Below are positions 1 through 36,521 of a stretch of 36,521 nt of DNA, in pieces; position 1 is the stretch's first letter, and each line of letters starts with the position of its first letter. Source of the DNA: Lonsdalea quercina subsp. quercina (GTDB lineage Bacteria; Pseudomonadota; Gammaproteobacteria; Enterobacterales; Enterobacteriaceae). The position numbers and the translations under genes were made by a program. The DNA lies in NCBI RefSeq assembly GCF_000688695.1, contig NZ_JIBQ01000017.1:23064-59584 (forward strand), written 5' to 3'. Below the pieces are notes generated by a model. The model made no database searches. It was not told the origin of the DNA and was given only the letters and a program-made list of their open reading frames with translations.

Positions 1-1
1 G

Positions 2-622
2 GCGCGCCGCATGATGCAGGCCAGCGTCAAGTTTCTGGGCTACGGCGACGGCTCGCAGCCAAAACGCTCATCGCTGCGCGTTCTGGGCAAAACCAAATTG
101 TATGAACTGATGGTGCTGGACGACGACGATCTGGACCAGTTGGCGGAAGGCGGCACGGTGGCGGGCGCGACGCTCGACGAGATCGACCGCATGACCAGCC
201 GCGAACTGAAGGCCGCCCTGCGCGAATCCCGCGAGAACAGCGCCGCTCAGCAGCGGGTGCTGGCGGATAAAAACAGCAAAATCGACGAGCTGGCCACCCG
301 GCTTGCGAAAAAGTCCCGCATCGCCACTCCCGAACCAGACCCGCAGAGCGCCCAACTGCGGGCCGAAGTCAGCGCCATCGCCTTCGACGCCGAAGCGCAT
401 CTGCTCGGCAAACTGCAGGCCGGTTTCAGCGAGCTGCTCAACAGCCACGACGCCCTGCAGTCGCCGCCGACCGAATTCATGAACGGCCTGCTGTGCCAGC
501 TGGAGCGCGCCATCCATCAGCTGCGCGAGCGCTTCTTCCTGGACGAGGCGCCGAACGCCAGCCTGAAACCGGCCTGGCTCGACGCCCCTGAACCTCGCCT
601 GCCCCACACCGAGACGGTCTGA
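2..622 (+). CDS. Mu-like prophage early protein, 5' end outside the window (partial)
   Basis: The frame is open to the left edge. The first in-frame ATG (11) has no ribosome binding site in the ten bases before it, so the gene most likely starts outside the window. The visible 200-odd residues are hydrophilic: a motif around LGKTKLYELMVL, an acidic stretch (DDDDLDQLAEGG), then a Glu/Arg/Lys-rich stretch (about residues 60-105) that looks like a coiled coil, and a helical C-terminal part. From memory, this layout resembles the early proteins (some DUF3102-like) encoded just upstream of transposase A in Mu-like phages. That is family-level recollection, not something proven here. Its stop (620-622) overlaps the ribosome binding site of the transposase gene, so the two are translationally coupled. 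No enzymatic motif is visible and the function is unknown. Confidence 0.6.
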   Translation, partial: ARRMMQASVKFLGYGDGSQPKRSSLRVLGKTKLYELMVLDDDDLDQLAEGGTVAGATLDEIDRMTSRELKAALRESRENSAAQQRVLADKNSKIDELATRLAKKSRIATPEPDPQSAQLRAEVSAIAFDAEAHLLGKLQAGFSELLNSHDALQSPPTEFMNGLLCQLERAIHQLRERFFLDEAPNASLKPAWLDAPEPRLPHTETV

Positions 623-631
623 GGAGTGATG

Positions 632-2392
632 ATGAACGCCGCCCTGACGGAAAAACTGGTCGCTGTCGCCCGCGCCGCGCGCGAAGCCGGACACGGCAGC
701 CGCGGTCCGATCTACGACGCCGCGTGCGCCGAACTGGGGATGTCCCGCGGGACATTGCTGCGCAAGCTGAAGACCGTGGCGATGCCCCGCCGCCCTCGCA
801 AGCAGCGCAGCGACGCCGGCAACAGCGCCCTGACCCGCGAAGAAGCCGCCCTGCTGGCCGCCACGCTGATGGAAGCCACGCGGAAAAACGGCAAACGCCT
901 GTACGCGATAGCGGATGCGGCGGACACCCTGCGCGCCAACGGCCTGATCGACGCCAGCCGCATGGACCCGGCCACCGGCGAGTGCATCCCGCTGTCCGCC
1001 TCCACGCTGAGCCGCGCGCTGCGCAACTACGGCCTGCATCCAGACCAACTGAGCGCCCCCGCGCCGGTCACCGAACTGGCGAGCCGTCACCCCAACCACG
1101 TCTGGGAAATCGACGCGTCGCTCTGCACGCTCTACTACCTCAGCAACGGCCGCAAAGGGTTGCAGGTGATGGACAGCGCGCGCTTCTACAAAAACAAGCC
1201 CGCCAACCTGGCGCGCATCGCCAGCGACCGGGTGTGGAGCTACGAAATCACCGACCACGCCACCGGCTGGATCTACGTGGAATACGTGATGGGCGCGGAG
1301 TCCGGCGAGAACCTGTGCTCGGTGCTGATCAACGCGATGCAGGCGCGCGGCGGCGCCGACGTCCTGCACGGCGTGCCGAAGATCCTCTACCTCGACCCCG
1401 GCTCCGCCAACACCGCCAGCATGACCCGCAACCTGTGCCAGTCGCTCGGCATTGAGCTGATCGCCCACAAAGCGCACTCGGCCCGCGCCACCGGCCAGGT
1501 TGAGAAAGCGCGCGACATCATCGAACGCAAACTGGAGCCGGGCCTGAAGTTCCAACCGGTCCACAGCCTGGAAGAGTTGAACGCGCTGGCCGCCAAGTGG
1601 CGCAGTCACTTCAACGCCACCGCCATCCACAGCCGCACCGGAATGACCCGCACCGCCGCGTGGCTGAACATCAGCGACAGCGAGCTGGTGAAAGCGCCGT
1701 CGCGCGACGTGTGCCGCGAGCTGGCGGTCTCCTCGCCGGAGACCCGCAAAGTGACGCCGAAACTGCGCGTCTCGTTCCGCGGCGTGGAGTACGACGTGTC
1801 GTCGGTGCCGGACGTCATGGTCGGCCAGACGCTGCGCATCACCCGCAACCCGTGGCGCAGCCGCTGCGCGCAGGTCGTGATGATGGGCGAGGACGGCTAC
1901 GAGCACTACTGGCAGGTCGAAGAGGTCGAGAAGGACGCCTACGGCTTCGCCGCCTCCGCGCCCGTCATCGGCGAGCGTTTCCGCGCGCAGGCCGCCACGC
2001 CCGCGCAGACGGCCAAAGCCGAGCTGGAGCAACGCATCACCGAGACGGAAAACGCGACGGACGCCGCCGATGCCCGCCGCCGCCACGCCCTGCCGTTCGG
2101 CGGACGGCTCGACCCGTACAAGCAGATCGACGACGCCGAGTTGCCGAGCTATCTGCCACGGCGCGGCCAGCCCTCGCCGGTGCGCGCCCCGCGCGTCGAA
2201 CAGCGTCCGCTGAGCCACGTCGAAGCCGCCCGCCTGCTGCGCGAACGCTTCCTGGCCCACGGGCAGGACTGGACCTCGGCGCACTATCGCCAACTGGCCA
2301 ACCGCTATCCCGACGGCGTGCCCATCGAGGCACTGGAGCCGCTGGCCGGCGAGCTGCTTACGCCGCCCGCCCGCATCGTCAACGGGCCTTGA
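632..2392 (+). CDS. Mu-like DDE transposase (transposase A subunit)
   Basis: A 586-residue transposase with an N-terminal helix-turn-helix-like part (residues 1-60, including an LGMSRGTLLRKLK segment), an RNase-H-fold rve/DDE core at about 155-340, and a basic beta-barrel C-terminal part like that of Mu transposases. The likely catalytic triad is D161 (in WEIDAS), D255 (in LYLDPGSAN) and E291 (in ATGQVEKARD); the last two are 36 residues apart, as expected. In this family the protein binds phage ends, cuts at the 3' ends and joins them to target DNA by replicative transposition. ATG 632 is chosen because GAGGAG at 621-626 sits five bases upstream; ATG 629 and GTG 626 are too close to it. It is followed by the AAA+ partner gene. 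The reading frame is intact, so the enzyme may be active. It is closer in look to the BcepMu/Tn552-type A proteins than to classical MuA (impression only). Confidence 0.88.
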   Translation: MNAALTEKLVAVARAAREAGHGSRGPIYDAACAELGMSRGTLLRKLKTVAMPRRPRKQRSDAGNSALTREEAALLAATLMEATRKNGKRLYAIADAADTLRANGLIDASRMDPATGECIPLSASTLSRALRNYGLHPDQLSAPAPVTELASRHPNHVWEIDASLCTLYYLSNGRKGLQVMDSARFYKNKPANLARIASDRVWSYEITDHATGWIYVEYVMGAESGENLCSVLINAMQARGGADVLHGVPKILYLDPGSANTASMTRNLCQSLGIELIAHKAHSARATGQVEKARDIIERKLEPGLKFQPVHSLEELNALAAKWRSHFNATAIHSRTGMTRTAAWLNISDSELVKAPSRDVCRELAVSSPETRKVTPKLRVSFRGVEYDVSSVPDVMVGQTLRITRNPWRSRCAQVVMMGEDGYEHYWQVEEVEKDAYGFAASAPVIGERFRAQAATPAQTAKAELEQRITETENATDAADARRRHALPFGGRLDPYKQIDDAELPSYLPRRGQPSPVRAPRVEQRPLSHVEAARLLRERFLAHGQDWTSAHYRQLANRYPDGVPIEALEPLAGELLTPPARIVNGP

Positions 2393-2599
2393 TCCCTCGG
2401 CGCGACCGCGCCGCAACCTGAACGGGCCGACTCGCTAAGCGGCCCTCCCCGCCGACCCAGAGCGACGCGTCATCGCGCCGCCCAGGGGACGCTCAACCTT
2501 TTTTCGGCGTGACGGCACGTCGCAGAGACAACGCAAGACCGCAAAACGCCCCGACGGCACGCCGTCAGGAAACGATCGCCACGCGTTATGGAGGCAAGG

Positions 2600-3493
2600 A
2601 TGTTATTGAAAAAACAGGTGTTGCACCCCGAGACCCGCAAAGCGTTCGGACTGTTCCGCGACCCGTTTGCGGAAGACGCACTGCTCGGTGCAGAGGACGT
2701 GTTCGTCACGCCCGATATCCGTTATGTGCGGGAAGCGCTGCATCAGACCGCGTGCTACGGCGGTTTTCTGGCGGTGATCGGCGAGTCCGGCGCGGGCAAG
2801 TCCACGCTGCGCCGCGACCTGGTCGACCGTCTGGAGCGCGAGCGCGCCCCGGTCGTCGTCATCGAACCTTACACGCTGGCGATGGAAGACAACGACGTCA
2901 AAGGCAAAACGCTGAAGGCCGCGGGCATCGCCGAGGCGGTGATCAGCACGCTGGCGCCGCTCGAACGCATCAGACGCACTCAGGACGCCCGCTTCCGCCA
3001 GATGCACCGGTTGCTGCGCGACAGCAGCCGCAGCGGATACAGCCATGTGCTGATCATCGAAGAAGCGCACAGCCTGCCGATCCCCACGCTCAAGCATCTC
3101 AAGCGCTTTTTCGAACTGGAGAGCGGCTTCAAAAAACTGCTCTCCATCGTGCTGATCGGCCAGCCGGAGCTGGCGTCGAAGCTCAGCGAGCGCAACCCCG
3201 AGGTGCGCGAAGTGGTGCAGCGCTGTGAAGTGGTCGAACTGCGGCCGCTGGACGGGGCGCTGGCGGACTTTCTCAGCTTCAAACTGGGCCGCGTCGGCAA
3301 AACGCTCGACGAGGTGATCGACGACGGCGCGCTGGACGCCCTCCGCGCCCGACTCAGCTTTCACACGGGCGGCCGTCAGACGGTCAGCCTGCTTTACCCC
3401 CTTGCTATCGGCAACCTGATGATCGCCGCCATGAATCTGGCAGCCAGCATCGGCATCCCCCTCATCAATTCAGACGTCATTAAAGGACTCTAA
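2600..3493 (+). CDS. AAA+ ATPase, transposase B subunit (MuB/TniB/ExeA-like)
   Basis: A 297-residue P-loop ATPase. Walker A is GESGAGKST at residues 61-69 and Walker B is VLIIEEAH at 150-157, followed by a sensor-like IVLIGQPEL segment and a helical C-terminal lid. This is the ExeA/TniB/TnsC-like architecture used by the B subunits of transposable phages, which bind target DNA and stimulate the transposase. ATG 2600 is preferred over 2588 because GGAGG at 2591-2595 lies four bases before it. About 200 bases separate it from the transposase stop, with no extra gene visible in that gap. Its stop lies two bases from the next start, so at least these two genes are one transcription unit. Pairing with an intact A subunit is what supports the transposition role over a secretion-ATPase role. 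Confidence 0.85.
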   Translation: MLLKKQVLHPETRKAFGLFRDPFAEDALLGAEDVFVTPDIRYVREALHQTACYGGFLAVIGESGAGKSTLRRDLVDRLERERAPVVVIEPYTLAMEDNDVKGKTLKAAGIAEAVISTLAPLERIRRTQDARFRQMHRLLRDSSRSGYSHVLIIEEAHSLPIPTLKHLKRFFELESGFKKLLSIVLIGQPELASKLSERNPEVREVVQRCEVVELRPLDGALADFLSFKLGRVGKTLDEVIDDGALDALRARLSFHTGGRQTVSLLYPLAIGNLMIAAMNLAASIGIPLINSDVIKGL

Positions 3494-3495
3494 TC

Positions 3496-3789
3496 ATGGC
3501 CAAAATCATCATCAACATTACGCATAAAAAAGAAACAGCGGCGCGCGGACTGAGCGCGGTGGACCTGTCTTGCGCCGTCACGGCGGAGCTGGAGGACCAC
3601 GAAGAGCAGGTGACGCTGCTGATGACTCAACTGCTGGGCGCCGGGCTGCCGGACCTGATCGAGTCCGCCAACGACCAGTTGGTCATGCTGCTGGAAGACC
3701 AGGGGGTGCGGGTGGCGGAAGCGACCGTCACGCCGCTGGACGACGATACCGCCGCGGCGTCGGACGACACGGGAGGCGCCCGCCCATAA
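3496..3789 (+). CDS. Small phage protein of unknown function
   Basis: A 97-residue acidic protein. It begins two bases after the ATPase stop and has AAAGGA (3482-3487) as a plausible ribosome binding site inside the ATPase gene, so it is co-translated with it. The N-terminus (MAKIIINITHKK) is beta-like, the middle (about residues 20-70) is helical and rich in Leu and Glu, and the last 20 residues are low-complexity Asp/Ala/Thr. I recognise no family or catalytic motif. Its place between the transposition ATPase and the Mor activator suggests an accessory early function, such as modulating transposition or a host process, but that is only positional inference. Confidence 0.6.
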   Translation: MAKIIINITHKKETAARGLSAVDLSCAVTAELEDHEEQVTLLMTQLLGAGLPDLIESANDQLVMLLEDQGVRVAEATVTPLDDDTAAASDDTGGARP

Positions 3790-3795
3790 GACACT

Positions 3796-3815
3796 GACCG
3801 GCGTCCGCGCCGGTC
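3796..3815 (+). terminator. GC-rich hairpin between the small phage gene and mor
   Basis: Perfect 8-bp inverted repeat, GACCGGCG (3796-3803) and CGCCGGTC (3808-3815), with a TCCG loop, starting seven bases after the preceding stop. No T-run follows, so it is not a textbook Rho-independent terminator. It could pause transcription, stabilise the upstream message, or separate mor from the transposition operon. Confidence 0.45.
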
Positions 3816-3886
3816 GCCATCGCTCCGTTAACGGGGAAAATCGTAGTGAAATCAATAATTTTTGACATCAAAAAGAGGAATACATC

Positions 3887-4279
3887 ATGACAAACAGCAA
3901 CAGTTTTCGCAGTAAAGGCCCGGAGCTGCTGGTCGAGCTCGCTCAGCACACTTCCAACATTCTGCACGAGGCCGTCGACATGGACACCCGCACCGCCGAC
4001 CAGATCGGCGAAGCCGTCGCCAGCCGGATGATGCAGGTCTGGGGCGGGCAAAACGTCTACTTCCCGATGGGGATGGCCTGGAGAGTCAGCCAGCGCGACC
4101 AGGAGATCTTCAACGACTTCAACGGCAAAAACCATCACGATCTGGCCCGCAAATACGGCGTTTCGCTGCAGTGGATCTACAGCGTCGTCAAGCGCGTCCG
4201 CAAAGAGGAACAGGCGCGCATACAAGGCTCGCTGTTTGAAGGAGGCGCCGCCAGAGACAGCACCGCCGACGACGACTGA
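3887..4279 (+). CDS. Mor-family transcriptional activator (Mu middle-operon regulator type)
   Basis: A 130-residue protein of the Mor/C family. Residues 35-70 form the helical dimerisation part ending in the typical GGQNVYFPMG segment. Residues 70-106 (RDQEIFNDFNGKN, then HDLARKYGVSLQWIYSVVKR) form the C-terminal helix-turn-helix. In Mu, Mor dimers activate the middle promoter with host RNA polymerase. AGAGGA at 3874-3879 is a good ribosome binding site seven bases before ATG 3887. The gene sits behind a hairpin and a short AT-rich leader, so it may have its own promoter. A strong terminator follows at once, and no middle or late phage genes lie downstream, which is unlike Mu itself. The target promoter must therefore be elsewhere in the element (left of the window) or lost. 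Confidence 0.85.
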   Translation: MTNSNSFRSKGPELLVELAQHTSNILHEAVDMDTRTADQIGEAVASRMMQVWGGQNVYFPMGMAWRVSQRDQEIFNDFNGKNHHDLARKYGVSLQWIYSVVKRVRKEEQARIQGSLFEGGAARDSTADDD

Positions 4280-4282
4280 TCT

Positions 4283-4325
4283 CCCCGCCTGGACCGCACT
4301 CCCCCGCCGGTCCGGGCGGGGTTTG
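4283..4325 (+). terminator. Rho-independent terminator after mor
   Basis: A 14-bp stem, CCCCGCCTGGACCG (4283-4296) against 4308-4321, with one T-G wobble and an 11-base loop, followed by TTTGT. It begins three bases after the mor stop and closes the rightward prophage operon. Confidence 0.8.
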
Positions 4326-4383
4326 TCCCATCAAGACGCCTCGCCTGGCACCGCTCAAAACCGCCTCACGTCTCGCTCACCGC

Positions 4384-4471
4384 TTTCGCTGCTTCACTGA
4401 TTCGCTAATTCACTGATTCACTGATTCACTGATTCACTGCTTCGCTATTTGGCTATTTGGCTATTTGGCTA
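4384..4471. repeat. Degenerate tandem octamer array
   Basis: Eleven consecutive 8-base units in unbroken phase: TTTCGCTG, CTTCACTG, ATTCGCTA, four exact ATTCACTG (4408-4439), CTTCGCTA, and three exact TTTGGCTA (4448-4471). The consensus is roughly HTTYRCTR (H being A, C or T), with G replacing Y in the last three units. A period of eight is not compatible with coding. Two sub-blocks of identical units suggest local slippage of an older degenerate array. Function unknown; it lies about 60 bases beyond the prophage terminator. Confidence 0.8.
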
Positions 4472-4529
4472 ATCCGATGCTCCCTCCAACGCCGCAACGC
4501 CATCACTTCAATACCCCTCCCACCCACCG

Positions 4530-4550
4530 TTGGGGGCATTCAACCCCCAA
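4530..4550. other. Small GC hairpin upstream of the G-rich repeat
   Basis: TTGGGGG (4530-4536) and CCCCCAA (4544-4550) form a perfect 7-bp stem with loop CATTCAA. It lies between a C-rich segment (4514-4528) and the G-rich octamer repeat. No gene is linked to it. Confidence 0.4.
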
Positions 4551-4562
4551 GGTCTGAGGACA

Positions 4563-4594
4563 TGGTGGGTTGGTGGGTTGGTGGGTTGGTGGGT
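4563..4594 (+). repeat. Four exact copies of the octamer TGGTGGGT; potential G-quadruplex
   Basis: Units at 4563-4570, 4571-4578, 4579-4586 and 4587-4594 are identical. They give four GGG tracts separated by five-base loops, which fits the usual G-quadruplex pattern on the plus strand. The period is again eight. The complementary C-rich segment at about 4514-4528 could alternatively pair with it as a hairpin. Confidence 0.75.
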
Positions 4595-4608
4595 TGATAA
4601 CGCCGCCA

Positions 4609-4916
4609 GCCACCGCGTCTGGCTTGAAAGCCCCCGCAGAACTCGCCGAAAGTGAATGCTTCACGGAGGAAACTCCGGCTGACGGGGCATCAGCCACCGC
4701 GCCTGGCCTGAAAGCCCCCGCTGAACTCGCCGAAAGTGAATGCATCACGGAGGTAACTCCGGCTGACGGGGCATCAGCCACCGCGCCTGGCCTGAAAGCG
4801 CCCGCAGAACTCGCCGAAAGTGAATGCATCACGGAGGTAACTCCGGCTGACGGGGCATCAGCCACCGCGCCTGGCCTGAAAGCCCCCGCTGAACTCGCCG
4901 AAAGTGAATGCATCAC
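4609..4916. repeat. 84-bp tandem repeat, 3.7 copies
   Basis: Units start at 4609, 4693, 4777 and 4861 (the last is cut at 56 bases). They are identical but for a few substitutions, for example in unit 1 at 4618 and 4624. Because 84 is 28 codons, long open frames exist on both strands through the array, encoding 28-residue repeats (plus strand around ECITEVTPADGAS, minus strand around SLSASSAGAFRPG). Neither frame has a convincing ribosome binding site. The open frames are probably a by-product of the repeat length, although a repeat protein cannot be fully excluded. The substitutions are about half silent in the plus frame, too few to decide. Confidence 0.8.
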
Positions 4917-5023
4917 ATAATCGGCGGCAGATTCCCAAAGGGCCATCGCGGCCCGGCAATAAAAGGAGAAACAGGGTTGAGAAAGCCGATCCGCCCCCTA
5001 CAGAGGCGCTTAAAATCGCGCTC

Positions 5024-5050
5024 AAAAAATGACGGCTGTTGCCGTTTTTT
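5024..5050. terminator. Small terminator-like hairpin
   Basis: ACGGC (5032-5036), loop TGTT, GCCGT (5041-5045), flanked by six A on the left and followed by a T-run through 5050. The shape fits a short bidirectional Rho-independent terminator. No well-supported gene feeds into it from either side, so it may be the relic of a lost gene. Confidence 0.4.
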
Positions 5051-5232
5051 CACAGATGGATTGCCGCGTAGGATTGGCCGCTGCAGAGTGGACTCCACGG
5101 TCCTCTGACCTGTTGCAATTCGTCGAGAATCTCTATTTCCCGTATAATACGACGCGTCGCTTCGCGGCTATTCGCTGAATAAAGCTTTCCCACTTCGATC
5201 GCACGGCCTTTATGGCTATCCTCTATTTCCAC
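5050..5232 (-). CDS. Possible small protein or gene fragment, unrecognised
   Basis: An open frame of 60 residues starting at GTG 5232. The first 43 residues look protein-like: charged and amphipathic, rich in Glu, Arg and Ile, around LYSANSREATRRIIREIEIL. The tail after residue 45 looks random. There is no clear ribosome binding site. It could be the remnant of a truncated gene at the junction between repeat island and AT-rich spacer. No family recognised. Confidence 0.2.
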   Translation of the reverse strand: MEIEDSHKGRAIEVGKLYSANSREATRRIIREIEILDELQQVRGPWSPLCSGQSYAAIHL

Positions 5233-5239
5233 TCAGCCA

Positions 5240-5860
5240 GCCCCGGCGCTAAGCGATCAAAAAATAAAAATACTGATAGGACCAGTTCCCACAGCGACGC
5301 TGAATACCTCGTCGACCGAAAAATAAAGAATGCAAAAAAATAAACAGGCAACGCGCTTTTATCAAAAAACAGACAAAATACTAACGAAATAGTTAGTCAA
5401 AAAAAGAGGAAATAAACCCGAAATTATTCTGTACCTATCCGTATTATCAACCAGCAATCAATAATAATAAAAAATTCATCTTTCCTTTTCGTGCGGATAA
5501 TTATTCAAATTCATTTCTTTTTTCACATAGCAAAAAAATGTTTCATCCCCCCGAGTTTCCCATTCCTGCCCTCGCATTCTCGAATCTCATTATCTCTCTT
5601 TTCCGATGGGGATTATATTGGTGGGGATCAATAGGATATATCCATAAATACCACGCAGAAAATAAACACAGAATTGAACAGAAAACGGACGTTACTGAGA
5701 CGTTATTTTTTCGACGCGCGTTGAAGATAAAAAATATCTCCAGAGCAAAAAGTCAGCGATGAAAAATATTAGCGAGGAAGAGCGCTAATTGATAAATAGG
5801 CATATTGGGTAGGAGGGTAATAATTTATGGGGTTACTACTATTGATCTGCGTCTGAGAAA
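5240..5860. other. AT-rich intergenic spacer
   Basis: About 600 bases between the repeat island and the cysA terminator that are far richer in A and T than anything else in the window, with many A and T runs. It contains a 6-bp inverted repeat (ACTAAC 5380-5385, GTTAGT 5392-5397) and one doubtful small open frame. No RNA gene or clear promoter was recognised. Such DNA in enterobacteria is often horizontally acquired and silenced by H-NS; this is inference from composition only. Confidence 0.5.
5538..5762 (+). CDS. Doubtful small hydrophobic protein
   Basis: A 74-residue open frame with one hydrophobic stretch (about residues 10-35, Phe/Trp/Leu/Ile-rich) and a basic C-terminus. It lies in AT-rich DNA, has no good ribosome binding site (AGCAAAAAA precedes ATG 5538) and resembles no family I know. 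It could be a small membrane protein, but chance is as likely. Confidence 0.2.
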   Translation: MFHPPEFPIPALAFSNLIISLFRWGLYWWGSIGYIHKYHAENKHRIEQKTDVTETLFFRRALKIKNISRAKSQR

Positions 5861-5864
5861 TAAC

Positions 5865-5897
5865 ATGACCCGGCTTTGCTTATCGACGCCGGGTCAT
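5865..5897 (-). terminator. Hairpin terminator after cysA
   Basis: Perfect 10-bp inverted repeat, ATGACCCGGC (5865-5874) and GCCGGGTCAT (5888-5897), located ten bases past the cysA stop. On the minus strand it is followed by GTTATTTCTC, a weak T-run. It closes the sulfate operon. Confidence 0.7.
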
Positions 5898-5907
5898 TCG
5901 AAAGAAG

Positions 5908-6900
5908 TTAAATTTCCCAGTCGTGGTTGTAGGTTTTAGGTTTAAATTGAATGATGTCGCCCCGATGTAGCCCGGAGAGCGTGTTGTCGTCATGCGCCAC
6001 TTCAGCTTCAATCAGCTCGGGATTCCCCTCCATCTGCAACGTTAAACGCGTTAACGCCCCCAAAGGACGGATATCTTTGACGGCAACCGGCTGGTAGTCC
6101 GGCTGCGGATCTTTCGACAACACCACTTCATGCGGACGGAACAAGATCGATTTGTCGGATTCAGACAACGTCAGGCGGTTGCTATCGCCGAGGAAATGGT
6201 ACACAAACTCGCTGGCGGGATGGTTGTAGACCTCGTGGGGCGTCCCAATCTGCTCAATCACGCCTTTGTTCATCAGCACGATTCGATCGGCCACTTCCAT
6301 CGCCTCTTCCTGATCGTGAGTCACGAAAACCGACGTCAAGTTGATATTCTCGTGTAGGCGTGACAACCAGCGACGCAGCTCTTTACGTACTTTCGCATCC
6401 AGCGCCCCGAAAGGTTCATCCAGCAGGAGGATGCGCGGCTCGACGATCAGCGCTCGGGCAAGTGCAATACGTTGGCGCTGACCGCCAGAAAGCTGCTCCG
6501 GATATCGGTCCGCCAGCCAGTCTAATTGCACCATGTTCAGCAACTCATGCACTTTGGTTTCAATGTCGCGTTTGGACGGGCGAATCGCTTTCGGCTTCAT
6601 CCGCAAGCCAAAAGCAACGTTATCGAAGACCGTCATGTGGCGGAACAATGCGTAGTGCTGAAAGACGAAGCCCACGTTGCGATCGCGTACGTCATGTACC
6701 GAAACGTCCTCGCCATGGAACACAATATTGCCGCTGTCCGGCTGCTCCAGTCCGGCGATGATCCGCAGAAGGGTCGTCTTGCCGCAGCCCGACGGCCCCA
6801 ACAAGGCCACCAGCTCGCCGCTTTGAATGGACAGATTGATGTTATCCAGCGCCCTAAACTGACCAAATTGCTTGTTAACGTTATGGACTTCAATGCTCAT
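5908..6900 (-). CDS. cysA: Sulfate/thiosulfate ABC transporter ATPase CysA
   Basis: Cytoplasmic ATPase that drives sulfate import with CysT and CysW. Walker A is GPSGCGKTT (residues 35-43), the signature LSGGQ is at 137-141, and Walker B ILLLDEP at 157-163, followed by the H-loop region ([15 protein letters not shown]). The protein has 330 residues; the E. coli protein is about 365. The difference lies in the C-terminal regulatory domain, where the segment after FLGDSNRL is compact. The NTPase domain is complete, so the protein should work. The start lies inside the end of cysW (11-base overlap), showing translational coupling. It is last in the sbp-cysT-cysW-cysA operon. The related phosphonate or molybdate ATPases are unlikely given the neighbours. 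Confidence 0.92.
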
Positions 6901-7771
6901 TTTTGGCCAGCTCCTGTTGTTGCTCTAACTGTTTTGTCAAACGTGCCTCGCTCCACTGGCGCAGCAGCAGTATCACCAACGACATCACCAACAGCAGAAT
7001 AGCCACGCTAAACGCCGCGACAATGTTGTATTCGTTATAGAGAATTTCGATGTGCAGCGGCAGCGTGTTAGTCATACCGCGGATGTGTCCCGATACCACG
7101 GAAACCGCCCCAAACTCGCCCATCGCTCGTGCCGTACACAGCACCACGCCATAAATCAGCGCCCATTTCACGTTGGGCAACGTGATGTTCCAGAACATCT
7201 GCCAGCCATTCGCGCCCAGCAGACGCGCGGCCTCTTCTTCCTGCGATCCCTGTTGCTCCATCAGTGGAATCAGCTCGCGCGCCACATACGGCAACGTCAC
7301 GAAGATAGTCGCCAACACGATGCCCGGCACCGCATAGACCACCTGGAGATCATGCTCCATCAAGAACGGATAAAGTTTGCTCTGCGCCCCGAACAGCAGC
7401 ACATAGACCAGACCGGTCACCACAGGAGAGACAGAGAACGGCAAGTCGATCAAGGCCAACAGCAGCGTCTTACCGCGAAACTCGAACTTGGTCACACACC
7501 ATGCCGTCGCCAGACCGAAAATCATATTCAACGGCACGGAAATCACGGTGGCAAACAGCGTCAACTTGAGCGCCGACACGGCATCTGGCTCGGAAATCGC
7601 ATTCCAGAAGGCGCCCACGCCATTATGTAATCCCTGCGTCACCACCATGACCAGCGGTAACACCAACACCAGCACGAAGACCACCCAGGCAAGCCCGACC
7701 AAGGTGTAATAAGTCACAGGCCGCCGGGAAACAGAGCGTGTCTTGTCAGACACGGAAACTGTGTTGTCCAT
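6890..7771 (-). CDS. cysW: Sulfate ABC transporter permease CysW
   Basis: Inner-membrane permease with six predicted hydrophobic segments and the ABC permease EAA loop ([21 protein letters not shown]) that contacts the ATPase. It forms the sulfate channel as a heterodimer with CysT. I choose ATG 7771 because AGGG lies six bases before it; ATG 7777 is only two codons upstream and abuts the same ribosome binding site. The gene starts about ten bases after the cysT stop and overlaps cysA at its 3' end. Length (293 residues) is normal for the family. Confidence 0.92.
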
Positions 7772-7780
7772 AATCATCCC

Positions 7781-8593
7781 TTAGCGATTCGGTTGAATTC
7801 GGCGCTGCAACAAGTTAATCAGCAACAGCATAATGAACGATAGAACCAGCATGAACACACCGATCCCCGTCGCCCCTTTGTAATCGTACTGGTCCAGCTT
7901 GGAGACGATCAGCAGCGGCATGATCTCCGTTTTGAACGGGATATTGCCGGCGATAAACACCACGGAGCCGTACTCTCCCACACCGCGAGCGAAAGCCAGC
8001 GCGAAGCCGGTCAACCAGGCAGGCAGAATGGCGGGCACCAGCACGTGACGGAATATCTGCAGCGGTCCGGCGCCAAGACAAGACGCCGCCTCTTCCACTT
8101 CCTTCGGAATGTCCGCCAGCACCGGCTGTACCGTTCGTACGACGAACGGTAGCGTGACAAAAATCAGCGCCAGCGTTATCCCCAAAGGGGTATAGGCGAT
8201 TTTGAAGGGAAACAAACTGCCCACCAGCCCGGTGGGCGCATAGAGCGACGTCAGCGCGATACCGGCCACGGCCGTGGGCAACGCAAACGGCATATCGATC
8301 ATGGCATCGATAATCTTGCGTCCGGGGAAGTGATAGCGTACCAGCACCCAAGCCAGCAGCGTGCCAATGATACCGTTGATAAAGGCGGCAGACAGCGCCG
8401 TGGAAAACGAAAGCCGCACAGAGGACAACACCTGTCGGCTGGTGATCAAATCCCAAAACTGGGTCAGAGTGAGTTGGCTGGCGTAGAGGAACATCGCCGC
8501 CAGCGGGATCAAAACAATCAGCCCCAGATAGGTGAGGCTAAAACCTAACGTCAATCCAAAACCGGGCATTACCGGCGAAGCACGTCGCGACAT
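7781..8593 (-). CDS. cysT: Sulfate ABC transporter permease CysT (CysU)
   Basis: A 270-residue inner-membrane permease, partner of CysW. Six hydrophobic segments are visible, and the EAA loop (EEAASCLGAGPLQIFRHVLVP) is intact near residue 170. AAGG precedes ATG 8593 at good spacing. The gene follows sbp after about 100 bases that contain a hairpin, so its expression is probably lower than that of the binding protein. The family also includes molybdate and thiosulfate permeases; the adjacent Sbp-type binding protein fixes sulfate as the substrate. Confidence 0.92.
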   Translation of the reverse strand: MSRRASPVMPGFGLTLGFSLTYLGLIVLIPLAAMFLYASQLTLTQFWDLITSRQVLSSVRLSFSTALSAAFINGIIGTLLAWVLVRYHFPGRKIIDAMIDMPFALPTAVAGIALTSLYAPTGLVGSLFPFKIAYTPLGITLALIFVTLPFVVRTVQPVLADIPKEVEEAASCLGAGPLQIFRHVLVPAILPAWLTGFALAFARGVGEYGSVVFIAGNIPFKTEIMPLLIVSKLDQYDYKGATGIGVFMLVLSFIMLLLINLLQRRIQPNR

Positions 8594-8651
8594 AACAAGC
8601 CTTTCTTTTTATCTACCAGACCACAAAGGTCTCCCGCGTCCCTGCGTGACA

Positions 8652-8676
8652 AAACCGCCCCACGCCGGGGCGGTTT
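8652..8676 (-). terminator. Intra-operon hairpin between sbp and cysT
   Basis: Perfect 10-bp stem AAACCGCCCC (8652-8661) and GGGGCGGTTT (8667-8676) with a five-base loop, 16 bases past the sbp stop. On the minus strand it ends in TTTTGT, so it can act as a leaky terminator or as a 3' stabiliser of sbp mRNA. This fits the need for an excess of the periplasmic binding protein over the permease. Confidence 0.7.
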
Positions 8677-8691
8677 ACATCATGAGATACC

Positions 8692-9702
8692 TTACTGATT
8701 AATTTTTTCGAAGATGCCGTCAAAAATTCCGCCATCAGCGAAGAACTTGGGCTGCGCCTGCTTCCAGCCGCCAAAGTCGCCGTCTATCGTCACGAGTTTC
8801 ACCGGCGCGAACTTGCTCTTGAACTCCTCCGCGATTTTTTCGTTACGCGGACGGTAGAAGTTTTTGGCAATAATACGTTGCCCTTCGTCGCTATAAAGAT
8901 AGTTCAGATACGCTTCAGCCTGCTTTTTCGTGCCTTTTCTTTCGACGACATTATCGACGACAGCCACCGGCGGCTCAGCCAAGATGGACAGCGACGGTGT
9001 GACGATCTCCAGATTTTCGCCGCCCTGCTCTTTCAAAGACAGGTAGGCTTCATTCTCCCAGGCGATCAGCACATCGCCGAGCTGACGCTGTACGAAGCTG
9101 ACGGTCGAGCCGCGCGCGCCGGTATCCAGTACCGGGGCATGGCGATACAGTTCCGTGACGAATTTCAGTGCGCTTTCATCGGTTCCGCCCGGCAAATGCT
9201 TGGCATACGCCCAGGCGGCCAGGAAGTTCCAGCGAGCGCCGCCGGACGTTTTCGGGTTAGGCGTAATCACCTGCACGCCGGGTTTGATCAGATCGCCCCA
9301 ATCCTTAATCTGTTTCGGGTTTCCTTTGCGCACCAGGAACACGATGGTGGAAGTGTACGGCGTGCTGTTGTCCGGCAAACGCGCCTGCCAGTTCGGGTCG
9401 ATCAGTTTTTTATTGAGATTGAGCGCATCGATATCGCCCGCCAAGGCCAGCGTGACGACATCCGCCTGAAGTCCGTCGATAACCGAACGCGCCTGCTTGC
9501 CGGAGCCGCCGTGCGAATTCTTGATTGAGATATCTTCACCCGTGGTTGCCTTCCAGTGCTTGCTGAAAGCGGCGTTGTACTCTTGATAGAACTCCCGCGT
9601 AGGATCGTAAGACACGTTCAGCAGTTCTGTCGCGGCAGAGGCAACGCCTGAAAACAACAGGGTTGCGGCAGCTAACGACAGCCCCAGACGACGCTTTGAC
9701 AT
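8692..9702 (-). CDS. sbp: Periplasmic sulfate-binding protein Sbp
   Basis: A 336-residue binding protein with a clear signal peptide (basic start MSKRR, hydrophobic core, cleavage after about residue 23 at ASA). The mature part carries the sulfate-binding signatures [41 protein letters not shown] and DTGARGST. These match Sbp better than the thiosulfate-preferring CysP (E. coli CysP has SHAGSSKQA). ATG 9702 is chosen because GGGAG lies eight bases upstream; the GTG three codons earlier gives no better signal. It is the first gene of the operon, unlike E. coli, where sbp stands alone and cysP heads the transporter operon. CysB control is expected from the pathway, but I cannot point to a definite CysB site. 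Confidence 0.92.
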
Positions 9703-9780
9703 AGTTATCACTCCCTCAAGAAGTCAGTCATTCTGTTCGATACCCGCAGGCAACCGGGCTAATTATGGGCCCTTCCTGAT

Positions 9781-9877
9781 ATTGTCCAGCGTTGCGACAG
9801 TCCGTGTAAGACAGCGTCAGAGCTGGAAATAGCGATAGGCTAAGCGTGTTATCAGGCAGGTAGTAAGACTGGACAAT
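9781..9877. other. Separated 9-bp inverted repeat upstream of sbp
   Basis: ATTGTCCAG (9781-9789) and CTGGACAAT (9869-9877) are exact inverted copies 79 bases apart, in the 330-base stretch between sbp and degP. They could be paired regulator sites or a long-range stem. No matching known operator comes to mind. Besides this and the degP terminator, the stretch holds only the sbp leader. Confidence 0.35.
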
Positions 9878-9995
9878 AGAGGATATGGGAGGGCGGCAAA
9901 AATACTGTTTCGCGATAATTTATGCTATCCCGTTATATTCTTCGCACAATTTTTGGGGTTTTAAATTTGAGGGTCGACCTCGAAAATAACCGGGG

Positions 9996-10022
9996 AAAAA
10001 CCGGCGCCGAGAACGACGCCGG
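9996..10022 (-). terminator. Rho-independent terminator after degP
   Basis: CCGGCG (10001-10006) pairs with CGCCGG (10017-10022) and on the minus strand is followed by TTTTT (9996-10000). It lies ten bases past the degP stop. Confidence 0.75.
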
Positions 10023-10032
10023 GCAGGTCAGA

Positions 10033-11481
10033 TCACTGCAATAGCAGATACAAACTGCTGTCGCCACGGCGGATATTCAGCGCCAGCACAGGCGGTTTGC
10101 TGTCCAGAATCTTGCGCAGTTCGCCGATATTGGCCACGGCCTGCTGATTCACCCCAAGGATGACATCGCCCGGTTTCAGGCCGATGCGCGCGGCGGCGGA
10201 GCCCGGTTTCACCTTCTCGACCTTCACGCCTTTCTGTCCGTCCAGCTGCGTATTGCTCAGTTCGGCGCCTTCAATGCCTGAGTTCAGATTGCCGGCTGCC
10301 ACCTGGGCCTGACTGCTTTGCTGCAACGCGACATCCACGGAAACCGGTTTGCCGTCGCGAAGCAGGCCTAATGTGAGCTTCGTGCCCGCAGGCAGAGATC
10401 CCACCTGCGCGCGCAACGCCGCAAAGCTGCTGACCGTTTTACCGTTCAGCGACACAATGACGTCGCCCGCCTTGATCCCGGCGGCGGCGGCGGCCGATTT
10501 CGGCTGAACCTGGCTGACGAACGCGCCACGCTGAGCGTCGATCTTCATCGCCTGCGCCAGATCAGAGTTCAACTCCGTACCGACGATACCCAGTTCTCCG
10601 CGTTTCACTTCGCCGAATTCGACGATCTGGTTCACCAGATTTTTCACCATATTGCTGGGAATGGCGAAACCGATGCCGATGTTGCCGCCGTCCGGCGCCA
10701 GAATCGCGGTATTCAGGCCGATCAGCTCGCCGTTGAGATTGACCAGCGCGCCGCCGGAGTTCCCACGGTTGATGGCGGCATCCGTCTGGATGAAGTCTTC
10801 ATAGTTTTCGATATTCAGCCCGCTGCGGCCCAGCGCGGAAATGATCCCGGAGGTCGCCGTTTCGCCCAGACCGTAAGGATTGCCGATCGCCACGGCATAG
10901 TCGCCAACGCGCAGTTGATCGGAGTCCGCCATTTTCAGCGCGGTCAGATTGCGGGCATCTTTGATCTGCACCACCGCGATATCGGAGCGGGGATCTTTAC
11001 CGATGACCCGCGCATCGTATTTACGGCCGTCGTTGAGACGCACCTGAATCTTGTCGGCATTATCGACCACGTGATTGTTCGTCACCACGTAGCCTTTGGC
11101 CGCGTTAATAATCACGCCCGCGCCCAGCGCCTGGAAGGTCTGCTGCTGACGCTGTTGGGGATTAGCACTGCCGTCGTCTTCTCCGCCCTGACACATCGGC
11201 GAGGACTGGAACGGCGAACCGTCCTGACAAAACGGGGAATCTTCGCCAAAGAATTGCTGCAGCTGAGGCGGAATAGCGCCGCCGCCAGCCCGGCTGACCG
11301 GCGCATGCCCTTCGACGGAAATATTGACGACCGAAGGCATCACCTTTTCAAGCATCGGCGCCAGACTGGGAAGCTGTTGGCTGGAGGAAGAGACCGACTC
11401 CGCCGCGATTGCCGGAACCGTCCCTGTAGCCATTGCCAGGCTTAACGTCAATGCACTCAGAACCAATGATTTTCTTTTCAT
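10033..11481 (-). CDS. degP: Periplasmic serine endoprotease/chaperone DegP (HtrA)
   Basis: Periplasmic quality-control protease that degrades or refolds misfolded envelope proteins. From ATG 11481 the protein has 482 residues: a signal peptide (MKRKSLVLSALTLSLA, cleavage near AIA at 27), a trypsin-like domain with H137, D167 and S242 (GNSGGA), and two PDZ domains (about 285-375 and 395-480). The LA loop keeps its two cysteines (FCQDGSPFQSSPMCQ). A longer start at ATG 11496 would add five residues (MRPIP), and a TTG two codons before that has no better signal. The short form matches the E. coli signal peptide. A sigma-E promoter lies upstream and a terminator downstream, so it is monocistronic. 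Confidence 0.95.
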   Translation of the reverse strand: MKRKSLVLSALTLSLAMATGTVPAIAAESVSSSSQQLPSLAPMLEKVMPSVVNISVEGHAPVSRAGGGAIPPQLQQFFGEDSPFCQDGSPFQSSPMCQGGEDDGSANPQQRQQQTFQALGAGVIINAAKGYVVTNNHVVDNADKIQVRLNDGRKYDARVIGKDPRSDIAVVQIKDARNLTALKMADSDQLRVGDYAVAIGNPYGLGETATSGIISALGRSGLNIENYEDFIQTDAAINRGNSGGALVNLNGELIGLNTAILAPDGGNIGIGFAIPSNMVKNLVNQIVEFGEVKRGELGIVGTELNSDLAQAMKIDAQRGAFVSQVQPKSAAAAAGIKAGDVIVSLNGKTVSSFAALRAQVGSLPAGTKLTLGLLRDGKPVSVDVALQQSSQAQVAAGNLNSGIEGAELSNTQLDGQKGVKVEKVKPGSAAARIGLKPGDVILGVNQQAVANIGELRKILDSKPPVLALNIRRGDSSLYLLLQ

Positions 11482-11545
11482 AGGAATAGGTCTCATAGTC
11501 AATCAACACGCAAATTTTACGGCCCTTTTGCTGTGGTCGTACAAA

Positions 11546-11573
11546 TACGATAACTATGCGCAGGGGAAGTTCC
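11546..11573 (-). promoter_or_regulatory. Sigma-E promoter of degP
   Basis: On the minus strand, GGAACTT (11573-11567), a 16-base spacer and TCGTA (11550-11546). The -35 is an exact match to the sigma-E consensus; the -10 resembles TCTGA/TCAAA. It lies about 65 bases before the degP start. Envelope-stress control of degP by sigma-E is well established in E. coli. Confidence 0.75.
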
Positions 11574-11650
11574 TCTACGCAATCCTGTGAAACGTAAGGA
11601 AATATTGTCTTTGTTTACAAAATGGCCGCCCGGGACCTACAGCCCCTCGC

Positions 11651-13162
11651 CTACTCGGCCGCCATCAGCCGGCGGTATTCGTCGTAGGCGTAAAGGTCGG
11701 TCATGCCGCTGATGTAGTCTTGAATCAGGCGACCACGGTAGTAAAACTCGAGGCACTCCTGCTGCTCAGTCGGTTTCTTCTCCAAAGACTCCACGGCCTC
11801 CCGATAAGCCAGACAGTGCTTGCGCGACAGCTTATGGTAGAGGCGAGTCTCGATGGGATAGTCGCGATGAAACTCCTCTTCCACCAGCGTTCTGAAGTCG
11901 GCCGAGGGCATTTTCAGCAGTGGATGATAGATATCGAGCAAACCGCGCATCACCCGGCTTCCCTGCAGCTCCAGCTGTTCGACTTCGTGATGATTAAAAA
12001 CGTGTTTGAACGCCACGCGCTTAAAGCTTTTCAAGAGTCGGTTCTGCGGACTGCCGTCTTCCAGCAAGGCTTGATTGAAGTCGCCGTTGAAAATGTGAGA
12101 CAGGTTATCGATAAAACGCTGCGAAGCATGCGGCACCAGATAAGCAACGGCGTTAACCCTCAGATTCATGAAGAACTGATCGTCGCTGCTACGCCAGCGG
12201 TGCTGCTGGCGAGATTTGAATGCCTTGCCCACGGTTTTCATGAACATATCGTTCTCTTTCGTGTCACCCCAGGCCTCTTCTAGCAGCTGATAAAGACGAT
12301 CGATGGAAAACAATTTTTTCTCCACGGCATCTTCCAGATCGGCAATGCAATACGAGATATCGTCCGCCGCTTCCATAATGTAGGTCAGCGGAAAACGCTG
12401 GAACTCTTTCATGTCCAGCTCGCTCCGCAGCTGACTCACGAACGCTTCCTCCGCCAGATAAAAACCCGGCTTTTTCATCAGGTAGTCATAGTCGGAGGGC
12501 AGTTCGTCGACCCAGTAGGCGGGCTTGGTGTATTTGAGAATGCAGGCGACCTGCGAATAGGTCAGATTCAGTTTCAACAGCGTATGCACCATCCGCACCG
12601 CCTGGGCATTGCCCTCAAACTGACTCAGATCCTGACGGATGCGGCAGCGGAGTTCGTTCAGCGCCTCCTCCCCCTCCTTCAACGTCAAACAGGCGACCTG
12701 ACAGGCGTCTTCTCCGATAGGTTTCTTGCAGGACTCAACATCCATCTGTGTGGAAAACCAGTTTCTCAGCGCGGATTCGCCGAAATGGCCGAACGGCGGG
12801 TTGCCGATGTCATGCATCAGACAGGCCATCTCCACCATGCTTTCGAAGGGGATCTCGTAGCGGCTCAGTCCGTAGGTATCCAGCTTCCCCTGACGCCTCA
12901 GGCTATCGATAATGTTTTTAGCGATATAACGGCCAATCTGCTGCACCTCCATCGAGTGCGTCAGACGGGAGCGCACGGCGGCATTCCTTTCCAATGGGAA
13001 CACCTGCGTCTTCTGCTGCAGCCGACGAATGGCGGCGGAGTTGATGATACGGCCGCGGTCGCTTTCGAACTCGCGGATGACGCCGTATTCATCGCTCTTT
13101 TCTTTAGGCTTGCTCAACGCCCGTTGATAGCTGATTTTCTTGGCAAAATCGATGTCGGACAT
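11651..13162 (-). CDS. dgt: Deoxyguanosinetriphosphate triphosphohydrolase
   Basis: Cytoplasmic enzyme that splits dGTP into deoxyguanosine and triphosphate. A 503-residue HD-domain protein, close to the 505 of E. coli. Conserved metal ligands are H69 (in SRLTHSMEV), H117-D118 (in [16 protein letters not shown]) and the later [13 protein letters not shown] segment. ATG 13162 is chosen because GGAGA precedes it by five bases and the start matches the family ([10 protein letters not shown]). The frame remains open for 34 more codons upstream, but that part is not protein-like for this family. It is divergent from mtnN, sharing about 160 bases of intergenic DNA. Confidence 0.94.
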
Positions 13163-13321
13163 GCTGTTCTCCGTTTCTGGCCCTGACCGGTGATAGCATG
13201 CCCGAGCGGGCGATACAACGGTTAAGGCGTTTTGTTCGCGTGCTCTCGCTATCATAACGGCCATGATAGACTACCGGCCACGACACACCTGTTAATTCAA
13301 GCAAAACTTGTGGGGAATCCT

Positions 13322-14023
13322 ATGAAAGTTGGCATCATCGGCGCAATGGAGCAAGAAGTTATCCTGCTGCGGGATCAGATCCAAAATCGCCAGACCATAC
13401 AGCGCGCGGGCTGTGAAATTTACACCGGACAGCTGCACGGCGTGGACGTGGCGCTGCTGAAGTCCGGGATCGGTAAAGTCGCGGCGGCGCTGGGGACGAC
13501 GCTGCTGCTGGAACACTGCCGTCCAGACGTCGTGATCAACACCGGTTCAGCCGGTGGTCTGGCTTCCAGCCTGAAAGTGGGCGATATCGTGGTATCCAGC
13601 GAAGTTCGCTACCACGACGCCGACGTCACCGCATTCGGTTATGAAGCCGGTCAAATGGCGGGCTGCCCCGCCGCTTTTGTCGCAGACGAAAACCTGATCG
13701 TTCAGGCTGAACAGGCTATCGCCAAGCTGTCGCTGAATGCGGTACGCGGTCTGGTCGTCAGCGGCGATGCATTTATCAACGGCGCGGAACCGCTGGCCCG
13801 CATCCGTAATACCTTCCCACAGGCTGTGGCCGTAGAAATGGAAGCCACGGCTATCGGTCACGTGTGCCACCAGTTCGGCGTGCCTTTCGTCGTCGTGCGC
13901 GCCATTTCCGACGTGGCGGATCAGGAGTCTCACCTGAGCTTCGAGGAATTCCTGAGCGTGGCGGCCAAGCAGTCCACGCTGATGGTGGAAGCCCTTGTGC
14001 AGTCGCTAGGCCAACAGGGCTGA
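13322..14023 (+). CDS. mtnN: 5'-methylthioadenosine/S-adenosylhomocysteine nucleosidase
   Basis: Cytoplasmic nucleosidase that removes adenine from methylthioadenosine, S-adenosylhomocysteine and 5'-deoxyadenosine. It serves methionine salvage, relieves product inhibition of SAM enzymes and feeds autoinducer-2 synthesis. The 233 residues match the family. E12 (in AMEQEVILL), E174 (in VEMEATAIG) and D197 (in RAISDVAD) are the expected substrate and catalytic residues. GGGGA precedes ATG 13322; the open frame reaches further upstream, but without homology. In E. coli btuF follows this gene. Here it is absent, and the gene ends in a terminator shared with erpA. Confidence 0.95.
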
Positions 14024-14075
14024 TTTGCCTGATCGCCGCTGCATTCACTGACGAGTGGATGCAGCGCGCATAAAC

Positions 14076-14115
14076 AAAAAACCCGTGCGGCAGCCACGCT
14101 GAGCACGGGTTTTTT
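14076..14115. terminator. Bidirectional terminator between mtnN and erpA
   Basis: AAAAAACCCGTGC (14076-14088) and GCACGGGTTTTTT (14103-14115) are exact inverted copies with a 14-base loop. They provide a T-run for both converging genes. Confidence 0.9.
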
Positions 14116-14149
14116 AATGAACGCCACAACGTGTGGCTGAGCTTGAGGA

Positions 14150-14494
14150 TCAGATGCTGAAGGACGATCCGCAGCCGCAGGTGGTTTTGGCATTCGGGTT
14201 GGTGACCACGAAGCGCGAGCCTTCCAGCCCTTCAGTATAGTCCACCGAACCGCCGACCAGATATTGCAGGCTCATTGGATCCACGACCAACGACACGCCC
14301 TGCTTCTCAATCATCATATCGCCCTCGTTGACCTTGTCGTCAAACGTAAAGCCGTATTGGAAACCGCTGCAGCCGCCGCCGGTGATGTACACCCGCAGTT
14401 TCAGATCGGGATTTTCTTCGTCAGCAATCAGGAATTTCACCTTATTGGCCGCGGCATCAGTGAATTGCAGCGGCAGTGCTGTTACGTCGCTCAT
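14150..14494 (-). CDS. erpA: Iron-sulfur cluster insertion protein ErpA
   Basis: A-type carrier that hands Fe-S clusters to apo-enzymes, among them the isoprenoid enzymes IspG/IspH and respiratory enzymes. It has 114 residues with the HesB/IscA fold and the three ligand cysteines C42 (GGGCSGF), C106 and C108 (TTCGCGSSF). GGGAGT lies about seven bases before ATG 14494. The frame runs on 77 codons upstream without homology. It is divergent from hemL. In E. coli IscR controls this gene; I do not see a site clear enough to call. Confidence 0.95.
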
Positions 14495-14802
14495 CTTTCG
14501 TACTCCCAAACTCAGTATCGGGCGGTGGTTATCCAACCCGGTGATGCTTCGATTATCTAATAGCCCCCGACAACGTTCAAGAGACGATCGGTTCGCGGCG
14601 GGGCGGCAATGAATGACGCCGCGCTCAGGCAGGCATGCGATTCGGCAGGTATTGGCGACGATTATCGGCCTTTTACCGCGCCAAAACAACGTCGTTCGCC
14701 TACATCCTCCTTCCATTGTGGTCACAAGGATTTCACAACCGGCCTCTCTTCATTAGAATGAGGGCATACTCTGTGACATCAATCCCCAGTCAGGAATCTG
14801 TA
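14495..14802. other. erpA-hemL divergent intergenic region
   Basis: 308 bases holding the promoters of two divergent genes. A likely hemL promoter is marked separately. Open frames crossing it from both sides are extensions of hemL and erpA without homology. No RNA gene seen. Confidence 0.5.
14732..14759 (+). promoter_or_regulatory. Probable sigma-70 promoter of hemL
   Basis: TTCACA (14732-14737), 16-base spacer, TAGAAT (14754-14759): five of six matches in each hexamer. It lies 43 bases before the hemL start. Confidence 0.45.
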
Positions 14803-16083
14803 ATGAATAAATCTGAAAGTCTGTACGCGGCGGCGCAGCAGGTCATACCGGGCGGCGTGAACTCGCCGGTACGGGCATTTAACGGCGTCGGCGGCACGCC
14901 GCTGTTTATCGAACGCGCCGAGGGCGCCTACATCTATGATGCGGATGGCAAAGCGTATATCGACTACGTCGGTTCCTGGGGACCGATGGTGCTGGGCCAC
15001 AACCATCCGGCTATTCGCGATGCGGTGATCGCCGCCGCGGAGCGCGGACTGAGCTTTGGCGCGCCCACCGAAATGGAAGTCACCATGGCGAATCTCGTGA
15101 CCTCGTTGATGAAAGGCATGGACATGGTGCGCATGGTCAACTCCGGAACGGAAGCCACGATGAGCGCCATTCGTCTGGCCCGCGGTTTCACCGGACGCGA
15201 TAAAATCATCAAGTTTGAAGGCTGCTACCACGGCCATGCGGACTGTCTGCTGGTCAAAGCCGGCTCCGGCGCGCTGACCCTGGGACAGCCGAACTCCCCC
15301 GGCGTCCCCGCCGATTTCGCCCGCCATACCCTGACCTGTACGTATAACGATCTGGACTCGGTACGCGCCGCTTTCGAACAATACCCCGAAGACATCGCCG
15401 CCATTATCGTTGAACCGGTCGCAGGCAACATGAACTGCATTCCGCCGCTGCCGGCTTTCCTGCCGGGGCTGCGCGATCTGTGCGACGAATTCGGCGCACT
15501 GCTCATCATCGACGAAGTGATGACCGGCTTCCGCGTCGCGCTGGGCGGCGCGCAGGCCTTCTATGGCGTGCAGCCGGACCTGACTTGCCTGGGTAAAATC
15601 ATTGGCGGCGGTATGCCTGTCGGCGCATTCGGCGGTCGCCGTGAAGTGATGGAAGCGCTGGCTCCGACCGGGCCGGTCTATCAGGCGGGTACGCTGTCCG
15701 GCAACCCGATCGCCATGGCTGCGGGCGTCGCCTGCCTGACCGAAGTCGCCAAACCGGACGTCCATCCGCGGTTAACCGCGCTGACAGACCGGCTGGCGGA
15801 AGGGCTGCTGGACGCGGCTCGGGCAGAAAACGTGCCGCTGGTCATCAACCGCGCCGGGGGCATGTTCGGTCTGTTCTTCACCGACGATGAAACGGTAACC
15901 CGTTATCAGGACGTGCTGAAGTGCGATGTGGAACGCTTCAAGCGCTTCTTCCACCTGATGCTGGATGAGGGCGTTTATCTGGCGCCGTCCGCGTTCGAAG
16001 CCGGCTTTATGTCAACGGCACACAGCGAGCAGGATATCGATCGCACCATCGCCGCGGCGCGTCGCTGCTTCTCACAGCTGTAA
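14803..16083 (+). CDS. hemL: Glutamate-1-semialdehyde 2,1-aminomutase
   Basis: PLP-dependent enzyme that turns glutamate-1-semialdehyde into 5-aminolevulinate, the second step of C5 haem synthesis, in the cytoplasm. The 426 residues equal the E. coli length. K265 in [17 protein letters not shown] is the PLP-binding lysine, and the DEVMTGFR segment (about 237-244) supplies the aspartate that holds the cofactor ring. AGGA lies upstream of ATG 14803 at usable spacing. It converges with fhuB; a hairpin lies between them. In E. coli clcA separates hemL from erpA; here they are direct neighbours. Confidence 0.96.
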
Positions 16084-16094
16084 TACGTTTTGAT

Positions 16095-16121
16095 GCCTCA
16101 GAGCGAATCCGGCTCTGAGGC
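16095..16121. terminator. Hairpin between convergent hemL and fhuB
   Basis: GCCTCAGAGC (16095-16104) and GCTCTGAGGC (16112-16121) form a perfect 10-bp stem that abuts the fhuB stop. Neither side has a real T-run, so termination efficiency is uncertain. Confidence 0.55.
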
Positions 16122-18110
16122 TCAATGTGTCTGCTTCCTCAGCAGGTAAATAAAGTACGGTGCCCCGATGAACGTCGCCAACAGCCCGGCGGGGATCTGA
16201 TACGGAAACAGCAACATCCGCCCGGCCCAGTCGGCCGCTGCCATCAGCCCACCCCCTATCGCCGCCGCACAGACAATGTGCGACATCACCCGATTGAATC
16301 CCAGCATCCGCGCGAGATGCGGCGCCATCAGCCCGACGAAGCTCATGGGTCCGACGATCAATGTCGCGCCGGCGGTGAGCATCGCCGCCAGCAGCAGAAT
16401 AGCCAGACGGGCCAATGAGACCGGTACGCCGAGCGTCCTCGCGGTCACGCCGCCCAACGGCAGGATCTGCAACCAACGGCGGCAGAGAGGCGTCAATAAC
16501 AGCGCCGCTAACGCCAACGCGCCGGTATAGATGACCTGCTTGCCATCCACTCCGTATGTGGATCCAGTGATCCACGTCAGTACGGCGCCCATGCGCGGAT
16601 CGCCGCTCGCCAGCAACAGCGTGACCAACGTGGTCAGCGCCGTGCCGACTGCAATCCCGGTCGGCAACAGTCTCTGTGTGGAGAAACCGCCCCGGCCCGC
16701 CACCGCCATCATCACGGTCAGCGTCAGGGCGGCGCCGATGCTGCCTGCGGGCAAACGCCACGCCAGCGCATTACCCGGCCACAGAAACATCACAATAACG
16801 ACGCCAAACGCCGCGCCTGAACTCATCCCCAGCACTTCGGGACTCGCCATCGGATTGCCCGTTAACCGCTGAATCAAGCATCCCGCGACCGCCAGCATCA
16901 CCCCCGCGCACAGCGCCGCCGCCAGACGCGGCCACCGCCACGGCAAGAGTTCGGAAAAGGCATTGCCGCTGGCCCATTGCCAGCCCTGCGCGTCCTGCCC
17001 TAGACACAATGCGGCGACAATCACCGCCGCCAACGCTACGCCGCCGCCCGTTAGCCAGAGCGGGCTAAGACGACGTTGCCGCACGACGGCAGGCGTGTCA
17101 TTGACCGGCGCGGTCACGCCATTGCGCAGACGCGGCAGCAGCCACAGTAGCATCGGCGCGCCAACCAGCGCCGTCGCGGCCCCCGTCGGCACCTCGCGCC
17201 ATACGTCCGCCAGCCAGAGCGTCAGCCGATCGGTGAGACACAGCAGCAGCGCGCCCAGCAGCGGCGCCAGCCACAGCCGTTGCCCCAGACGACGCGCACC
17301 CAAAATTTTCGCCAGCAGCGGTGCGAAAAGGCCGACGAAGCCGATGATGCCGGCGGCGTTGACCCACTGGGCGCTCAGAAAGATGGCCAGCGTCAGCGTA
17401 CCGAAACGCGCCAGTCCCAGCCCAAGTCCTAAATTGCGCGCCACGCCGTCGTCCAACCCCAACAGCGTCAACGGCCGCACCAGCAGCGCAGCGGCGATAA
17501 AGCCCAGGATGAGACGCGGCAGTACGAACGACACGTTGCGCCAGTCCTGCTGGTTCAACGAGCCGCTGCTCCACAAAAACAGATTGGTCAGTTGGTCAAA
17601 ATGCAGCAAGGCCAGTAGATGATTGACCGCGCCGCAGTACAGGCTCAGCACCAGACCCGCGAGGATCAGCGTCACCGGCGATAAGCGCCGTCCCCAGGCG
17701 ACGCCGAACACCAGCGCACCCACCAGCAACGCGCCGAACATCGCCGCCAGCTGCGAAGTCATGGCTCCGCCCGGCAGCGCCCACAGCGTCGCGACGGTGA
17801 TACCGAGCTGCGCGCCGCTGGCGACGCCCAACGTGGCAGGCTCCGCCAATGGATTGCGCAGCACTTGTTGAAACAGCACGCCGACCAGCCCCAGTCCCGC
17901 GCCAATCAACAGGGACAGCACTAGGCGCGGCAGCTGACTGTAATGAAACAGCATCTGCCGGATATCGTCCTGCGAGGGGTCTGCAATGCCTTGTCGCCAA
18001 AGGGCAAACGGCAGTTGTCGATTCAGCTGGCTCAGCGTGATCGCCAACACCAGCAACGTCAACGCGCCGACCACCAAGACGGTAAAACGCCGGGAAGATG
18101 TCGACATCAT
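16122..18110 (-). CDS. fhuB: Ferric hydroxamate ABC transporter permease FhuB
   Basis: Inner-membrane permease for ferrichrome-type siderophores. At 662 residues it is the fused, double-length FecCD-type permease: two homologous halves of about 330 residues each with roughly ten membrane segments. The repeated motifs are GNPLAEPATLGVASGAQLG in the first half and GNPMASPEVLGMSSGAAFG in the second. The start overlaps the fhuD stop (TGATG arrangement), with ATG 18110 or 18107 possible. It is last in fhuC-fhuD-fhuB. Confidence 0.94.
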   Translation of the reverse strand: MMSTSSRRFTVLVVGALTLLVLAITLSQLNRQLPFALWRQGIADPSQDDIRQMLFHYSQLPRLVLSLLIGAGLGLVGVLFQQVLRNPLAEPATLGVASGAQLGITVATLWALPGGAMTSQLAAMFGALLVGALVFGVAWGRRLSPVTLILAGLVLSLYCGAVNHLLALLHFDQLTNLFLWSSGSLNQQDWRNVSFVLPRLILGFIAAALLVRPLTLLGLDDGVARNLGLGLGLARFGTLTLAIFLSAQWVNAAGIIGFVGLFAPLLAKILGARRLGQRLWLAPLLGALLLCLTDRLTLWLADVWREVPTGAATALVGAPMLLWLLPRLRNGVTAPVNDTPAVVRQRRLSPLWLTGGGVALAAVIVAALCLGQDAQGWQWASGNAFSELLPWRWPRLAAALCAGVMLAVAGCLIQRLTGNPMASPEVLGMSSGAAFGVVIVMFLWPGNALAWRLPAGSIGAALTLTVMMAVAGRGGFSTQRLLPTGIAVGTALTTLVTLLLASGDPRMGAVLTWITGSTYGVDGKQVIYTGALALAALLLTPLCRRWLQILPLGGVTARTLGVPVSLARLAILLLAAMLTAGATLIVGPMSFVGLMAPHLARMLGFNRVMSHIVCAAAIGGGLMAAADWAGRMLLFPYQIPAGLLATFIGAPYFIYLLRKQTH

Positions 18111-19018
18111 CGCGACGCCTCCCGCGCGTTAGCCAGCGTCTCGCAAAAACGCATGGCGGAAAGCGTGCCGCCGTAAAACCAGACCGGTTCCACCCGCCGC
18201 CAGCGCTGATGACGCACGAACGGCAGCGCTTGCCATAGCGGATTGGCTTCAACCTCTTCCATTAACGCGCTATTGCCGTGATCAAAACACATCGCTTCCG
18301 CTTCAGCGCTCAACGTCGCCAGCCGTTCCATACCCACGATAATACTGCCCCAGGCATTGGTTTCCCCCTGCCAGGCATTTTCGATACCGAGTTCATCCAT
18401 TACCGACTGAAACAGGCTGTGACGGCCGAGGATCAGAACATGGCGCGCATCCATCACGGTAAACAGCAGTAAAGGCCGACGGGTATAAGCCTGCAGGTTG
18501 ACCCGCGCCTGCGCCATGAAACGACTGAACAACGCCAGATGCTGCTCCGCCGCCGGACGCAGACCCAGGCGGTCGCCCAGCGCCCGCAGCGAACGACGGG
18601 CGCTTTCCAGCGGGCCGTCGTCACCGTTAATAAACGAAAACCCCATGCCGGGCGCGATGCGGGCCATCTGCGCTGGCGCAGGACCAAAGCCGTCGGCATA
18701 CAGCAGCAGGGATGGCCGCAGTTGCGTCAACAGCTCCAGATTGGGTTCGGTGCGAAGCCCCACATCCACCACGCTGTCCGGTAACGTCGGCGACTTCACC
18801 CACCGTTGGTAGTTATGTTTATCTGCGACGCCCAACGGGGTGACGCCCAGCGCCATCAGCAGCTCCAACGGCTGCCACTCCAGCGCCACGATGCGACGCA
18901 CATCGGTGACCGCGGCCCGCCCCCGTAGCGCATACGCGCAGGGCGACAGCAGCAACGCGGTCAGCAGGCGGCGGCGAGAAAGTCCGTTGGAAAAAAGTCC
19001 GGTGGAAGGTGTCATCAT
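18107..19018 (-). CDS. fhuD: Ferric hydroxamate-binding periplasmic protein FhuD
   Basis: Periplasmic binding protein that delivers ferric hydroxamates to FhuB. It has about 303 residues, with a twin-arginine type signal (SRRRLL at residues 14-19, then a hydrophobic stretch), as in E. coli FhuD. The mature part has the class III binding fold around RRIVALEWQPLELLMALGVTP and conserved tryptophans. The fhuC stop overlaps its start in TGATGATG (ATG 19018 or 19015), so translation is coupled. The open frame continues upstream inside fhuC, but that is the other gene's territory. Confidence 0.92.
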   Translation of the reverse strand: MMTPSTGLFSNGLSRRRLLTALLLSPCAYALRGRAAVTDVRRIVALEWQPLELLMALGVTPLGVADKHNYQRWVKSPTLPDSVVDVGLRTEPNLELLTQLRPSLLLYADGFGPAPAQMARIAPGMGFSFINGDDGPLESARRSLRALGDRLGLRPAAEQHLALFSRFMAQARVNLQAYTRRPLLLFTVMDARHVLILGRHSLFQSVMDELGIENAWQGETNAWGSIIVGMERLATLSAEAEAMCFDHGNSALMEEVEANPLWQALPFVRHQRWRRVEPVWFYGGTLSAMRFCETLANAREASR

Positions 19019-19818
19019 CAGCACACAAAACTTATCGGCGAGCCATCCGCCGGATGCGTCAGGATCCCCATAGGGATCCCATAAATGTCCTGCAGCACCG
19101 ACGCCTGCATCATTTCTGCGGGCGTTCCCTGCGCAATCAGTTTTCCCTGACGCAGCGCCAGCAGGCAGTCGCAATAGCGAGCGGCCATATTCACATCGTG
19201 CAGCACCGCAATCACGGTAAGCCCACGCTCACGGCTGAGCTGCCGGATCAGCGCCAGCACATCGACCTGATGCGCAATATCCAGCGCGGAGGTCGGCTCA
19301 TCCAGCAATAGACAGCGGCTGCCCTGCGCCAGCGTCATCGCCAGCCAGGCCCGCTGACGTTCGCCGCCGGACAGGCTGTCCACCAGACGCGGTGCAAACG
19401 GCGTCAAACCGACCAGCGCAATGGCTTGCTCCACCTGCTCCCGGTCGGCATGACCGAAACGCCCGAGCGCGCCGTGCCACGGGTAGCGCCCCACCGCCAC
19501 CAGCTCGCGTACCGTCATGCCTTCGGCGGCGGGCAGTTGCTGTGGCAGATAGGCCACCTGACGGGCGAAGAGCGTGTTGCCCCAAAGCGCCAACGGCCGG
19601 CCCGCCAACGAGAGTTGACCGGCGCTGGCGGGCTGGTGACGGCCCAGCATCTTGAGCAGGGTGGACTTACCCGATCCGTTATGGCCGATAAGCCCGTAGA
19701 CTTTCCCCGCAGGAAACGCGACCGACAGCGGATGCAGTAACGTACGGTTGCCGACACTGAAGCTGACCCCCTCAAGCGAGAACGTCATATCGTCATCGAG
19801 TGGAAATTTATTTGGCAT
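19018..19818 (-). CDS. fhuC: Ferric hydroxamate ABC transporter ATPase FhuC
   Basis: ATPase of the hydroxamate siderophore importer. It has 266 residues (E. coli 265). Walker A is GHNGSGKST at 45-53, signature LSGGER at 149-154, Walker B LLLDEP at 170-175, followed by the H-loop VLHDVN. ATG 19818 gives the family length. An in-frame ATG 20 codons upstream would add a basic, unsupported tail, and one at 19788 would remove ten residues. It is the first gene of the operon: fhuA, which precedes it in E. coli, is absent. A Fur box lies about 125 bases upstream. Confidence 0.94.
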   Translation of the reverse strand: MPNKFPLDDDMTFSLEGVSFSVGNRTLLHPLSVAFPAGKVYGLIGHNGSGKSTLLKMLGRHQPASAGQLSLAGRPLALWGNTLFARQVAYLPQQLPAAEGMTVRELVAVGRYPWHGALGRFGHADREQVEQAIALVGLTPFAPRLVDSLSGGERQRAWLAMTLAQGSRCLLLDEPTSALDIAHQVDVLALIRQLSRERGLTVIAVLHDVNMAARYCDCLLALRQGKLIAQGTPAEMMQASVLQDIYGIPMGILTHPADGSPISFVC

Positions 19819-19943
19819 AAGGCAGGCCCTGAGCGAAAGCACAGGCGGTATTCGCCGTCGTGAAAAGGGAGGCGGCAAGACATAACGGGCAAGCGGGCGT
19901 CGGCATAGGTCGCATCTCTAATGAATCACTGATTAATGCAAAC

Positions 19944-19962
19944 GAGAATAATTATTATAAGC
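19944..19962 (-). promoter_or_regulatory. Fur box overlapping the fhuC -10 element
   Basis: The 19 bases GAGAATAATTATTATAAGC read on the minus strand match the Fur consensus at 14 of 19 positions. On that strand they contain a perfect TATAAT (19959-19954). No good -35 hexamer is visible. Repression by iron-loaded Fur would block this promoter, in line with known fhu control. Confidence 0.65.
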
Positions 19963-20045
19963 GTCGCATTTTTGCAAAAGGAACCAGCCACTGCAAGCGC
20001 CTTTGGTCCACGTGGAACTGACTCAGTCGCCATTGAGCTGACTCC

Positions 20046-20295
20046 CTACTCGTCATCTATGCCAGCGCGTCTCAATAGCGGGTTGATGGCATCGGCATCC
20101 GTCCCATCACGCCCAACCATCACGAAGCAATGCTCGGTTTCGAGCCATACGACGTTCATCCAAAGGGCCCACCGCCAATAACAAGGCGCGGTTATAAGCG
20201 AGAGGAGTGCGCAGGCGTGATTCAGATGACTCAGCCCAAAAACTCTCACGCCTTCTCTCTGGCGGTTTAGTCAGATCGATCATTGCCGCTCTCAA
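20046..20295 (-). pseudogene. Possible decayed gene between fhuC and mrcB, unrecognised
   Basis: The 360 bases between the Fur box and the mrcB terminator, where fhuA sits in E. coli, hold two overlapping minus-strand open frames in different phases. One starts at about 20289 (MIDLTKPPERRRESFW) and one ends at about 20046 (around VVWLETEHCFVMVGRDGTDA). Each looks protein-like in a different part, as a single frameshifted gene would. Neither resembles FhuA. I do not recognise the family. It could also be chance open frame. Confidence 0.3.
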
Positions 20296-20357
20296 GGGGA
20301 TGATAGAAGGCTATAAACCATCACCACCGCCCGAGGAGGTGGTGTAAAGCTGACCAC

Positions 20358-20384
20358 AAAAAAGCCCGCAACCAGGTTGCGGGC
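20358..20384 (-). terminator. Rho-independent terminator after mrcB
   Basis: GCCCGCAAC (20364-20372), loop CAG, GTTGCGGGC (20376-20384). On the minus strand it is followed by six T (20363-20358). Located about 38 bases past the mrcB stop. Confidence 0.9.
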
Positions 20385-20421
20385 TTCGAAGGTCAGGGCG
20401 ACAGTCACGCCTTAGGCGACA

Positions 20422-22908
20422 TTACTGCCCGAACATCTCTTTGATCCAGCCGGCGACGCCCTGTCCGTCTTTCTGCTCGTCTTGCTGTCCACCCTGCTGG
20501 TCTTCCTGCGGTTGCACCGTCTGAGGCGCAGATTGGCACAGGGACTGCGGGTTATCGCTCCAGACCGGCAGCACGCGGCCCGCGCTGCCGTTGCAGATGA
20601 CATTGCCGTTGCCGTCGACCGTCATCGTGCTGATGCCTTCCGGCGGCGTCAGCGTTAACGCCAGCGGCGTCTGGTTTTCCAGATAACGGCGGTAGAGCGT
20701 CAGCGCGCCGTTGGCGCCGGTCAGCTTGGCAGGGCCATTATTGTCTCGACCCACCCAGGCGATTGCCACTTCCTTGCCGTCCACGCCGGCGAACCAGCTG
20801 TCGCGCAGGTCGTTGGTCGTCCCGGTTTTCGCCGCCAGGTGATAGCGTCCGAATTTCACCGTCAGCGAGCGGGACGTCCCGCGTTCAACCACCTGCTGCA
20901 TACCGTACAGCGTCAGATAGGCTGCCTGAGCCGGTACGGCGCGTTCCGCCTGAGGGAAGCTCTGATACAGCACCGTATTGTCTTCCGCGATCACGGAGCG
21001 TACCGCCGACAGCGGGGCTCGATTGCCGCCGCTGGCAATAGTCTGGTACTCCTGCGCGACTTCCATCGGCGTCAGGCTGATCGCCCCCAGCAGCATGGAC
21101 GGCACGGGCTGGATCACCTCTTTGGGGATCCCCAATCGCTGCAGCGTGGCGCTGACCTGATCCAGCCCAACCGCCATCCCCAGATTCACCGTCGGGACGT
21201 TCAGGGAGTTAGCAAGCGCATCCACCAACAGTACCTGACCGCGGAACTGGCGATCGTAGTTCTTCGGCTCCCATATCGCGCCGTTCGGCTGTTTCAGCGA
21301 CAGCGGCGCATCCGACAGCACCGTATTAAGGCGATAGTGATCGGGATCGCTGAGGGCTGTCAGATAGGTCGCGGGTTTCGCCAGCGAGCCGACCGAACGA
21401 CGCGCCTGCAGCGCGCGGTTGAAACCGGCGAATTGGGTGTCGGCGCCGCCTACCATCGCGCGGATTTCTCCGCTGAAACGGTCGACGATCACCATCGCCG
21501 CCTCCAGATCGCCGACGTTGCGCGCGGCACGCAGCGCAGGAACGCCCGTTTCCACTGCGCGTTCGGCGGCATCCTGCGATACCGGGTCAAGCGTGGTGAA
21601 GATCTTCACGCCGGACAGGTCGTTGACCTTGTCGCCAAGCCGCTGCTGCAACTCCTGACGCACCATCTGCATAAACGCGGGTTGCGGGCTGATCACGCCG
21701 CCTTTGGGCTGGACGCCCAGCGGACGCGCGCTCAGCATGTTATAGAGATCTTCGTCGATCACCTGCTGATTTTGCAGCAGACGCAGCACCAGATTGCGGC
21801 GCTCCAGCGTCAGTTTCGGGTTACGCCACGGATTGTACAGCGAGGCGCCTTTGACCATACCGACCAGCATCGCCTGCTGATCGAGGCTCAGCTCGTTCAC
21901 CGGACGCCCGAAGTAGTAGAGGCTGGCCAGCGGGAAACCGCGGATCTGATCGCTGCCGCTCTGACCGAGATACACCTCGTTCAGATACAGTTCCAGAATC
22001 CGATCCTTGCTGTAGCGCGCGTCCACGATCAGCGCCATATAGGCTTCATTGAGCTTACGCCACAGCGAACGCTCGTTGGTGAGGAACATGTTTTTCACCA
22101 ACTGCTGCGTCAACGTACTACCGCCCTGCACCGCGCGTCCTGCGGTCAGGTTGGCCAGCACGGCTCGGCCGATGGAAAACAGACTGATGCCGTCATGCTC
22201 GTAGAAATGACGGTCTTCGGTCGCGATCAACGTATCCACCAGCAGATCGGGGAACCCTGCCCGAGGAACGAACAGACGCTGTTCGCCGTTCGGCGATTGC
22301 AGCATGGTGATCAGTTTGGGATCGAGCCTGAAGAAACCGAAGCTGCGCTGGTTATCCAGATTCTGGATCTGCGACAGACGATCGTTATTGAACACCAGAC
22401 GGGCGCGGATCTGGCCCTCTTTGCCATCGGGGAAGTCGAACGGACGACGCAGCATTTCGATGCTGTTGGCCTGCACCGTAAACTCGCCGGGGCGGGTCAT
22501 CCGGGTGACTTCGCGATACTGCATCCCTTCCAGCAGATGCACCATTTCCTGCTTGCTGTAGGACATGCCGGGTTCAAGGTTCACCATCCGGCCGTAAACC
22601 GTCGCCGGGAGCTGCCAGACCTTGCCGTCGATGCGGCTGCGGATTTCGCTGTCCAGATAGATGCCGTAGACCGCCATGACGACCACGAACACCAGCAGCA
22701 GTTTTAGCGCTAGCCCCAGCCAGCGGCGCTTTTTGCCAGGCTTGCGGCTCATCTCTTCGTCGTCCTCGTCATCATAATCATCGTCATACTCTTCGTAATC
22801 ATCATCATAGTCATCGTCATCCCTGCGACGCCTTACCACCTGTTTACGTGTAGGTTTTCGCGGCGCTTTTCCCTTGCGCCCGATAGGTTCGCGATCGTCC
22901 CGAGCCAT
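20422..22908 (-). CDS. mrcB: Bifunctional penicillin-binding protein 1b
   Basis: Class A PBP that polymerises and cross-links peptidoglycan at the inner membrane. It has 828 residues: a basic and Asp/Glu-rich cytoplasmic tail (29-52), a membrane anchor (about 63-84), a UB2H domain (about 100-190, docking site for LpoB), a GT51 glycosyltransferase with catalytic E231 ([12 protein letters not shown]), and a transpeptidase with SLAK (508-511, nucleophile S508), SLN (568-570) and KTG (694-696). Met53 sits where E. coli starts its short PBP1b form at Met46, so two forms may be made here too. The C-terminus ends in a Gln/Asp-rich tail. It lies downstream of hrpB on the same strand, with 100 bases between them. 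Confidence 0.95.
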
Positions 22909-22978
22909 TGCTGTGACATCTCCATCAGGTTGCTAACGGCACCCGTGCAGTACCTGGCCGTCTACTCTGTGTCTCCCG

Positions 22979-22994
22979 CCTTTCTCAAGAAAGG
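22979..22994 (-). terminator. Weak hairpin between hrpB and mrcB
   Basis: CCTTTC (22979-22984), loop TCAA, GAAAGG (22989-22994). There is no T-run on the minus strand, so this is at best a pause or weak terminator. Confidence 0.3.
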
Positions 22995-23009
22995 GGGAAA
23001 CGTCCGAAA

Positions 23010-25454
23010 TTACTGATTCTGATACTTTCTGGTGCGCCGGGTCGGCACGGCATTGGCCGGGTCGTCAGGCCAGACGTGCTTGGGATAACGCCCTTTCATC
23101 TCTTTCTGCACATCACGATAGGCGCCCTGCCAGAATGCGGCCAGATCGCGGGTGATTTGCAGCGGACGCTGAGCCGGTGACAACAGTTCCAGCACCAGCG
23201 CTACCCGGCCCTCCGCGACGCGCGGGCTTTCCCGCTCGCCGAACATTTCCTGCAACCGTACCGCCAGCGCCGGCGCGCTATCCTCAGCATAGCGGATAGG
23301 CAAACGGCTGCCGCCGGGCACCGTGTAATGGCTGGGCAACGCGCTATACAGACGCTGTTTCTGCCGCCAGTCAAGGCGACGTTGAAGGGCTTCCGCCAGA
23401 TTGAGCTGATTCAGCCCTCGGCGATCGCGCACGCCCGCCAAGGAGGGCAAGAGCCACTGTTCCAGCGTCGTCAGCAGCGTGTCGTCATCCACCGCAGGCC
23501 ACTCGACCTCAGGCAACCATTGGCGCGCGCACTGAATACGGGCGCGCAGCTGTGACGCCGCCGTGTCCCAATTCAATACGGATAACCCCTGCTCGCGCAG
23601 CCAGTTCAGCATCGCCTGCTGCAAGTCGTCGTCGGAGGGTTTCGCCAATGGCCGGATGTGCAACGTCAGACAGCCGATTTGGCTACGCCGACTGGCGCGC
23701 AGCGTACCTTTTTCTTCATCCCAGTGCACGATATTCCGCTCGCACAACAACCCCGGAGAATGTTGCAACAACCGGTCGATATCCACCGGCAGCGCCAGCT
23801 GAATTCGCGCATCGGCATGCTGAGGACTTTGCATCAGCGCGGGGACGATCAGCCACTCGGAGGACGTCAGCGGGTCGTCCACCGCCAGCTGGCCGCCGAC
23901 GCCGTTCGCTAACTGATAACGACCGTCTTGACCGCGCCGCCGGGCGATGCGATCGGCGAAGCCCTTCGCCAGCAGCGCTGCCGCCAGCCCGTCATCAAAA
24001 TGGCCTTTGCCGCCCCCCAAACGTCGCGCCAACTGCGTGGCTCGACGCTGCCAGTGACCGGCCGGGCGACGCAGGCTATCGAACAGATTCGGCGAACCGC
24101 TGCGGGGCGGCTCTTCAATGATGGCCGCCAGCAGCGCCGCCGTGGCCAGCGCATCGCCGCCTTCGCGCGCAGCGGCATGCAGCATCACCGCCAGGCGCGG
24201 ATCGCTGCCGATACCCGCGATCTGCCTGCCCGTGGTCGTCAACTGCTGCCGATCATCGACAATGCCCAGTTGCAGCAACAGACGCTGTGCGCCAGATAGC
24301 GCTGGCCCGGGCGGAGTATCCAGCCAGGTGAGCTGACCAATGTCGCGACATCCCCACTGCAGCAAATCCAGCCAGAGGCTCGACAGGTCGCTATGCAGTA
24401 TCTCCGGCTCGCTCTGCGCCGCCGCGCGTTCCGCCTGTTCTTTCGTGCACAGATGCCAGCAGACGCCAGGCTCCAGACGTCCCGCTCGGCCAGCGCGCTG
24501 CGTCATGGACGCCTGACTGATCCGCTGGGTCGTCAGCCGCGTCAGTCCGCTTTTGACGTCGAACAGCGCAACGCGCTCCAGACCACTATCGACCACCACG
24601 CGGATCCCTTCAATCGTCAGGCTGGTTTCGGCGATGTTGGTCGCCAGCACCACTTTGCGCCGCCCCGCCGCCGCCGGACGGATAGCCTGCTGCTGCTCCG
24701 CCAGCGCCAACGCGCCATACAGCGGACACAGGTCGATATCCACCGCGATACGTTCGTTCAGCAGAAGCTGCAACCGTTTGATTTCCGCCACGCCCGGCAG
24801 GAAGACCAGCATCGAACCGCTTTCCTGCTGTAGCACCTGCGCAATCAGTCGGGCCAGCGAAGCCTCCAAACGCTCATGCGCGCCCGGCGACTGGAAGTGT
24901 CGCGTTACCGGGTAAGCGCGCCCCTCGGAACTGACCGTGCGCGCTGCCGGTAATAAAGAAGAAAGACGATCGTTGTCGAGCGTGGCCGACATGATCAGTA
25001 GTTTGAGGTCGTCGCGTAGTCCCGCCTGCACATCGAGCAGCAGCGCCAGCGCGAGGTCGGCCTGCAGGCTACGCTCGTGAAATTCATCCAGGATCACCAG
25101 AGAGACGCCTTTCAACTCGGCGTCCTGTTGCAGCATCCGCGTCAGAATACCTTCGGTCACGACTTCCAACCGCGTCTGCGCGCTGCAGCAGGTTTCGGCG
25201 CGCATCCTAAAGCCCACCGTCTGGCCGGGCGTTTCTCCCAGCAGTTCCGCCAGCCGGAACGCGACGCTTTTGGCCGCCAGACGGCGCGGCTCCAGCAGAA
25301 TGATACGACCAGGCAGTTCGGCAGTCTGCAACAGCTGTAGCGGCAGCCAAGTGGATTTTCCGGCGCCGGTCGGCGCATGCAGCAACACCTGAGGCGACTG
25401 GCGCAACGCGTGGATGACGTCATCCAGCACCTCGCTGACGGGCGGTAAACTCAC
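23010..25454 (-). CDS. hrpB: ATP-dependent helicase HrpB (DEAH family)
   Basis: An 814-residue helicase of the DEAH/RHA type (E. coli about 809). Walker A is APTGAGKST at 27-35, the motif II sequence is DEFH at 123-126, motif III SAT follows, and motif VI is QRAGRAGR near 317. The C-terminal helicase-associated and HrpB-specific domains are present to the end. The cellular role in enterobacteria is not well defined; despite the gene symbol it is unrelated to the type III hrp system. The start is a GTG (25454) with GGAG six bases upstream. It is divergent from thpR across 74 bases. Confidence 0.93.
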   Translation of the reverse strand: MSLPPVSEVLDDVIHALRQSPQVLLHAPTGAGKSTWLPLQLLQTAELPGRIILLEPRRLAAKSVAFRLAELLGETPGQTVGFRMRAETCCSAQTRLEVVTEGILTRMLQQDAELKGVSLVILDEFHERSLQADLALALLLDVQAGLRDDLKLLIMSATLDNDRLSSLLPAARTVSSEGRAYPVTRHFQSPGAHERLEASLARLIAQVLQQESGSMLVFLPGVAEIKRLQLLLNERIAVDIDLCPLYGALALAEQQQAIRPAAAGRRKVVLATNIAETSLTIEGIRVVVDSGLERVALFDVKSGLTRLTTQRISQASMTQRAGRAGRLEPGVCWHLCTKEQAERAAAQSEPEILHSDLSSLWLDLLQWGCRDIGQLTWLDTPPGPALSGAQRLLLQLGIVDDRQQLTTTGRQIAGIGSDPRLAVMLHAAAREGGDALATAALLAAIIEEPPRSGSPNLFDSLRRPAGHWQRRATQLARRLGGGKGHFDDGLAAALLAKGFADRIARRRGQDGRYQLANGVGGQLAVDDPLTSSEWLIVPALMQSPQHADARIQLALPVDIDRLLQHSPGLLCERNIVHWDEEKGTLRASRRSQIGCLTLHIRPLAKPSDDDLQQAMLNWLREQGLSVLNWDTAASQLRARIQCARQWLPEVEWPAVDDDTLLTTLEQWLLPSLAGVRDRRGLNQLNLAEALQRRLDWRQKQRLYSALPSHYTVPGGSRLPIRYAEDSAPALAVRLQEMFGERESPRVAEGRVALVLELLSPAQRPLQITRDLAAFWQGAYRDVQKEMKGRYPKHVWPDDPANAVPTRRTRKYQNQ

Positions 25455-25528
25455 AGAATTCTCCGTAATGATTAACTTTAAGCGGCTCGCATTGTAGCAT
25501 CGGAGCCCCCTATTATAGAGAGAGCGTC

Positions 25529-26065
25529 ATGACTGCCACCCGCCGCCTGTTTTTTGCCCTGCCGCTGCCGGAAAACACCCGCCGCCAGATTATCCGCTGG
25601 CGCGCGGCGCATTTCCCCATGCAGGCGGGACGTCCGATCGCGGCGGCCAATCTGCATCTCACGCTGGCGTTTCTGGGCGAGGTCGGCGACGGTCAGCAGC
25701 GCGCGCTGCAAACGCTGGCAGGGCGCATTCGTCAGCCGGGGTTCACCCTGACGCTTGACGACGCGGGTCACTGGCCGCGTCCAGGCGTGGTCTGGCTGGG
25801 ATGTCGTCGGGCGCCGCGCGGTCTGTTGCAGCTGGCGGAACTGTTGCGGGCGCAAGCGGCGCGTCACGGCTGCCACCAAAGTCTGCAGCCGTTTCATCCG
25901 CATGTCACCCTGCTGCGCGGGGCGACCCACCCCGTGGCCTTGCCGCCCGCCACCTTCGGCTGGTCGACGCAGGTCGACAGCTTCTCCCTGTATGAATCGC
26001 AGTTTGAACACGGCCGAACCCGCTATCGGTCGCTGGCAAGCTGGCCGCTTATCGCCAAAGAGTAA
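25529..26065 (+). CDS. thpR: RNA 2',3'-cyclic phosphodiesterase (LigT family)
   Basis: A 178-residue member of the 2H phosphoesterase family. Its two catalytic motifs are HLT at 43-45 ([10 protein letters not shown]) and HVT at 125-127 ([10 protein letters not shown]). The enzyme opens 2',3'-cyclic phosphates in RNA and was first described as a 2'-5' RNA ligase. It is followed five bases later by sfsA, so the two form an operon. The order thpR-sfsA-dksA is the conserved enterobacterial one. Confidence 0.93.
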
Positions 26066-26070
26066 TCACT

Positions 26071-26793
26071 ATGCAGTTTTCGCCCCCGTTGCAGCCCGCA
26101 ACGCTGATTAAACGCTACAAACGCTTTCTGGCTGATGTGGTCACGCCCGCAGGCGACGTCATGACGATCCACTGCCCGAACACCGGCGCGATGACCGGCT
26201 GCGCCACGCCGGGCGATACCGTCTGGTACGCGACCTCCGACAATCCCAAGCGCCGCTACCCCTGCACCTGGGAACTCACCGAGACGCAGGACGGCGATCT
26301 CCTGTGCGTCAATACGCTCCGCGCCAATCAGGTGGTCCGAGAGGCGATACTGGGGCAGAAAATCCCGGAATTGAACAGCTACGACTCGCTGAAAAGCGAG
26401 GTGCGCTATGGCGAAGAGGGCAGCCGCATTGACTTTCTCCTCCAGTCGCCGGGAAAAGCGGACTGCTATGTTGAGGTCAAATCAGTCACATTGTTGCAAC
26501 AAGACTATGGTTATTTCCCTGATGCGGTGACGCTGAGAGGACAAAAACACATCCGTGAACTACAGTACATGGCGGCCAGCGGAGCGCGCGCTGTACTCTT
26601 TTTCGCCGTGATGCATTCCGGCATCACGCGGGTCTCTCCCGCCGGCCACATTGACAGACGTTATGCCGAATTATTATGGCAAGCACAGCAACTAGGGGTT
26701 GAAATTCTCTGCTACGGCACCCATCTTGCTGCGGAAGGGATGACAGTTAATGGCCCGTTACCATTCGATAACATGACAGCGATACGCAAATAG
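26071..26793 (+). CDS. sfsA: Sugar fermentation stimulation protein SfsA
   Basis: A 240-residue protein of the SfsA family, with the N-terminal OB-fold-like part and a C-terminal nuclease-like domain (segments RIDFLLQ and [10 protein letters not shown], whose Asp, Glu and Lys fit a PD-(D/E)XK core). It was named for stimulating maltose use when overproduced in E. coli; its biochemical role is unsettled. It starts five bases after thpR with a weak ribosome binding site, suggesting coupled translation. About 160 bases separate it from dksA. Confidence 0.93.
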
Positions 26794-26954
26794 CGTGATA
26801 CGTTATGTTTACGGATGAATTCAACGCTTCCTCACACTTTATCAGGCCGGTGTCAGGAATGATTGCCAACCCAACGTCCATCTGTTATTTATAGCGGCCT
26901 GTTTTTTCCCCTCGGGGATCGATACTGCGTGTCGTGTTATGTAGGAGAAGCAAC

Positions 26955-27410
26955 ATGCAAGAAGGGCAAAACCGTAAGACATCCTCTCTGAGCATCCTCG
27001 CGATTGCCGGAGTGGAGCCATACCAGGAAAAGCCGGGCGAAGAATACATGAACGACGCTCAGCTGGCGCATTTCAAGCGCATCCTTGATGCATGGCGCAA
27101 CCAGCTGCGTGGCGAAGTTGATCGCACCGTATCACACATGCAGGACGAAGCTGCTAACTTCCCAGACCCCGTTGACCGCGCGGCTCAAGAAGAAGAGTTC
27201 AGCCTGGAACTGCGTAACCGCGATCGCGAACGCAAACTGATCAAGAAGATCTCCAAGACATTGCAAAAAATCGAAGACGAAGACTTCGGGTTCTGCGACT
27301 CTTGTGGGGTCGAGATTGGTATCCGCCGACTGGAAGCCCGTCCGACCGCCGACCTTTGCATCGACTGCAAAACGCTGGCGGAAATACGCGAAAAACAAAT
27401 GGCAGGATAA
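26955..27410 (+). CDS. dksA: RNA polymerase-binding transcription factor DksA
   Basis: A 151-residue factor, the E. coli length. It enters the RNA polymerase secondary channel and, with ppGpp, drives the stringent response. A coiled coil spans about 33-108 with the tip acidic residues D71 and D74 (DPVDRA). The C4 zinc finger uses C114, C117, C135 and C138. AGGAG lies about seven bases before ATG 26955; an in-frame ATG seven codons upstream lacks such a site. It ends in a strong terminator. Confidence 0.97.
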
Positions 27411-27420
27411 TCTATTCCTG

Positions 27421-27451
27421 AACGGGAAGGCTTCGGCCTTCCCGTTTCTTT
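27421..27451 (+). terminator. Rho-independent terminator after dksA
   Basis: An 11-bp perfect stem AACGGGAAGGC (27421-27431) and GCCTTCCCGTT (27436-27446) closed by a TTCG tetraloop and followed by TCTTT. It starts ten bases after the dksA stop. Confidence 0.92.
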
Positions 27452-27487
27452 ATATGACGTCCATCGACATGACGCTCCCGCAGTAGT

Positions 27488-28405
27488 ATGTCCGCATTAC
27501 AGCAAGATAATCATTACGTCGGGCGCTTTGCCCCTTCCCCGTCCGGCGATCTGCATTTTGGTTCCCTGATAGCCGCTCTCGGCAGCTACCTGCAGGCTCG
27601 CGCCTGCGGGGGACGTTGGCTGGTCCGCATCGAAGATATCGATCCTCCTCGAGAAGTCCCCGGCGCCGCCTCGCGCATTCTGCGCCAGCTGGAGCACTAC
27701 GGTCTCCACTGGGATGGCGACATCGTTTACCAGTCTCAGCGCCACGACCGCTACCGCCAGATCCTCGACGGCCTCAAACAACAGGGACGCTGCTACTACT
27801 GCACCTGCACGCGTCGGCGGATACAGCGTCTCGGCGGCCGGTACGACGGCCACTGTCGCACGCTGGCGCACGGACCGGATAACGCCGCGCTGCGGCTGAC
27901 GCAGACCCGCCCGGTCATGCGCTTCCACGACCGCCTGCGCGGCTGGTTGGACGCGGACCCGGCTCTGGCGCGCGAAGACTTCATCATTCATCGCCGTGAT
28001 GGCCTGTTCGCCTATAATTTAGCGGTGGTGGTGGACGATCGCGATCAGGGCGTGACGGAGATCGTCCGCGGGGCGGATCTGATCGAGCCCACCGTGCGAC
28101 AGCTGTCGCTGTTTCGACAACTTGAGTGGGACGCGCCGGACTATATACATCTTCCGCTGGCGCTGGACGCGGCAGGCAAAAAGTTGTCCAAACAAAATCA
28201 TGCCCCGCCGCTGCCCCAGAGCGATCCGCGGCCGACGTTGGCGCAGGCGCTTGCGTTTCTGCGCCAACCCTTGCCGGAAAGCTGGCAGGACCTGACGTTG
28301 CCGGCGCTCCTGAAGTGGGCCGAGACCCACTGGTCGCTCGCGACCATACCAACGGAAGCGGCGATTCCGTTGCCCAAAATCACATCAGCATTCTCAAAGC
28401 GCTGA
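27488..28405 (+). CDS. gluQ: Glutamyl-queuosine tRNA(Asp) synthetase
   Basis: A 305-residue paralogue of the glutamyl-tRNA synthetase catalytic core. It attaches glutamate to queuosine at position 34 of tRNA(Asp). The class I HIGH motif appears as HFGS (23-26) and the KMSKS motif as KLSKQ (in [11 protein letters not shown]). A zinc-binding region carries YYCTCTRRR and DGHC. There is no C-terminal anticodon-binding domain, as expected for this family. The start ATG 27488 has a weak ribosome binding site but aligns with the family. It follows the dksA terminator by about 40 bases. Confidence 0.95.
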
Positions 28406-28473
28406 GGGTGAGCTATGATTAGCCGCTATTTTTTGGTTGGGCCGTTCATTTTTCATCATTATCGAGGTGTATT

Positions 28474-29880
28474 ATCTTTACCCGAGTAGCTAATTTTTGT
28501 CGTAAGGTACTGAACCGTGAGAACGAGTCCGGCGCTTCCTCAGCACCGCGCGAGTCCATGACGGTCATTCCGCGTGACCAACATACTATTTCACGCAGTG
28601 ACATTAGCGATAATGCCCTGAAAGTACTTTACCGCCTGAACAAGTCAGGCTATGAGGCTTACCTGGTTGGCGGCGGCGTACGTGATCTGCTGCTAGGCAA
28701 AAAGCCCAAAGATTTCGATATCACGACCAACGCAACGCCGGAACAGGTTCGCAAACTTTTCCGCAACTGCCGTCTGGTCGGACGCCGCTTCCGCCTGGCT
28801 CACGTCATGTTCGGTCCTGAAGTGATCGAAGTCGCTACGTTCCGAGGTCATCACGAACAGCATCAGGAACAGCTGCTGAAAAACACGTCCCAGCAGGGAC
28901 AGAACGGCATGCTGTTGCGCGACAACATTTTCGGCACAATCGAAGAAGACGCCCAACGTCGCGACTTCTCCATTAACAGCCTCTACTACAGCAGCGCGGA
29001 CTTTACCGTGCGCGACTACACCCATGGGCTTAGCGACCTGAATCAGCGCATCATCCGCCTGATCGGCGAGCCGGAAAAACGCTACCGCGAAGATCCGGTG
29101 AGAATGCTGCGCGCCGTGCGTTTCGCCGCCAAGCTGGATATGACCATCAGCCCGGAAACCGCCGAGCCGATCCCGCGTCTGGCCTCGTTGCTGCACGATA
29201 TTCCGCCGGCTCGCCTGTTTGAAGAGTCGCTGAAGCTGCTACAGGCAGGCTACGGCCATCCGACGTATGAACTGCTGTGCGAATACCAGCTGTTCCAACC
29301 GCTGTTCCCGCTGATCAGCCGCAACTTCACCGAAACCGGCGAAACCGCGATGGAGCGGATGATCGTGCAGGTGTTGAAGAACACCGACCAGCGTATTCAG
29401 AACAACATGCGCGTGAACCCGGCATTCCTGTTTGCCGCCATGCTGTGGTATCCGCTGATCGAGCACGCCCAGAAGCTGGCGCAGGAAAGCGGTCTGGCCT
29501 ATTTCGAAGCCTTCGCGCTGGCGATGAACGATGTGCTCGACGAGCAATGCCGTTCGCTCTCCATCCCCAAACGCATTACCTCGCTGATCCGCGATATCTG
29601 GCAGTTGCAGCTGCGCCTGTCTCGCCGTCAGGGAAAACGCGCCTTCAAGCTGATGGAGCACCCCAAATTCCGAGCGGCTTACGACCTGCTGTGCCTGCGC
29701 GCTGAAATCGAACATCAGCCGGAGCTGCAGCGTCTGGCGCAGTGGTGGGGCGAATTCCAGGTAGCTGCGCCGCCGCGGCAGCAGGTCTTACTGAGTTCGC
29801 TGGATGACGGCCCTACGCCGCACCGCCGCTCTCGCCGTCCGCGCAAGCGCCCGGCCGCGCCGCGCCGAGGTCAGCAATAA
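28474..29880 (+). CDS. pcnB: Poly(A) polymerase I, probable AUC start codon
   Basis: Poly(A) polymerase that tags RNA 3' ends for decay and controls ColE1-type plasmid copy number. From the first in-frame ATG (28558) the protein has 440 residues. However, the codons before it read [15 protein letters not shown], the conserved PcnB N-terminus, and no ATG, GTG or TTG occurs between the in-frame stop at 28420 and 28558. GAGGTG (28464-28469) is a fine ribosome binding site placed just before ATC at 28474. Starting there gives 468 residues and puts the catalytic DFD aspartates at 80 and 82, exactly the E. coli numbering. E. coli pcnB is known to start at AUU, which keeps expression low. [19 protein letters not shown] is the nucleotidyltransferase core, and the C-terminus is very basic. 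The stop overlaps the folK start by one base. Confidence 0.9.
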
Positions 29881-30374
29881 TGACGTGCGTGTATCTGGCG
29901 CTCGGCAGCAATTTGTCGCAGCCGTTACAACAGGTACATGCCGCGCTGACAGCGCTGGACGCGATCCCTCTCACCCGGCTGGTTCGCTGCTCGCCCTTCT
30001 ACCGCAGCCGCCCGCTGGGTCCGCAAGATCAACCGGACTATCTCAATGCGGTCGCGGAACTTCACACCGAGCTTGAGCCGGAAGCGCTGCTGGATCAGAC
30101 GCAGCGCATCGAGCTGGAACAGGGGCGCGTCCGTAAGGCGCACCGTTGGGGGCCTCGCACGCTGGATCTGGACATCCTGCTGTTCGGCGATAAGGTGATC
30201 AACACTGACCGCCTTATTGTCCCCCACTACGATATGAAAAACCGCGAATTCATGCTCTACCCTCTGGCCGATATTGCCCCGACGCTGATTTTCCCCGACG
30301 GTGAAGCCCTGGCCGATCGCCTGGCGCTGGTACCGCCCAACGGGCTGACCCTGTGGGATCACCCAGCGCGATAA
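29880..30374 (+). CDS. folK: Hydroxymethyldihydropterin pyrophosphokinase
   Basis: A 164-residue enzyme of folate synthesis that transfers pyrophosphate from ATP to 6-hydroxymethyl-dihydropterin. The signature [15 protein letters not shown] (about 92-106) holds the metal-binding aspartates, and the N-terminus VYLALGSNL is typical. It is translated through a one-base overlap with pcnB (TAATG), so it depends on the low pcnB translation or on its own coupling. Confidence 0.96.
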
Positions 30375-30465
30375 CCGCAGCCGTAAAGCTGCCCGCCGCT
30401 TTGCCATTTCCAGTAGAATATCGCCGCCCCTTTTCACGTCCTCATTTTTATTCAGGAAGGCAGCC

Positions 30466-31260
30466 ATGAAACCAACGACCCTCACCCATCTTCGCCAGTG
30501 GAAACAGGCCCGCAAAAAGTTCGCCACCATCACCGCCTATGACGCCAGCTTTGCCCGTCAGTTCTATGAACAGGGTATCAAAGTCATGTTGGTGGGTGAC
30601 TCCTTAGGGATGACCGTGCAGGGAAACGACTCGACGATCCCCGTGACGCTTGAAGATATGGTCTATCATACCCGTTGTGTCCGACGCGGCGCGCCGCTGT
30701 GTCTGCTGCTCTCCGACATTCCGTTTATGGGCTGCGCCACGCCGGAGCAAGCCTGTCAGCAAGCGGCCGAATTGATGCGAGCAGGCGCCAACATGGTGAA
30801 AATCGAGGGCGGCAGCTGGCTGGTGCCTACTGTACAGAAGCTGACAGAACGCGCCGTACCGGTGTGCGGCCATCTGGGCCTGACGCCGCAGTCGGTCAAT
30901 ATCTTCGGCGGCTATAAGGTGCAAGGCCGTGGTGATACCGCCGCGGAGCAGCTGTTGGAAGACGCGATTGCGCTGGAGCGAGCCGGCGCGCAACTGATGG
31001 TGCTGGAGTGCGTACCGGTCGAGCTGGCCCAGCGCATCACCGACGCGCTGACGATCCCGGTGATCGGCATCGGCGCAGGCAACGTGACTGACGGACAAAT
31101 ACTGGTGATGCACGACGCACTGGGTATCAGCGGCGAGCAGACGCCAAGCTTTGCCAAAAACTTTTTGGCCCTGGCGGAAGACATCCCCTCGGCCATTCGT
31201 CTTTACGTGCAGGAAGTAGAGCAGGGACTGTACCCTGACGACCAGCACGCCTTTCACTAA
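30466..31260 (+). CDS. panB: 3-methyl-2-oxobutanoate hydroxymethyltransferase
   Basis: First committed step of pantothenate synthesis: ketoisovalerate plus methylene-tetrahydrofolate gives ketopantoate. It has 264 residues (E. coli 264), TIM-barrel fold. Conserved segments are [19 protein letters not shown] (Mg-binding Asp), MVKIEGG and [17 protein letters not shown] precedes ATG 30466. It heads panB-panC-panD, with the promoter probably in the 91 bases after folK. Confidence 0.97.
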
Positions 31261-31275
31261 CGCAGGAGAAGCGGA

Positions 31276-32130
31276 GTGTTAATTATTGAAACGCCCCTTT
31301 TGCTAAGGCGCGAAGTCCGGCGCTGGCAGCAAGAAGGGAAGAGAGTGGCGTTGGTCCCCACAATGGGGAATCTGCATGACGGTCATATGGCGCTGGTTGA
31401 CGCCGCCAAAGCGAGCGCCGATATCGTCATCGTGAGTATCTTCGTCAATCCGATGCAGTTTGAACGCGCGGACGATCTGGATCGCTATCCGCGCACGCTG
31501 CAAGAAGACTGCGAACGCCTGACCCAACGCGGAGCCGATCTGGTCTTCGCACCGGCCGCGCAGGACATCTATCCCGCCGGGCTCGATCAGCAGACTTTTG
31601 TCGAAGTCCCCGGTCTGTCGCAGATGCTGGAGGGCGCCAGCCGTCCCGGCCATTTCCGCGGCGTCGCTACGGTGGTCAGCAAGCTGTTTAATCTGGTACA
31701 GCCGGATGTCGCCTGCTTCGGCGAAAAGGATTATCAGCAGTTGGCGCTGATTCGTCGGATGGTGGCGGATATGGGATACGACATCAGCATCGTGGGCGTC
31801 CCGATTGTCCGGGCGAAAGACGGCCTGGCGCTCAGCTCCCGTAACGGCTACCTTACGCCTGAAGAGCGCAAGCTGGCGCCTCAGCTGCCGCGCATTATGC
31901 ACACCATCGCGGAAGAACTGGCCACTGGCAATCGGCAGATTGACGAAATTCTGGGGCGAGCGGAAGAGGCTCTGCGCAATGCGGGCTTTACGCCGGATGA
32001 ACTGTTTATCCGCGATGCGGACTCGCTGGAACCGCTGACGACAGACAGCGCGCGCGGCGTCATTCTCATGGCTGCGTGGCTCGGAAAAGCGCGGCTTATC
32101 GACAACCTGCAGGTGGATCTCACCGCATAA
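31276..32130 (+). CDS. panC: Pantothenate synthetase, GTG start
   Basis: ATP-dependent condensation of pantoate with beta-alanine. It has 284 residues with the HIGH-like [10 protein letters not shown] (28-37) and the ALSSRNGYL segment that closes the active site. The start is GTG 31276 (the sequence reads GTG TTA ATT ATT GAA), supported by AGGAG about eight bases upstream and by identity to the family N-terminus (LIIET). It begins 15 bases after the panB stop. Confidence 0.96.
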
Positions 32131-32149
32131 TCAACACCCGGTATCGCTA

Positions 32150-32530
32150 ATGATAAGAACTATGCTGCAAGGCAAACTACACCGGGTCAAAGTGACCCAA
32201 GCGGACTTACACTACGAAGGCTCTTGCGCCATCGACCTCGACTTCATGGATGCCGCAGGCATTTTGGAATACGAGGCCATCGATCTGTACAACGTGGATA
32301 ACGGCCAGCGGTTTTCCACTTACGCTATCGCCGCCGAACGCGGATCGCGCATCATTTCCGTGAACGGCGCGGCCGCACGCTGCGCCTGCGTCGGTGACCG
32401 TATGATCATCTGCTCCTACGTGCAAATGTCAGACGAACAGGCCCGCGATCATCACCCCAAAGTCGCCTATTTCAACGACGACAATGAACTCCAGCGCACC
32501 GCCAAAGCCATTCCGGTGCAGTTAGCTTGA
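32150..32530 (+). CDS. panD: Aspartate 1-decarboxylase proenzyme
   Basis: Makes beta-alanine for pantothenate. It has 126 residues as in E. coli. The self-cleavage site G24-S25 (YEGSCAID) yields the catalytic pyruvoyl group. Conserved Y58 lies in the [11 protein letters not shown] segment. The gene lies 19 bases after panC. In E. coli panD lies apart from panBC; here the three genes are adjacent, as in many other enterobacteria. Confidence 0.97.
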
Positions 32531-32537
32531 TCCCCTG

Positions 32538-32566
32538 CGGCGTCGCGTCTGCGGCGCCGTTTCTCC
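32538..32566 (+). terminator. Terminator after panBCD
   Basis: CGGCGTCGC (32538-32546), loop GTCT, GCGGCGCCG (32551-32559), with one wobble pair, followed by TTTCTCC. It lies in the 49 bases between convergent panD and yadE. Confidence 0.65.
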
Positions 32567-32579
32567 TCCGAAGAGTTCG

Positions 32580-33827
32580 CTAGTTAGCCAGCCGCGCCGC
32601 CATCGTTTCAATAGAGTCTGTACGCAGCAGAAACAGTCTTTTCAGGGTGAACGGATTATCCCCCGGCAGCACTTTTCCCTGTTGCGTCGTCAACGCCATA
32701 TGAAAACCCGCGGCCTTCGCCGCCTGAACCGCCGTCGGGGAGTAGCCGCCGAACGGATAGGACAGATACCACACCTGAGCGTTAAACGGCGACAGCGCGC
32801 GCCGCGTATGCTCGAAATCCAGCTCGATATTGTGCAGTGTTCGACTAAATAAAACCGGGCGACGCGCAGGACCCAGTCGATGCAGAAAATGGGTATGTGA
32901 CTGGAAGTCGAACACATCGGCAATCTGCTGGAGTTCTCCGCTGCTCATAAACTGCAGCGAGTTCGGATCCCACGGCTGCGGATGCGCTTTGATGCGTGAG
33001 GTGATGATGAAGGCGGTGGCATGAAAGCCATACTGTTTCAGTATCGGATAAGCGTAACGACAGACGGACTTGAGACCGTCATCAAACGTCAGCACTACCG
33101 CCCTGCCCGGCAAATTGATGCGGTTGTGCAGGTAATCTTCCAGTTGATACAACGAAAGCGTCGTGTAACCGGCCTCTTTCAGATAGGCCATCTGGCGGTT
33201 GAACGCGTCATCGGACGTCGTCGTCGACGTGTGCAGAAAATGCGTATTTTCGACGTCGGTCAGCAGAGAGTGATAGGTCAGCACCGGAATACCGTGGTCC
33301 TGTTCACTGTCTTGCGCCCTGATGAACGCAGGCCTGTCGCCCAGGGTAATTTCATACCAAAGGTGATTGAACCGATCGTGGCTTAGACCGGCGATAGGAT
33401 AGCGCAGGTTGCCCGCCATCACGCCCATCATCGGGCTATCGTCATCCGGCGCCGTGTAGAGCGTCACCGGTCGCGGCGTGATGAGATTTCGACGAGGGCA
33501 AGGCGTCATCGGATGAAGTTGCGCCGGAGGGCCGTCGAGCGGCGCGCCGAGCGCGTGCTTATCAATGAAACCGGTGCCGAACCCGAAGTTCAGCGCATCA
33601 CGCTCTTCCGAGCCGGGACGCACCCGGACCACCTCGCCGCGTTTGATGGAGGCGACGATTTTCACGCTATCGCCAACCGAGGCGTAGACGTCGCTGTCGC
33701 GGATGAGCGTTCGGTATTCGCAAGTGGGGTCGGCGTACTGCGATAAGGCTCGGGCTCCGGTCAGCAACGCAAGGAGCGCTATGCCGACGCCGAGCGCCGC
33801 AACGGCCGTCTTGGATTGAACGAGCAT
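32580..33827 (-). CDS. yadE: Polysaccharide deacetylase family protein (YadE-like)
   Basis: A 415-residue exported or membrane-anchored protein with an N-terminal hydrophobic segment (about 7-24), an SH3-like region (about 40-170) and a C-terminal NodB-type deacetylase domain (about 180-400). NodB motifs: TFDDG at 247-251 (metal Asp and catalytic Asp), SHTH at 310-313 (metal His) and YPFGGYS near 354. The substrate is unknown; in E. coli YadE is likewise uncharacterised. Monocistronic by position, convergent with panD. A probable terminator of yadH lies just upstream of it. Confidence 0.88.
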   Translation of the reverse strand: MLVQSKTAVAALGVGIALLALLTGARALSQYADPTCEYRTLIRDSDVYASVGDSVKIVASIKRGEVVRVRPGSEERDALNFGFGTGFIDKHALGAPLDGPPAQLHPMTPCPRRNLITPRPVTLYTAPDDDSPMMGVMAGNLRYPIAGLSHDRFNHLWYEITLGDRPAFIRAQDSEQDHGIPVLTYHSLLTDVENTHFLHTSTTTSDDAFNRQMAYLKEAGYTTLSLYQLEDYLHNRINLPGRAVVLTFDDGLKSVCRYAYPILKQYGFHATAFIITSRIKAHPQPWDPNSLQFMSSGELQQIADVFDFQSHTHFLHRLGPARRPVLFSRTLHNIELDFEHTRRALSPFNAQVWYLSYPFGGYSPTAVQAAKAAGFHMALTTQQGKVLPGDNPFTLKRLFLLRTDSIETMAARLAN

Positions 33828-33855
33828 AGAGAATTGACTTATTGATGCCGATAGT

Positions 33856-33878
33856 AAAAACGCCTCCCGAAGGAGGCG
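33856..33878 (-). terminator. Terminator after yadH
   Basis: CGCCTCC (33861-33867), loop CGAA, GGAGGCG (33872-33878). On the minus strand it is followed by TTTTT (33860-33856). It starts seven bases past the yadH stop. Confidence 0.85.
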
Positions 33879-33884
33879 AACACA

Positions 33885-34655
33885 TTAGCCGCGCAGGCCG
33901 CGTCCCCGCTGGATGAGCCACCACGCCAGCACGTAAAAGACGACGATGAAGCTCACCAGCACGCCCAGCGTCAACGTCAGTGAGACATCGTTGATCCCCA
34001 GGAAGCCGTAGCGAAAACCACTGATCATGTACACGATCGGATTCAGCTGAGAGACCGACTGCCAGAATGGCGGCAGCAGCGTGAGCGAGTAAAAGACCCC
34101 GCCGAGGTAGGTCAACGGCGTCAGCACAAAGGTAGGGATCAAGCTGATGTCGTCAAAGGTTTTGGCAAACACCGCGTTCAACAGACCGGCCAGCGAAAAC
34201 AGCATCGCCGTCAGTAAGAGCGTCACCACAATCATCCACCACGCATGCACATGCAGCGGCACGAAGAACAGCGACACGGCGGTCACCAAAATCCCCACGC
34301 AGATCCCGCGCGCCATCCCGCCGCCGATATAGCCGGCGATGATGATATGCGTCGGCACCGGCGCAACCAGCAGTTCTTCGATGTTGCGCTGGAATTTAGC
34401 GCTGAAGAACGACGACGCGACGTTGGCGTAGGCGTTCGTAATAACCGACATCATAATGAGGCCGGGTACGATGAACTGCATATAGGTGAAGCCATGCATT
34501 TCGCCGATACGCGAGCCGATCAGGTTGCCGAAAATAATGAAGTAGAGCGTCATGGTGATGACCGGCGGCACCAGCGTTTGCACCCAGATGCGGGCGAAAC
34601 GATTGACTTCTTTCGTCCAGATACTCTGCAACGCGACCCAATACAACCTGCTCAT
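33885..34655 (-). CDS. yadH: ABC-2 type transporter permease YadH
   Basis: A 256-residue inner-membrane permease with six hydrophobic segments and the ABC-2 motif near the end (LTPLTYLGGVFYSLTLLPPFW). It forms an exporter with the ATPase YadG; the substrate is not known. The start overlaps the yadG stop by four bases (ATGA) and has GAGGAG upstream, so translation is coupled. Confidence 0.92.
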   Translation of the reverse strand: MSRLYWVALQSIWTKEVNRFARIWVQTLVPPVITMTLYFIIFGNLIGSRIGEMHGFTYMQFIVPGLIMMSVITNAYANVASSFFSAKFQRNIEELLVAPVPTHIIIAGYIGGGMARGICVGILVTAVSLFFVPLHVHAWWMIVVTLLLTAMLFSLAGLLNAVFAKTFDDISLIPTFVLTPLTYLGGVFYSLTLLPPFWQSVSQLNPIVYMISGFRYGFLGINDVSLTLTLGVLVSFIVVFYVLAWWLIQRGRGLRG

Positions 34656-35590
34656 GCTTTCTCCTCGTTGGCATATTCTCCATGATGGTTAACCAGATTA
34701 ACGAACAGCTCTTCCAGCCGGTTAGCCTTGTTACGCATACTCAAAATTTGGACGCCCTGCGCGCTCAGTTGGCTGAACACGCCGTTCAGGCCCTGATCCC
34801 GCTTCACGTCGACCTCCAGCGTCGTCGTGTCCACCAGCCGATGGGGGTAGCCTTCCAGGCGCGGCAAGGCGCTTTTAGATGCCAGATCGAGAATGAACGT
34901 TTCCGACTGCACTTTGGAGAGCAGCTGCTTCATCGAGGTGTTTTCCACCAGCAGGCCGTTCTGGATGATGCCGATGTTGCGGCACAGCATTTCCGCTTCT
35001 TCAAGATAATGCGTAGTGAGAATGATGGTGGTGCCCTGCGCGTTCAGCTCCTTCAGAAACCCCCACATGGACCGGCGCAGCTCGATATCCACCCCGGCCG
35101 TCGGTTCGTCAAGGATCAGCAGTTTGGGTTGGTGCATCAGGGCGCGGGCGATCATCAAACGCCGCTTCATGCCCCCCGACAGCATGCGCGCACGTTCGTT
35201 GCGTTTTCCCCAGAGATCGAGCTGATTAAGGTATTTTTCGGCGCGTTGCTGCGCCGTTTTACGATCGACGCCGTAGTAACCCGCCTGATGCGTCACAATC
35301 TGATGGACCGTTTCAAACGGGTTGAAGTTGAATTCCTGCGGCACCAGACCCAGCTGGCGCTTGGCGTTGACGATGTCCTGATCGATGTCGTAACCAAAGA
35401 CGTTAACTTTGCCCGAGGTCTTGTTTACCAGTGAGCTGATGATGCCGATGGTGGTAGATTTCCCCGCGCCGTTCGGGCCCAGCAGCGCATAAAAGTCGCC
35501 GGCCTCCACCTGTAAATCGATCCCTCGCAGCGCTTTGACTCCTCCTGGGTAAGTTTTGCTTAATTTCGCTAGTTCCAGTGCATACGTCAT
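34652..35590 (-). CDS. yadG: ABC transporter ATPase YadG
   Basis: A 312-residue ABC ATPase of the export type. Walker A GPNGAGKST at 38-46, signature LSGGM at 137-141, Walker B LLILDEP at 157-163, and the H-loop in ILTTHYLEEAE. It pairs with YadH. It is divergent from can across 112 bases. Confidence 0.93.
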   Translation of the reverse strand: MTYALELAKLSKTYPGGVKALRGIDLQVEAGDFYALLGPNGAGKSTTIGIISSLVNKTSGKVNVFGYDIDQDIVNAKRQLGLVPQEFNFNPFETVHQIVTHQAGYYGVDRKTAQQRAEKYLNQLDLWGKRNERARMLSGGMKRRLMIARALMHQPKLLILDEPTAGVDIELRRSMWGFLKELNAQGTTIILTTHYLEEAEMLCRNIGIIQNGLLVENTSMKQLLSKVQSETFILDLASKSALPRLEGYPHRLVDTTTLEVDVKRDQGLNGVFSQLSAQGVQILSMRNKANRLEELFVNLVNHHGEYANEEKA

Positions 35591-35702
35591 AAGAAAATGG
35601 ATGCCTTATTGTCAGTGTGTACGTCAGTTTTCAATGTTAAAACCCCAGTGATTGCTCTATATTAACTCCACTGCCATTTGTTGTTACAGGTCATTTACTT
35701 TC

Positions 35703-36362
35703 ATGAAAACAATCGAAACGCTCATCGCTAATAACCAGAATTGGTCCGAAAAGATGGTGAAGGAAGATCCGGGTTATTTTGAACGATTAGCTCAGGCGCA
35801 GCGCCCGCGTTTTCTATGGATTGGATGTTCGGACAGTCGGGTTCCCGCGGAGAGCCTGACCAGCCTGGAGCCGGGAGAGCTCTTTGTTCACCGCAACGTC
35901 GCCAACCTGGTGATCCATACCGATTTGAACTGCCTGTCGGTCGTGCAGTATGCGGTCGAAGTGTTAGAAGTCGAACACATCATCATCTGCGGTCACTATG
36001 GCTGCGGCGGCGTGCAGGCGGCGGTGGAAAACCCCGAACTGGGGCTGATTAATAACTGGCTGCTGCACATCCGCGATCTGTGGTACAAGCATAGCTCTCT
36101 GCTGGGAGAATTGCCTCCCGAAGAGCGCTTCAACAAACTGTGTGAACTCAACGTGGTAGAGCAGGTGTATAACCTCGGCCACTCCACCATCATGCAGTCC
36201 GCCTGGAAAAGGGGCCAGAAGGTGATGATCCACGGCTGGGTCTACGGCATTCAGGACGGCCGACTGAGCGATCTGGAAGTCACCGCCACCAGCCGCGAAT
36301 CGCTGGAACAGCGCTATCGCCGGACGATGTCTTCACTGCTGTCATCGACCCGGGCAGACTAG
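35703..36362 (+). CDS. can: Beta-class carbonic anhydrase (Can)
   Basis: Interconverts CO2 and bicarbonate; needed for growth in air because it supplies bicarbonate to carboxylases. It has 219 residues (E. coli 220). Zinc ligands C42, D44 (WIGCSDSR), H98 and C101 (CGHYGCGG) are all present. ATG 35703 matches the family N-terminus MKTIETLI; the open frame extends 17 codons upstream without homology. It ends in a terminator shared with hpt. Confidence 0.96.
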
Positions 36363-36370
36363 TCGAAATA

Positions 36371-36409
36371 AAAAGCCGCGCTCAACGATCGCCGTTGGCG
36401 CGGCTTTTT
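36371..36409. terminator. Bidirectional terminator between can and hpt
   Basis: AAAAGCCGCGCTCAACG (36371-36387) and its near-exact inverse (36393-36409) form a long stem with one internal mismatch and a five-base loop. T-runs are provided on both strands. Confidence 0.9.
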
Positions 36410-36439
36410 TATTCTTTCCCTCAAGCAAGCGCGAGAAGC

Positions 36440-36521
36440 TTACTCCGGAATCACCTTGCCGATGTACGGCAGGTGACGGTAATGCTGCGCGTAGTCGATG
36501 CCGTAACCCACCACGAATTCG
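36440..36521 (-). CDS. hpt: Hypoxanthine phosphoribosyltransferase, C-terminal end (partial)
   Basis: The last 26 or so residues of Hpt (FVVGYGIDYAQHYRHLPYIG, ending in KVIPE) before the stop at 36440-36442. Purine salvage enzyme. The rest lies to the right of the window. Convergent with can, as in E. coli. Confidence 0.92.
   Translation of the reverse strand, partial: EFVVGYGIDYAQHYRHLPYIGKVIPE

Follow-up and report, generated by a model that had tools for sequence, protein, structure and literature searches.

A headless phage locus inherited in Lonsdalea, very probably an R-type tailocin, keeps the transposase arm of a KP12/BcepMu-like phage

In phage Mu, after whose genes the functions of A, B and Mor are named, the late genes are located downstream of mor. 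Mor of Mu switches on a middle promoter (PMC4390567). The early arm of Pseudomonas phage B3 (Beetrevirus) is reversed compared to Mu and is read outward. In B3, the Klebsiella phage KP12 (OM835952, a fragment) and the Escherichia phage PhiKM (filed as Bcepmuvirus, PQ738613), A-B-...-mor points to one phage end and is separated by the repressor from the genes for lysis and structure. This bears out the initial annotation of the DNA studied here in its view that BcepMu-type early blocks are read toward one phage end. KP12, PhiKM and three KP12-like prophages of E. coli (NZ_CP183117, NZ_OZ547223, NZ_CP020835) carry terminase, portal, head morphogenesis, protease and capsid genes between gp26 and gp37, an interval of about 11 genes in KP12 and the E. 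coli prophages. Contractile tails of such origin also occur without a head: the R-type tailocin of Pseudomonas syringae is described as Mu-derived in PMC12090994, which cites Hockett 2015 for this. The tailocin BceTMilo keeps int, a CI-like repressor and the late activator Ogr (PMC5411513).

We analysed a window of 36,521 nucleotides from Lonsdalea quercina subsp. quercina (contig C17, positions 23064-59584) and read its left neighbourhood, the preceding 23 kb, to the contig end. Open reading frames and family searches gave the gene order end of a DUF3102-type gene, A, B, a 97-aa ORF, mor and a terminator (Table 1). Gene order and sequence identity (A 73%, B about 75%, Mor about 72%, sheath 79%) resemble KP12, PhiKM and the E. 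coli prophages, as does an early arm read toward one end. The best phage matches of A were KP12, PhiKM and Phi06_2974 B (73%), followed by B3 and its relatives (about 54%). The catalytic residues D163 (1112-1114), D257 (1394-1396) and E293 (1502-1504) of A are invariant in all 16 of the 16 homologues compared, and the DUF3102 ORF shares 57-58% with the KP12 DUF3102 protein over aa 1-297. No family match was obtained for the 97-aa ORF in the family searches. Thus a DDE transposase is followed by an AAA ATPase in an outward early arm ending in mor, as in KP12/BcepMu-like phages, although B is truncated: it comprises 301 aa vs 384-388 aa in relatives. Its N-terminal domain is missing from all Lonsdalea copies compared, and alignment to KP12 B revealed that homology to this domain is gone from the spacer behind A. 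Full transposition is doubtful with a B protein lacking its N-terminus. The genes A, B, small protein and mor had initially been listed as intact; their order holds, B is not intact, and the DUF3102 ORF has to be added to the block.

Table 1 Features of the Lonsdalea locus (window positions unless a contig is given)
Feature	Position	Strand	Remarks
177-aa predicted membrane protein	contig C17 21144-21677 (L009:5145-5678)	-	adjoins repressor
cI-like repressor	contig 21696-22118	opposite to early arm	
DUF3102-type early gene, C-terminal part	2..622	+	phrog_1748, 1.9e-68; gene start at about contig 22771, upstream of window
Transposase A, 588 aa	626..2392	+	rve domain; phrog_310 'transposase', 5e-129
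A-B spacer	2393..2587	.	place of the missing N-terminal ~88 aa of B, by alignment to KP12 B
Truncated B ATPase (AAA), 301 aa	2588..3493	+	Pfam AAA_22, 2.6e-20; phrog_296, 2e-65
97-aa protein	3496..3789	+	37% to the protein at the equivalent place of a Dickeya oryzae prophage
Mor transcription activator, 130 aa	3887..4279	+	Pfam Mor, 6.3e-43
Intrinsic terminator closing the early operon	4283..4322	+	kept in 5 species
Tandem-repeat spacer, varies between species	4385..4916	.	no recognisable phage end by local alignment
cysA, first recognised chromosomal gene rightward	5908..6900	-	adjoins tRNA-Lys in element-free Brenneria

To the right of mor there are no middle or late phage genes of the kind that lie beyond mor in the classical Mu layout. 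Instead, and as the initial annotation had recognised, a terminator (fold of 4276-4330: -33.3 kcal/mol, z -5.2) is followed by repeats and then by chromosome, where we identified cysA-W-T-P. The repeats comprise 8-bp arrays (4385-4471 and 4563-4596) and 3.7 copies of an 84-bp tandem repeat (4607-4916), which has open frames of 116 and 147 aa on its two strands and was as such not found in the other Lonsdalea copies. The following block of about 1 kb (4921-5907) is mostly non-coding, is conserved before cysA in all five Lonsdalea genomes and was not seen at the empty site in Brenneria described below. It contains a 60-aa ORF (5050-5232, - strand) without a family match.

Going left from the window, an IclR-like regulator is followed by the cI-like repressor and, further left, by the 177-aa predicted membrane protein, a lysis cassette of holin, transglycosylase and Rz-like spanin, as is typical for R-type tailocins, and two small genes. 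About 0.8 kb without head genes separate these from a contractile-tail and baseplate set that is complete: gp37, sheath, tube, tape measure, U, X, D, V, W, J, I and fibres. The initial suggestion of a BcepMu-like prophage on the left was correct as regards lysis and tail genes, but genes for terminase, portal, protease and capsid are all absent. In L. quercina a 2-kb fibre segment flanked by 25-nt perfect inverted repeats lies beside an intact serine-invertase ORF. The contig of the window ends on the left with an inverted fibre/chaperone pair, inside a 164-nt inverted copy; in this genome the left end of the element is unassembled, with contig breaks at the fibre repeat and the tRNA. Upstream of the holin gene, tandem repeats with KGDTRDTGSISSRP units are read through as an ORF (L008:19159-20000, +), and this region differs in sequence between Lonsdalea species. 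The predicted 177-aa membrane protein is very strongly conserved, with dN/dS values of 0.03-0.06 that extend to the L. populi remnant (see below), and has a 65% homologue in a headless locus of Brenneria alni; no homologue was found in the headed loci compared or the phage collection, and it has no confident Pfam or NCBIfam family.

The head module that is absent falls into the interval between gp26 and gp37. KP12 head proteins used as queries gave zero matches in the Lonsdalea loci, and KP12 portal and capsid gave zero matches anywhere in the five Lonsdalea genomes. The same portal query matched a Brenneria prophage that has a head at 79% identity and also picked up a 29-residue fossil in B. 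izbisi. The KP12-type phages and prophages thus differ from the Lonsdalea locus in their full head module, full-length B, about seven more early genes and intact TGAT...ATCA ends with 6-bp duplications.

Five genomes of Lonsdalea, a genus of tree pathogens, were compared, including L. quercina ATCC 29281, L. iberica LMG 26264, L. britannica LMG 26267 and, as the fifth, a complete genome that we infer to be L. populi N-5-1. Each genome has one copy of the element at one site, between tRNA-Lys and cysA. On its right are cysAWTP in all five; on its left, L. quercina and L. populi have tRNA-Lys/gltX. Four species share the same headless locus with tail, A, B and Mor, while L. populi has kept only a remnant (G003:C1:2775400-2783000) that has lost tail and lysozyme and in which A is internally deleted. 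In two Brenneria genomes cysA adjoins tRNA-Lys and the element is absent. The comparison with strains lacking the element, which had been proposed as a check, hence revealed an empty site, but its intergenic DNA is too diverged for base-exact boundaries. A fixed chromosomal site, inheritance and purifying selection on the tail genes are what is expected of an R-type tailocin. Of the two observations named beforehand as contrary to the initial reading, vertical inheritance is found within the genus, and absence of structural genes on the left is not.

Three E. coli insertions define the ends of the KP12 group (left TGATGCGCCGCGCGATAAATG..., right ...CTCACGTCTAATCA), and their target duplications (CTCAAC, CGCTGG, TCATGA) have 6 bp and not the 5 bp anticipated. 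By local alignment no phage end was detected right of mor in five Lonsdalea species, nor left of the invertase gene in either L. quercina or the remnant of L. populi. A pair of A-site-like AGATAAATGG sequences is likewise missing at the edges of the Lonsdalea element. The same alignment found the ends of the headless loci of B. alni and B. izbisi, and these Brenneria ends score strongly. A TG...CA end had been predicted between 4325 and 5240; none is recognisable between mor and cysA. The block indeed runs outward, as originally proposed, but the right boundary of the element cannot be fixed at base resolution. A fossil right end at 4379 (TGAGCGAGACGTGAG), KP12-like by eye, scored no better than other positions or shuffled sequences. 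The best scores in the right flank, about 1.3 kb past mor and beside cysA, differ between species and were for this reason not called ends. An altered A could use sites beyond recognition by the known ends. The spacer beyond the terminator is not conserved between Lonsdalea species.

Headless relatives were also found in B. alni and B. izbisi. Their sites differ from that in Lonsdalea and, judged by the flanking ORFs, are close to yebY/ftnA and to the rbs operon. Both kept A, full-length B and Mor, and most other early genes are gone; their left ends are recognisable and their right termini mutated. A third Brenneria carries a headed phage with both ends recognisable and a sheath 96% identical to that of B. 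alni. The B. alni strain with the headless locus harbours, on contig 20 (L075), a second, more distant prophage of the group with terminase genes (A 63%). A single origin of all headless loci was considered and rejected, since junctions and sites differ and the headless copies form no single clade; at least two separate head losses are forced by the tree calculated from the A sequences. At the deletion junction the promoter runs straight into gp37 in B. alni, short portal and protease fossils are left in B. izbisi, and Lonsdalea has a divergent stub. All three headless lineages have retained, ahead of gp37, a promoter-like core CTAAA...TTAAAAGCC. KP12 has the counterpart of TTAAAAGCC in the stretch between G31 and its protease gene. 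The holin gene is preceded by a related core, which reads TTTAAAATCC or, in Lonsdalea, TTTACAATCAC. Retention of the core through head deletions fits selection for expression of headless tails.

Pairwise dN/dS among four Lonsdalea species, with the L. populi remnant treated apart, indicated purifying selection on tail, lysis and early genes (A 0.09-0.15, B 0.06-0.12, Mor 0.06-0.11, sheath 0.01-0.06, tube 0-0.08). Within A, the DDE core has 2.1 variable residues per 100 aa compared to 7.1, 8.7 and 15.7 in the remaining parts. Across the four species tail genes, A, B and mor are free of stops and frameshifts except in L. britannica, where the frameshift in B is likely an assembly error, as cysA and cysW are frameshifted as well. 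Polarity on mor would explain the lack of stops in A, but not the amino-acid constraint focused on its core. Relative to the differences among headed phages, divergence on the Lonsdalea stem is about twofold for A and threefold for B, and about 1.0-1.6 by the same measure for IclR, holin, Mor and lysozyme. These values point to a shift of A and B on the stem, after which constraint was renewed. In L. populi, B has 27 nonsynonymous and 17 synonymous private changes vs 8:32 in the other species (Fisher p 1.5e-4), so that B appears relaxed where tail and A are lost. The L. populi repressor showed no relaxation like that of B.

The locus is, judged by its sequence, very probably an inherited R-type tailocin, and we consider it likely that the block in the window is the regulatory and early arm of this headless locus, derived from a KP12/BcepMu-like transposable phage. 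Mor dependence, inducibility and killing would follow by analogy with Mu (PMC4390567) and known tailocins (PMC5411513, PMC12090994). A stress signal would relieve the cI-like repressor, and the early operon (IclR-like regulator, DUF3102, A, truncated B, 97-aa protein, Mor) would be transcribed outward to the terminator. Mor would then switch on two late promoters of the opposite strand, which precede the holin gene and gp37/sheath. Expression of the lysis and contractile-tail genes would follow, headless tails would assemble with fibres switched by the DNA invertase, and the cell would lyse and release the tails. During induction A might, in a role that we put forward with reserve, serve the locus or act on it as a DDE enzyme, e.g. 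by template amplification or breakage in the doomed cell; such a role would not be one in the spread of the element.

Lost ends, a truncated B and the largely deleted L. populi copy would suit a decaying defective prophage without present function, whose tail genes and A are just not yet degraded. This is unlikely, as dN/dS of tail genes, A, B and mor is well below 0.3 across four species, where neutral decay would approach about 1, and stops and frameshifts are absent outside L. britannica. That a functional BcepMu-like prophage lies left of the window, as the orientation of the early arm and the KP12-like lysis and tail genes might suggest, has a negligible probability: none of the five species has the head and packaging genes of the phage, the site is identical in all, and on this gene content the reading appears already refuted unless a helper supplies the head.

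A transposition module that the host retains in its own right would account for purifying selection on A, B and mor and for the lack of any recognisable end. It is nevertheless very unlikely, as the module sits with an intact and strongly constrained tail and lysis set and as loss of the tail in L. populi came with deletion of A and relaxation of B, which ties the fate of the early arm to the tailocin. Highly improbable is also a headless transposon that is still mobile within or between cells, e.g. through a helper phage, and has retained A in order to spread. The relatives at other sites in B. alni and B. izbisi with recognisable left ends and a possibly changed site preference of A speak for it. 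On the other hand, each Lonsdalea genome has one copy at one site, no ends were found there by a test that detects them in Brenneria, the right termini in Brenneria are mutated, the Lonsdalea spacer behind mor is not conserved, and the headless copies do not form one clade. The initial alternative of a BcepMu-like prophage to the left or a stripped module was thus sound in its orientation logic; neither fits exactly a headless, apparently immobile tailocin locus.

Within the tailocin interpretation, the DDE transposase may have been co-opted into tailocin production in parallel in Lonsdalea and Brenneria, no longer moving the element and with its catalytic core kept first. We offer this only tentatively; induction would then need the DNA breakage and joining or the replication activity of A. 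Should A be necessary, this would demonstrate that killing devices can domesticate a transposase as a component, and dependence of tail yield on transposase-driven copying of the locus becomes testable.

Tailocins are usually described as tails, lysis genes and regulators. Here, related transposable phages were decapitated at least twice, each time sparing the promoter before the tail genes together with A, B and Mor. In the literature searched we found no earlier report of this tailocin from Lonsdalea or Brenneria. B3 resembles the Lonsdalea locus in A (54% identical) and its outward early arm, but is a complete phage with a head module and with tail genes that are largely of other types according to the annotation of its record; compared to Mu, Lonsdalea has nothing after mor. 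The P. syringae R-type tailocin likewise combines a Mu-type contractile tail with the lack of a head, and we know of no retained transposase block in it. BceTMilo (PMC5411513) and the tailocin of Dickeya dadantii 3937 (PMC10719855) likewise arose when a temperate myophage lost its head, but unlike the Lonsdalea locus they are P2-type and have a tyrosine integrase rather than a DDE transposase. Mu-derived tailocins are already known; the unusual part is a DDE transposase under selection in an apparently immobile one.
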